Assembly (NCBI GenBank): GCA_030156385.1
Contig: JASGMR010000006.1
Location: forward strand, 1-48,561
DNA from: Kosmotogales bacterium
Lineage (GTDB): Bacteria; Thermotogota; Thermotogae; Petrotogales; Kosmotogaceae
Reading direction: 5' to 3'
DNA: 48,561 nt
The first letter of the stretch is position 1; the number at the start of each line of letters is the position of its first letter. Below, piece by piece: positions 1 through 48,561 of the stretch. Below the pieces are notes generated by a model. The model searched no databases. It was given only the letters and a program-made list of their open reading frames with translations, and was not told the DNA's origin. The position numbers and the translations under genes are program-made.

Positions 1-416
1 CCCGATAGTTGATTCGTTTTTTTATTTTCGTGTCCGTTCAATCTGGTGAGATTCACCATTTCCATGACCTTGGTTTTGATCTCTTTTTCGGATATCTTTT
101 TCAATCTCAAGCTGAAAGCTATGTTTTCATAAACAGTCATGTTGGGGAAAAGAGCGTAGTTCTGAAAAATAGTGTTCACTTCTCTTTTATTCGGAGGAAT
201 TCCCAGTATATCCTTTCCATTCAAAGAAATACTTCCACTCGTCGGGTCCTCAAATCCACCTATCATTCTCAATATAGTCGTCTTGCCGCAGCCAGAGGGC
301 CCTAATAATGAAAAAAACTCGCCCTGTTCAATGTTCAATGACACATCATCAACAGCAACGAAGTCTTCGTCAAATATTTTTGTTACGCTATTCAATTGTA
401 CAGAAAATTTTTTCAA
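1..416 (-). CDS. potA: PotA-like ABC transporter ATP-binding protein (5' part only)
   Basis: The minus strand encodes the N-terminal part of an importer ATPase, and the gene runs off the left edge. The Walker A GPSGCGKTT and the Q-loop stretch VNTIFQNYALFPNMTVYEN closely resemble PotA of the spermidine/putrescine family; the window ends at the LSG of the signature motif. The start is uncertain: a GTG at 428 lies inside the G-rich ribosome binding site, so the in-frame TTG at 416, about 9 bases from GGGGGG, is preferred. Related Fe3+ and thiamine importers have similar ATPases, so the polyamine substrate is inferred. The partner permease genes would lie outside the window. Confidence 0.75.
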   Translation of the reverse strand, partial: MKKFSVQLNSVTKIFDEDFVAVDDVSLNIEQGEFFSLLGPSGCGKTTILRMIGGFEDPTSGSISLNGKDILGIPPNKREVNTIFQNYALFPNMTVYENIAFSLRLKKISEKEIKTKVMEMVNLTRLNGHENKKTNQLS

Positions 417-458
417 CTCAATTGTCACCCCCCATTAATTAATACAGAAAAATATAAC

Positions 459-475
459 CTTTATTCAGTGATAAA
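459..475. promoter_or_regulatory. Inverted repeat TTTATTCAGTGATAAAG, possible operator
   Basis: An imperfect inverted repeat (with the preceding C, arms CTTTAT and ATAAAG) lies in the short gap upstream of the PotA-like gene. Its first 12 bases are identical to the 17-bp palindrome at 47879-47895 upstream of the ROK-linked ABC operon. A shared regulator is inferred. Confidence 0.35.
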
Positions 476-486
476 GTGTTACATTT

Positions 487-1659
487 TTATTTAATAAATA
501 GAAAAACTAATAATCCTGCCGCAATCGCCAGAAGAAGGGGAACAGATATCTTTTTCAGGAGCTTTATATAGGTACTCTTAAAGTATTCTGTTGTGAGCAC
601 AACACACAGATGCATCGGCGACGTCAGAACCCCTGAAACTGCGAACATATATCCGAGCAGGGTTATGGAAATAATAGAAAAATTACCCGAAAAACCTAGT
701 ATCAGCGAAAAGGATAATCCCACTCCGGCAACAGTTAATCCCGTCATAAATCCCATCAGGTAAGGAAGAAGTATAATAATGAGGAGGGGACTTATGGACA
801 TGTTTATTAATTCCGTTGCCATTCCATTGGCTATACCAGTCGTGTCTATGAAGTACTTGAAATAAAAAATGGCAAAAATGATGATGTATGTTTTCCATTT
901 TATACTGCTCAGCAAAATTTCGAAGGGTTTCTTCTTCGAAAACAGATAGGCAAGCGAGGCTATAAGTGCCACCAGCCAGCCTTCCACACCTATTATAACA
1001 AAAACAATAACTGCTATTATCGGCCAGGCACATTTCAAAACATCTATAAACGCGCTTTTATCGAATTTAAGACTGGGTCTTTCCTTCACAAATTTCAAAT
1101 ATCCTACCACTATGGCCGTAATTCCTACGGGCAGCATGACCAGAATAAAACTGGGTATCGGAATATCGGCCATGGAAGAAATTATTATCATGGCAGGGTA
1201 CAGCGGCCAGAAAAACTCCATGGAATGCCGGAACCAGTAATTCATAACCAGCGCATCTTCAGAATCAACGTTTCCGCCTTCGGAAATACCCTTGACCATA
1301 GGCGCCGAGAACATGGCCCCTCCCGGCATGGGCAACAGACCCATAAAGGCGGGAATCAAAGCCGAAGCAACTCTGGACGACGGAAATATTTTTTTCATAG
1401 CCGAAACGAAAATTTTTGAATCTCCGCTCTTATTCATAGTACCGCTCAACAGATAGATCGAAGATATAGTGATTATGGTTTTCCAGAAATCCCATTCTGT
1501 AATTTCGTTGACCAGAGAATCCACATAAACATTTACCGGAATAAGGAGTATAATACCCATGACGGTTATAGCGAGAAGGAAGGGAATGTAAAGGTTTTTC
1601 AGGATTCTTATGGAAATTACCAAAACTACCAGTCCAATGATTACGGCTAAAGTATACAT
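487..1659 (-). CDS. DUF401 family integral membrane protein
   Basis: The 390-residue protein is almost wholly hydrophobic, with about ten membrane helices. The central stretch LLPMPGGAMFSAPMV and the following histidine/tryptophan-rich part (NYWFRHSMEFFWP) are typical of DUF401 proteins, common in Thermotogota and archaea, and of the broader transporter-like permease superfamily. No transported substrate can be read from the sequence. It lies 60-70 bases upstream of the PotA-like gene on the same strand, but the palindrome in the gap suggests that the latter has its own promoter. Confidence 0.8.
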   Translation of the reverse strand: MYTLAVIIGLVVLVISIRILKNLYIPFLLAITVMGIILLIPVNVYVDSLVNEITEWDFWKTIITISSIYLLSGTMNKSGDSKIFVSAMKKIFPSSRVASALIPAFMGLLPMPGGAMFSAPMVKGISEGGNVDSEDALVMNYWFRHSMEFFWPLYPAMIIISSMADIPIPSFILVMLPVGITAIVVGYLKFVKERPSLKFDKSAFIDVLKCAWPIIAVIVFVIIGVEGWLVALIASLAYLFSKKKPFEILLSSIKWKTYIIIFAIFYFKYFIDTTGIANGMATELINMSISPLLIIILLPYLMGFMTGLTVAGVGLSFSLILGFSGNFSIISITLLGYMFAVSGVLTSPMHLCVVLTTEYFKSTYIKLLKKISVPLLLAIAAGLLVFLFIK

Positions 1660-1717
1660 AGTTTCACATCCTTATTATTTTTCAAATTAAATTTAACATA
1701 CAGAGGGCAATAAATCT

Positions 1718-2638
1718 ATGGCAAACGACAAAAATATTTTCGCATTGCGATTTGAAAGAAAAATAAAAGTGTTGAATGAGAATGAGTCAAAAGAAGGCAG
1801 AATCATCACTCTCGAATCGAATTACCCCTCAAAATACGCCACAAATAACAGATTGCCGCTCTACATCTATGGAAAAGGAAAAAAAGCAATAATTTTTTTA
1901 CACGGGACCGGCAACAAAAATTTAAAATATCTGAAATGGTTTCCAGAAAACTTCTCAAAATACGGTTATCTTGGGGCAATGATGATTCTTCCGTATCATT
2001 TTGAAAGAACTCCCGAAGGACATAAATCCGGAGAGTTATTTCTGGATCCCGACAGATTGATACTGAGAGACAGATTTGAAAATGCGGTTGTTGATTGTTT
2101 AACGGTGATAGATTATCTTCAGGATTTCACCGATGAGATCTACATAATGGGATACAGTTTTGGAGGATTCATAGCCTCAATTGCCGCCGCTCTGGACGAT
2201 AGAATAAAAAAATTATCGCTGACAGTGACAGGAGGGAATTTCTATCACATCACCTGGAAGAGCTTCGTCACGAAGGTTCTGAGAGTCAGATATGAGAAAG
2301 AAGGTGGATGTGATATAAAAACCTGCGAAAAGTATCACGGAAATATCTATGAAGAATATTTGAAAAATCTGAAAGTTCCCCATATACCCGTTGATTCCGC
2401 TCCAATATGCTGTATGGAATACGATCCGGTGACTTATACAAAGTTCATACATCAACCCACGATAATGTTCCGGGCACTTTTCGATTTCTTCGTTCCGTCG
2501 AAGTCCACAATGGATTTGTTTCATAGAATAAAAAACTCGAAACTGAAGAAAATACCGACCGGACATCTCTCGTCTATTCTTCTGAAAAGATATATTTTAA
2601 AGAAGACTGTGAGTTTCTTCAGAGAAGATTTTTCTTAA
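1718..2638 (+). CDS. Alpha/beta hydrolase
   Basis: This 306-residue protein has an alpha/beta hydrolase core: oxyanion region FLHGTG at about residues 60-65 and nucleophile elbow GYSFGG with Ser147. A likely catalytic histidine lies in PTGHLSS near residue 284. There is no signal peptide, so it should be cytoplasmic. It resembles the ABHD18-type group, whose substrate is unknown. It is transcribed divergently from the DUF401 gene and faces the NYN gene. The ATG follows AGAGGG at good spacing. Confidence 0.7.
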   Translation: MANDKNIFALRFERKIKVLNENESKEGRIITLESNYPSKYATNNRLPLYIYGKGKKAIIFLHGTGNKNLKYLKWFPENFSKYGYLGAMMILPYHFERTPEGHKSGELFLDPDRLILRDRFENAVVDCLTVIDYLQDFTDEIYIMGYSFGGFIASIAAALDDRIKKLSLTVTGGNFYHITWKSFVTKVLRVRYEKEGGCDIKTCEKYHGNIYEEYLKNLKVPHIPVDSAPICCMEYDPVTYTKFIHQPTIMFRALFDFFVPSKSTMDLFHRIKNSKLKKIPTGHLSSILLKRYILKKTVSFFREDFS

Positions 2639-2760
2639 TATATATTTAAACACAAATACATTTAACCTTTACAAAAAATATCCCGTCGCACTTGCCGATG
2701 CCAAGCCATCGATAAATAAATTCAAAATTTTTAACGATATAGTGGTGTTTATCTGTGAAC

Positions 2761-2850
2761 CTTTTACACTAACAACAGGTCATAATTATTAGAAAGTGAG
2801 TGATCAATTACCCCCCTTATATGTGTTAATCCGGGCATTACTGCCCGGAT
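2761..2850 (+). ncRNA. Possible small RNA: C6-loop hairpin followed by a GC hairpin
   Basis: The gap between two convergent genes holds a short stem (ATTAC with GTTAAT) around CCCCCCTTAT, then the strong hairpin ATCCGGGC-ATTACT-GCCCGGAT at 2829-2850. The second hairpin overlaps the last codons of the minus-strand NYN gene and could end that transcript. The same order of elements recurs at 39879-39945. Upstream, both copies have TGAACCTTTT and GTCATAAT exactly 13 bases apart. There is no strong U-tract here, so a free RNA is tentative. Confidence 0.3.
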
Positions 2851-4157
2851 TTCATATTATATATGTACTTGGTTTCATCCTTCGAAATTTCTCCCTCGGC
2901 AACGAGTTCATCAAAGAAAGAATCAATGTATTTTTTTTCTTCTTTTCCAAGAATGAACTTCGAAAGAACGGGAATTTCTTCAAAATATATATTCTCATTT
3001 TTCAGGATCTCTTTTATTATAACTTTCCGGAGATTTTTCATGAAAGTATCCGGATCAACATCTGAAACGACGGGAATGTTGTAGCTGACGTAGTCGCTTC
3101 CATCCACACCCTTTATCAATCCGGTGAATTTGGAAAGGTGTCCGAAGGAATTGGCTATCTTAACGGGAATTATCTTTTCATCGATCAGTTCGTCGAGTAT
3201 CTCCCTTATCGTTTTCTCTCCTTTACACCTTCTCATAAACTCTCTGGAAAAGACATCTATATATTCCGGATAGGGCAATTTATCTTTCAAGAGAAGTTCC
3301 CATCTATAAGGAGCTTTAACATAAACTCTGTTTTTATAAGAAACGATCTTCCGCTCATCCGTCAATTTTTCTATAAAGGAAGCGAAGGATATTTTATCCG
3401 GTGGAGACCATTTATCCTTACCAATCAGGTTTTCTTTCAGATCTGCCGTCTCCACACCGTCTTTACCATATCCGGCAATCGTTCTCAGAAGAAAAGTCTT
3501 ATATGTTTCAAAATATTTTTCGCCCTTTATCTCCAGAACTATTTTGTTCGTCAGAGATTCAATCGATTTTTGATTGTATTTTTGAGGCCTTATTGATAAC
3601 CCTTCCAGAAGTCTCGATACGTTGAAAAAATCAGGATTCATATTCCTGCTGCTCAGAATCTCCCTTATCTCAACTATCAGTTTATCAAGTGTTCCCGGTA
3701 AAGGTGTCTGTAACGATTCGCTTTTAACGAGTTCATCGTAAGCGATGTATTCATCTGCGTTATTGATCAGATGAATTGAGGTCGAATTTTTTCTGCTTAT
3801 TACGGTTACATACTTTCCATATTCTCTCAACTTAAAAAGCAGGGGAAGAAAATCCAGATCTCCTGAAACTATCACGAATTCGTCTATATTTCTCTTTATA
3901 AAAAGTGCTTCTATAACATCCACTATCAACTTCACATCATTTTTCTTATTCGAAGAAAAAGTATCCTCGGGTATTTCTATCAGTTCCGCCCCTTCTTTGG
4001 CATAACTCAGCGACAGAATGGGATGCTTGTTCCAGTGACCGTAGGCCTTTATTCCCACGATTCTTCTGTTTTCCGATAATTTATCGATGATTAATCTCAG
4101 ATCTACAGACTGATTTTGAAAATCTATGAACATGTAAGAATTTTTCACGCGCATCAC
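2838..4157 (-). CDS. NYN-domain (PIN-like) protein with C-terminal helical domains
   Basis: Residues 1-150 form a NYN/LabA-type domain related to PIN nucleases: FIDFQNQ near the N-terminus, the acidic KNDVKLIVDVIE segment, and SGDLDFLPLLFKLRE with the usual metal-binding aspartates. The remaining 290 residues hold charged, helical, winged-helix-like segments, including one reminiscent of OST-HTH/LOTUS domains (ETADLKENL...KNRVYVK). RNA cleavage or RNA binding is the family expectation; the target is unknown. It lies downstream of pckA but is separated from it by a terminator. Confidence 0.65.
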   Translation of the reverse strand: MMRVKNSYMFIDFQNQSVDLRLIIDKLSENRRIVGIKAYGHWNKHPILSLSYAKEGAELIEIPEDTFSSNKKNDVKLIVDVIEALFIKRNIDEFVIVSGDLDFLPLLFKLREYGKYVTVISRKNSTSIHLINNADEYIAYDELVKSESLQTPLPGTLDKLIVEIREILSSRNMNPDFFNVSRLLEGLSIRPQKYNQKSIESLTNKIVLEIKGEKYFETYKTFLLRTIAGYGKDGVETADLKENLIGKDKWSPPDKISFASFIEKLTDERKIVSYKNRVYVKAPYRWELLLKDKLPYPEYIDVFSREFMRRCKGEKTIREILDELIDEKIIPVKIANSFGHLSKFTGLIKGVDGSDYVSYNIPVVSDVDPDTFMKNLRKVIIKEILKNENIYFEEIPVLSKFILGKEEKKYIDSFFDELVAEGEISKDETKYIYNMKSGQ

Positions 4158-4171
4158 CCTGTTAAATTATA

Positions 4172-4209
4172 ACAAAAAAGACCGGCGATTATTCAAAACC
4201 ACCGGTCTT
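4172..4209 (-). terminator. Intrinsic terminator of pckA
   Basis: The stem AAGACCGG/CCGGTCTT (4178-4185 with 4202-4209) is followed in the minus direction by six T residues. It lies just after the pckA stop codon and separates pckA from the NYN gene. Confidence 0.75.
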
Positions 4210-4231
4210 AAAAATACCCGATAAACGGATT

Positions 4232-5893
4232 TTATTGAATCTTCTCTATTTCAAACAGTACTCTGTTCAATGAATCGAGAGCCTCTTCGGGAAGTTTATC
4301 GAATCCTCCCTTCAAATAATCCAGATCGTGCATGTATTCGATTCTGTTTTTAAAACTCTTAATAAATCTTTTTTTGTAATCCTCATCACTGAAATCAGGA
4401 ATAAAGCCTTCAACCGGGTATATTTCCAAATCACTGAATGAATTCCATTTTTCAAAGATTATTTCATCTCTCACGAGTTTCTCAAGCAACTCCAGAGTCA
4501 GATCCTTCGACACTTTTTTGTCCATAAAATATCCCGTGTTGAATATATAACAGCAGACATCTTTCAGATTGAACAGCGAAACGAAGGCATCGAAATCATT
4601 TTTCAAAGGGTACGTTCTGAAGGGATTTGCATATGGTTCTATAACGAGAGACTCAGGATCCACCCCCGGAGCTAGCCTCTCCGCACTGGTTCTCTTTGTC
4701 GCGAGTGTAGCTCCCATAGTGGCTGCAAGATTAGCATTCTTTATTTTGATTATCGGTGGAAGCACCGGATCTTTCATCAGCCAGACCACAGCGTTAACCG
4801 GATCTTCAAAACTGTTGACTCTGTTGGGAGACCACAACTTAGACTTTATTGCTCTTCCGTTTCCATTCCTTATATCCTCGGTCAAAAGCACCACTTTTCC
4901 CTCTTCGTCGAGGGTCGCTCCCGAATTCTGAACCGATAAAAAATATTTGTTGTCCTTGGAATTCAAAGGATAATCGGCTATTTTATCAAAATAAGAGGGT
5001 TCCATGGCAATCGAAGAACCATCTTTTGTTGATATTATGAAGGCATCGTCATGTAGAATCGTCACATCGAATTTCTTTTTATGATCGTTATGTGTCAATG
5101 TAGATTTCCCTGAGCCCGACAATCCAAAAAATGAAATTATATACTTCTCTTTCTCGAGAGAATACTTCTTCATCCCCCCGTGACAGGCAACATAATTCTT
5201 TCTGTTGGCTATACCCCAGGCTAAAGTGAGTGTTCCCTTTTTAAATTCCCCAAAATATTTCATTCCCAGAATGGCCGCGCAATTATGTTCGGTATCAAAA
5301 AAGGTCAATCCCAGCGGATGATCCGGATCCTTCCAGTCCGGATCGGAAAATATGAATATATCTCCTTCACACTCCAGTTTTTTGGATTCGGAATAAAGAT
5401 TCACATATTCTTCTGAACAGCATTGAAAATTGAGCAACCAGTTGTAGAGAAGATTTTCATAATTTTCGGGCACTACGAGATGAGCCTTCACCATAAAATC
5501 TTCATCAAGCCCAATATAAGCTTCCGCATGATACATCGTTTCATATCTGGTGTTGAACACGGCATCCTGAATTTTTTTTGAATATTCCTTTTCGGTCACG
5601 TTCGGCTCTCCGAAAATTCTTCTGGCAGCGGCACATCTGCCTGTTACAGAGCCGTCGTTAAAAAGAAGAACTTTCGATTCCTCGTCCAGTCCTATCTTCT
5701 CGGGTTTGTACACCGGTAAATCAGTTACGATCGTCCCGGGTGATTTTTTCGCCAGTTTATAAGCTTCCTTCAATGAAGTAACTTTCAAAACGTTGTTTCT
5801 GTAAAAGGGGGTTTCAATTATCGCTCTGAATTTGGAAAAAACTTTATTTTCGGTGTTGATATTACACCAGGGAAATTTCGATATAGTTGCCAT
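4232..5893 (-). CDS. pckA: Phosphoenolpyruvate carboxykinase (ATP)
   Basis: This enzyme interconverts oxaloacetate plus ATP with PEP, CO2 and ADP in the cytoplasm. The 553-residue protein carries the kinase-1a P-loop GLSGSGKST at residues 257-265, the metal-binding segment TILHDDAFII after it, and the R-x-x-SP-N-R active-site region (SKLWSPNRVNSFEDP). Its length is near that of the ATP-dependent family (about 530-540). The ATG follows GAGGTG. The gene stands alone between terminators and probably has its own promoter in the 180-base AT-rich gap upstream. Confidence 0.9.
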   Translation of the reverse strand: MATISKFPWCNINTENKVFSKFRAIIETPFYRNNVLKVTSLKEAYKLAKKSPGTIVTDLPVYKPEKIGLDEESKVLLFNDGSVTGRCAAARRIFGEPNVTEKEYSKKIQDAVFNTRYETMYHAEAYIGLDEDFMVKAHLVVPENYENLLYNWLLNFQCCSEEYVNLYSESKKLECEGDIFIFSDPDWKDPDHPLGLTFFDTEHNCAAILGMKYFGEFKKGTLTLAWGIANRKNYVACHGGMKKYSLEKEKYIISFFGLSGSGKSTLTHNDHKKKFDVTILHDDAFIISTKDGSSIAMEPSYFDKIADYPLNSKDNKYFLSVQNSGATLDEEGKVVLLTEDIRNGNGRAIKSKLWSPNRVNSFEDPVNAVVWLMKDPVLPPIIKIKNANLAATMGATLATKRTSAERLAPGVDPESLVIEPYANPFRTYPLKNDFDAFVSLFNLKDVCCYIFNTGYFMDKKVSKDLTLELLEKLVRDEIIFEKWNSFSDLEIYPVEGFIPDFSDEDYKKRFIKSFKNRIEYMHDLDYLKGGFDKLPEEALDSLNRVLFEIEKIQ

Positions 5894-6069
5894 TTTTATT
5901 CACCTCAAAGGAAAAATTCTGTACGTTTATAAAAACGAACTGTACCTGATTTAACTATATTATTTTTTGAATTCGAATTAAAACTTGAATATTGTCTATA
6001 TATACTGAAAGAAACTACTTGGAAGGTTTTTCTTCATTTAATCTTCTCATATCAAAGTTATGCGATAAA

Positions 6070-6094
6070 GAAAAAGGGCCGCGGTTGCGGCCCT
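6070..6094 (-). terminator. Intrinsic terminator of the C69/TRAP operon
   Basis: AGGGCCGC (6075-6082) pairs with GCGGCCCT (6087-6094), and the minus strand continues into TTTTTCTTT. It lies directly after the dipeptidase stop codon. Confidence 0.85.
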
Positions 6095-6100
6095 GTAAAT

Positions 6101-7708
6101 TTATCTTTCTGGGTAACCGAAGTCTATGACTTCATTCCACCATTCTGGGTATGGGGTTGTGCTGAAATTTCTGTAACCCATTGCGTAATTTCCGAGCAAC
6201 CAATTACCCAGTTCTATCCATTCTTCATGGAATGCGAGAGCATTCTGATAAGAATATTCATTGATCAGGTTGATCGCCGCTTGAGGATCAGTTTCGTAAA
6301 TCTTTGCAGCTTCTTCCTGAACCAAAGGTGTTACTGTGAAGAGCATTTCTTCTTTTGGATCTCTGAAAGCTCTTACGTTTTCGATAGCTTCAGCATATCT
6401 TAATTCTGTCATCTGCTGTACGTAAGTATTTACCCACCAGCCAGAATCTGTTCTGAATTCTTCGAACCTTGAACCGGTTTCATAGAAATCAGGTATTGTC
6501 TGACCGTCTTCATTGACTATTGGCCATAATGGAACTATATAGGAAGTGTCAGGTGCGCCGTATCCAAACCAGCTCAATGCCTTTACTCCTTCAGGAAGCC
6601 ATGCTTTTACGTTTGCAATATGTACATAACATGTTCTGTGCATATTTATACTTCTTTCCCATGTACCGTTACCCCAAGTGGCATATCTCAAAGGATCGCC
6701 CCATGGTCCGGCAGCTGCTCCTACTGTCAAATCGTAATCTGTTCCCTGGTAATAGTCCGCTTTGATATCCCAAACGTCCTTAACAGTCAATTTCTGTTCA
6801 GGTTTAACCGACAATGGGAATCTCAGTGCTTGTGGTGATAATCCTAATGATGGAGCGACTATATCGAAAGCTCTCCATTCTCTTCTCGTTGCATAGAGAT
6901 TATCATTTGGAGCATAGATCTTTGCAACTTCGAATGGTTCCCCACTCTCAGGATCATACCAGCCCTGATCAACAGCGAAGCTTATAATATTTGGTGAAGC
7001 CATGTAATTTTCAGTATCGTCGGGATCATAATCAAGAATTCTTGCTCTGTTTGCAGCTACAAAGAAATGATCATCAGGAATCTTTACAGCAACCCAGACA
7101 TCGTTTCCATAGAATTCAACAATCCATACTTCGTTTCCATCACAGACATTTATTGTTTCGCCCGAACCGTACCATCCGTATTCTTCGATCAAATCGCCCA
7201 TGATCTGTACGGCTTCTTTCGCTGTAGTTGCTCTTTCTAGTGCGATATCCTGTGCTGCCCAGCAATCTACGATACCCCAACTGTTTCTGACCATTACGTC
7301 GTTTACTTTTTTACCGTATTCGGTGCTCGTGTCAATGCTGAAAGTTGATTCGCCCATTGCCACACCCATCTCATTCATGAAAGAATATCTTGAATGGAAA
7401 TAGGAATATGTGTGAGGAACCTGAGGAATCTGAGCCATTACGGTACCCTTTCCATAAACTATCGACTCAGGGAAATTTCCAAAATCATTGTAATTGTGTG
7501 AATCGATAACTATATCTCTTGTGGCTCCCTCTTCCCAATCTTTCGCAGGAATAGTCCATAATCTGAAATCAGCACTCGTCGAATCATCATTATGTGTAAT
7601 AACCGTTGATCCATCTTCCATTGCGTCTTTACCCACCGCAACAATCGTACATGCGAACGCGGATAACGCTACCAATGTAACAAAAAGCAAAACTACTAGT
7701 TTCTTCAT
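6101..7708 (-). CDS. Secreted C69-family dipeptidase
   Basis: Peptidase family C69 members are N-terminal nucleophile hydrolases that cleave dipeptides. Here a signal peptide (about residues 1-19) is followed directly by Cys20 in ACTIVAVGKDA, the position of the catalytic N-terminal cysteine once the leader is removed; TVITHNDD follows as in the family. Length (535 residues) is normal. A TTG one codon earlier is in frame, but the ATG at 7708 lies 7 bases from GGAGG and is preferred. It is the last gene of the operon starting near 11078, fitting outside-the-membrane peptide digestion feeding an importer. Confidence 0.85.
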   Translation of the reverse strand: MKKLVVLLFVTLVALSAFACTIVAVGKDAMEDGSTVITHNDDSTSADFRLWTIPAKDWEEGATRDIVIDSHNYNDFGNFPESIVYGKGTVMAQIPQVPHTYSYFHSRYSFMNEMGVAMGESTFSIDTSTEYGKKVNDVMVRNSWGIVDCWAAQDIALERATTAKEAVQIMGDLIEEYGWYGSGETINVCDGNEVWIVEFYGNDVWVAVKIPDDHFFVAANRARILDYDPDDTENYMASPNIISFAVDQGWYDPESGEPFEVAKIYAPNDNLYATRREWRAFDIVAPSLGLSPQALRFPLSVKPEQKLTVKDVWDIKADYYQGTDYDLTVGAAAGPWGDPLRYATWGNGTWERSINMHRTCYVHIANVKAWLPEGVKALSWFGYGAPDTSYIVPLWPIVNEDGQTIPDFYETGSRFEEFRTDSGWWVNTYVQQMTELRYAEAIENVRAFRDPKEEMLFTVTPLVQEEAAKIYETDPQAAINLINEYSYQNALAFHEEWIELGNWLLGNYAMGYRNFSTTPYPEWWNEVIDFGYPER

Positions 7709-7735
7709 CAAAACCCCTCCTTGTTTGAAATAGTA

Positions 7736-8947
7736 TTAATTTTTAAATACCTTAGATTCATCTGCTTCCTCCGGATCGGACAAATAAAATCCACTACCGT
7801 TATCCATTACATCTATAAAACCGGGGAATGTTACGATAACTTCCTTAGCAGGATCAAACTGTCCCATCCATGTGATTACTTCTCTCGTAGCCGAAAGATG
7901 TCTGCCTACCCTGTAATCCATCGGAGCACCCTTAACTACATAACCACTCGGCATGGTTATTCCTTCATTTATATCGTAATTACAATAAATAAGGTCATTT
8001 TCAGCCGCGGTCTGAATGAATTCGTCGATTCCATCGGTCATCAATTCTTCAGTCATCCTTCCAGCTACCCTGTCTATAAAGGGTTCCGGTGTTTCCATAA
8101 GAACCGCGTACGCATCGGAATAATCTCCCACTTCCCTGTGTGTCAGGCCGTGTAGATTAGATGGAGAAACTTCACATTTCATAGGAAATTCACTTGCACT
8201 CAATACCATGGAAGCCATCATGGCGATATCCTGTGCATCCTGATGAGCCACATATGTGGAAACAACAGGATACATAAGAGATGCTTCGTGCAGATCGATA
8301 TACAGATCTATATTTTCTTTTCTTGTCAACTCCATGAGTGCGTAAGAGCCTCTTTCAGTCAATGATCCATCTTCTTTTCCGGGAAATGTTCTGTTCATGT
8401 TTCTGATATCCGTGTAGGCCAGATTCTGCCCTGATGGATAGTTAACATAAACGAATGGATCGGGCCACTGATGAAGAGGATTCGTCGCCCTGTCTCCTAT
8501 CCTTATTTTTTTCTCGCCCCATTCGGTTTCTATGGTGAAAAACTTCGGATAGGCATTACCCAGCATTCCAAGGGTTGCTGCACTCATATTCGTTCTGGGA
8601 ATTATAAAAACCTTTCCCTTTTCCACATTTATATTGTTCATAATCACATAAGCCGCGAGTGTTGTCGCGGGTTCATACGGATGTATTCCTCCACATATCA
8701 GAACGCTTCCTCCGGGTACACCGGAATCAAATATATAAACAGGTGCATCCACGGCGGTGTTCTTAATGGACGGTAACCAATCACTGAGCATTTTTTCTTC
8801 AGTGAATGAATCCGATACTACAACATCTTCTCTGTAAAATCTCAGTTCCAGAAATTCATAACTGGCCATAATTCCTAATATTGCTACGAGGACAATGATT
8901 ATTATTTTTGATATCTCAATTTTTCCTATTTTCAAAATATTCACCAT
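7736..8947 (-). CDS. Membrane-anchored succinylglutamate desuccinylase/aspartoacylase-like zinc hydrolase
   Basis: The 403-residue protein begins with one membrane helix (about residues 13-30), then an M14-type AstE/AspA domain. The zinc ligands are visible as HPYE (His89, Glu92) and DLHEA (His220), and RNMNRTFPG at 182-190 matches the substrate-binding arginine segment. Relatives hydrolyse N-acyl amino acids or carboxy-terminal peptide bonds. The anchor places the domain outside the membrane. It is followed 27 bases later by the C69 dipeptidase gene. Deacylation or trimming of peptides before import is inferred. Confidence 0.75.
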   Translation of the reverse strand: MVNILKIGKIEISKIIIIVLVAILGIMASYEFLELRFYREDVVVSDSFTEEKMLSDWLPSIKNTAVDAPVYIFDSGVPGGSVLICGGIHPYEPATTLAAYVIMNNINVEKGKVFIIPRTNMSAATLGMLGNAYPKFFTIETEWGEKKIRIGDRATNPLHQWPDPFVYVNYPSGQNLAYTDIRNMNRTFPGKEDGSLTERGSYALMELTRKENIDLYIDLHEASLMYPVVSTYVAHQDAQDIAMMASMVLSASEFPMKCEVSPSNLHGLTHREVGDYSDAYAVLMETPEPFIDRVAGRMTEELMTDGIDEFIQTAAENDLIYCNYDINEGITMPSGYVVKGAPMDYRVGRHLSATREVITWMGQFDPAKEVIVTFPGFIDVMDNGSGFYLSDPEEADESKVFKN

Positions 8948-8951
8948 CCTC

Positions 8952-9134
8952 TCACTTAATATAGAATAATCTCAACAGGAATACCATGATTACATATGCA
9001 TAAACTATGTCATAAACCATTCCACGTTTCTTCTCTCTCTTGAAAAATTGCTTTATCAGAAATATCGCAAAAAAGCCGACCATTACAAAATACAGTATGT
9101 GAACAATATCATTTAAAGCTATAAGCATACTCAT
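8952..9134 (-). CDS. Small two-helix membrane protein
   Basis: This 60-residue protein has two hydrophobic helices joined by a basic loop (FKREKKRG). No family is recognised. It is squeezed between the permease gene (8 bases upstream) and the AstE/AspA-like gene (4 bases downstream), so it is probably a subunit or helper of the transporter, possibly a reduced stand-in for a small TRAP subunit. The ribosome binding site AAGGGGGTGA favours the second in-frame ATG at 9128 by spacing. Confidence 0.6.
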   Translation of the reverse strand: MSMLIALNDIVHILYFVMVGFFAIFLIKQFFKREKKRGMVYDIVYAYVIMVFLLRLFYIK

Positions 9135-9142
9135 TCACCCCC

Positions 9143-10438
9143 TTAATAAACTACAAGGAAGCTGAATTTATTTGCAAATATCAACATCAGCAATGCCACT
9201 CCACCCATAAACGCTGCGGGGATCATTATTGCCTTCAAAAATGACATATAGCTTCCTTCGTATTCTACCGTTGATATTGTTACTCTTCCCACTATCCTGG
9301 ATGGTGGTAACGCATCACCAAGAGGGAACATGAAACTCAATGCGGCGGCCACTATCGTTACATTCACACCTATTGAATTGAAAAGGAATATTATCGGCGT
9401 TCCTAATATAACCGCACTTCCATAGCTGAGTGAACCCTGGGCAAATGGTAAGAAAAACAATGCCGCTACGTATATCAGAACTACAGGCAAGGTTACAAAC
9501 GTTATCGCTATCAATCCCCTGACTCCTGTTGCGGTCATTATGTTGACAAGTGTTCCAACGCTTATTACTGTTGCAAGGAGCGGGAATACCTGTTCCATGG
9601 TTACATTGATCGTTGAAAACCAGCTCTTTATCCCTTTTCTCTTCGGACTGCAGAGTATTGATATCAGAGCACAGATAATAAATGTCAAAGGCAGTCCCAG
9701 TACGGGCAAGTAGAACGCCAGATACTTCTGCATGAGGAAAAGAACTACAAGTGATATCAGAGGTAATGAAATTCTTATCCAGTTCATTCCCTCAATCGGT
9801 TCCGGTAATTGATCCAATATTTCCTGTTTATCCTTAGGCTTCGCACCCCAGCCAAAGAAAATTATTGTGAAGGTCCCTATAACTAAGAGAGGCGCAAGCA
9901 ACGGAATATCAAAACCTACATAAGGCATATTCGCCTGAGCACACATTAACATGGCCCAAAGATTTATAGGAGGACATACGGCCGATAACACGGCAAACAT
10001 GAATACAAAACCCACGACTTTCTTCTTGCCTAATCCCATATATCCCAGTACTGTTGAAACCATTCCACCAACTACAAAAATCGATACACTTCCCGCGCCC
10101 GTCAAAGCACCCGGGATCAACATAATGCCTCCCAGCAATATAAAAACTATCCATTTCTTCGAATGAAAATTCTGTACAATCGCTCTTACTATAGCATCCA
10201 TAGCACCAGTCGCAGAATATATGTTTATAAATATCGCAGCGGTGATAAAAGTCATTCCCACATCGAAAAATGTAAACATACCTTCTACAAGCAGTCTAGC
10301 CGGAAATCCAAATCCTCCCACCAGTGCTCCAACAATTGCAGTTACTACCATCGATAATTCGGTGGACTTGAGTTTCCAACTGCTAATTGCGAAGGTTGCA
10401 ATCATTGCGATTAATACAATGGTCGCCTGCAAATACAT
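9143..10438 (-). CDS. TRAP-type large permease-like transporter
   Basis: The 431-residue protein has about twelve membrane helices and resembles DctM-type TRAP large subunits and related ion-transporter superfamily permeases, for example IPGALTGAGSVSIFVVGG and AVCPPINLWAMLM. Import of an anionic or amino-acid-like compound is the family expectation. A normal TRAP operon has a DctP-type binding protein and a four-helix DctQ; here the neighbours are a 202-residue secreted protein and a two-helix protein, so the system would be atypical. A frame start at the ATG near GGGGGG is well supported. Confidence 0.65.
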   Translation of the reverse strand: MYLQATIVLIAMIATFAISSWKLKSTELSMVVTAIVGALVGGFGFPARLLVEGMFTFFDVGMTFITAAIFINIYSATGAMDAIVRAIVQNFHSKKWIVFILLGGIMLIPGALTGAGSVSIFVVGGMVSTVLGYMGLGKKKVVGFVFMFAVLSAVCPPINLWAMLMCAQANMPYVGFDIPLLAPLLVIGTFTIIFFGWGAKPKDKQEILDQLPEPIEGMNWIRISLPLISLVVLFLMQKYLAFYLPVLGLPLTFIICALISILCSPKRKGIKSWFSTINVTMEQVFPLLATVISVGTLVNIMTATGVRGLIAITFVTLPVVLIYVAALFFLPFAQGSLSYGSAVILGTPIIFLFNSIGVNVTIVAAALSFMFPLGDALPPSRIVGRVTISTVEYEGSYMSFLKAIMIPAAFMGGVALLMLIFANKFSFLVVY

Positions 10439-10469
10439 ATTTTTTTACCCCCCGTATTATTTTTTATTT

Positions 10470-11078
10470 CTATTCAGTTGGAAACATTTGTTGGACAACT
10501 TGCATAAAATCAAGGGTCTCATCGATGTAAGTTATAGGAACACCGAGCTCCTGCGCCATATTTGTGAACTTCCCATCACTGTCTCCGTCTTTTTTGACTA
10601 TTATATAGTCCGCAAATGGAATTATAGCATCGATCGATCTTTCATCTGCACTTCCGGTTTTTCCCCTTCTGGCATCTCCTTCGATCTGAGCTGCAATTAT
10701 TGTCATTCCCAATTTCTTGGCTTCTTCAATCATAAGATTCAATCTCTTTATTTCATCGTCGATTGTAATTCCGGAGGCTCCCAGTCCCTTTGCCGAAGAA
10801 CCTATTATTACAAAGAGTATTTCGTAATCCTTCTTAGTAAGATCCGTTGAATCCTCCTTCAATGGCTCTGCATTGTAATCAAAATCAGTGGGCAACAATG
10901 CTTTGGATTGAAACATGAGCAACCTGGCCATTTTACCACCTGGGCCCTGTCCTGCATTAGTCAACAAAAATGGTGTTTCACCCTTTATAGGTGCATCACC
11001 TGTGACAGCAGCCAGCACAAAGGTATTGAATACCATCAAAATAGCAACAAAAAAAAGCAAAACTTTTAAAGATCTCAT
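10470..11078 (-). CDS. Small secreted protein, possible binding component (DUF6305-like)
   Basis: The 202-residue product has a clear signal peptide (cleavage after about residue 23, VLA-AVTG). The mature part looks like a compact alpha/beta fold: GQGPGGKMARLLMF, then ILFVIIGSSAKGLGASGI, then MTIIAAQIEGDARRGK. I think it resembles DUF6305-type proteins but cannot confirm this. It is the first gene of the operon, ahead of the TRAP-like permease, and so may capture the substrate outside the membrane. The ATG follows AGGAGGGG. Confidence 0.6.
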   Translation of the reverse strand: MRSLKVLLFFVAILMVFNTFVLAAVTGDAPIKGETPFLLTNAGQGPGGKMARLLMFQSKALLPTDFDYNAEPLKEDSTDLTKKDYEILFVIIGSSAKGLGASGITIDDEIKRLNLMIEEAKKLGMTIIAAQIEGDARRGKTGSADERSIDAIIPFADYIIVKKDGDSDGKFTNMAQELGVPITYIDETLDFMQVVQQMFPTE

Positions 11079-11136
11079 AAAACCCCTCCTATATAGTATA
11101 ATAGATTTTATTACTAATCCTAACTAAATTTCAAAC

Positions 11137-11148
11137 ACCAAATTTGGT
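11137..11148. promoter_or_regulatory. Perfect palindrome ACCAAATTTGGT
   Basis: This 12-bp perfect palindrome lies about 60 bases upstream of the secreted-protein/TRAP operon start at 11078. It is a possible operator; the regulator is unknown. Confidence 0.35.
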
Positions 11149-11304
11149 CACATTAAATAATTATTTCCGATTATTATCAATTATTATGTTTTTTCTCTGT
11201 TCATGTAAACTTGATTGAAAGCAACTCATATATTCTTCGTTTTCCGTAAAAAAAGCTTCATACGCTATTATGAAAAATTGATTGTAACTGAAAAAACATA
11301 TTTA

Positions 11305-11347
11305 TGACTTGAGTCACTATTGATTTTTTTTCAAATGGTGGTATAAT
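11305..11347 (+). promoter_or_regulatory. Promoter of the micropeptide array, with upstream inverted repeat
   Basis: A -35-like TTGATT (11320-11325) and a perfect TATAAT (11342-11347) are 16 bases apart, predicting a start near 11354. The inverted repeat TGACT-TG-AGTCA (11305-11316) lies immediately upstream of the -35 element and could be an activator or repressor site. Confidence 0.65.
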
Positions 11348-11382
11348 ACTTTTGAATTTTTGAGAAAGCGAGGTGTGCATGA

Positions 11383-11478
11383 ATGATTTTAAGATTTAGA
11401 ACCATCGTAAAAGTTGATAATGTTGCAGGGATGAGTGTGCCACGTCGCATCTTGTACGAACGTATGGTGATGATTTGA
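11383..11478 (+). CDS. 31-residue leader ORF before the terminator
   Basis: The ATG is 7 bases after GAGGTG, the same spacing as the later micro-genes, and the ORF ends 24 bases before an intrinsic terminator. The product is basic and hydrophobic with the segment GMSVPRRILYERM; it lacks the C-terminal motif of the downstream peptides. It is therefore best read as an attenuation leader or a distinct peptide. A competing ATG at 11379 opens only six codons. Confidence 0.45.
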   Translation: MILRFRTIVKVDNVAGMSVPRRILYERMVMI

Positions 11479-11538
11479 GAGTGATCTCTTTTACATATAT
11501 AGCGACCGTGGCGTAGACCACGGTCGTTTTTTTTTGGA
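11401..11538 (+). terminator. Structured leader with intrinsic terminator (attenuator candidate)
   Basis: CGACCGTGG (11503-11511) and CCACGGTCG (11518-11526) form a perfect 9-bp stem with loop CGTAGA, followed by nine T residues. Upstream, ACCATCGT (11401-11408) can pair with ACGTATGGT (11460-11468), enclosing a smaller GATG/CATC hairpin. The ribosome binding site GGAGG of the first micropeptide gene starts at the base after the T-tract. Transcription must pass this terminator, or start after it, to express the array. Confidence 0.75.
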
Positions 11539-11548
11539 GGTAAGAATT

Positions 11549-11668
11549 ATGTTATTTGAAGACAAAATCATCAACAAGTCGAAGCAGGAGAAGGAGAGTT
11601 CAGAGAAGTCGAAAAAAGTCAACAAACCAGATTCTTTTCAGTATCATGTGAAAAAGATAATACTGTAA
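11549..11668 (+). CDS. Micropeptide 1 of the SDF-x-x-Y array (39 aa)
   Basis: GGAGG lies 8 bases before the ATG. The N-terminal two-thirds is very lysine- and glutamate-rich; the tail DSFQYHVKKIIL aligns without gaps with the last 12 residues of the micropeptides at 11857 and 12008 (D-[FS]-[LF]-x-Y-[NH]-x-[QK]-[KR]). It is the most divergent member. There is no signal peptide, no double-glycine leader and no cysteine. Function unknown; the conserved tail suggests recognition by a shared partner such as the downstream exporter. Confidence 0.6.
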   Translation: MLFEDKIINKSKQEKESSEKSKKVNKPDSFQYHVKKIIL

Positions 11669-11694
11669 GAATCCATGGCGAAGGAGGTAAAAAA

Positions 11695-11852
11695 ATGACA
11701 AAAAAGAGAACGGGTATTTTGAAAATGTGAACGTCAGAGTTGTATACAAGGAATCCGCAGTGTTGATGTTTATGACGGTAGGCGCTCTGTTCCAAAGCGG
11801 GTCGGAAAACATCAGATTATCAATATTTATTATCACAGATCTGGGGAGGTAA
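11695..11852 (+). pseudogene. Possible frameshifted member of the micropeptide array
   Basis: AAGGAGG is 7 bases before an ATG, but the frame stops after 11 codons (at 11730). At codons 2-4 the sequence A-AAA-AAG (11700-11706) is a classic -1 slippery heptamer. A -1 shift there opens a 52-residue product ending at 11852, five bases before the next ATG and inside its ribosome binding site. The shifted product does not carry the shared motif. In a third frame, bases 11812-11838 resemble the motif-coding DNA (S-D-Y-x5-Q). It could be a decayed copy, a sequencing error or a real frameshift gene. Confidence 0.35.
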
Positions 11853-11856
11853 GTTT

Positions 11857-11979
11857 ATGTTTGATACAAACAAAAAAAGCTACAAAGGAAAGATGAGTGT
11901 AAACAAAATTATAAAAGAGGCAAGGGTTGAAATAGTGAGTGATTTTCTACCCTATAACATTCAGAAAATAGATTTATAG
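11857..11979 (+). CDS. Micropeptide 2 of the SDF-x-x-Y array (40 aa)
   Basis: The ATG lies 7 bases after GGGGAGG. The product has a lysine-rich front and ends in the motif SDFLPYNIQKIDL. The S-D-F-L-x-Y-N-x-Q-[KR] core is shared with the next micropeptide, whereas the first 25 residues are unrelated to it. No membrane helix or signal peptide is seen, so export would need a dedicated machine. It is part of a tandem array read in the same direction as the ABC exporter at 12334. Confidence 0.7.
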   Translation: MFDTNKKSYKGKMSVNKIIKEARVEIVSDFLPYNIQKIDL

Positions 11980-12007
11980 AAATCGATTAAATAAAGGAGG
12001 AATTTTT

Positions 12008-12130
12008 ATGTCTTTAAAAAATAAAAACAAAAAAAGAAGAAGAGATTTAAGGTATTTGGATTTGAGTAAAGCAAAAGCAGATGCTGTCTCAGATTTTCTC
12101 TCTTACAACAATCAGAGATTCAAGATATGA
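12008..12130 (+). CDS. Micropeptide 3 of the SDF-x-x-Y array (40 aa)
   Basis: AAAGGAGG is 7 bases from the ATG. The first 13 residues are extremely basic (KNKNKKRRR), and the tail is SDFLSYNNQRFKI, nearly the same as micropeptide 2. Both peptides have exactly 40 residues with the motif starting at residue 28. The basic front might bind nucleic acid, membrane or a transporter; this is inference only. Confidence 0.7.
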   Translation: MSLKNKNKKRRRDLRYLDLSKAKADAVSDFLSYNNQRFKI

Positions 12131-12165
12131 GCGAGGAAGTCTGAAACATATTCGGGGGTGAAGAA

Positions 12166-12303
12166 ATGTTATCTGCAGGAAAAAGAGGATTCAGAAACAC
12201 TATCAACGAAAAACGCGGAGAATGTTCGGGATTATGTAATGCGGAGTCGATAATCATCTCAGATTTTACCCTTTACCAGGAACAGAGGGTAAAATTCGAA
12301 TAA
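12166..12303 (+). CDS. Micropeptide 4 of the SDF-x-x-Y array (45 aa, two cysteines)
   Basis: GGGGG lies 7 bases before the ATG. The tail ISDFTLYQEQRVKFE keeps S-D-F-x-x-Y-x-x-Q-R. This copy differs in having two cysteines four residues apart (C-S-G-L-C, residues 20-24), which could form a disulfide or bind metal. It ends 30 bases before the ATPase gene start, supporting one transcription unit. Confidence 0.7.
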   Translation: MLSAGKRGFRNTINEKRGECSGLCNAESIIISDFTLYQEQRVKFE

Positions 12304-12333
12304 TTTTTCCAATTTATCTGGGAGGTGAATTTA

Positions 12334-13140
12334 ATGGCAATTGCCATTCACGCGAAAAATATAGTTAAGAAATTTAAGAAGAACAAAAAAATCGTCACGG
12401 CCTTAAAAGGTATAGACATCGATATTTACGAAGGTGAAATATACGGATTACTGGGGCCCAACGGTTCAGGCAAATCTACATTCATAAGAATTGCTTCCAC
12501 ATTGCTTTTTCCTGATGAAGGCGAGATCGAGATCTTCGATCATGATGTGAGGAAACACCCGAAATATGTACAGGAAATAATGAACAGAGTTTCGGTAGAG
12601 GCCAGTTTCTTCAGAAAGTTATCCGCTTATGAAAATCTGTTTTACTCTGCGGGTATTCACGGAATAAGTAAAAAAGAAGCTTTTAATAAGATAGAAAGTT
12701 TGATAGATAAAGTCGGTCTGGACAGGAAGAGACTCAAAGATCCCCTTGAGGACTTTTCAAGGGGGATGCAACAAAAAGTTGCAATAGCGAGGGCATTCAT
12801 GACCGACCCAAAAATATTGTTGCTCGACGAACCGACAACAGGATTGGATCCCAGAGCGAAAAAGGATGTTCAGAAATTAATCCTCGATCTGAGAGCCAGA
12901 ACGAAGGCAACTATTTTACTGACGACTCACGATATGAATGAAGCAGAAAAACTGTGCGACCGGGTTTCAATAATTCATAACGGAAGAATAATGATAACCG
13001 GTCACCCGCAGGAATTAAAAAGAAAGCTGGTGAATAAAATATCCAATCCGACATTCGAAGATGTATTCATAGAATTCACCGGCTTGTCTTTTGAGGATGC
13101 TGAATACGGAAAAAGTTCCAAGGAGGTTGTATCCGCATGA
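12334..13140 (+). CDS. ABC exporter ATP-binding protein
   Basis: The 268-residue ATPase has Walker A GPNGSGKST (41-49), the signature variant FSRGMQQ (141-147), Walker B ILLLDEP (161-167) and switch histidine in TTHD (197-200). This is the CcmA/DrrA-type architecture of ABC-2 exporters. The ATG at 12334 follows GGAGGTG; an in-frame GTG at 12325 lies within that site and is rejected. The stop overlaps the start of the permease gene (ATGA), so the two are co-translated. Position after four micropeptide genes suggests it exports them or protects against them. Confidence 0.9.
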   Translation: MAIAIHAKNIVKKFKKNKKIVTALKGIDIDIYEGEIYGLLGPNGSGKSTFIRIASTLLFPDEGEIEIFDHDVRKHPKYVQEIMNRVSVEASFFRKLSAYENLFYSAGIHGISKKEAFNKIESLIDKVGLDRKRLKDPLEDFSRGMQQKVAIARAFMTDPKILLLDEPTTGLDPRAKKDVQKLILDLRARTKATILLTTHDMNEAEKLCDRVSIIHNGRIMITGHPQELKRKLVNKISNPTFEDVFIEFTGLSFEDAEYGKSSKEVVSA

Positions 13141-13967
13141 GTGTAAAACCTTTGGCCAGAGAGTTGAGAGCTTCTCTGGCTTTTATAGAAAGAAATTTCA
13201 ATCTCACGAAGAGATATTGGAAATGGGAAGTGGTTTTTTTCTTATATACAATAGCCAATTCTATAACCATGGGATTCATCGGAAAGGGAGTAGAAGCCTT
13301 TTCAGGAACGCCTGTTGATACGAATTATCTGATACTTTACATGCTTATCGGTTCAATTTTGTGGGGGTATCTTTCTATACTCTTCGAAATAGTAGCCGAA
13401 ACTGTCGCGTGGGAAAGATGGGAAGAAACCATTGAATATACATTCATGGCCCCGGTGAGAAGATCGACTCATCTTCTGAGCACCTGTGGATATGCCATTT
13501 TATACGGACTTTTAAGAAGTGTGGTTATACTTGGAATAGTGTCCTTCTTCTTCGATCTGAATCTGGCTGGGGCAAATTTCATTTCGGCCGTAGGTATTCT
13601 TTTCGTCGCCAGTTTCTCTTTTATAGGGCTTGGAGTTGTAGCAGCCATACTGCCACTCATTTCCCCGGAAAAGGGCGTTCAGGTCGTTCATATATTTCAG
13701 GCGCTGTTGCTCATGTTTTCGGGTGTCTATTATGAAATTGACGTACTGCCTGTATGGATGCAGAACGTTGCAAAACTATCACCCGCAACGTATGCTCTCA
13801 GAGGAATGCGGGCCTCAATTCTGGAAGGGCAGAATTTTTCCAGCCAATGGAGCAATATATGGCCTCTCATTTTAATGGGAGCGGTTTTGTTGCCTGCAGG
13901 TCTGAAAATCTTTTCTATAATGGAAAAATGGGCAAAAAGAAAGGGTGTCTTAAAAAGAAGTGGTTAA
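13137..13967 (+). CDS. ABC-2 type permease
   Basis: The 276-residue protein has six predicted membrane helices and the ABC-2 pattern: a cytoplasmic ATPase-contact region (WERWEETIEYTFMAPVRR, about residues 87-105) and the late SGVYYEIDVLPVWMQNVAKLSPATYALRGMR segment. Such permeases export drugs, polysaccharides, lipids or peptides. With the ATPase encoded by the overlapping upstream gene it forms a two-component exporter. No peptidase domain is present, so cleavage of exported peptides would need another enzyme. Confidence 0.85.
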   Translation: MSVKPLARELRASLAFIERNFNLTKRYWKWEVVFFLYTIANSITMGFIGKGVEAFSGTPVDTNYLILYMLIGSILWGYLSILFEIVAETVAWERWEETIEYTFMAPVRRSTHLLSTCGYAILYGLLRSVVILGIVSFFFDLNLAGANFISAVGILFVASFSFIGLGVVAAILPLISPEKGVQVVHIFQALLLMFSGVYYEIDVLPVWMQNVAKLSPATYALRGMRASILEGQNFSSQWSNIWPLILMGAVLLPAGLKIFSIMEKWAKRKGVLKRSG

Positions 13968-13984
13968 TAACCGCTTCTTTTTTT
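13954..13984 (+). terminator. Terminator at the end of the exporter operon
   Basis: AAAGAAGTGGTTA pairs with TAACCGCTTCTTT and runs into a T-tract (to 13984). The permease stop codon sits within the stem. ABC-F expression therefore needs readthrough or a separate promoter. Confidence 0.7.
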
Positions 13985-14009
13985 GATATTATAAATAAGA
14001 GGTGAAGAA

Positions 14010-15824
14010 ATGTTACTTACTATGGAAAAAATTGGACACGATTACGGAAACGGTTTTCTTTTTGAAAATGTTTCTTCCTCACTATATAAAAAGGACAAAA
14101 TAGTACTTATAGGAAAAAATGGAAGTGGTAAAACCACTCTTCTGAAAATTTTATCCGGAAAACTCGAACAGTCGGAGGGATCACTTTATGTTTCTTCCAA
14201 CCTAAAGATAGGCTATCAGACACAGGAAAGAATTAAAAATATGGATCAAAAACTTTTCGATTACTATATGGAAAGTATAAATCTGGTTTTAAAGGATACC
14301 GAAGAGTATTACAGTTTTGAGAGAAGGGTAAGATCAATTCTCACCGGTCTGGAATTCCCCGAAAAAACATGGGAAAGAAAGATCTCCAGTTTCTCGGGAG
14401 GCGAGATAACGAGAATTTCACTCGGAAAATTACTTCTCGTGGACTATGATCTGTTAATACTGGACGAACCCACCAATCACCTCGATATAGAATCGGTTCA
14501 ATGGTTACTGAACTTCATAAAAAATTACAACGGGGCCGTGATCCTCGTTACTCATGACAGATACCTGCTGAGAAAAGTCGGAAATCGTTTCTGGGAATTG
14601 AACTCGGGTTCACTCTGGGACTTTAAAGGTGATTTCGAACTTTACAGAAAAGAAAGAGAAGTGCTCCTGAAAAGTGGTTTGAGACAGAGAGCGAATATGG
14701 AAAAGGAAATAGATAGATTGACCGCCATCGCAAAAAGATACAGAATATGGGGAGAAGATAAATTCATCAAGCAGGCGAAAAGCAAGGAAAGACAGGCAGA
14801 AAAATTAAAAACGCAGATGAATGAAATAAATCTGCCGGATGAAGAAATAAAAGAACAAAAAATCTCCATACCCGAACCCAGCAGAACGGGTTATGTGGTT
14901 CTCAGCATAGAAGATTTATCGTACAATTACGGCGATAAAAAAATATTTAAAAAAGTTCATCTCGAACTCAACAGAAGAGAAAAACTTTCGATTCTGGGAA
15001 TAAACGGAAGCGGTAAAACCACCCTTTTAAACCTGATCACCGATAACATTCCAAGAAAAACCGGAGAAATACAATGGGGATACAATGTCAAATGGAAGTA
15101 TCTATCCCAGTTAAAGGAAGATTTGAACAGAGATAACGATGTTCTCAAAGAAATCTGGAAAATTAAACCCTACTGGCCGGATTTTGAAATCAGAAAATAT
15201 ATAGGAAGATTCGGATTTACAGGAGACGATGTTTTCAAAAACGTGGGCGAGTTGAGCGGAGGAGAAAAAACAAGACTGGCCTTGAGCAAAGTAATACTTC
15301 AGGCGCCCAATGTCCTGATAATGGACGAGCCCACAAACAACCTTGATATCTGGACTATCGAAAGTCTTGAAAAAGTCTTGAAAGAATTCAAGGGTGCCAT
15401 TATTCTGGTTTCCCATGACAGGGATTTCGTCGAGAATATCTGTGATAAATACGTTCTTATAGAAAATCAAAAACTGAAAAAGATCGGGTCACTGGATTAC
15501 TATCTGAAACACATCTTCGACAACAACGAAACGAAAAAAGAGGAAAGCGAATCCAAAATCTCATATAAAGAAAGAAAAAAGATGCAGAACAGGTATAAAT
15601 CGATAATAAGAAAAATAGAAGAACTGACAGAATCTTCAACCGAACTGGAGATGGAGCTCGAAATACTTAATAAAAAAATGTTCACCTTCGGTTCCGATTA
15701 CGAAAAAATAGAGCAGTTTAATAAAACAAAAAAAGAAAAGGAAGAAAAAGTTATCTTCCAGCTCGAGGAAATAGAAAATCTAAAACAGGAAAAGATAGTT
15801 ATAGAAAGCAGTCTGGATGACTGA
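14010..15824 (+). CDS. ABC-F family ATPase (Uup-like)
   Basis: The 604-residue protein has two ABC domains and no membrane segment: Walker A GKNGSGKT (35-42) and GINGSGKT, signatures FSGGE and LSGGE, and Walker B LLILDEPTNHLD and LIMDEPTNNLD. The linker between domains is charged and helical, and the C-terminal 100 residues form a charged coiled coil as in Uup. ABC-F proteins act on the ribosome in translation control or antibiotic protection. It starts 25 bases after the exporter terminator and could protect the cell if the micropeptides act on ribosomes, but it may simply be a housekeeping factor. Confidence 0.85.
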   Translation: MLLTMEKIGHDYGNGFLFENVSSSLYKKDKIVLIGKNGSGKTTLLKILSGKLEQSEGSLYVSSNLKIGYQTQERIKNMDQKLFDYYMESINLVLKDTEEYYSFERRVRSILTGLEFPEKTWERKISSFSGGEITRISLGKLLLVDYDLLILDEPTNHLDIESVQWLLNFIKNYNGAVILVTHDRYLLRKVGNRFWELNSGSLWDFKGDFELYRKEREVLLKSGLRQRANMEKEIDRLTAIAKRYRIWGEDKFIKQAKSKERQAEKLKTQMNEINLPDEEIKEQKISIPEPSRTGYVVLSIEDLSYNYGDKKIFKKVHLELNRREKLSILGINGSGKTTLLNLITDNIPRKTGEIQWGYNVKWKYLSQLKEDLNRDNDVLKEIWKIKPYWPDFEIRKYIGRFGFTGDDVFKNVGELSGGEKTRLALSKVILQAPNVLIMDEPTNNLDIWTIESLEKVLKEFKGAIILVSHDRDFVENICDKYVLIENQKLKKIGSLDYYLKHIFDNNETKKEESESKISYKERKKMQNRYKSIIRKIEELTESSTELEMELEILNKKMFTFGSDYEKIEQFNKTKKEKEEKVIFQLEEIENLKQEKIVIESSLDD

Positions 15825-15841
15825 TCCTTTCTTTCTGTTTT

Positions 15842-16795
15842 TTAATTCAATTCGATATAGGCAGCTCCGATATAAGTGTCCGCAGCTCCGTAATAGACAT
15901 ACAATCTGTTATTTATTATCGCCGCACCTTCAATAAAAACGACGTTCGGTACCTGTCCGTATTTTTCCCAGCTGAATTCCGGTTCAATCAGGAAATCTTC
16001 CGTTCTTTTTACGAGTTTTCCCGGATTTCTTATGTCGAAGAGAGCGGCACCGGCTCTATAGATTTTTGAATAATCCGCACTGTTGTATATCAGCAAAATC
16101 CCTTCATCAGTGATCAAAGGAGTCGGACCTGGCTCAACGAGCGCGGAATCAAAATTGATTATCCTTTTTTCCAGAACGGGTGTCAATGAAATTTTCCAAT
16201 CCGTTAAATTCTCCGAAGTAGCCAGGTATATATTGGTATCACCGTAGTACATGTAGTATTTTCCATTTATTTTCTCCGGAACAACTGCTCCGGATTTGGT
16301 CCAGGATTCTCCCTTGAAAACCGGTCCAAGTTTTTCCCAGTTTATTAAATCATCGGAAATAGCCAGACAAAGTCTGGCTACCTTTCCGTCATATCCAGTG
16401 TAGGTCAGGACGAATTTGTCTTCGATCTTCACTATTCTCGGATCTTCACATCCACCGGGAATCTCATAATCTTCGGTCGGAAAAATCACCGGATTGGGCC
16501 TCTTCTCGAAATTGATCCCATCGCTGCTCACCGCCAGACCTATCGAAGATGTTCCATTCCATTTATTTTCACCTTCCCAATTCTCCGCCCTGTAAAAAAG
16601 ATAGAATTTGCCGTTCTCTTCAATGATCGTCGGATTGAAAACCGCTTTGCACTCAAACCCTATGCCCTCAGGCATCAAGATGGGTTCATTTGAAACCCTG
16701 ATAAATTTTTTCATTTTATCGAAATCTATTGAAATTGCGAAGGCTAGAGAACTCAAAAAAACTATCAAAAATAGAATTATTAACTTTCTGCCCAT
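15842..16795 (-). CDS. Secreted GH130-family enzyme
   Basis: The protein (317 residues) has a signal peptide (about residues 1-20) followed by a five-bladed propeller of GH130 type: FNPTIIEENGKFYLFYRAE, GGCEDPRIVKIEDKFVLTYTG and SGAVVPEKINGKYYMYYGD. GH130 enzymes phosphorolyse or hydrolyse beta-mannosides. Its cytoplasmic relative is encoded just upstream; their genes overlap by 16 bases. A secreted GH130 cannot easily use cytoplasmic phosphate chemistry, so a hydrolase is the likelier role. The ATG follows AGAGG. Confidence 0.8.
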   Translation of the reverse strand: MGRKLIILFLIVFLSSLAFAISIDFDKMKKFIRVSNEPILMPEGIGFECKAVFNPTIIEENGKFYLFYRAENWEGENKWNGTSSIGLAVSSDGINFEKRPNPVIFPTEDYEIPGGCEDPRIVKIEDKFVLTYTGYDGKVARLCLAISDDLINWEKLGPVFKGESWTKSGAVVPEKINGKYYMYYGDTNIYLATSENLTDWKISLTPVLEKRIINFDSALVEPGPTPLITDEGILLIYNSADYSKIYRAGAALFDIRNPGKLVKRTEDFLIEPEFSWEKYGQVPNVVFIEGAAIINNRLYVYYGAADTYIGAAYIELN

Positions 16796-17664
16796 TTTTT
16801 TACCTCTTGAGTTTCTATCGTCGCCAGAGCGATATGATTGTCGGCGGCACCATAATATACATAAAATTGTTCATCGTGCTCGACAATGGCATCGGAAAAG
16901 ACAACCGTCGGAACTCCTCCAAACACTTCCCATTCTTCCTTAGGTTCCAGAACCGGACCTTCCGTTCTTTTCAATACTTTGCCCGGATCATCTTTATCAA
17001 GTACCATAAATCCCAATCTGTACGTGAGCCTGGGACCCTTTTCCACTCCATGATAAAGAACCAGCCATCCGTATTCCTTCTTTATCGGGGATCCTGCTAT
17101 TCCTATTTTCTCATTATCCCAATACCCTTCGCGCGGTGAAGCGATCTTTCTGTAATCACCCCAGTGAATTAAATCATCTGAAAAGGCCAGCCAAAGATCG
17201 GGCTCCAATCTATGAAACATCACATATTTTCCGTTTGTTTTTTCAGGGAAAAGCGCTGCATCTTTATTCGGCGATTCGGGTATTATTATTCCGTCCCTCT
17301 CCCAAATGATAAAATTTTTGGTGTGGGCCTGAGCGATTCTTATACTTCCCGGGGCATATGCGGTATATTGAATATAATACTCATCATTCATTTTCGTTAT
17401 TCTCGGATCTTCAACACCGTATAACTCGTCTCTGTTCGCCGGTGAAAAAACGGGTTTTTCAAGTCTGTTAAAGTGGATCCCATCTGAACTGACCGCATAA
17501 CCAAATCTCGATACCATATCCTCTCCCTGCGCTCTGTACAACATATGGAACAAACCGTTATCTTTTATCACGGCGGGATTAAACACATACTTATTTTCCC
17601 AGCTGTGATTGAATACTGGTGATAATAAAGGGTTTAAAGGATGTCTTCTAAGTTTGAGTTCCAT
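16780..17664 (-). CDS. Cytoplasmic GH130 beta-mannoside phosphorylase or hydrolase
   Basis: This 294-residue protein has no signal peptide. GH130 signatures are plain: FNPAVIKDNGLFHMLYRAQGED, YGVEDPRITKMNDEYYIQYTAY and KDAALFPEKTNGKYVMFHR. Family members degrade beta-1,4-mannobiose, mannosyl-GlcNAc and mannooligosaccharides. It follows two sugar permeases, so it probably processes the imported oligosaccharide. The start is clear (TAGGAGG before the ATG). Whether phosphate is used cannot be decided from the sequence alone. Confidence 0.8.
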   Translation of the reverse strand: MELKLRRHPLNPLLSPVFNHSWENKYVFNPAVIKDNGLFHMLYRAQGEDMVSRFGYAVSSDGIHFNRLEKPVFSPANRDELYGVEDPRITKMNDEYYIQYTAYAPGSIRIAQAHTKNFIIWERDGIIIPESPNKDAALFPEKTNGKYVMFHRLEPDLWLAFSDDLIHWGDYRKIASPREGYWDNEKIGIAGSPIKKEYGWLVLYHGVEKGPRLTYRLGFMVLDKDDPGKVLKRTEGPVLEPKEEWEVFGGVPTVVFSDAIVEHDEQFYVYYGAADNHIALATIETQEVKKWAES

Positions 17665-17684
17665 AATTTTCCTCCTAAATTATT

Positions 17685-18509
17685 TTATTTTAATGAAACC
17701 GATATTCCTTTAAGGAAATACTTTCTGAAAATCAAAAACAATAATACCATGGGTATAGTCTGTATAACCGATCCTGCCAGAAGTGGTCCTATATAACTGG
17801 CGTACTCGTGATTGAAACTTGCCAGCAAAACGGAAAGCGGCATTTTATCATAGTCCTGTATGACGATCAAAGGCCATAGGAAATTATCCCAGATTCCGAT
17901 AAATGTGAACAATCCCACAATACTGGCGGTGGATCTTACGAGAGGAAACATTATCTTCATTATTATTTTCCACTCGCTTGCCCCTTCTATTCTTGCGGAT
18001 TCGATATAGGCATCCGGCAGGGCCCTTAAACTCTGGGCAAACATGAAGGCACCCCAGGCACCAAAAAGACTCGGAACAATCAATCCGGCAAGACTGTTGT
18101 ACATTCCAAGATTCTTAATGACTATGTATAAAGGTAAAATAAACATGAATCCCGGAAACAACATCTGAAAAATGGTGAAATGGTTTAAAAATCTGCCGCC
18201 CCTGAATTTAATTTTTGATATGGCATAACCGACAAATGCCGAGGTTACTATTACGCTGAAAGTCACCACTACGGAGATAAACATACTATTTCCCAACGCT
18301 CTCAGAAAAGGCCTCTCCATCTTCTCGGCGGAACTGAATATGAATTCATAGTGTTCCAATGTCAGCGATGAGGGAATAACAGTCGTATATATTTCATTCT
18401 GGGGCTTGAAACTCGAAAGTACAAGCCATATATAAGGATAAAGCCAGATCAGTGCAATTCCCAGCATTAATATTTCAAATATCCAGATTCCAACTTTACC
18501 TTTCTTCAT
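17685..18509 (-). CDS. Sugar ABC transporter permease (MalG type)
   Basis: This 274-residue inner-membrane protein has six helices and the EAA loop (IEGASEWKIIMKIMFPLVR) that contacts the ATPase. It belongs to the CUT1 carbohydrate uptake family. It overlaps the upstream permease gene by four bases. No ATPase gene is in this operon, so a shared MsmK/UgpC-type ATPase encoded elsewhere is expected. Confidence 0.85.
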   Translation of the reverse strand: MKKGKVGIWIFEILMLGIALIWLYPYIWLVLSSFKPQNEIYTTVIPSSLTLEHYEFIFSSAEKMERPFLRALGNSMFISVVVTFSVIVTSAFVGYAISKIKFRGGRFLNHFTIFQMLFPGFMFILPLYIVIKNLGMYNSLAGLIVPSLFGAWGAFMFAQSLRALPDAYIESARIEGASEWKIIMKIMFPLVRSTASIVGLFTFIGIWDNFLWPLIVIQDYDKMPLSVLLASFNHEYASYIGPLLAGSVIQTIPMVLLFLIFRKYFLKGISVSLK

Positions 18510-19447
18510 GTTAAATCCACCTTTCTTTCAATAATCTTTCTGACGAGGAAAATACAGCTGAAACTTATCGCAGCGGTTATAACACTTATCGTTGCTGCAT
18601 AACCCGGACCGGTCCTTGTGAAGGTTCTGAAAGCATTATCATATATGAACATCATGAAAGTGTATGTTCTCTTCATAGGGCCACCACCAGTAATCATATA
18701 CGGTTCGGTGAATATACCGAAGGTCAGTGTTATCTGCATTACCAAAACCATAACGAGAGCAGGATTTATAAGGGGAAGAGTTATTTTGAAAAACTGTGTC
18801 CTCTTAGTGGCGCCGTCCAGCTTTGCCGCCTCATAAAGATTCTTTGGAACGGCACCTATTCCCGCCAGTAATATCAATCCGTAATAACCTATGAATTTCC
18901 ATGAAATCATCAAAGCAATACTCAAAATTGCGAGTTGGGGTTCCTTGAACCAAGGTATCGTTATTCCAAATAAATTATACAAAATTTTATTTATTGGACC
19001 GTTCTCTGCGAGTATTTTTTGAAATACTATTGAATAACCGACCCCCGAAGATACGTTCGCTACAAGAAAGGACAATGCGACCACCGTTCTGAAGTACTTC
19101 AGTTTATTCAACGCCAGAGCGAGGAGAATTGCCCCGATCATTGAAATCGGTATGAAATATGCCATCATGTTGAATGTATTTCCCAACACCAGCCAAAAAG
19201 TGTCGTCTGTGAATAAATTTACAAAGTTTTTCAATCCATAGAATTTAGCGGGAGACAGGTAATTCCATTTAACGAACATGAGGTAAATAAGCCACCCAAG
19301 TGGTATTCCAAAAAATATCCCCTGATGCACAATATAAGGCGAGATCAATAACCATCCTTTACTCGCTTGTTTTCTATGAAGTTTTCCCAATGAGTAATTA
19401 AGATTACTAACTTCTTCTCGCTTCCGATTAAAAAATTTCATAAACAC
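18506..19447 (-). CDS. Sugar ABC transporter permease (MalF type)
   Basis: The 313-residue CUT1 permease has an N-terminal cytoplasmic extension and six helices. The EAA motif reads KLDGATKRTQFFKITLPLI. It pairs with the MalG-type permease encoded immediately downstream. It follows the binding-protein gene after a hairpin that may lower its expression relative to that gene. Confidence 0.85.
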   Translation of the reverse strand: MFMKFFNRKREEVSNLNYSLGKLHRKQASKGWLLISPYIVHQGIFFGIPLGWLIYLMFVKWNYLSPAKFYGLKNFVNLFTDDTFWLVLGNTFNMMAYFIPISMIGAILLALALNKLKYFRTVVALSFLVANVSSGVGYSIVFQKILAENGPINKILYNLFGITIPWFKEPQLAILSIALMISWKFIGYYGLILLAGIGAVPKNLYEAAKLDGATKRTQFFKITLPLINPALVMVLVMQITLTFGIFTEPYMITGGGPMKRTYTFMMFIYDNAFRTFTRTGPGYAATISVITAAISFSCIFLVRKIIERKVDLT

Positions 19448-19453
19448 TCCTCA

Positions 19454-19489
19454 ATAAAAAGGAGGAAAGAGCATTAAAACTCTTTCCTC
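19454..19489 (-). terminator. Hairpin/partial terminator between binding protein and permeases
   Basis: GAGGAAAGAG (19462-19471) and CTCTTTCCTC (19480-19489) form a perfect 10-bp stem, followed in the minus direction by CTTTTTT. It lies between the stop of the binding-protein gene and the first permease gene, as expected for an element that keeps the binding protein in excess. Confidence 0.75.
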
Positions 19490-19498
19490 AAATATTTT

Positions 19499-20770
19499 TT
19501 AGAACAATTCTTTGTTTATTTCATTGACTGTTCTATCTACGGCATCTTTGGCGGTTTCTTTTTGAAGTGATAACGGTTCGATCAAGTATTGAGTCATCAA
19601 ATCCTGTATTTCAGTTGTAAAAGTTGTCAGCGCCGGCGGAACAGCATAAGGAACATACTCGGCATATGCCTTCAATCCTGTGTTGTTTTCAAAAATAGAC
19701 GCAAACAATTCATTCGTTGTTAAATCATCTCTTACCGGAGGAAGATTGGTCAATTCCAACCATTTTTTGTCGTGTTCCGGATCAGAATATACCCACTTTA
19801 CAAATTCCCAGATTTTATCCTTGTCTTTAGCAAAATTGAACAAAACCATTCCCTTCGTATCGGCAAAAGTTTTAATCGGCTTATCGGCAGGATAGCTATC
19901 CGGCACAGGTGGAGTGCTGAAAACTATGTGTTCCGGGTAAACATCCGGAAAAACACTGGCAGCCGTAGGCATATCCCAGGGACCATTTATCTGACCTACA
20001 ACAGCTCCAAGATACAAAGCGTTATCAATCATAGATATGGCATCATAATCTTTATCAAACAATTCTTCTATAAAATTTGCAACCTCATAACCTATCGCAT
20101 CTCCACTGGAACCTTCCACTTTGTTGAAAAGACATTTGTTATTCTGAACATCAAAATACGGTGCTCCATCGCCTGCTGCGTAATAATGAGTGATGAAATC
20201 GTACCATCTGTCCCACCAGTTTTTACCCTTAATAAATGCATAAGCGTATCTTTCCTTTGGAATCGCCACTTTCTCTCCAAGGGCCAGAACTTCACTGTAA
20301 GTTCTCGGTGGATTATCGAAACCGGCTTCTTTTAAAATATCACTTCTCCACCAGACGAGCATGGGATTCGAATAAATAGGAATTACATATGAATTTCCAC
20401 CGAATTCCCATCCTTTAATAGCCTCAACCATTCCTCTCTTTTCCAATAATTCCTCATATCCATCGAAATCATTCCATGGTACCAGAACACCGGCTTCAAT
20501 CAATTGTGCTGCGAATCCACTGAAAATATTCGTACAGAGATCAGGACCTTCTCCTGAAGCTATTGCTGTCAGTATAGCTTCTTCGGAACTTCCCGTTGCA
20601 GGAATTACTTTCCATTTGATCTGTGCATCGGGATTGTTTGCATTCCATTCTTCAACCATTCCTTTCCAAAATTCCTCCTGTTGAGGATTTGGAGCCGTCC
20701 AGAAATTAATCGTTCCAAAAGTAAAACTGATAGTTAATAAAATAACAAGAACAACTAAAAGCTTTTTCAT
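19499..20770 (-). CDS. Sugar-binding protein of the GH130-linked ABC transporter
   Basis: The 423-residue family 1 extracellular solute-binding protein has a signal peptide (residues 1-18), the typical LLEAIASGEGPDL-like stretch (AILTAIASGEGPDLCTN) and aromatic residues throughout the pocket. There is no lipobox cysteine at the cleavage site. It captures an oligosaccharide outside the membrane; beta-manno-oligosaccharide is inferred from the GH130 genes. It lies 22 bases after the LacI-type gene. Confidence 0.85.
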   Translation of the reverse strand: MKKLLVVLVILLTISFTFGTINFWTAPNPQQEEFWKGMVEEWNANNPDAQIKWKVIPATGSSEEAILTAIASGEGPDLCTNIFSGFAAQLIEAGVLVPWNDFDGYEELLEKRGMVEAIKGWEFGGNSYVIPIYSNPMLVWWRSDILKEAGFDNPPRTYSEVLALGEKVAIPKERYAYAFIKGKNWWDRWYDFITHYYAAGDGAPYFDVQNNKCLFNKVEGSSGDAIGYEVANFIEELFDKDYDAISMIDNALYLGAVVGQINGPWDMPTAASVFPDVYPEHIVFSTPPVPDSYPADKPIKTFADTKGMVLFNFAKDKDKIWEFVKWVYSDPEHDKKWLELTNLPPVRDDLTTNELFASIFENNTGLKAYAEYVPYAVPPALTTFTTEIQDLMTQYLIEPLSLQKETAKDAVDRTVNEINKELF

Positions 20771-20792
20771 ATATATACCTCCCTTTTGAGTT

Positions 20793-21770
20793 TCAGATAC
20801 TGCTCCCCCTCTTTATGAATTCGGTGAATATATAAGTTTTAACGGGATGAGTATCCTCCTTTATAAGTAAATTGAATAACCTTTTTGCGGCTATATCACC
20901 CATTTCATATTTAAAAATCTTGAATGTGGTCAGCTCAGGTTCTTCGATTGAAGCGCTTAAAATGTCATCAAAACCGATAACGGAAATCTCTTCGGGAACT
21001 TTTATCTTCCTCTTTTTCAAAGACAAGATCACTCTTCTTGCTGCGGTATCGTTACAGCAGAAGAAAGCCTGAGGTTTCCTTATTTCGGCAAATGCTTTAT
21101 CTAAAATTTCATCGGTGTTATCACTCTGTTCATTGAATTCGTAGCATTTTGGAAAATATCCAAGTTCTTCCATAGCGGAAGAATATCCTTCATACCTATC
21201 CTTAAAGCCGGTGTGAGCCAACGGTCCCCTTATGTGATATATCCTTCTTATTCCCCTTTCGTAAAGGTATCTCACCGCATATACACCAGCATCGAACCCG
21301 TCTGTCAGAATGAAATCCACCTTTAAAGACGGTAAATACTGATCCACAACGACTATGGGTTTGTTGAAAAATCGAATATTCTGAACATCCTTTTCTGTGA
21401 TCTCTCCTCCGATCAGGATATAACCGTCATATCCCTTTATATCGTCTCCGATTTTTTTTATATCCAGATTCATATTGTTGTTACTACAATAATCCTGAAT
21501 ACCTTTGAGAATAACGGTATAAAATTCGTCCGGTTCCTGAGTGATAGATTTATATGTTAAATTCCCTCCAATAACCACACAGTTGAAAGAATTTCTTTTA
21601 CTCGCGAGATACGAGGCCACCTGGCTCGGTTTATAACCCACTTCTTCTATCGCTCTCAGGACTTTTTTTCTGGTTTTTTCAGAAACATAACCCGATTTGT
21701 TTATTATTCTGGATACTGTGGAAATCGACACTCCGGCTATCTTTGCAACATCGGCGATTTTTTTACTCAC
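20793..21770 (-). CDS. LacI-family transcriptional regulator
   Basis: The 325-residue protein has the LacI helix-turn-helix at the N-terminus (IADVAKIAGVSISTVSRIIN), a hinge-helix region (PSQVASYLAS), and a periplasmic-binding-protein-like sugar domain. It is the first gene of the minus-strand operon it probably controls. Two matching operators lie in the divergent gap, one overlapping its own start site, indicating autoregulation and control of the secreted-protein genes. Confidence 0.9.
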   Translation of the reverse strand: MSKKIADVAKIAGVSISTVSRIINKSGYVSEKTRKKVLRAIEEVGYKPSQVASYLASKRNSFNCVVIGGNLTYKSITQEPDEFYTVILKGIQDYCSNNNMNLDIKKIGDDIKGYDGYILIGGEITEKDVQNIRFFNKPIVVVDQYLPSLKVDFILTDGFDAGVYAVRYLYERGIRRIYHIRGPLAHTGFKDRYEGYSSAMEELGYFPKCYEFNEQSDNTDEILDKAFAEIRKPQAFFCCNDTAARRVILSLKKRKIKVPEEISVIGFDDILSASIEEPELTTFKIFKYEMGDIAAKRLFNLLIKEDTHPVKTYIFTEFIKRGSSI

Positions 21771-21788
21771 ATTTATCTCTCCTAAAAT

Positions 21789-21804
21789 ATGGAAGCGCTT
21801 TCAT
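21789..21804. promoter_or_regulatory. LacI-type operator ATGGAAGCGCTTTCAT
   Basis: A 16-bp near-palindrome centred on GCGC lies just downstream of a minus-strand promoter (TTGTTT at 21839-21844 and TATAAT at 21815-21820, 18 bases apart). Its partner at 22055 differs at one base after reverse complementing. Confidence 0.85.
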
Positions 21805-22021
21805 ATATACTGCCATTATATTTATGTTTTACATATACAAACAATTCCGGTGATCACTGATTATAAGGAATTATATACAAATAAACACCAAAAACTCTTC
21901 ATCGCAATAATTTTCGAAGTAATGTGGAATATTTAAATAAAAAACATTGCAAAATATGATGAATCGCTCTGATATTTTATCTTAATCGCCCATAATTACT
22001 GATATATACCCGTAATAACGA

Positions 22022-22070
22022 GTGACAACAATTATCTATTCAATTAATATAAGTATGAAAGCGTTTCCAT
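22022..22070 (+). promoter_or_regulatory. Promoter and LacI-type operator of the secreted-protein pair
   Basis: GTGACA (22022-22027) and TAATAT (22045-22050) are 17 bases apart. The operator ATGAAAGCGTTTCCAT (22055-22070) covers the predicted start site. It is the reverse-complement match of the operator at 21789. The rest of the 320-base divergent gap is AT-rich and shows nothing gene-like. Confidence 0.8.
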
Positions 22071-22094
22071 ATAAATATTAGGAGGTATTATTTT

Positions 22095-23420
22095 ATGAAA
22101 AGACTGTTAATTCTTTTTATCTTGCTTATTGGTATAGTACTCACGGCCGAAGTAGTGGAAATCCCTTTAAACATAACAAAAGCTACGGACGATCCAGTAC
22201 CTATAACGATAGATCTGAAGGATTTATTGGATATCGTCGGATTCGATGTGGATGTAAACTGGAATTCCTTAAAAATCGTTGACGGTGAAGGAAATGTCGT
22301 ACAATTTCAAATCGATGATCTGGACAAAAACGGAAAATTATCTTCGGATGACATCCTGATGACCTTACTGGAAGGTCCTGCAAAAATCGTACTATCCGAA
22401 GACGATTTTACACAGGAAATCAACCCATGCGCCACAATCGAAGATACTGAAGACGGTATACTGATCACTTTTGACAATTTCAAAGCGTTGGTCAATAGAT
22501 CCGGTCTGGTAAGAATAGTCGAGTTCATGGGAAACGAAGGAACGATAGTTGATGAAATCGGAACGGCACGTGTTGCAGGTTGGGTAGGCTCAACATACTA
22601 TGTCGACGGAAATTATGGAAACAGTCATCAAGAAAAAACTTCAGGAGATTTTATTGTTGAAAATATGGAAGTGAATCCCGCCGGTAACGTGGGTGTTACA
22701 GTGTACTCAAAATTGAGATCACCACAGTTTGTAGGTCTCAATCAGATAATCAAAACCACTATTTTCAAAAACGGTTACATCGTTGCCGATACCACATTCG
22801 AATTTGAAAATTATCAGGATCTCATGAAGTTACAACCCATGATCACAAGACCGATCACGGATATTTCCGATGATTCAGTTCATATCTTACCCACATTCAG
22901 AAGATTGTTATGGGCCGACCAACTCAATTCAACTCCCTGGGAGTACTGGTCAGACAGAGGAGCTTCTCTGAAGCTCAATGACAAATTATTCACCGTTTTC
23001 CCCGCCACCGATGCGATGAAACCGTTATGGTGGGGCGCAACATATATTTACGCTTCGGAGGAAAACTGGAGATCCAATTACTCTCCATCTATGAAAATAG
23101 GTATCGCAGAAATTCTTCCTGAAAACCCCCTCGTTTATGCCGATTATGAAAAGTGGATTCGTGGACCTCAATGGATATACGAAAGCAGAGAATTCAGAGA
23201 TGGGTATTTCATGTGGATCCCCGGAGAGTTTCAGGCTTATCCTTCAACGGAAGGCATTGCAGCAGGCGGTTGGGAAGATTATGTAATGCATTTCAAGGCC
23301 GGAGATGAAGTGGAATTTTACAGATATTTCAAACTTTTCCATTCGGAAGGAATCACGGAAGCTATAAATACTATTGAAGAACTAACTCATGAGATTCAAT
23401 CTTATTCAATAGGAGAATAA
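22095..23420 (+). CDS. Secreted protein of unknown family, glycan-locus member
   Basis: The 441-residue protein has a signal peptide (residues 1-17). Near residues 75-86 it carries DLDKNGKLSSDD, an EF-hand/dockerin-like calcium loop. The rest is rich in beta strands and aromatic residues (STPWEYWSDRGASL, WWGATYIYASEENWRSNY), reminiscent of carbohydrate-binding beta-sandwich or lyase folds, but no family is recognised. The LacI-type operator at its promoter ties it to glycan use. Its stop overlaps the next start (TAATG), so the two secreted proteins are made together. Confidence 0.65.
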   Translation: MKRLLILFILLIGIVLTAEVVEIPLNITKATDDPVPITIDLKDLLDIVGFDVDVNWNSLKIVDGEGNVVQFQIDDLDKNGKLSSDDILMTLLEGPAKIVLSEDDFTQEINPCATIEDTEDGILITFDNFKALVNRSGLVRIVEFMGNEGTIVDEIGTARVAGWVGSTYYVDGNYGNSHQEKTSGDFIVENMEVNPAGNVGVTVYSKLRSPQFVGLNQIIKTTIFKNGYIVADTTFEFENYQDLMKLQPMITRPITDISDDSVHILPTFRRLLWADQLNSTPWEYWSDRGASLKLNDKLFTVFPATDAMKPLWWGATYIYASEENWRSNYSPSMKIGIAEILPENPLVYADYEKWIRGPQWIYESREFRDGYFMWIPGEFQAYPSTEGIAAGGWEDYVMHFKAGDEVEFYRYFKLFHSEGITEAINTIEELTHEIQSYSIGE

Positions 23421-25756
23421 TGAAGAATTTTTTTCTAATATTATTTGTTTTAATTGGGATTGCTGTTTTTTCGGCAATCCCGATTTCATCATTGCAACAC
23501 CTGGAATTCTTAAGAGATGAATTCAGCGTTGAAGGAACTCCCCAGACAGGTTATTGGATTTACGCAGACCTCAAACCGGATGGAACTTACAGTCATGTTG
23601 AAGCTTCCGAAGAGGGGGTAACCTGTGTAGATGACGTTGCAAGGGCAGCGATCTTATATTTGAGGGAGATTCAAAGGGGTAACAGCGAGGATTTTTTTGT
23701 ATCGAGGGCAAGAGAAGCACTGGATTTTGTATTGTCCATGGGACTCTCAAATGGCGATTATTATAATTTTGTCTATGAAAACGGAAGCATAAATAAAAAC
23801 GGAATAACTTCCAGACCGAATGCCGACTGGTGGGCAGTCAGGGCTGTGTGGGCAACATCGCTCGGTTCTGAAGTTTTTAAAAGCATAGATATGGACTATT
23901 CGAATATTCTTCTGGAAAAATCCCTGAGAACATATAATCTTCTGAAAAAACAGATTCAAAACGGTCTTCTGGATAATTACAGCGATATTTCGTCTGTTTT
24001 TCTGCTCGCCTGTTGTGATCTGTATAAAACGAGTAAAAATGATGAAATTCTGAAAACTATAGAACAGATTTCAGACGCTTTGATGGATAAAAGTGAAAAC
24101 CCATACAAAAACTTTGGACTGATAGACGAGGGAAATGAAGATTTCAACTGGCATAGCTGGGGATCCAGGCAACTTGAGGCTCTTGCGGAATCGTCCATTA
24201 TTTTAAACGATGAAACTTTATTCGCAAAAACATACGGAATCTTTGAAAAATTAACTGCTTTTATCATTTCATCCGGTCCCGTTTACAGATTCTGGGACAG
24301 GGTGGATTTATATCCTCAACTCGCTTACGGAATGGAAGTATTCATCAATTCGACTTTTTCTCTAAATAAGGTTTCCATTCATTTCAAAGATGTAAAAAAA
24401 GCTGAAGAAACCTCAATAATCATGGAACTCCTTATGAGCTGGTTCATCGGAATGAACGACCTTCAGGAAACGATGATCGGTCCATCAAATCAGGGATATG
24501 ATGGAATGGAAATAACACACGTAAATAAAAACTCCGGTGCCGAATCCACGATAAGTTATCTGTTGTCACTTTCGGCCATCGAAACCTTGCCGGAAGAGTA
24601 TAAAATATATTTATCGAAGGACAATAAAGTTTTAAATCCCTCATTAACCGTGGAAGCAGAAAAATTCGACTGGGGATTGTCCCCGGTTGAAATATTACAG
24701 AACACTTCTTATTCTGGGAGTGCGGCATTATCGTTAAACGGAAGTTCCGGAATAAAAGAAGAAATGGAATTGTCTCCTCTCTCTTACGGAATTTTTGGTG
24801 TGTTTGGAAAAGGAAATTATTCAGGAGAGTTATCGGTTTCCATAAGATGTGGAGAAAATAAAGATAAAAACACCATAAATATACGGAATGAAAAAATTGT
24901 ATTTTTGGGACACATAGCCGGAAACGGCGAAGAGGAAAAATTTTCAATCGGCTTTTCATACGATTCCGACGAATCGATTGTTCTGGACCAGATCATAATT
25001 GTTCCTGAAAATCCCGTTATATATTCAGAAAATCTGGATAAAACAATTTATATTTCTCCCGACGAAAATTTTCTGAAAGAAGTTAACGGAAAGATTTTTG
25101 AAATGAAACAGAATAAAATTCAAACGGATACCTCGGAAAGAGTCCTCTATAAAAAATATGACGATTATACTCTCATTCAGTTAAGCGGAATATTTAACAA
25201 CGATGGATTCGCATCAGATATTCAAAGAACACGGGGTAATTTCGACAACATTCAGGGTACACTCGGAGCTGGATATCCCCTCGAAGAACTGAAAAGTGAT
25301 TTAAAAATAAACGAATTCATGAAGAGCGGAAATGAAAATCAATATTCTTCAATTTCTCTTCTTTTCTGTGATACTGTTCCATTCATAGTTCAGACAGATG
25401 ACTTAAACAATTTCAGATTGCAGAATCAAGCAATTGAATTCGAACCGGTACAGGTAAATGAAATATATTTTTTGGGTTCTGCGAATCACGGCAATTACAG
25501 CTCTGAAATAAAAATCATTTATGAAGACGATTCATTTAAATCAAAAATTTTATCATTTTCCGACTGGTGTTCGGGACCCTCATTCGGAGAAAAAATAGCC
25601 AAGGAATTCTCATTCAGATATGAATCCAACGGTAACAAACAGAACATCAACTGCTATCTTTACCTGCAAAGAGTAAAAATCCCAGAAGGAAAAGTAAAAG
25701 GAATAATTTTTTCGGATAGTATAAACACACATGTTTTCTCAATAACCTTAAAGTAG
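23420..25756 (+). CDS. Large secreted protein, putative glycan-active (alpha/alpha)-barrel enzyme
   Basis: After a signal peptide (residues 1-18) the 778-residue protein has a helical region to about residue 390 with motifs typical of (alpha/alpha)6 sugar enzymes: EEGVTCVDDVARAAILYLRE, NADWWAVRAVWA and NWHSWGSRQLEALAES. Residues 410-520 look like a beta-sandwich carbohydrate-binding domain (SYSGSAALSLNGSSG), and about 250 more beta-rich residues follow. I do not recognise an established glycoside hydrolase family. Context predicts release of the oligosaccharide taken up by the neighbouring transporter. Confidence 0.6.
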   Translation: MKNFFLILFVLIGIAVFSAIPISSLQHLEFLRDEFSVEGTPQTGYWIYADLKPDGTYSHVEASEEGVTCVDDVARAAILYLREIQRGNSEDFFVSRAREALDFVLSMGLSNGDYYNFVYENGSINKNGITSRPNADWWAVRAVWATSLGSEVFKSIDMDYSNILLEKSLRTYNLLKKQIQNGLLDNYSDISSVFLLACCDLYKTSKNDEILKTIEQISDALMDKSENPYKNFGLIDEGNEDFNWHSWGSRQLEALAESSIILNDETLFAKTYGIFEKLTAFIISSGPVYRFWDRVDLYPQLAYGMEVFINSTFSLNKVSIHFKDVKKAEETSIIMELLMSWFIGMNDLQETMIGPSNQGYDGMEITHVNKNSGAESTISYLLSLSAIETLPEEYKIYLSKDNKVLNPSLTVEAEKFDWGLSPVEILQNTSYSGSAALSLNGSSGIKEEMELSPLSYGIFGVFGKGNYSGELSVSIRCGENKDKNTINIRNEKIVFLGHIAGNGEEEKFSIGFSYDSDESIVLDQIIIVPENPVIYSENLDKTIYISPDENFLKEVNGKIFEMKQNKIQTDTSERVLYKKYDDYTLIQLSGIFNNDGFASDIQRTRGNFDNIQGTLGAGYPLEELKSDLKINEFMKSGNENQYSSISLLFCDTVPFIVQTDDLNNFRLQNQAIEFEPVQVNEIYFLGSANHGNYSSEIKIIYEDDSFKSKILSFSDWCSGPSFGEKIAKEFSFRYESNGNKQNINCYLYLQRVKIPEGKVKGIIFSDSINTHVFSITLK

Positions 25757-25829
25757 AACAATAATCCTTAAAAAATGCAAAAGTATGGATCACGTACAAT
25801 AAAGAGATAAATCGAAATGTTATTATAAA

Positions 25830-25863
25830 AATAAAGAAATCCTTATCTACGGATTTCTTTATT
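25830..25863. terminator. Bidirectional terminator
   Basis: AATAAAGAAATCC and GGATTTCTTTATT form a perfect 13-bp stem with an 8-base loop. It lies between the convergent secreted-protein and aldolase genes. The flanks carry T-rich sequence on the plus strand and T-rich stem ends on both, so it can serve both operons. Confidence 0.75.
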
Positions 25864-25988
25864 CTTCATAGCATTTAGTTTCTTCCGGTCAAAATAATAT
25901 TTTCCAAACATTTATCTCACATAACACAATGTATTTTCAATATTTTTGAGTTTATTAAAGAAACATCGGTGTTTTTCACACTTCTACT

Positions 25989-26639
25989 TCAATCTTCCAT
26001 TAATAGATGTGCATTACTCGCTCCCAATCTGGTTGCTCCGATTTCTAAGAATTTCATTGCTTCATCATAAGTTTTTATTCCTCCGGAAGCTTTTACTTTT
26101 ATTTTACCGCCAACTTTATCATAAAGAAGCTTTACATCTTCTACGGTCGCTCCACCCTGAGCGAATCCTGTAGATGTTTTTACAAAATCCGCTTTCGCTT
26201 TTACCACCAGTTCGGCTGCAATAGCTTTTTCTTCATCGGTTAAATAATAAGCTTCTATTATCACTTTGAATACATTCTTTTTGCATGCGTTTCTCAGTAT
26301 TTCCAGCTCGTTTTCGATCTTATTGTACATTCTGCTCTTCAGCCATGTGATATTCATTACTACATCCACTTCCGTGGCACCCTTTTCCAAAATGTCAATA
26401 ATTTCATATTTTTTGGCTTCTGTGGTTGAATATCCATTTGGAAAACCAACCGGGGAATCAATTCCAACAGGACTGCCCTCAAGCAGTTTTTTCGCGTAAG
26501 GAATCCATGAATTCGCTATAGCCACCGTTGCAAATTCATATTTTTTTGCCAATTCACAAACCTTAACCAGATCATCATAGGTCGAATCGACATTTAACAA
26601 TGATGAATCAATATACTTTGCTAATTCTCTTTTATCCAT
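25989..26639 (-). CDS. deoC: DeoC-family aldolase, divergent
   Basis: Deoxyribose-phosphate aldolase cleaves 2-deoxyribose 5-phosphate to glyceraldehyde 3-phosphate and acetaldehyde. The 216-residue TIM barrel keeps the Schiff-base lysine (Lys154 in DFVKTSTG), the relay lysine (Lys183 in KVKASGGIKT) and Asp92 (EVDVVMN). However, the N-terminal signature usually reading IDHTLLKP is IDSSLLNV here, so the substrate may differ. The ATG at 26639 follows AAAGGAGA; upstream in-frame starts lie inside the SDR gene and are rejected. It is the last gene of the GntR-headed operon. Confidence 0.8.
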   Translation of the reverse strand: MDKRELAKYIDSSLLNVDSTYDDLVKVCELAKKYEFATVAIANSWIPYAKKLLEGSPVGIDSPVGFPNGYSTTEAKKYEIIDILEKGATEVDVVMNITWLKSRMYNKIENELEILRNACKKNVFKVIIEAYYLTDEEKAIAAELVVKAKADFVKTSTGFAQGGATVEDVKLLYDKVGGKIKVKASGGIKTYDEAMKFLEIGATRLGASNAHLLMED

Positions 26640-26653
26640 ATTTTCTCCTTTCA

Positions 26654-27382
26654 TTAATGCATTACTATTCCACCATTTACATGTAGTGACTGTCCGGTAA
26701 TCCAACCCGCATCTTCGGATGATAAGAAATAAACTGCGTTCGCTATATCGGATGGTTTTCCAAATCTCTTTATCGACATTTCTTTCATCCATTGATCTTT
26801 CTTTTCATAAAATAAATTATCAGTCTGCATTTTGGTTACAACTATTCCCGGGCAAACTGAATTAACAGTTATATTATAAATTCCCACTTCTTTCGCTAAA
26901 GCCTTCGTAAAGCCTACAATACCGGCCTTCGATGCACAATAATGTGTGTGTCTGTACGATCCTCTCTCCGCCGACATCGAAGAAATATTTATTATTCTTC
27001 CACACTTTTCTCTTTTCATGTATCTGACCGCAAATTTACTACAATTAAATACACTGTTTAAATTAATATTTATAGTATTTTTCCACTTCTCCTCAGACAT
27101 GTTCTCCAACAGATCATGCGTATGTATCCCTGCATTATTAACTAAAACAAAAATATTGTTGAAAGTGTCATAAATCTCTTCAAATACCCTTTCCATCATA
27201 GTGTAATCTGATACATCCGCATTAAAAAATAACGTTTTTTCTTTGTATTTACTTCTTAAATCCTCAATCCTTTCACTATCTTTGTCTATGACAACAGAGT
27301 TATAATCCTTCAATAAAAATAATTCAAAAATACTTTTCCCTATTCCGTCCGCTCCACCGGTTATTATCGCTGTCTTATTCAT
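26654..27382 (-). CDS. Short-chain dehydrogenase/reductase
   Basis: The 242-residue protein is a classical SDR: cofactor motif TGGADGIG (8-15), NNAG (82-85), catalytic Ser near 134-135, Tyr148 and Lys152 in YCASK. Asp33 after the second strand (VVIDKD) favours NAD(H). In this operon it probably oxidises the sugar or polyol substrate before or after phosphorylation. It ends 14 bases before the aldolase start. Confidence 0.85.
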   Translation of the reverse strand: MNKTAIITGGADGIGKSIFELFLLKDYNSVVIDKDSERIEDLRSKYKEKTLFFNADVSDYTMMERVFEEIYDTFNNIFVLVNNAGIHTHDLLENMSEEKWKNTININLNSVFNCSKFAVRYMKREKCGRIINISSMSAERGSYRHTHYCASKAGIVGFTKALAKEVGIYNITVNSVCPGIVVTKMQTDNLFYEKKDQWMKEMSIKRFGKPSDIANAVYFLSSEDAGWITGQSLHVNGGIVMH

Positions 27383-27412
27383 AAAAAATACTCCTAAAAA
27401 TTATATAAAGGT

Positions 27413-27434
27413 GGTTCCGGAGAAACCCGGAACC
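27413..27434 (-). terminator. Intra-operon hairpin after the binding-protein gene
   Basis: GGTTCCGG (27413-27420) and CCGGAACC (27427-27434) form a perfect 8-bp stem right after the binding-protein stop codon. The following minus-strand sequence is AT-rich without a clean T-run, so it may stabilise the upstream mRNA or end part of the transcripts. Confidence 0.6.
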
Positions 27435-27442
27435 AATTAAAA

Positions 27443-28402
27443 TTAATACAATGTTTCCCAGGCATCTCCAGGAGTTTTATTTTCTGTACCGGCAAACCAC
27501 GCATCGGGGTCCGTCTGTTCAATACAAATAATTGGAGCATAAACTTCAACTGGAATCTGATCGGTTTTGCCTTCCAGAGCAAGTTTTGTCATATCTACCG
27601 ATAGTTTTCCCAGCAGTTCCGGATACTGCCCTATTACACCTGTGAGAGGAGAATCTTCCGACATCATCTCTTGAAGTATTGCCTGATCAGCGTCAACACA
27701 AACGACAAATATTTCATCCTCCATTCCCAATTCTTTTATGGCTTTTGAAGCGCCTATTGCAGGTAATCCCCATGTACAGTATACTGCTCCAACATTGGGA
27801 TTCGATAATAAATAACTTTTCATCTGCTGATAACTGTTGTTGACAGAATCAATAACTGAGCATTCAAATCTTGCAACGATTTCTACATTGGGATAATCAA
27901 CTAAAACCGCATCAAGCATTCTTCCTCTTATCAGGAGACTCTGCCAGCCCGGTGTATCAAAAACAACTATCTGTCCACTTGCTCTCAATTTGTTAACGGT
28001 ATAAAGTGATAATTTTTCACCGGCATTAAAGTTATCGGAAGTTACATTTGTCAAAGCATATTCGGAAGCGATATCTATTGTTATAACAGGAATACCCGCA
28101 TCGTTGAGCTTTTTCATTACAGGTGCAAATGCCGGGCCTTCTCCTCCGGCAATAATAACCGCATCTACTCCTCTGAGTAAAAAGTTTTCCACATCATTTA
28201 CCTGCTGATTTGTATCTCCTCTGGCATTGGTATGAATATACTCCAGCTCCAGTGCTTCCATTTCATCCTTAATTCCTTTTACAACTCCCCTGTTCCAGTC
28301 GTTTCCCAAATGTTGGCTCGCAACCCCTATTACGAATTCTCCAAACATAAATGTTGAAACGAACAAAAGTAACAAACTAATTAACATTAAATTTTTTTTC
28401 AT
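27443..28402 (-). CDS. Ribose-type substrate-binding protein
   Basis: The 319-residue type 1 periplasmic binding protein has a signal peptide (about residues 1-20). Typical segments are RGVDAVIIAGGEGPAFAPVM, DAGIPVITIDIASEY and VNNSYQQMKSYLLSNPNVGAVY. It should deliver a small sugar or polyol to the two RbsC-type permeases. It is not obviously LsrB-like outside the general fold. A G5 ribosome binding site precedes the ATG. Confidence 0.85.
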   Translation of the reverse strand: MKKNLMLISLLLLFVSTFMFGEFVIGVASQHLGNDWNRGVVKGIKDEMEALELEYIHTNARGDTNQQVNDVENFLLRGVDAVIIAGGEGPAFAPVMKKLNDAGIPVITIDIASEYALTNVTSDNFNAGEKLSLYTVNKLRASGQIVVFDTPGWQSLLIRGRMLDAVLVDYPNVEIVARFECSVIDSVNNSYQQMKSYLLSNPNVGAVYCTWGLPAIGASKAIKELGMEDEIFVVCVDADQAILQEMMSEDSPLTGVIGQYPELLGKLSVDMTKLALEGKTDQIPVEVYAPIICIEQTDPDAWFAGTENKTPGDAWETLY

Positions 28403-28426
28403 AAATTTGCCCCCTTTTTAACATTT

Positions 28427-28834
28427 TTAAAACAATTCTTTGATAGAATAATTTCCATCTTCAACAATGTTCCATTTCCTGATATTCTTTTCAGGACCAG
28501 CTGGTGTGTAAACAAATAGAAACACGAAATCCTCATCGCCCGTATTTATGAGTTGGTGTTTCTCCCCAGCTGGTACATAAGTCACATCCCCTTCTTTTAA
28601 CTCAACCTCCTTTCCATCGATTGTCTTCATGATTCCCTTTCCTTTGGTGTAAATCATTACTTCTTCTTCCTCGGAATGAACATGAAACTCGGATGTTTGT
28701 CCCTTAGAGTAAATACCTATTCCAACAGAAAGATTTTTTGCACCTATTTCCTTATCGATAACTATAAGATTGTCTCTTACATTAGGCGGTGCAGCACGAT
28801 AAATTGGTAATTTTCCAATGGTGATTTTTTCCAA
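28427..28834 (-). CDS. Cupin-domain protein
   Basis: The 135-residue single-domain cupin shows the metal motif HVHSEEEE (His51, His53, Glu57/58) and the second motif PAGEKHQLIN with His93. Such small cupins act as sugar isomerases, dioxygenase-like enzymes or sensors. Its place between the LsrK-like kinase and the binding protein suggests isomerisation of a sugar intermediate; in Lsr systems the comparable step is done by the unrelated LsrG. Confidence 0.75.
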   Translation of the reverse strand: MEKITIGKLPIYRAAPPNVRDNLIVIDKEIGAKNLSVGIGIYSKGQTSEFHVHSEEEEVMIYTKGKGIMKTIDGKEVELKEGDVTYVPAGEKHQLINTGDEDFVFLFVYTPAGPEKNIRKWNIVEDGNYSIKELF

Positions 28835-28858
28835 AACGAACCTCTCCTTTTAAAGAAT

Positions 28859-30409
28859 TTAAATTCCTGCAGCTTTCCACATATGTTTAGTAAGATTCCT
28901 GTCTGCGACTTCTAATGAATTTTTGTATATCTCTCTCCATTTTTTGTATAAATCCATATAAATCAGATTGTTTTCCCTGTTAGGTTTTATTATCATCCTT
29001 TCCGAGGTATAGTCTGACACGGCATCTTCTATATTTTTGTATACCTGTAAACCGTAAGAAGCCATTATAAAGGCCCCAAGTGAAGTACATTCATTTTCTG
29101 TCATCAACACTATTTCCGTATTCAGTACATCCGCCAGTATTTTCGCCCATAAAATACTGTAAGAACCGCCCCCCGAAAAATAAACCCTTTCCGATTTATT
29201 CCTGCAGACATCATTTATATTTAAAAAATCTCCGTATGACACATATGCTATATTTTCTAAAATTGCCCTGTAGAATACTTCCGGACCCGAATTTCCCGAA
29301 ACTAAAATATCCCAGTTCAAAAATGATGGTGAAGCGTGTTTCCAACTTTTAACGTTCGTTACGTCTGAAAGGGTCACTTGGATTCCATTAGATCCAACTG
29401 GTACCCGTTTTGCCTTCATATTTAACAAATCATAGGCGTTATAACCGAATTCTTTTTCCAAAAAGTTTTCAATCTTACAGAATGAATCTTTAAACCATCG
29501 CACCGAAGCTCCGGGCAAAAAGATACATGTTTCATACATCCAGATATTTTTCAAACAATGATTTTGAGTTCTTATCTTTTCTGTTTTGTCTATTAAATGC
29601 TCATTTCTAAGCTGATTGCATAACCAGAAAGTCCCGGCAATAATAGATGATTTTCCATCTTCAATCGCTCCGATGCCTATTAATCCCGCTTGCGTATCGG
29701 CCAATCCCACTAAAACAGGAGTATTTTTATTTAAGCCTGTATAATCGGAAACCTCGGGGGTAATATTACCGATCACTGTTCCGCCATCAACACATTCCGG
29801 AAGGATACTGCGGGTTAAACCCACTTCTTCGATTATTTCTTCCGACCAATTCCCGTTTTTCACATCGAACAATAGAGTACTTGAAGCATTGGCCGGCTCT
29901 GTAAAAGTCTTTCCGGATAATTTGAAAATGATCCAGTCCGAAATCATCAATATTTTCCATATATTTTTATATATCTCCGATTTCTCTTTTTTGAGCCACA
30001 ACAAAACGGGTAGCGCATGTACACTCGGCCAATCTCCTCCAATTTTATAAATCTTTTCTGATAGACCACTTTCGTTAAGAAATCTGATCTCTTCTTCGGA
30101 ACTTTTACTCGTATTGGTACACGCAAAAATAACTTTTCCCTGTTTATTTATGCATACAAATCCGTGTCTGAAGCTCGTAGCGGTTATCCCGATTATTCGG
30201 TTTTTATCTATATTTCTTATGGAATCTCTTATACATTTACATATCAATTTCCAATTCTTTTCCGTGTCGAAATACTGTTTTTCTCCGGATTCCCTGTACC
30301 ATTGTTCCTGAGAGACATTAACTTTTTTGCCCGTTTTTACATCGAAAACAATACTCCTGAAACTACTGGATCCGCAATCGATATTGATTATGTAATCTTT
30401 ACAACTCAT
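28859..30409 (-). CDS. lsrK: FGGY-family kinase, LsrK-like
   Basis: The 516-residue FGGY kinase resembles the autoinducer-2 kinase LsrK through its length, from memory of the E. coli protein: IDCGSSSFRSIVFD at the ATP domain, KNWKLICKCIRDSI, ILMISDWIIFKLSG, AGTFWLCN, VRWFKDSFCK, and the ending LTKHMWKAAGI. LsrK phosphorylates AI-2 (DPD) at C5. The same subfamily holds other sugar kinases such as YoaC, so AI-2 is possible but unproven. The ATG at 30409 has better spacing from AAGATGGA than the TTG at 30415, which overlaps the permease stop. Confidence 0.7.
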   Translation of the reverse strand: MSCKDYIINIDCGSSSFRSIVFDVKTGKKVNVSQEQWYRESGEKQYFDTEKNWKLICKCIRDSIRNIDKNRIIGITATSFRHGFVCINKQGKVIFACTNTSKSSEEEIRFLNESGLSEKIYKIGGDWPSVHALPVLLWLKKEKSEIYKNIWKILMISDWIIFKLSGKTFTEPANASSTLLFDVKNGNWSEEIIEEVGLTRSILPECVDGGTVIGNITPEVSDYTGLNKNTPVLVGLADTQAGLIGIGAIEDGKSSIIAGTFWLCNQLRNEHLIDKTEKIRTQNHCLKNIWMYETCIFLPGASVRWFKDSFCKIENFLEKEFGYNAYDLLNMKAKRVPVGSNGIQVTLSDVTNVKSWKHASPSFLNWDILVSGNSGPEVFYRAILENIAYVSYGDFLNINDVCRNKSERVYFSGGGSYSILWAKILADVLNTEIVLMTENECTSLGAFIMASYGLQVYKNIEDAVSDYTSERMIIKPNRENNLIYMDLYKKWREIYKNSLEVADRNLTKHMWKAAGI

Positions 30410-30411
30410 AA

Positions 30412-31389
30412 TCAATCCATCTTTCTCTGAAAAGAGCCCAACAGAAGAACACCCAAGAGCAGGAACCCCTTCAAAATATTCATCATCATAATGGGTGTTC
30501 CCAGCATTGACATGCCCGTCTCAAATGTCTTGATGAATATCACCCCAAAGGCGGTCCCCAGTATAGAGGGTTTTCCTCCAAATGTAGCTTTTCCCAATAA
30601 AGTCACAACTAAAGCATCCAATAAAAAGCTGTCACCAAGATTCGGTTGAATGTAAGATTGGCTTGCACCGAGCATCAATCCGGAAATGGCGGCAAGACCT
30701 CCCGCTATGACATATGTTGAGAAAGTCAAAGTCCTTATTCTCAATCCGGAAAGCTTTGAAGTGACTTGATTTAAACCAACAGCACGTATATATCTTCCCC
30801 ATTTTGTAAATTCAGTTAATACCAGAAATACTAAGAATATCACAACAAAAATAATTATCGGAAAAGGAATATTCAACAGTTCACCCGAACCAATAAATAA
30901 ATATGAACGCGGGAAGCCATAACCCATACTCTCTCCACCATTCACAGCATACTGCAATCCCTGTGCAATGAACATAGTACTCAATGTTGCCACAAATGGT
31001 GCTACGCCCAGCCTTCCCACAAACAATCCGCTTATAGCACCTATGAATGCACCGCAAAAAATCCCAAATAATATTCCTTCCGGACCGCTAAAGCCAGAAT
31101 ACAGCATTAAATCCACACCAAAAATAGTTGCCAGTCCTGCCACGGCTCCTACGGAAAGATCTACACCCCCGGTTATCATAACTATGGTCATGCCGAAGGA
31201 TACTATCCCAAGAAAGCTCGCCTGGGTGAGTATCATCTTGAAATTTCTAGGAGACAAAAATATGGGGTTAATCACACTGAATACAATTATCATTGCGATA
31301 AATATTATAAATATCAAATATCTTCTGATCATTATCGATAAAAAATTGTTAAAACGATTCTTTTCGTTTTTAAGTATATTTTCAGACAT
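30412..31389 (-). CDS. RbsC-type ABC permease
   Basis: The 325-residue membrane protein has eight to ten helices and RbsC family motifs (MTIVMITGGVDLSVGAVAGLATIFG; TLLGKATFGGKPSILGTAFGV). It belongs to the CUT2 family that imports monosaccharides, polyols and AI-2. A long cytoplasmic N-terminus precedes the first helix. It pairs with the permease encoded just upstream. Confidence 0.9.
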   Translation of the reverse strand: MSENILKNEKNRFNNFLSIMIRRYLIFIIFIAMIIVFSVINPIFLSPRNFKMILTQASFLGIVSFGMTIVMITGGVDLSVGAVAGLATIFGVDLMLYSGFSGPEGILFGIFCGAFIGAISGLFVGRLGVAPFVATLSTMFIAQGLQYAVNGGESMGYGFPRSYLFIGSGELLNIPFPIIIFVVIFLVFLVLTEFTKWGRYIRAVGLNQVTSKLSGLRIRTLTFSTYVIAGGLAAISGLMLGASQSYIQPNLGDSFLLDALVVTLLGKATFGGKPSILGTAFGVIFIKTFETGMSMLGTPIMMMNILKGFLLLGVLLLGSFQRKMD

Positions 31390-31404
31390 AATTTGCTCCT
31401 TTAC

Positions 31405-32361
31405 CTAATCTAGTTTTTCCTGGAGAATGTAGTCTTTGTTAGCAGAAGATACCGCAGCTGCTAAAGCTAGCACTATTCCCTGAGCAATCGGTGTAAAATA
31501 AAATTCTATTCCAATAAGAGTAAAAGCATTACTTATGGCTCCCAAAATTAAAGTTCCTATATATATTCCAATCACGTTAGGTCTTTTATATCCCAGGAAA
31601 GTTTTACCAATAAATGTTATCGCCATAACCGGCAGAAGAACTTTTTGACCTGCGTAACATATAGCGCCGGATCCTCTGAGAGCGTATAATATTCCTCCTA
31701 CCGCATAAAATGAACTGGCAATTAAAAACGTTCCGAATTTCAATTTTTTAACCGCTATTCCGGCAAGATTTGCCGTTTCCAGATTCTCTCCCACAGACTG
31801 AATGTGTGAACCATATTTCGTCTGATGTAATACAAAATACACGGAGATGAAAAAAACAACGGAAACTATAATGAGATTCGGTATTCCAAGTGTGCTTCCC
31901 CCGGAAAATTCCAAGACATCATCATTTCTTATCCATATGCTGAATCCACCATTCAAAGTTCTTTCAATACCCATAGCGATAAACATTGTACCGACCGTCA
32001 CGATGAAAGATGACATTTTTCTGTAGGCAATAAGATATCCATTGAGCAGGCCTATTACAAGTGAAGCAGCTATGGTTATAAGAACACTCAAAAAAGGATT
32101 TATATTTTTTTGCAGTAAAAGACAAAACAGAGTTGTACATAATCCGAATGTTCCCCCGATAGATAAATCACTTTCACCTGCCATATTCACAAATGTCATT
32201 CCCAGTGCCGACACCAGCAGAGGAGAAATCTGAATTAAAATATTCACAAAATTATTGCCGGTACGAAAATGGGGAGATAAAATGCAGAAAATTATCCAGA
32301 CAACGGCAAAGGAAAAAATAGTTCCAAATTTATCCAAAAATTTTGAAAATTGTTTATTCAT
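31405..32361 (-). CDS. RbsC-type ABC permease, second subunit
   Basis: This 318-residue CUT2 permease is related to but distinct from the one encoded next to it (MTFVNMAGESDLSIGGTFGL; AITFIGKTFLGYKRPNVIG). Two different permeases are usual in Lsr and some polyol systems, whereas ribose systems use one. Its start overlaps the ATPase stop by 8 bases, so the genes are translationally coupled. Confidence 0.9.
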   Translation of the reverse strand: MNKQFSKFLDKFGTIFSFAVVWIIFCILSPHFRTGNNFVNILIQISPLLVSALGMTFVNMAGESDLSIGGTFGLCTTLFCLLLQKNINPFLSVLITIAASLVIGLLNGYLIAYRKMSSFIVTVGTMFIAMGIERTLNGGFSIWIRNDDVLEFSGGSTLGIPNLIIVSVVFFISVYFVLHQTKYGSHIQSVGENLETANLAGIAVKKLKFGTFLIASSFYAVGGILYALRGSGAICYAGQKVLLPVMAITFIGKTFLGYKRPNVIGIYIGTLILGAISNAFTLIGIEFYFTPIAQGIVLALAAAVSSANKDYILQEKLD

Positions 32362-33874
32362 TATTGCTTCCCCCCATTGTTAAATAAAGTAAAGTTTTTT
32401 TATCAACATCATTCGTCGAAAACTCCTTCATCTGTTTTCCCTTGAATAAGACTATGGTTTTATGAACCAGTGGAAGAATTTCATCTATATCGCTGGAAGC
32501 AACAACAACAGCATTTCCGTCTCTGGACAGTTCCCTTATTATTTTATATATTTCTTCCTTTCCCTTCACATCTATCCCAATAGTAGGTTCATCAAAAAAA
32601 TATATCTTGGCTTTTCCAAGCAACCATTTTGCAATAACTACTTTTTGCTGGTTACCCCCACTCAAATATCTCAACAATTTTTTTTCAGAAGTAGTTTTAA
32701 TCGATAAACGATCTATCATCTTCATGGTATCCTTCTTCTCTTTATTAAAATCTAAAAAGGAACGTAATTTTGTGTAATTTTTTAAATAAGATAAAGTCGA
32801 ATTATTTTTCACAGAAAAATCATATATAATCCCTGAATTTCTTCTGTCTTCGGGAACCAACGAAATATTCATAGATATGGCTTTTCTGGGATTAATATTT
32901 CTAACATCTTTTCCATTTATTATAATTTTTCCACCATCTCTTTTTCTCAGGCCAAAGATGGTCTCGATGATCTCGGTTTTTTTACTACCAACCGCACCCG
33001 TTATCCCGAATATTTCACCGGGGAATACTTTAAAAGAAACCGGACCATACATATTGTCGATCTCAAGATTATTTATTTCGAGTAAAGGGAGCGAATCTGA
33101 CTTTATAGTTGAAAAATCTATTTCTTCTTTATTATAAAATATGTCTTTACCAACCATGTATTCCACGACCTGATCATGGGTAATATCACTTTTTTCAAAA
33201 GTTCCAACTTTTTTTCCATCTTTTAAAATTGTAATTCGATCGGAAATTTCAAATATTTCTTCCATTCTGTGAGAAACGAAAATGACCGTAATATTCTGTT
33301 CTTTTTTCAATTTGTTTATTACTTCGAATAACGCTTCTGTCTCAGTTTTACTCAACCTTGATGTCGGTTCATCCAAAACCAGGACTCTTGGATTTCTATA
33401 CAGGGCTCTCGCTATACAGACCAGTTGTTTCTGAGCTATAGTGAGGTTTCTCACTTTCTCTCTGGCCTTGATAAAACCGGGAATGAGCATATCCAGATAT
33501 TTTTGGGCCTGTTTTTCCATATTATTCCAATTAACAAAACCCTTCTTTGTCGGTTCTATTCCAAGTAATATGTTTTGTGCCACAGAAAAATTCTCTATCA
33601 ATTCCAGTTCCTGAAATATGAAATCTATACCGTAATCTCTGATATACTCAGAAGTAACTTGATTTATGTTGTTACCGTTTAAAAATATTTCTCCTGAACT
33701 CTCTTTGTATACCCTTGCAAGAATTTTAATAAGAGTGGATTTTCCAGCGCCATTCGCGCCAACCAACGAATGAGTTTCTCCACTTAAAATATCTAAATTA
33801 ATATCGTTCAAAGCCTGAACAGAACTAAATATCTTATTTATACCTTTTAAAGATAAGATAACATTTTTATTCAT
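32354..33874 (-). CDS. RbsA-type double-domain ABC ATPase
   Basis: The 506-residue protein has two ATPase domains in RbsA/LsrA order. The first has an intact Walker A (GANGAGKST) and Walker B (VLVLDEPTS) but a weak signature (NLTIAQKQ). The second has a degenerate P-loop (GAVGSKKTE) and an intact signature LSGGNQQK. This asymmetry is normal for the family. It drives the two RbsC-type permeases. Confidence 0.9.
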   Translation of the reverse strand: MNKNVILSLKGINKIFSSVQALNDINLDILSGETHSLVGANGAGKSTLIKILARVYKESSGEIFLNGNNINQVTSEYIRDYGIDFIFQELELIENFSVAQNILLGIEPTKKGFVNWNNMEKQAQKYLDMLIPGFIKAREKVRNLTIAQKQLVCIARALYRNPRVLVLDEPTSRLSKTETEALFEVINKLKKEQNITVIFVSHRMEEIFEISDRITILKDGKKVGTFEKSDITHDQVVEYMVGKDIFYNKEEIDFSTIKSDSLPLLEINNLEIDNMYGPVSFKVFPGEIFGITGAVGSKKTEIIETIFGLRKRDGGKIIINGKDVRNINPRKAISMNISLVPEDRRNSGIIYDFSVKNNSTLSYLKNYTKLRSFLDFNKEKKDTMKMIDRLSIKTTSEKKLLRYLSGGNQQKVVIAKWLLGKAKIYFFDEPTIGIDVKGKEEIYKIIRELSRDGNAVVVASSDIDEILPLVHKTIVLFKGKQMKEFSTNDVDKKTLLYLTMGGSNNE

Positions 33875-33890
33875 TTAAAAACCCCACTTT

Positions 33891-35375
33891 TTATTCAATC
33901 CAGCTTAAAGATTTCAATACCGCCTTTTTCCATTTATTTATTGTTTTGTTTCTCTCTTCTTTATCAAGTTTCGGGTAAAAAGTTTTATCTACCACCCAAA
34001 GTTTCTTTATTTCGTTTAAATCTTTCCAAAGACCATGAGACAAACCCGCCAGATAAGCAACCCCCAGAGAAGTACATTCCTGATTCACAGGCCTTTCGAT
34101 CTTACAGTTTGTATAATCCGATAAAATCTGCATTAAAAAATCATTTTTTGTCATACCACCATCAACTCTGATAACCAGATCGGAATTTATCATTCTTCTC
34201 TCTTCTTCAAGAACATCATTGGTCTGAAAAGCTATCGATTCAAAGGCCGCTCTTACGATATGTCTTTTATCGTGATTAAATGTGAGTCCTATTAAAAGGG
34301 CACGTGCTTTCGGATCCCAATAAGGTGCTGCCAGCCCAACAAAGGCCGGAACCAGATACAAATTTTCTATTTTCACTTCTTTTGCAAATTCGGTGAGTTC
34401 ATCGATATTGTCAGATAAATTCAATTTTTCCATAAGCCAGTCAAGCATGGACCCGGCTACATACACACCTCCTTCTACAGCATAATTGATTTTTCCTTTA
34501 TAACTCCAGGCTATGGTCGGAATAATACCCTTCAAACCGAACTGAATTTCACTCCCGGTGAAAAAGCCCAGATTCAAACAAGTACCAAATGAACACTTAA
34601 CCGTTTTATTATCAAAACAATTCTGGCCAAAAAGTGAAGACTGTTGATCACCCAACGAAGCCAGTATTGGAATCTTTTTCTTAAAGACTTCTTCTGGATA
34701 CACCGCTTCACCGAAATAGCCATCACATTCGACAGGTTCCGGAAATATTTCCAGAGGAATATCGAAAAGTTTTCCCAGATACTCATCCCACTTCAAATCC
34801 TTTATATTAAACAGAAGAGTTCGTGCGGCATTCGAGTAATCCGTTTTGAATTCCTTTTTCGATGTCAGTTTCCATATTAGCCATGTATTTATATTTCCAA
34901 AACACAGTTCATCTTTATGAATCAATTCTTTCGTATCGGGAAATCTGTTAAGCAGCCATTTTATTTTTGAAGCGGAATAATACCCATCGATGTTCAGGCC
35001 TGTTCTTTCTCTCACCACCGATTCCAAACCCGCTTTTTTCCATTCCGAACAGATGTCTTCCGATCTGTGGCATTGCCAGCTTACAACAGGACCGATGGGT
35101 TCTCCGGTTTTCCTGTTCCATAGCAAAGTACTTTCTCTTTGATTAGTTATACCCAGCGCAGCTATTTTTGAAAAATCGATTTTTTCGGATAAATTTCTCA
35201 AACATGTCTCAACAGAATCCCAGATGTCTTCTGCGTCATGTTCAACCCACCCCTCTTTTGGGTAATAAGATTTTATTTTTTGATAAGTGGACTCTATTAT
35301 CTTCCCCTTTTTATCAACACACAAAACCTTAGTCCCAGTGCTTCCCTGGTCAATCGCTAAAATAAAATCATTCAT
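33891..35375 (-). CDS. FGGY-family kinase, glycerol-kinase-like
   Basis: The 494-residue protein matches glycerol kinase closely: AIDQGSTGTKVL, ITNQRESTLLWNRKTGEPI, the YYSASKIKWLL region, DYSNAARTLLFNI, and VPAFVGLAAPYWDPKARA. Glycerol kinases carry QRET and R-rich substrate pockets that are largely kept. It sits directly upstream of the ABC genes, so it could act on a different polyol, or the operon may feed glycerol-like intermediates. Two FGGY kinases in one operon imply two phosphorylation steps or two substrates. Confidence 0.75.
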   Translation of the reverse strand: MNDFILAIDQGSTGTKVLCVDKKGKIIESTYQKIKSYYPKEGWVEHDAEDIWDSVETCLRNLSEKIDFSKIAALGITNQRESTLLWNRKTGEPIGPVVSWQCHRSEDICSEWKKAGLESVVRERTGLNIDGYYSASKIKWLLNRFPDTKELIHKDELCFGNINTWLIWKLTSKKEFKTDYSNAARTLLFNIKDLKWDEYLGKLFDIPLEIFPEPVECDGYFGEAVYPEEVFKKKIPILASLGDQQSSLFGQNCFDNKTVKCSFGTCLNLGFFTGSEIQFGLKGIIPTIAWSYKGKINYAVEGGVYVAGSMLDWLMEKLNLSDNIDELTEFAKEVKIENLYLVPAFVGLAAPYWDPKARALLIGLTFNHDKRHIVRAAFESIAFQTNDVLEEERRMINSDLVIRVDGGMTKNDFLMQILSDYTNCKIERPVNQECTSLGVAYLAGLSHGLWKDLNEIKKLWVVDKTFYPKLDKEERNKTINKWKKAVLKSLSWIE

Positions 35376-35419
35376 TTCAAACTCCCCATTGAACTCCCAA
35401 TTTTTATTCCAAAAAAAAA

Positions 35420-36184
35420 CTAGTACCTGACTCTTTTCATTTTGATAGTTAAATTACCTATATCTCCCCTTTGAATTCCATAATAGTATTCAACTATGTT
35501 ATTTTTAGAATCGTACGATGTACTCAACATTTTCATAACCGGTTCATCGGATTTATAATCCAGCAACTTTGCCTCTTCTTTGTTTATTATCACCGGTTTG
35601 AACGTTCTGATATAATTATCGATATGCATATTGTAATTTTTTTCCAGAACCGTGTACAAAAAATTCTTGGTGAAATCTATTTTCTCTATATCGGGCACAA
35701 ATTTATAGGGAACGTAATTATAAGAGAGAATTGAAGGAATTTTATTAATTATTCTCACCCTTTTCAGAACAAAAACCTTTTCTTTAGGGTTGATAAAAAG
35801 TTTTGTTGCCAGCTCTTCATTTGCCTTCAGAACCTTGCACAAAAGAACTTTATCCGACAACTGAACACCTTTTCTCTTAAGTTCTTCCCCAACACCGAAA
35901 AATTGATTTATATATGAAAATTCCAGCTTACTGTTGTTAACAACAATCGTTCCTTTTCCCTGTTTTCTTTCAATAAATCCTTCATTTTTCAATTTCGTCA
36001 GAGCCTGTCTTATCGTGATTCTGCTCACATTAAATTTATTGCACAACTCCACTTCGGAAGGTAGTTTTTCTCCCTCATTTATTAAGTTGTTATTTATAGC
36101 GTTCTTAAACCATTCAAATATCTGTTGAAACAAGGGCATCGCGGAATTCTGATCTATATATATATTTTCTTTTGTAAAATCCAT
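35420..36184 (-). CDS. GntR-family regulator (HutC/UTRA type)
   Basis: The 254-residue protein has a GntR winged helix at the N-terminus (LPSEVELCNKFNVSRITIRQ) and a UTRA ligand-binding domain after it (SYNYVPYKFVPDIE...EAKLLDYKSDEPVM). It is the first gene of the ten-gene catabolic operon and probably represses it. The HutC subgroup binds sugar phosphates, acids or histidine derivatives. A 12-bp palindrome lies about 50 bases upstream. Confidence 0.88.
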   Translation of the reverse strand: MDFTKENIYIDQNSAMPLFQQIFEWFKNAINNNLINEGEKLPSEVELCNKFNVSRITIRQALTKLKNEGFIERKQGKGTIVVNNSKLEFSYINQFFGVGEELKRKGVQLSDKVLLCKVLKANEELATKLFINPKEKVFVLKRVRIINKIPSILSYNYVPYKFVPDIEKIDFTKNFLYTVLEKNYNMHIDNYIRTFKPVIINKEEAKLLDYKSDEPVMKMLSTSYDSKNNIVEYYYGIQRGDIGNLTIKMKRVRY

Positions 36185-36607
36185 TTTTTCCTCCTTAAAA
36201 ACATATATTATATATTTATATGTTTATAAGTTTATATTGTTATAACAAATTTATCATATAAAACTTTTCAAATCAACGACAAAATTTGGATTTTATACGG
36301 CATCTGAGTCATTCTAATTCGATTAATATTTATTACATTAAATTATCTTTTTATTTCAAATTATCTTATTTTCATCCGCAACATTCATCTTTCCCACGTT
36401 TATACTCATAGTTTTAAAATTATTTTTATTCATATACAAGCCATATTCAGATTGATCCGGGACTCAAAATCGTGTAAAAAAGGATAAATATTAAAATTTC
36501 TCTAAAATCATAGACACCCGCTTATTATTCATAAAAATATATCAAAACCACTTCTGCTTTTGACGTATAATCATATTAGGAAATTACTTAAGGAGTGGAA
36601 AGAACAG
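36185..36607. promoter_or_regulatory. Divergent intergenic region with palindrome TTGTTATAACAA
   Basis: This AT-rich gap of about 420 bases lies between the GntR operon and the plus-strand hydrolase. It holds the perfect 12-bp palindrome at 36237-36248 and an ACATATA/TATATGT repeat (about 36200-36222), both plausible GntR sites. A TATAAT at 36566-36571 may belong to the hydrolase promoter. No gene is evident. Confidence 0.5.
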
Positions 36608-37384
36608 ATGAATTTGAGAAAATATGGAACATCTCCGTTTTCCATTGTTTTAGTACATGGCGGTCCAGGAGCACCGGGTAGTATGGCCCCGATTGCACTT
36701 GAATTATCCAAAAAATATGGAATACTGGAACCTTTTCAGTCGGAAAATTCTATAAAAGGACAGCTTTCTGAATTGAAGGAACAAATCACTGCCAATGCAG
36801 ATGTTCCAATAACGCTCGTGGGACATTCATGGGGAGCCTGGCTGAGTTTTATTTTTTCGGCTTCTTATCCGGATGTTGTCGGAAAGTTAATATTGATAAA
36901 CTGTGGCGCTTTCGAGGACAAATATCTTTCATTAATGCATAAAAAAAGAAAGAACAACCTCACATCTGAAGAAAACAAAAAGGCATCGATCATTTACGAA
37001 AAGCTTCTGAACGATTCCACCGAAAACAGAGAAGAAATCCTGAATGAATTCGGTAAATTGATGAGTAAAGCCGATTCATTTTGTCCGATCGAAGATAAGG
37101 GTTACGCTATCGATTTTCAACCGGAAGTTTTTAAAAATTGCATGGAAGAAATTAACCGGTTGAGAACCAGCGGGGATCTGCTTAAAATTGGATACGACAT
37201 TAAATGCCCTGTTATAGCGATTCACGGAGAAGATGATCCTCATCCCTACGAGGGAGTGGAAAAACCATTATCAAATGTGTTAAAAAATTTTTCGTTTTAT
37301 CTTTTAAAAAAATGCGGCCATTCTCCCTGGAATGAAAAATATGCCAGAGAAGATTTTTATCGAATTCTCTATGAAAATCTATAA
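36608..37384 (+). CDS. Alpha/beta hydrolase, proline iminopeptidase-like
   Basis: This 258-residue protein has HGGPG (17-21), the oxyanion motif typical of S33 prolyl aminopeptidases, and the nucleophile elbow GHSWG with Ser74; KKCGHSPWNE near the end supplies the catalytic histidine and GEDDPHP the acid. It is shorter than standard Pip, so another ester or amide substrate is possible. The ATG at 36608 is chosen because the TATAAT at 36566 would exclude the in-frame upstream ATG at 36560; the AGGAG is 12 bases away, longer than usual. Confidence 0.7.
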   Translation: MNLRKYGTSPFSIVLVHGGPGAPGSMAPIALELSKKYGILEPFQSENSIKGQLSELKEQITANADVPITLVGHSWGAWLSFIFSASYPDVVGKLILINCGAFEDKYLSLMHKKRKNNLTSEENKKASIIYEKLLNDSTENREEILNEFGKLMSKADSFCPIEDKGYAIDFQPEVFKNCMEEINRLRTSGDLLKIGYDIKCPVIAIHGEDDPHPYEGVEKPLSNVLKNFSFYLLKKCGHSPWNEKYAREDFYRILYENL

Positions 37385-37439
37385 ATATCTCAATATGGAT
37401 TATAATTGATATATATACATATATTTTGGAGGCGAGTAA

Positions 37440-37991
37440 ATGAATATATTGGCTATTCTTGGAAGTCCGAGAAAAAATGGAAACACTTCCGAACTCTTGA
37501 ATAAATATTTGGAAGGAATAAAAGAAAATTACAGAGATGTTTCTGTAGATGAGATTTTTTTACAGGGGGAAAAAATACAACCATGTACGGCCTGTAACTC
37601 ATGTAAAAAAGGTGACGGTGCAGAATGCAAAATAAATGATGATATGCAAAAATATTACAATAAGGTGGAGAATGCCGATCTTCTGATTTTTGCCACCCCC
37701 ATTTACTGGTTCAATATGTCTGCACAGACGAAGATTTTTATCGACAGATTGTACGCATTGAATTTCAAAAAATTCCCTGCAGATAAGAAACTCGTTTTAC
37801 TCATGACATTCGGAGATAAAGATGAAAAACTTTCGGGAGCTGTTAATGTGATAAATATATTCAAATATTTTACAGATTTTTTAAAAATGGATTTTGTTCA
37901 ACACTATGGTACGAGTTCCGAAATAGGACCTGCTAAAAAAGCGGAGTCGCTTGAGGAGGTTTATTCCCTCGGTAAAAATTTAATTCTCTAA
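37440..37991 (+). CDS. Iron-sulfur flavoprotein/NADPH-dependent FMN reductase-like
   Basis: The 183-residue flavodoxin-like protein has the FMN phosphate loop GSPRKNGNTS and the TPIYWFNMSAQTKIFIDR signature. Four cysteines in CX2CX2CX7C spacing (49, 52, 55, 63) match the [4Fe-4S] motif of Isf proteins. These shuttle electrons in anaerobes, for instance in oxygen or peroxide defence. GGAGG is at good distance from the ATG. Its end overlaps the convergent methyltransferase gene by four bases. Confidence 0.8.
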   Translation: MNILAILGSPRKNGNTSELLNKYLEGIKENYRDVSVDEIFLQGEKIQPCTACNSCKKGDGAECKINDDMQKYYNKVENADLLIFATPIYWFNMSAQTKIFIDRLYALNFKKFPADKKLVLLMTFGDKDEKLSGAVNVINIFKYFTDFLKMDFVQHYGTSSEIGPAKKAESLEEVYSLGKNLIL

Positions 37992-38575
37992 ACTTTTGCT
38001 TTGACTGCACATCCTGAAATAAATACTGTTATTCCAAATTTGTTTAAACATTTTATTTTAAATTCCTCCTCTTCAAAGGAATGTATGAAGTTTCTGTTCA
38101 AATTACATCCGTTTGCCATAATTTTCCAGGCGGGATTTATAAAATTAAACATATACTTCAAGGGAATATTCTCAGGTAAAACGTGTTCAATAAAAACGAC
38201 TTCTCCATCATCTTTTAAAACCCTTTTCACTTCACGAATACCCATTGAAACATCGACAACTGAACAAAATACAAGAGTGAATACAACCGTGTCAAAAATT
38301 TTATCCGGATAGGGAAGAGAGATCACATTCACATTTCTCGTTCTTATTTTTTCTTTATCTTCCAAATTTTTCAGATTTTGAAGGAGAGAATTTTTTATCA
38401 CTTGATCGGTTAATTCGAGTGTTTTTATTTTTTTTAAATCGTAATATTTAAGATTAGCTCCCGTTCCAGCACCTATTTCAAGCACATTTCCATGGGCCCT
38501 CGGTATCAATTTCTTTCTTTCTCTTTTGAGAGAACTTTCTTCAAATCCTTTCATAAAACCATCATAAAAATTCAT
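37988..38575 (-). CDS. Class I SAM-dependent methyltransferase
   Basis: The 195-residue protein shows motif I LEIGAGTGANLKYYD (about 32-46), a motif II region (FDTVVFTLVFCSVVD) and motif III (LKDDGEVVFIEHVLP), as in UbiE-like and small-molecule methyltransferases. Its ending (VFISGCAVKAKV) resembles DUF-type phospholipid or ubiquinone-like methyltransferases of anaerobes. Substrate unknown. It stands apart, convergent with the flavoprotein gene. Confidence 0.8.
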   Translation of the reverse strand: MNFYDGFMKGFEESSLKRERKKLIPRAHGNVLEIGAGTGANLKYYDLKKIKTLELTDQVIKNSLLQNLKNLEDKEKIRTRNVNVISLPYPDKIFDTVVFTLVFCSVVDVSMGIREVKRVLKDDGEVVFIEHVLPENIPLKYMFNFINPAWKIMANGCNLNRNFIHSFEEEEFKIKCLNKFGITVFISGCAVKAKV

Positions 38576-38669
38576 CGTATCATCTCCCGGTCATTTCTCA
38601 ACTTTTATTCAATGATACAATTTTTTCAATCTACAACAAAATTTAAATCATTATCCATCCGACACTCTT

Positions 38670-39653
38670 CTAGTTTTCCAATATCTTCTTTGAACTCATC
38701 AAATCTCTCAGCTTCGATATTTTCTCCCTGCTTCCCAAAACCATAAGAGAACACTTGTTATCAACTCTGGTACCGGCGGAAGGATTAAAAAAACTTTTAC
38801 CTTCTCTGTACATGGCTATGACTATCAATCCTGCTTTCTGAGGTATTTTTAAATCCGAAAGGGTTAAATTATCCGGAAAGTAATCCGGAATGTCTATCTG
38901 TTCAAACCTTATTTCTACATCACCGGTTTTATTAATAGAATCCAAAAACCCCACTATTTTCGGATTAAGCATTAAATTTCTGATTCTGTTTGCACCGATT
39001 TCATCCAAAGGTATCGTTCGGTTTGCGCCCGCAAATTCCAGTTTTTTTGAGTTCACAGGATCATTCACAAGGGAAATTATTTTCAAATCCCTGTTCAAAT
39101 TCCTCGCGGTGAGAACAACAAAAACATTTTCGGAATCGCTGTTTAAAGTCGCCACCAGACCTTCGGCATTTTTTATATTCGCCTCATCCAGTATCTCTTC
39201 ATTTTTCGCATTTCCTGCAAGTATCGTTAAATTATCGTATTCACCGTACAAAATCTTTATTTCGTTTATTTTTGAATCATTATTTTCAATAATAACCACT
39301 TTTTTACCGTATTTTATCAGTTCCCTCAACACATTCAAACCGAGGTTTCCTCCGCCGACAATAATATAATGATTTCTCAACTTATCGATTTCTTTCAAAA
39401 GCTTTCTCCTCCTTAAATATCTATTCATATTACCTTCAACAAAAAAGGCTGTAATCTTGGAAAATGCATATACTACTACTGTGAGACTCAAAAGAATCAA
39501 AACGCTTGTAAAAACTTTTCCGGTATTGGAGAGATTATCGGGAGTTCCATACCCAACAGTGGAAATCGTTATTATAGTCATAAAGAAAGAATCAAAAAAA
39601 CTCCATTCTTCGGTTAATAAATATCCGACCGTTCCTGTGATAATAATCAACAA
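38670..39653 (-). CDS. Potassium channel with TrkA-N (RCK) domains
   Basis: The protein carries a two-helix pore with the selectivity filter TVGYG (32-36 from the TTG at 39653), then an RCK N domain with Rossmann motif GGGNLGLNVLR and a TrkA-C-like end. It resembles MthK-type ligand-gated K+ channels. With the TTG start the first helix would be cut short. A GGAGG at 39703-39707 lies 7 bases from an in-frame ATT (39695) that would restore a complete helix ILIPVFLILLIIITG, so the true start may be non-canonical. Confidence 0.85.
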   Translation of the reverse strand: MLIIITGTVGYLLTEEWSFFDSFFMTIITISTVGYGTPDNLSNTGKVFTSVLILLSLTVVVYAFSKITAFFVEGNMNRYLRRRKLLKEIDKLRNHYIIVGGGNLGLNVLRELIKYGKKVVIIENNDSKINEIKILYGEYDNLTILAGNAKNEEILDEANIKNAEGLVATLNSDSENVFVVLTARNLNRDLKIISLVNDPVNSKKLEFAGANRTIPLDEIGANRIRNLMLNPKIVGFLDSINKTGDVEIRFEQIDIPDYFPDNLTLSDLKIPQKAGLIVIAMYREGKSFFNPSAGTRVDNKCSLMVLGSREKISKLRDLMSSKKILEN

Positions 39654-39702
39654 TATCAGGAAAACGGGGATAAGAATATTTTTGTTTTCTTTAATAATAT
39701 CG

Positions 39703-39707
39703 CCTCC
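39703..39707 (-). promoter_or_regulatory. Ribosome binding site without ATG/GTG/TTG at normal distance
   Basis: GGAGG (complement of CCTCC) is followed 4 and 7 bases later by in-frame ATT codons (39698, 39695), and only 49 bases later by the first TTG of the K+ channel gene. It supports an ATT start for that gene. Confidence 0.55.
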
Positions 39708-39851
39708 AATAAGCTTTTAATCATATTTATAAGATAATTTTAAATATCGTCATTTAATTTGAACCTTTTTTATCATATATCAGTCATAATATCAGATAAA
39801 AATAGTTAAGTATAACTATCAGGTCTATAAAAAATTATTTTTAATCTTTCA

Positions 39852-39869
39852 GAACAAATATATTTGTTC
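39852..39869. repeat. Perfect 18-bp palindrome GAACAAATATATTTGTTC
   Basis: An exact inverted repeat in a non-coding gap, about 150 bases upstream of the K+ channel gene and just before the C6-loop hairpin. It may be an operator for a dimeric regulator; no candidate gene is adjacent. Confidence 0.6.
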
Positions 39870-39878
39870 GTCTTAAAC

Positions 39879-39945
39879 CTTACACCCCCCTTATGTAAGT
39901 TTAAACCAGGATTTATTCTCATATGAATCCTGGTCTTCTTTTTCT
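39879..39945 (+). ncRNA. Possible small RNA 3' end: C6-loop hairpin plus terminator
   Basis: CTTACA (39879-39884) pairs with TGTAAG (39894-39899) around the loop CCCCCCTTA. It is followed by the terminator ACCAGGATT/AATCCTGGT (39905-39934) and CTTCTTTTTCT. A plus-strand transcript must therefore end here, although both flanking genes are on the minus strand. The same arrangement is at 2807-2850. The C-rich loop is complementary to the GGGGGG ribosome binding sites common in this window. Confidence 0.45.
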
Positions 39946-40335
39946 ATGGGGCATTCTCTATAGTATTTTATATCATGATCGATTATTTGAAAAATCGAAA
40001 CAACAGATTTTCATATTCTCTTATACTGATTGACTGTCTGTGAATTACTTCTTCCACAATTATAACTGAAAATTCCGGTGGATTTATACACTTATCACTA
40101 TTCTATAAGTTATCTTTATTCTATATTTTCTTATCAAAAAAAACTTTTAAAAGCAGAGGATATTGAAAATACCCGTAACTTTCAAAGAAGAGTTATCAAA
40201 AACTCAGAAATAAAAGAGAAAAAGGACGATTAGAATATTTTTTTCATTTGATTCATTACGTCCAATATGAACAAAAATATTTTATCGTCTTTTTCTTTCT
40301 TTACCAGCAACCATAAGGCTCCTGAGGAGAAAATC
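39946..40335. other. Gene-free AT-rich gap with long inverted repeat
   Basis: No ORF of merit is seen here. An imperfect inverted repeat (arms about 40219-40243 and 40273-40294, AAAAAGGACGAT versus ATCGTCTTTTT at the outer ends) lies about 40 bases after the GH15-like gene stop and is followed in the minus direction by a T-rich run, so it may terminate the GH31-GH15 operon. Confidence 0.5.
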
Positions 40336-41364
40336 TCATGATTTTTTGAAATAAATATATGCGGCATGTGACCATAAAAGTGGAGAAGCGATTTTTCCCC
40401 ATTTCTCCACCCAGGGTTTATAAAATTCGGGTTTCAGTAAATCCTGAGGTATTTGTTCCGCTAAATATCCATTTTCATCGAAGTTTTTTTCGACCCAATT
40501 CATAATAAACTCTGATTTTTCGTGATCTCCGATATCTTTATAATATTTTCCCAAATAACAGGAAAGAAGTATCCAGCTTCCCCCTCCAAAATAACTGTCT
40601 TCCAGGTATCTTTTCACGCCCCCCCCGATACATAAATCTTTATATATTCTCTCACATGTGTTTCTTATCAAATCACTTTCAGAAGTAAAAAGTTCAAAGG
40701 GAGAAATACACCAGATAAGACTTCCATCAACACCATAGTTACCGGAGGATTTTATTAATCTATTATTTTCGGTATGATTTTCTTTTATAAATTTTACAAC
40801 ACTTTCCCATCCTGTTTTTCTTTCAAGTAATTTTTCCGCAGCCCTCAAACCTGCGGCTATCGACAGTAATGTTGAAGTATGAATATCGTCAGAAGATTCT
40901 TCCCACACATCATAACAGGGCAACTTCCATACTTTTTGAAGATATCCGGTGATGTATTCAACACCACTTTTTTCCTTTTCATTCATTTCTCCGTTCAAAA
41001 ATCTCTCAAATGCCCATAAAAATATCCCGTAGCCATCCGTCTGTTCGTCAGTCCACTTACCCGTATCGGAAGATCCATCTTTTCGATATCTCGTGGGAAG
41101 AAAATCTTCCAGAACGATGTCTTCCAATTTCTTTGAAATTATTCTTTCTATTTTTTCTTTATTTTTGAGTATAACGTTCAGACCCCATTCAAAGAACCTG
41201 GATGCCGATTCTTTTTCACCCACTGAGTTCATAGCATCCGCTATAAATGCCCCATCTCTGAACCAGTAATATTTATACTGACTGAAATTGGGTGAAGCTA
41301 TATAAGCCCCGGATTCATCTTGAAATTCTTTTATTACCTGCACTGATTTGTCTAAATAATTCAA
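40336..41364 (-). CDS. GH15-like glucoamylase-type catalytic domain
   Basis: This 342-residue protein has the (alpha/alpha)6 features of GH15: SQYKYYWFRDGAFIADAMN at residues 28-46, DGYGIFLWAFERFL, and WEESSDDIHTSTLLSIAAGLRAAEKLL. Full GH15 enzymes usually have an extra N-terminal beta-sandwich domain and 600 or more residues; here only the barrel is present, and no signal peptide. It probably hydrolyses short alpha-glucosides in the cytoplasm. It starts two bases after the GH31 stop, so the two are coupled. Confidence 0.75.
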   Translation of the reverse strand: MNYLDKSVQVIKEFQDESGAYIASPNFSQYKYYWFRDGAFIADAMNSVGEKESASRFFEWGLNVILKNKEKIERIISKKLEDIVLEDFLPTRYRKDGSSDTGKWTDEQTDGYGIFLWAFERFLNGEMNEKEKSGVEYITGYLQKVWKLPCYDVWEESSDDIHTSTLLSIAAGLRAAEKLLERKTGWESVVKFIKENHTENNRLIKSSGNYGVDGSLIWCISPFELFTSESDLIRNTCERIYKDLCIGGGVKRYLEDSYFGGGSWILLSCYLGKYYKDIGDHEKSEFIMNWVEKNFDENGYLAEQIPQDLLKPEFYKPWVEKWGKIASPLLWSHAAYIYFKKS

Positions 41365-41365
41365 T

Positions 41366-43642
41366 TTAATTTCTCCATTTCACTTTTAAAAATCCCAATT
41401 CATTTAAATCCTTCGTTAAATGTCCGGTTTCGAATCCCTCATCCAAAATTTCTTCACGCATCCGACAATGTAACCATGCATTGTGATAAGGATGCCATTG
41501 AGTATCAAGCATATTTTTGCTGTTCGGCAGACTGATTGGTATATCTGCACCTTTTCTCAGATAAACCGGTATAAATTTTTCTAAACTGGCTTTCGTTGTC
41601 TCACCTTCCCTAAAAATATCGCCTGTCCTTAAATCTATCCATTCGCCATCCGGAAATTGAATTTCCACATTCTTTATCTCTTCACTCACAAATGGAACAA
41701 CCAATATATCTCTACCAAACAGATAGGCAAGATTTTCATCGTTTTGTTCGGTGATAATTTCTATGGGGACAGTTAGCGGAATCTTATTATCCAGGGCATA
41801 TTTAACTTCTTTTTCAATATAAGGCATCATGGCCATTCTTAGCGAAACTATTTTTCTGTAATAATCTACAATCCCTCTTTTATTCCAATATTTTTCTATG
41901 TTCCAGGGAGATCTTTCAGCAGACGGTTCCGGATCACCTGAGGTTTCGGAATGCCACTGAAAAATCGGTGTGAAAAGTGCAATCTGAAGGGATCTTATAT
42001 ATAGATCAACACTTGGAAGTTCCCCGCTGAATCCTGCAATATCCCATCCCCAGAAAGGATTTCCGGAAATTGATACATTCAATCCTGCGGTTATGTTCGC
42101 TCTCAGCGCATCAAAATCAGAATCCTCATCTCCGACCCAAAAAAGAGAATTCGATGGCGATCTTGTATAGCCTGATCTGCTGAACAGGAGAGAATCATCA
42201 CTTAAAATTTTCTTCGCACTTTCAAAATATTTTTCCGGATAGAGATTTTTCATTTTTGCCTGTGATATATTCTTTCCTCTGGTATCTCTGAAATATAAAT
42301 GTTCTCCACCATCGGTTTTAAATCCTGATATACCTAAATCATCCAAATATTTTCTTTTTTCAATCCACCATTCACGGGCCCTTTTGTTAAAAAAATCGAC
42401 CACATAACTTCCCTCAAACCAGCGCCCTTCAGGAATCTCGAAATCTCCCTCATCATTTTTTATCGAAAAGTTTTTTTCGGAAGCGTATTTTTTATCATTT
42501 TTCAACTGTTCACATTCTTCTAATTTTTCCTTTTTTAAAATGGGAATATTCCATAAAACAAGTTTGATTCCTTCTGAAGATAATTTTTCTATCATTCCCT
42601 TCGGATCGGGCCAGGGATATTTAAATTTAAAATCTTCAAGTTTGAAAAACTTGTCACCCTTTCCCGGCTCATACTCGGCCCCGTTGAAGATATAATATGT
42701 CTGTTCATCCGTCCACGCTTCTATAACAATAACCGAAGATGGCAAATCCAAATCCTTGATGATTTTAAGAACTCTTTCAATTTTTTCCTGAGAGTTCCAC
42801 TCATTAGCTGAAAGCCAGGGGCCGAAAGCCCAACTCGGAGGATTACAGGGGCTCGAAATACTCTGCATACGTTTGATAATATCGACAGGATTCTTTTCAT
42901 TCCAGTAATGTAAGTTCGTTTTTTCCCAGATATCTCCCTGAGTATTTATATGGATATCCACTCTGTCCTTCACAATTTCTATTTCCAACATATAACCTGT
43001 ATCTATGAATATACCTTTTCCTTTTTTGGAAAAGAAAAATGGCACGGGTGCATATCCTCTTTTTCTTTGAACTTTGTACTGATCGAAAACCCAAAGATAT
43101 CGTTTGTCATTTTCTCCCGCTTTCAATGATTCGTAATGCTCTCCAAACCCATAAAATGATTCATCTACATCTTTCTTAAGCGCCAATTTAACAGAAAATA
43201 TGTTTTTTCCATCCGTCAACACCTGGGGTTTCAACAATTCCTTTTTAAAATCTTCGTTGAAATTGAACAAACTATCCAGAGAATTTATATCGACATTCTT
43301 CCATTTTTTAACGGTGTATTCAAATATTCCCGATTTAGTTGCACTCTTCTTTCCCTGTCCGGCGCATATCCTGTATTTTATTTTCTCGCCCGCTTGCCCA
43401 TTAACAAATGTGGCCCGCCAATAAGCTTTCCCATCTCTTGAATACTGGAACTGTGCCCTGATATCTTTTTTTGAGGAGTCCGGAAACTCGATCCAGGCAC
43501 GTTCTCCTGCCCCGCCTGCATTGACAGAAAATTCTATTAAAACCTTTTCTCTTTCCAATGGATCATCAGGAGCTCTTTCGCATCCATTAATTTTTATATA
43601 AGGATCGTTCATTCCATATGGAAAATGATTAATTTCTATCAC
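41366..43642 (-). CDS. GH31 alpha-glycosidase
   Basis: The roughly 758-residue GH31 enzyme has the nucleophile motif FKTDGGEHLYF near residue 443, the acid/base segment WVGDEDSDFDALR near 504, and SGNPFWGWDIAGFSG after it. Family members are alpha-glucosidases, alpha-xylosidases or isomaltosidases. No signal peptide is present, so it acts on imported oligosaccharides. The GTG at 43642 lies 9 bases after AGGAG and is preferred to the TTG at 43651, which abuts that site. Confidence 0.85.
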   Translation of the reverse strand: MIEINHFPYGMNDPYIKINGCERAPDDPLEREKVLIEFSVNAGGAGERAWIEFPDSSKKDIRAQFQYSRDGKAYWRATFVNGQAGEKIKYRICAGQGKKSATKSGIFEYTVKKWKNVDINSLDSLFNFNEDFKKELLKPQVLTDGKNIFSVKLALKKDVDESFYGFGEHYESLKAGENDKRYLWVFDQYKVQRKRGYAPVPFFFSKKGKGIFIDTGYMLEIEIVKDRVDIHINTQGDIWEKTNLHYWNEKNPVDIIKRMQSISSPCNPPSWAFGPWLSANEWNSQEKIERVLKIIKDLDLPSSVIVIEAWTDEQTYYIFNGAEYEPGKGDKFFKLEDFKFKYPWPDPKGMIEKLSSEGIKLVLWNIPILKKEKLEECEQLKNDKKYASEKNFSIKNDEGDFEIPEGRWFEGSYVVDFFNKRAREWWIEKRKYLDDLGISGFKTDGGEHLYFRDTRGKNISQAKMKNLYPEKYFESAKKILSDDSLLFSRSGYTRSPSNSLFWVGDEDSDFDALRANITAGLNVSISGNPFWGWDIAGFSGELPSVDLYIRSLQIALFTPIFQWHSETSGDPEPSAERSPWNIEKYWNKRGIVDYYRKIVSLRMAMMPYIEKEVKYALDNKIPLTVPIEIITEQNDENLAYLFGRDILVVPFVSEEIKNVEIQFPDGEWIDLRTGDIFREGETTKASLEKFIPVYLRKGADIPISLPNSKNMLDTQWHPYHNAWLHCRMREEILDEGFETGHLTKDLNELGFLKVKWRN

Positions 43643-43659
43643 AATTATCAACTCCTGTT

Positions 43660-44853
43660 CTAAAAAAGGTTAGATTCTATAACCCTGTATATTCCTCCAA
43701 GTACCCAGGAATCTTCTCCTAATTTATCCTGATCAAAAACTATTTTCAGTGAGAGTCTGCCAAATGAATTCTTTTTGGCTATCTCAATTGATTTTTCCAG
43801 GAAGTATTCTTTAAACTCCATGGCTTCTCCTCCTATTAAAATGTAATCCGGAGAAAACAGGTTAATTATATTTTTTAAAGATAATCCTAAAAAATACGAA
43901 TAATTTTCAAAAATTTTCACAAATACTTTTTCATCGCTTTTTTTTGCTTTTCTCAAATAATCAATTTCCGAATATTCATCCATTTCAAGAGATTTGTATT
44001 CATTTTTCAAGCTATCAATTCCCGTTTCTTCATAAATATATTTTGTAATGGCCCCGAATCCTATTTGAGCCTCAAGACACCCTTTACTACCGCAATCGCA
44101 TAACTTCCCATCCTTTAAAATGGAAAGATGTCCAATTTCCAGAGGAGCTCCGGTAAGTGAAAAAAGCTTACCATTGTTGGTCATCGATCCCCCTATTCCG
44201 GAACCGACAGTTATAAAAAAACAATTTGCAAAGTTCGATGCCTTTCCTTTCCACAACTGTGCAAGTGCAAAAGAATCCAGATCATTCAATATATAAATAT
44301 TTAAACCCAACTTTTCCCTTAATTTTTTCCCAATGAAGACATCCCGCCAGTTTAAAATATGTGAGTCAGTAACAATACCGGTCAAAGTATCAACTATCCC
44401 TGAAACGGAAACTCCTACACCGAGTATATCTTTTTTAGCCATTCGTCTCTCGGCTATCATCTTTTCAAATTCCTCGGTTATTTTTTCAATCGTACTTTCA
44501 CTATTTTTATAATCTCTATTTTCAATCTCAAACGAAAAAATTTTTTCACCTATTAAATTCGACAAATAGAAATTTAAATACCCAACTCCAATTTTTATTC
44601 CGAGTATTGTTTTATAATTCTCATTGATCTTCAGAATTATCGGCTTCCTCCCCCCTGTGGATTCAGAGGAACCGGCTTCATTTATTAGATTCTCTTCGAT
44701 CATTTCAGAGCACAAATTTGTAACTGTTGCCGGACTCATTTTAAATTTTCTCGCGAGCGAAGCCCTGCTTATGAAAGGATTTGTATATATTTCCTTATAA
44801 AGTATTTTCTTGTTAGTTTCCTTCATTTTTTCTTTACTTGCTTTTTCTTTCAA
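43660..44853 (-). CDS. ROK-family transcriptional regulator
   Basis: The 397-residue protein has an N-terminal winged helix (NPFISRASLARKFKMSPATVTNL) followed by a ROK sugar-kinase fold with IGSGIGGSM-type phosphate motif (VGSGIGGSMTNNG) and the zinc motif CDCGSKGCLE. It is an XylR/NagC-type repressor responding to a sugar. It lies between the transporter and the glycosidase genes it probably controls. The start is a TTG, five bases after GAGGTG. Confidence 0.85.
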   Translation of the reverse strand: MKEKASKEKMKETNKKILYKEIYTNPFISRASLARKFKMSPATVTNLCSEMIEENLINEAGSSESTGGRKPIILKINENYKTILGIKIGVGYLNFYLSNLIGEKIFSFEIENRDYKNSESTIEKITEEFEKMIAERRMAKKDILGVGVSVSGIVDTLTGIVTDSHILNWRDVFIGKKLREKLGLNIYILNDLDSFALAQLWKGKASNFANCFFITVGSGIGGSMTNNGKLFSLTGAPLEIGHLSILKDGKLCDCGSKGCLEAQIGFGAITKYIYEETGIDSLKNEYKSLEMDEYSEIDYLRKAKKSDEKVFVKIFENYSYFLGLSLKNIINLFSPDYILIGGEAMEFKEYFLEKSIEIAKKNSFGRLSLKIVFDQDKLGEDSWVLGGIYRVIESNLF

Positions 44854-44869
44854 GAGAGCACCTCTTTTT

Positions 44870-44897
44870 AAAAAGAGGGCGGCTACATTCCGCCCTC
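44870..44897 (-). terminator. Terminator between binding-protein gene and ROK gene
   Basis: GAGGGCGG (44875-44882) and CCGCCCTC (44890-44897) form a perfect 8-bp stem followed by TTTTT in the minus direction. It should lower expression of the regulator and glycosidases relative to the binding protein. Confidence 0.8.
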
Positions 44898-44907
44898 AAA
44901 AATCTTA

Positions 44908-46137
44908 TTATATCTCTATTTTTTCAGATAACTCTTTCTGTGCCTGTTCAAGTGCTTCCTGTGCTGTCAAAACACCGTCTCTTGCCATTTCGAGATAATT
45001 ATTTATTATATCTTCCATTTCTGCATATTGCTCTATAACCGGAGGAGTAACGAGATAATCGAGTGATTCAAAAATCGCCTCTTTATTTGCGGGTGGTTTA
45101 ATACTACAATAATAATCTATTATCTCCTGATTTGTTATTGCCGGCAGCTCCCAGCCAGCATCGATTCTTATTCTTGCAACGTCCTCATCGGTAGAAAGGA
45201 AACTAATCCACTTGAAACATGCTTCTGCCTTTTCAGTATCTTTACTGATTACGATTCCATTTGAAAAAAAGTGAGTTGCTTTGTTTAAATTACCTGGTTC
45301 GACCGCGATATCCCAGTCAAAATCACAGCTGATGGTAAAAGTGGGGAAAGCCCAGGATCCGGTAACTATCATTCCTAATAAACCCGCTTCAAACAAATCC
45401 CAATCTCCCATTCCGGCAAGTTGTGCTTCCGTAGGCATTACATTTGTTTTTGCAACTCTGTCGATCATAAACTGCAGCGTCTCAACATTTTGAGGCGTAT
45501 TAATAGCGAAAGCTGTTTTATCTTCATTGAATATACTCCCACCATTTTGCTGAACGACTTTATAGAATTCTGAAAACTGTACCGGATGGTTTATACCGAA
45601 TGTCATTGGACCCAGAGCCCTTATTTTTTCCGCCGCTTTCTGTTCGTCGGCCCACGTCCAGGAACTATCAGGATATCCAACCCCCGCTTCATCAAACAAC
45701 TCTTTATTGTATATTAGCACAACATTTGAAAAGCTGAATGGAAGTCCGTATTGCACTCCATCAACTTGGAAAGCTTCCAGAGCTTTTTGGTTGATTACAG
45801 AGGCATCGAAATCGTTTTCTACAATTAAATTATCGAGGTTCATGAGTACATTTTTTTTCGCATAGGCTGAAAAGTTCTCATAATTCAATTCAAAACAATC
45901 CGGAGAATTATTTCCCGCAATGATTGTCATCAGTTTTGTAAAATAGTCCCCGAATCCAACCGTTTCGATATTAACTTTTATTTCCGGGTTTTCCTCTTCG
46001 AACAACGCTTTCATTTCTTCCATATGCTTTACGTTATCTCCACTCGACGAAAAATTCATAAAATTAATTTCAGTTACCCCAAATACCAAACTTACAACAA
46101 CAAATAAACAAATCAAAACTGCTAAACCCTTTTTCAT
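44908..46137 (-). CDS. Sugar-binding protein of the GH31-linked ABC transporter
   Basis: This 409-residue family 1 solute-binding protein starts with a signal peptide (about residues 1-20). It has typical stretches such as FSANAKKNVLMNLDNLI-like (FSAYAKKNVLMNLDNLI) and FEAGLLGMIVTGSWAFPTF. No lipobox is seen. The ATG at 46137 follows AAGGAGG; an in-frame upstream ATG at 46155 overlaps that site and is rejected. The likely ligand is an alpha-glucoside, inferred from the GH31 and GH15-like neighbours. Confidence 0.87.
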   Translation of the reverse strand: MKKGLAVLICLFVVVSLVFGVTEINFMNFSSSGDNVKHMEEMKALFEEENPEIKVNIETVGFGDYFTKLMTIIAGNNSPDCFELNYENFSAYAKKNVLMNLDNLIVENDFDASVINQKALEAFQVDGVQYGLPFSFSNVVLIYNKELFDEAGVGYPDSSWTWADEQKAAEKIRALGPMTFGINHPVQFSEFYKVVQQNGGSIFNEDKTAFAINTPQNVETLQFMIDRVAKTNVMPTEAQLAGMGDWDLFEAGLLGMIVTGSWAFPTFTISCDFDWDIAVEPGNLNKATHFFSNGIVISKDTEKAEACFKWISFLSTDEDVARIRIDAGWELPAITNQEIIDYYCSIKPPANKEAIFESLDYLVTPPVIEQYAEMEDIINNYLEMARDGVLTAQEALEQAQKELSEKIEI

Positions 46138-46151
46138 GAAATTCCTCCTTA

Positions 46152-46982
46152 TCATCCCTTCAATCCACCAACGTTCAGCCCTTCCATAAAATACTTTTGA
46201 GCAAAAATGTAAACGATGAGTATTGGAATTATCGAGATCAGACTTCCTGCCATCAACAAATTATACTCACCAGAATATTGACCATTGAGTAAACTCAACC
46301 CTATCGGAAGTGTCATTTTATTCTTATCTGTCAATACTATTAAAGGCCACAGATACGAATTCCAACCTCCCATAAAAGTTATTATAGAAAGAGTCGCAAT
46401 TGCCGGTCTGGATAAGGGTAATATGATTTTCGAAAATATTTTGAAATGCGATGCACCATCAATAATTGCAGCTTCTGAAAATGATTTTGGAATCGTCAAC
46501 ATATTCTGTCTCAATAAAAATGTTCCAAAGGCATTAAAAAATGATGGCAACATTACACCCACATAAGTATTCAATAATCCAAGATTTCTCAAAACAAGAT
46601 AGTTTGGAATCATGGTCACCTGCCCAGGGATCATCATAGTTGCGAGAAAAAAGAAAAACAAAACATTTCTTCCTTTGAATTCGATCTTTGAAAAAACATA
46701 TGCCGCCATTGAAGCCGAGAACACGGCTATAAAAGTTGTCATCGCTGCCACAAAAAAACTGTTGAAAATAGCTCTGCCAAAGGGGAAAACGCTGAATAAT
46801 TTTTCATATGCATCGAAGCTCACTCTTTCCGGAATCCATTGTATTGGAACTTTCATCAAAGCTTTCGTTTCTTTAAATGAAGTGGATACCATCCAGAAAA
46901 AGGGAAGAAGTATAAAAAATGAAATCAGTGAAATGAAAATATAAAAACTGATCTTTTTAATCACGCTTTTTTTACGTGTCAT
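46152..46982 (-). CDS. Sugar ABC transporter permease (MalG type)
   Basis: The 277-residue CUT1 permease has six helices and the EAA loop IDGASHFKIFSKIILPLSRPA. Upstream in-frame ATGs lie within the other permease gene; the ATG at 46982 follows AGGTGGG and makes an 11-base overlap with that gene. As in the other CUT1 operon here, no ATPase gene accompanies it. Confidence 0.85.
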   Translation of the reverse strand: MTRKKSVIKKISFYIFISLISFFILLPFFWMVSTSFKETKALMKVPIQWIPERVSFDAYEKLFSVFPFGRAIFNSFFVAAMTTFIAVFSASMAAYVFSKIEFKGRNVLFFFFLATMMIPGQVTMIPNYLVLRNLGLLNTYVGVMLPSFFNAFGTFLLRQNMLTIPKSFSEAAIIDGASHFKIFSKIILPLSRPAIATLSIITFMGGWNSYLWPLIVLTDKNKMTLPIGLSLLNGQYSGEYNLLMAGSLISIIPILIVYIFAQKYFMEGLNVGGLKG

Positions 46983-47853
46983 AGGTAACCCACCTTTTTT
47001 GCAAAGCAAACTGAATAATAGTGACAACAAAAATGAAAATAAACAGTACCCAGGAATAGGCTGCAGCATAGCCCATTTTGTAATAGCTGAAGGCATAATT
47101 ATATATTCTTTCCACTATTACCTGTGTTGAACCATGAGGTCCTCCTTCAGTCATAATCATCACTTGAGGAAACAACTGAAAGGAATTAATTATAGACATG
47201 ATCATTATAAAAAACAGTGTTGGAGAGATAAGAGGCAAGGTAATTTTCATAAATTTTTTAAATTTAGTCGCGCCATCAATTTCCGCAGCCTCATAGTATA
47301 CAGGATTTATCCCCTTCAATCCTGCAAGACAAATCAACCCGAAAAATCCTGCATCTTTCCATATGCTTGCGAAAACTATACCAGGTATCGCCCAGGTAGA
47401 ATCGTAAAGCCAGGCCGGTCCATTGATTCCAAAAAAACTTATTATCTGGTTTATCGGCCCAAATTGTGGGCTCAACAGCCACTTCCAAACCAGAGCACCT
47501 GCCACCCACGATGTCAAAACCGGAATATAAAAAAATGCTTTAAAAAAAGACATCCCTTTATAATTATGATTTAAAAGCGATGCCACTCCCACCGATACCA
47601 GTATAATGAGCGGAATATAAAGAACTATATAATATAAAGTGTTTTTTAACACCCTCCAAAATTCCTCTCCACCGAATATGGATGCATAATTTTCAAAACC
47701 CACATAATCAGGATCACCACTGATAACATCCCAATCCGTTAAACTCAAATATAAAGAAGTCGTAATGGGAACCAGTTGAAAAAAAACAAAACCAAACATG
47801 CTCGGTAGAAGGAACAAAAAAATTATTAAAAATTTTTTCCTTTTCTTTTTCAA
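46972..47853 (-). CDS. Sugar ABC transporter permease (MalF type)
   Basis: The 293-residue CUT1 permease has a basic N-terminus, six helices and EAA loop EIDGATKFKKFMKITLPLI. The ATG at 47862 touches GGAG with no spacer, so the in-frame TTG at 47853, nine bases away, is the better start. It is the first gene of the operon running to 40336. Confidence 0.8.
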   Translation of the reverse strand: MKKKRKKFLIIFLFLLPSMFGFVFFQLVPITTSLYLSLTDWDVISGDPDYVGFENYASIFGGEEFWRVLKNTLYYIVLYIPLIILVSVGVASLLNHNYKGMSFFKAFFYIPVLTSWVAGALVWKWLLSPQFGPINQIISFFGINGPAWLYDSTWAIPGIVFASIWKDAGFFGLICLAGLKGINPVYYEAAEIDGATKFKKFMKITLPLISPTLFFIMIMSIINSFQLFPQVMIMTEGGPHGSTQVIVERIYNYAFSYYKMGYAAAYSWVLFIFIFVVTIIQFALQKRWVTYDT

Positions 47854-47878
47854 ATGCAACATCTCCAGGATTCATTAC

Positions 47879-47895
47879 TTTATTCAGTGAATAAA
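47879..47895. promoter_or_regulatory. 17-bp palindrome TTTATTCAGTGAATAAA, likely ROK operator
   Basis: This perfect palindrome around a central G lies 26 bases upstream of the first permease start. Its A/T-rich TTTA...TAAA ends are as known for ROK-family operators. A near copy is at 459-475. The remaining 230 bases up to 48123 show no other feature of note. Confidence 0.6.
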
Positions 47896-48123
47896 TTAAG
47901 TACAATAAACTTATACAATTATTTTCACGGGAAATCAACCCGCAAGAGGACTTCTATAATCACAAAAAATCCAATCAACCCCAAATAATGGTAATTAAAC
48001 AGTATTTTCTCTGTTTTCAATCTTTTTAAAAAGGAACCTGAATTTTTTTGATATCCTATTAGAAAAAGTTATCTCCTTTATATGATAAAATATTATCCTA
48101 AATAGCAGGAAATGGTGATTTTT

Positions 48124-48561
48124 ATGTGGTATCCCGGACATATTGAAAAAGCGAAAAGTCAAATAAGAAAAAATTTAAAGGGTGTAGATGCGATAATAGA
48201 AATTTTGGATTCACGAATCCCTTATACAAGCAGGGCCTATGAATACGAAAAAATATTCGGCGATAAACAAAAAATTATTATCTTGAACAAAATCGATCTT
48301 TCAGACGAAAAACTCACATCGGAATGGGTAAAGTATTTCAAAAAAACCGACAAAATCATAAAAGCTAATTTGAAAAAATCCGATGCAAAATCGTTTCTTA
48401 TAAAAAAAGTGTCTCCCCTGATAAAAAGTAAATTTATTGAAAAAAGAATTATGGTTGTTGGAATGCCCAATGTTGGAAAATCAACTTTCATCAACAGACT
48501 GAAGGGGAAAAAATCTCTTTCCGTTGGTAACAGACCCGGAGTTACGCGGGGAGTCCAGTGG
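48124..48561 (+). CDS. rbgA: Ribosome-assembly GTPase RbgA/YlqF (5' part only)
   Basis: The 146 codons visible encode the start of a circularly permuted GTPase: the G4 motif LNKID comes before the P-loop GMPNVGKST, and NRPGVTRGVQW follows. MWYPGHIEKAK at the N-terminus is characteristic of RbgA/YlqF, which helps mature the 50S ribosomal subunit. The gene runs off the right edge. The ATG at 48124 follows GGTGA; an in-frame ATG four codons earlier is less well placed. Confidence 0.9.
   Translation, partial: MWYPGHIEKAKSQIRKNLKGVDAIIEILDSRIPYTSRAYEYEKIFGDKQKIIILNKIDLSDEKLTSEWVKYFKKTDKIIKANLKKSDAKSFLIKKVSPLIKSKFIEKRIMVVGMPNVGKSTFINRLKGKKSLSVGNRPGVTRGVQW

Follow-up and report, generated by a model that had tools for sequence, protein, structure and literature searches.

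Tandem short peptide genes behind a predicted ribosome-mediated attenuator in the leader of a Kosmotogaceae ABC exporter operon

Introduction

To our knowledge, leader peptides that sense antibiotics have been described chiefly in Gram-positive and enteric bacteria. The macrolide efflux/ABC-F operon mefA-msrD has two leaders, MefAL (MTASMRLR) and MsrDL, and, like the locus described here, it combines an efflux pump beside an ABC-F gene, a short leader ORF with Arg-x-Arg and an intrinsic terminator that forms depending on the ribosome (PMC10314930). Arg-x-Arg/Lys is the macrolide stalling motif and is found in MefAL (PMC10314930) and in ErmDL (PMC6238534). In the bmrB-bmrCD system of Bacillus subtilis, an ABC multidrug exporter is likewise under ribosome-mediated transcription attenuation by way of a translated leader ORF (PMC4191407). 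The leader of the macrolide-inducible ermB gene contains two short ORFs, ermBL and ermBL2 (PMC8274638). TnaC (PMC10941005), SecM, MifM and their relatives (PMC7897499) resemble the peptides considered below in that a short peptide gene lies 5' of the regulated gene and the critical conserved residues are C-terminal, with variation elsewhere. A literature search on tandem or multiple leader peptides found no array of the kind reported here, and a search for Mesotoga together with leader peptides found no paper.

The locus lies in a 48,561-nt stretch of DNA from Kosmotogales bacterium (Kosmotogaceae), hereafter the window, which is contig 39 of a 138-contig, 2.3 Mb genome; the genus of the window is represented by this one genome. 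An initial annotation of the window had described a tandem array of short ORFs upstream of an ABC exporter, and the array, its 5' leader and the orthologous loci were analyzed computationally.

Results

Organization of the exporter operon and its leader

The features of the locus are given in Table 1. The four short ORFs of 39, 40, 40 and 45 codons described in the initial annotation were confirmed, each preceded by a purine-rich Shine-Dalgarno (SD) sequence about 7-8 nt 5' of the ATG, as was the ABC-2 exporter downstream of them. Elements beyond those originally listed were an additional ORF at 11695-11730 and, at 11320-11535, a promoter, a leader ORF and a strong intrinsic terminator. The operon looks like an antibiotic-inducible efflux operon of the kind represented by mefA-msrD and bmrBCD.

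Table 1. Predicted features of the exporter locus (window coordinates).
Feature	Coordinates	Strand	Description
Sigma-70 type promoter	11320..11347	+	TTGATT-16-TATAAT, extended -10
Attenuator leader ORF	11383..11478	+	31 aa, MILRFRTIVKVDNVAGMSVPRRILYERMVMI; has SD; R-F-R stall-type motif at residues 4-6
Antiterminator arm	11437..11449	+	GUGCCACGUCGCA, within leader ORF; 11 bp pairing with terminator 5' arm
Intrinsic terminator (attenuator)	11501..11535	+	AGCGACCGTGG-CGTAGA-CCACGGTCGTT followed by T run
Array ORF 1	11549..11668	+	39 aa, basic; SD GGAGG; tail match to other copies at chance level
Additional array ORF	11695..11730	+	11 aa, MTKKRTGILKM; SD AGGAGG
Array ORF 2	11857..11979	+	40 aa; SD GGAGG; tail SDFLPYNIQKIDL
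Array ORF 3	12008..12130	+	40 aa; SD AGGAGG; tail SDFLSYNNQRFKI
Array ORF 4	12166..12303	+	45 aa; SD GGGGG; tail SDFTLYQEQRVKFE
ABC exporter ATPase, DrrA-like	12334..13140	+
ABC-2 permease, DrrB-like	13137..13967	+	overlaps ATPase stop
ABC-F ATPase, ribosome-protection-like type	14010..15824	+	NF000355, 400.9 bits, cut-off 380

By score, the ABC-F ATPase falls above the cut-off of the NCBIfam ribosomal protection-like family, and a role in resistance is predicted. Its gene adjoins the exporter genes in several genera: in the window and in five other genomes (G001, G002, G003, G005 and G006). It lies 17-18 kb from the exporter in four genomes of genus g5 (G004, G010, G012 and G014) and far off in G009; where it is separate in g5, inspection of the two loci with the correct orientation (L100 and L102) revealed no attenuator of its own. 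In the window, co-transcription with the exporter is uncertain because of a terminator-like site at 13952-13982, and the ABC-F gene is perhaps expressed from its own transcript. In one further orthologous locus (L048, genome G001) the permease coding sequence is divided between two frames, contains three in-frame stops and looks broken or mis-assembled.

Two neighboring regions of the window were also noted. A gene for a DUF6305 protein (10470-11078, - strand) lies divergently upstream of the leader promoter and was not found in the corresponding stretch of the relatives. Two adjoining GH130 phosphorylases (15842-17664 and 17685-21770, - strand) are located beside ABC importer-like genes, likely as a manno-oligosaccharide cluster.

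A conserved attenuator precedes the exporter genes

The order promoter, leader ORF, terminator was also found 5' of orthologous exporters (permease 54-81% identical), with a TATAAT-like box at the equivalent relative position. A terminator 5' of the ATPase gene was identified in the window and at 20 orthologous loci (19 by script and L041 by eye), and the leader ORF was mostly 26-37 codons long. In the window, the 5' arm of the terminator pairs with the terminal part of the leader ORF. When the partner of this arm was sought in the 170 nt upstream at 21 loci, including the window, the best duplex partner lay 27-51 nt upstream of the terminator and inside a short SD-preceded ORF in 21/21. The antiterminator duplex of the window (-18.9 kcal/mol) was equalled by 5/200 shuffles, and since such single-locus counts varied from 0/200 to 43/200, the case for an attenuator rests on the constant place of the partner and the co-variation of the arms.

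The antiterminator and terminator arms change together. GCCACG-UCGC pairs with GCGA-C-CGUGGC in the window and GCCACG-CCUUC with GAAGG-AC-CGUGGC in g5; quite different arms occur in other families and in Caldisericota, such as GUCCACGGCC with GGCCGUGGAU in genome G041, UUCAUCGCUCU with AGGGCUGUGAA at locus L060 and GGUCGC with GCGACC at the Caldisericota locus L055. In g5, the final 12 codons of the leader ORF had both low pS (0.07) and low pN (0.10), which indicates that this end of the ORF is kept as RNA. An Rfam search gave no match. A terminator, an SD-preceded leader ORF that covers the antiterminator arm, and co-varying, mutually exclusive pairing were thus all found, three features expected of a ribosome-mediated attenuator; induction by a ribosome-stalling drug or metabolite would be a fourth. 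Judged by these features, the locus falls among the ribosome-mediated attenuators that control resistance operons such as bmrBCD (PMC4191407) and mefA-msrD (PMC10314930).

Two further groups of loci were observed. Exporter orthologs with 45-50% identity occur in Chloroflexota (L061, L066, L067 and L070) with a terminator 170-310 nt before the ATPase gene, and at two of them, L066 and L070, there is also a short leader ORF with Arg-x-Arg that ends in ..CPS; attenuation of the exporter may predate Thermotogota. At L116 (genome G066) and L117 (genome G068), which carry orthologous exporters, neither a terminator/attenuator nor an array was found, which suggests that the regulation was lost.

Leader peptides are enriched in a stalling-type motif

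The leader peptide of the window starts MILRFRT. Those of g5 start MTIRTRV, MIIRMRV, MLIRFRV, MVRRFRI and MMMRLKT, those of g3 MIFRNRM and MIFRSRM, and others VFKHRQL and MRWRINA. In a test devised after the data were seen, Arg/Lys-x-Arg/Lys was present in residues 2-8 of 11/21 leaders against 6% of 127 background ORFs, and the stricter Arg-x-Arg/Lys in 10/21 against 1.6%; by lineage, the former was present in 5/11 (p about 3e-4) and the latter was likewise enriched (p about 2e-5). The enrichment of Arg-x-Arg/Lys hints at macrolide-type drugs as the inducer. Lys/Arg-x-Lys/Arg was absent from residues 2-8 of the other 10/21 leaders, and because these ten leaders lack the motif, the class of the inducing drug is only a guess.

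The window array and its shared tail

The initial annotation had reported a common C-terminal pattern, S-D-F-x-x-Y-x-x-Q-[KR], followed by a hydrophobic residue, in all four ORFs and more loosely in the first. The pattern is exact in copies 2, 3 and 4 and is beyond shuffled expectation: the tail scores of pairs 2-3 and 3-4 were equalled by 0/5000 shuffles each and that of pair 2-4 by 12/5000. Copy 1 stood at chance, its scores against the other copies being matched by 1846, 3564 and 3952 of 5000 shuffles. The stretch common to copies 2-4 is longer than had been claimed, at about 18 residues ([EKN]-A-x-x-x-x-[VI]-S-D-F-x-x-Y-x-x-Q-[KR]). The 2.3 Mb genome holds five matches to the DNA pattern for D-F-x-x-Y-x-x-Q-[KR]: array copies 2-4, one match in a different short frame of contig 32, and one on the reverse strand of contig 48.

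Among copies 2-4, the 18 tail codons gave pS of 0.54-0.84 and pN of 0.30-0.50, but in the final 12 codons of that stretch copies 3 and 4 gave pS of 0.21 and pN of 0.36. Protein-level constraint on the window's own tails therefore appears weaker than in the related families described below. Array ORF 1 is separated from array ORF 2 by a long gap (11695-11856), which opens with the MTKKRTGILKM ORF and in which a decayed member of the array may lie.

Constant tails recur in unrelated array peptides of related genomes

SD-preceded short ORFs between the terminator and the ATPase gene number five in the window, three each in g5 and g3, and two in g2; in g4 the array is reduced to a remnant. Two Caldisericota genomes (loci L055 and L058) have two unrelated short ORFs each in this position. 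No array peptides were found at L042-L044, L046, L047, L060 and L115, where the terminator stands directly 5' of the ATPase gene. The SDF tail, for which a search in relatives had been proposed in the initial annotation, was not found there; the relatives have unrelated positional counterparts only, several of them with constant tails of their own.

The third array peptide of g5, designated peptide C (e.g. MKKIYRGSREIFIDGIVERQKVEIESKFSRPHYL), is present in one copy in 8/8 g5 genomes with the exporter and in 0/2 without it, the g5 sequences being related and not independent. Much of its length is conserved, with conservative K/R, D/E and I/V/L changes, and its dN/dS is about 0.06-0.12 in pairs at a distance where dS could be estimated. 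Counted from the stop codon, amino acid identity in peptide C falls from 88% in the last 12 codons to 61% in the next 12 and 47% in the rest. The fall is steeper in family A2 (92%, with pS 0.90 and pN 0.03, then 17% and 22%), K2 (83%, 0% and 20%) and K3 (67%, 8% and 38%). Tail pS in A2, C, K2 and K3 was 0.65-0.98. The K2 and K3 tails overlap the next SD, which partly explains their constancy. The C-termini of families A1, A3, B and K1 were not constant.

Constant C-terminal residues near the stop codon, apparently under protein-level constraint, are accordingly a property of A2, C, K2, K3 and window copies 2-4. The heads are basic, with 26% K+R in the first 20 residues compared with 13%. The combination of a constant tail and a variable basic head noted in the initial annotation is thus real, and peptides of unrelated sequence in the equivalent position of related genomes show it too. 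The comparison of synonymous and nonsynonymous changes that it had proposed bore out protein-level constraint in the related-genome families, where synonymous sites are near saturation and amino acid changes few, and gave a weaker signal among the window copies.

F-x(1,2)-P-x(0,2)-[YF] occurred within the last 15 residues of 5/18 unrelated peptides, against 0.09 expected and never five in 5000 shuffles, the pattern having been picked after looking at the same families. The five matches are DFLPY, VFGPY, KFSRPHY, NFRPF and SFIYPIY. We treat the pattern as a lead only.

Homology between peptide C and one of the two K3 peptides was supported (0/2000). Homology of the window tails to peptide C was considered and rejected, as some pairwise scores were strong, profile comparison reached p of only about 0.02-0.05, and profile-profile comparison returned nothing. 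A PDB match of peptide C (4jiw, 15 residues, E 7e-5) was taken as chance. No notable family match to the array peptides was found in Pfam, NCBIfam, PHROGs or PADLOC.

Discussion

Proposed regulation of the exporter operon

The anatomy of the leader strongly supports a first stage of attenuation by a stalled ribosome, which we regard as very probable, with induction as its prediction. RNA polymerase would start near 11350 and then meet the terminator. Full translation of the leader ORF would place the ribosome over the antiterminator arm, so that the terminator forms and transcription stops. If instead a drug halts the ribosome around the N-terminal Arg-x-Arg, the antiterminator arm, which lies about 40 nt downstream, would remain free to pair with the terminator 5' arm, and transcription would continue into the array and the exporter genes.

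The array itself we read as a set of tandem cis-acting nascent-chain peptides that form a second regulatory layer in the 5' leader of an antibiotic-inducible exporter operon, a proposal that we consider evenly poised. The tandem ORFs would be transcribed only after the first stage has opened. While still within the ribosome, at or close to the stop codon, their constant C-terminal residues would exert the effect and the head would serve as a spacer that fills the tunnel; slowed or arrested termination would tune exporter translation or message stability. This reading fits best because the stop-adjacent residues are constant, the basic head is free to vary and no fold is evident; it is also favored by the lineage-specific replacement of the peptides and by their residence only in a ribosome-controlled leader. 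More tentatively, the leader might give the exporter a second, multi-step ribosome check, made up of as many as four or five distinct, fast-replaced arrest peptides in series behind a drug-responsive attenuator, with peptide tails that converge near the stop on F-x(1,2)-P-x-[YF].

Two specific routes were considered and found no support. A cascade of translational attenuation by SD sequestration is not supported for the inner ORFs of the array, whose SDs are no more hidden in structure than in synonymous variants and are open in the window. TnaC-like masking of a Rho site likewise lacks support, since the leader is C-poor (9-19% C) and contains no Rho-like C-rich stretch. The SD of the ATPase gene has low accessibility in the window and g5 (unpaired 0.09-0.19), though the difference from synonymous variants is not significant.

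Alternative explanations of the array

A serious rival is that the array peptides are small trans-acting proteins co-induced with the exporter, with binding partners such as the ribosome or one of the exporter proteins (ATPase or permease). Conservation of peptide C extends past the tail, every g5 genome that has the exporter also has this peptide, the array SDs are strong and mostly open, and AlphaFold modelled peptide C as one helix (residues 6-29). However, the models are low-confidence single helices, one per peptide (mean pLDDT 64 and 70), the strongest conservation is C-terminal in several unrelated families, and lineages swap in unrelated peptides or have none while the permease is still 70-80% identical. 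Trans action is possible on these grounds, if doubtful. The initial annotation had favored a signalling, toxin-like or defence role for exported peptides, with recognition of their constant tail by the ABC-2 exporter or a receptor, and both the position of the peptide genes directly 5' of the exporter and the constancy of the tails under protein-level selection, with freely evolving heads, would suit such a role. Against it, orthologous exporters in other Thermotogota families keep the attenuator without the peptides, which shows that the exporter does not need them, and by its anatomy the attenuator would respond to ribosome stalling, as in resistance genes. As the initial annotation had also observed, the scanned neighbors and ORFs held no double-glycine leader or modification enzyme; nor was any signal peptide, maturation enzyme, receptor, immunity gene or family match found among them. 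Export is unlikely, and it is the least favored of the three functional readings because the exporter lives without the peptides in many lineages.

If instead the short ORFs merely held ribosomes on a long leader, through re-initiation or mRNA protection, their sequence would be irrelevant. The last ORF does stop 12-14 nt before the ATPase start, or overlaps it, in g5, g2 and g3, leader-gene re-initiation has been proposed as a booster (PMC4833913), and array peptides are unrelated between lineages; yet in the window the last stop lies 30 nt 5' of the ATPase start, and peptide C and the tails of A2 and K2 combine nearly saturated synonymous sites with a dN/dS far below 1, which leaves this explanation quite improbable. 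Least probable is that RNA hairpins at the ORF ends gave rise to the shared tail as a by-product. This origin was prompted by the tails of copies 1 and 4, which fold more stably than synonymous variants (ranks 8/1000 and 24/1000), but copies 2 and 3 are ordinary (687 and 221 of 1000 synonymous variants) and the tail Ser is encoded by AGT in copy 2 and by TCA in the other two copies with the shared tail. It was rejected on 29 ORF ends from 11 genomes, which had no general RNA-structure signal (mean rank 0.41, KS p 0.18); because the tails lack such a signal, it is the array peptide itself that appears to be kept.

Significance and comparison with known systems

An antibiotic-type attenuator has been traced here through Thermotogota and Caldisericota, with a hint in Chloroflexota. 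In Kosmotogaceae, tandem unannotated peptide genes stand behind it, several under strong protein-level selection and swapped between genera. If the array peptides, which we compare with TnaC, SecM and MifM by anatomy and without sequence similarity, do arrest ribosomes, they would constitute a natural collection of new tunnel-active sequences, and serial control of this kind would be without precedent in the literature searched.

Judged from sequence, the array is a new variant among ribosome-mediated attenuators, with a predicted function. In contrast to mefA-msrD (PMC10314930), the pump here is of the ABC-2 (DrrAB-like) type, the length of the leader ORF falls mostly in the range given above, and induction is predicted; in Kosmotogaceae, 2-5 more short ORFs lie beyond the terminator, and for some of them protein-level selection is clear. 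The bmrB-bmrCD system (PMC4191407) has a single leader ORF, no tandem peptide array and a different exporter. Regulation of ermB (PMC8274638) is by translational attenuation of a methyltransferase, and its two ORFs do not form a common-tail series. TnaC, SecM and MifM occur as single copies, whereas the peptide genes of the Kosmotogaceae leader are arranged in arrays.
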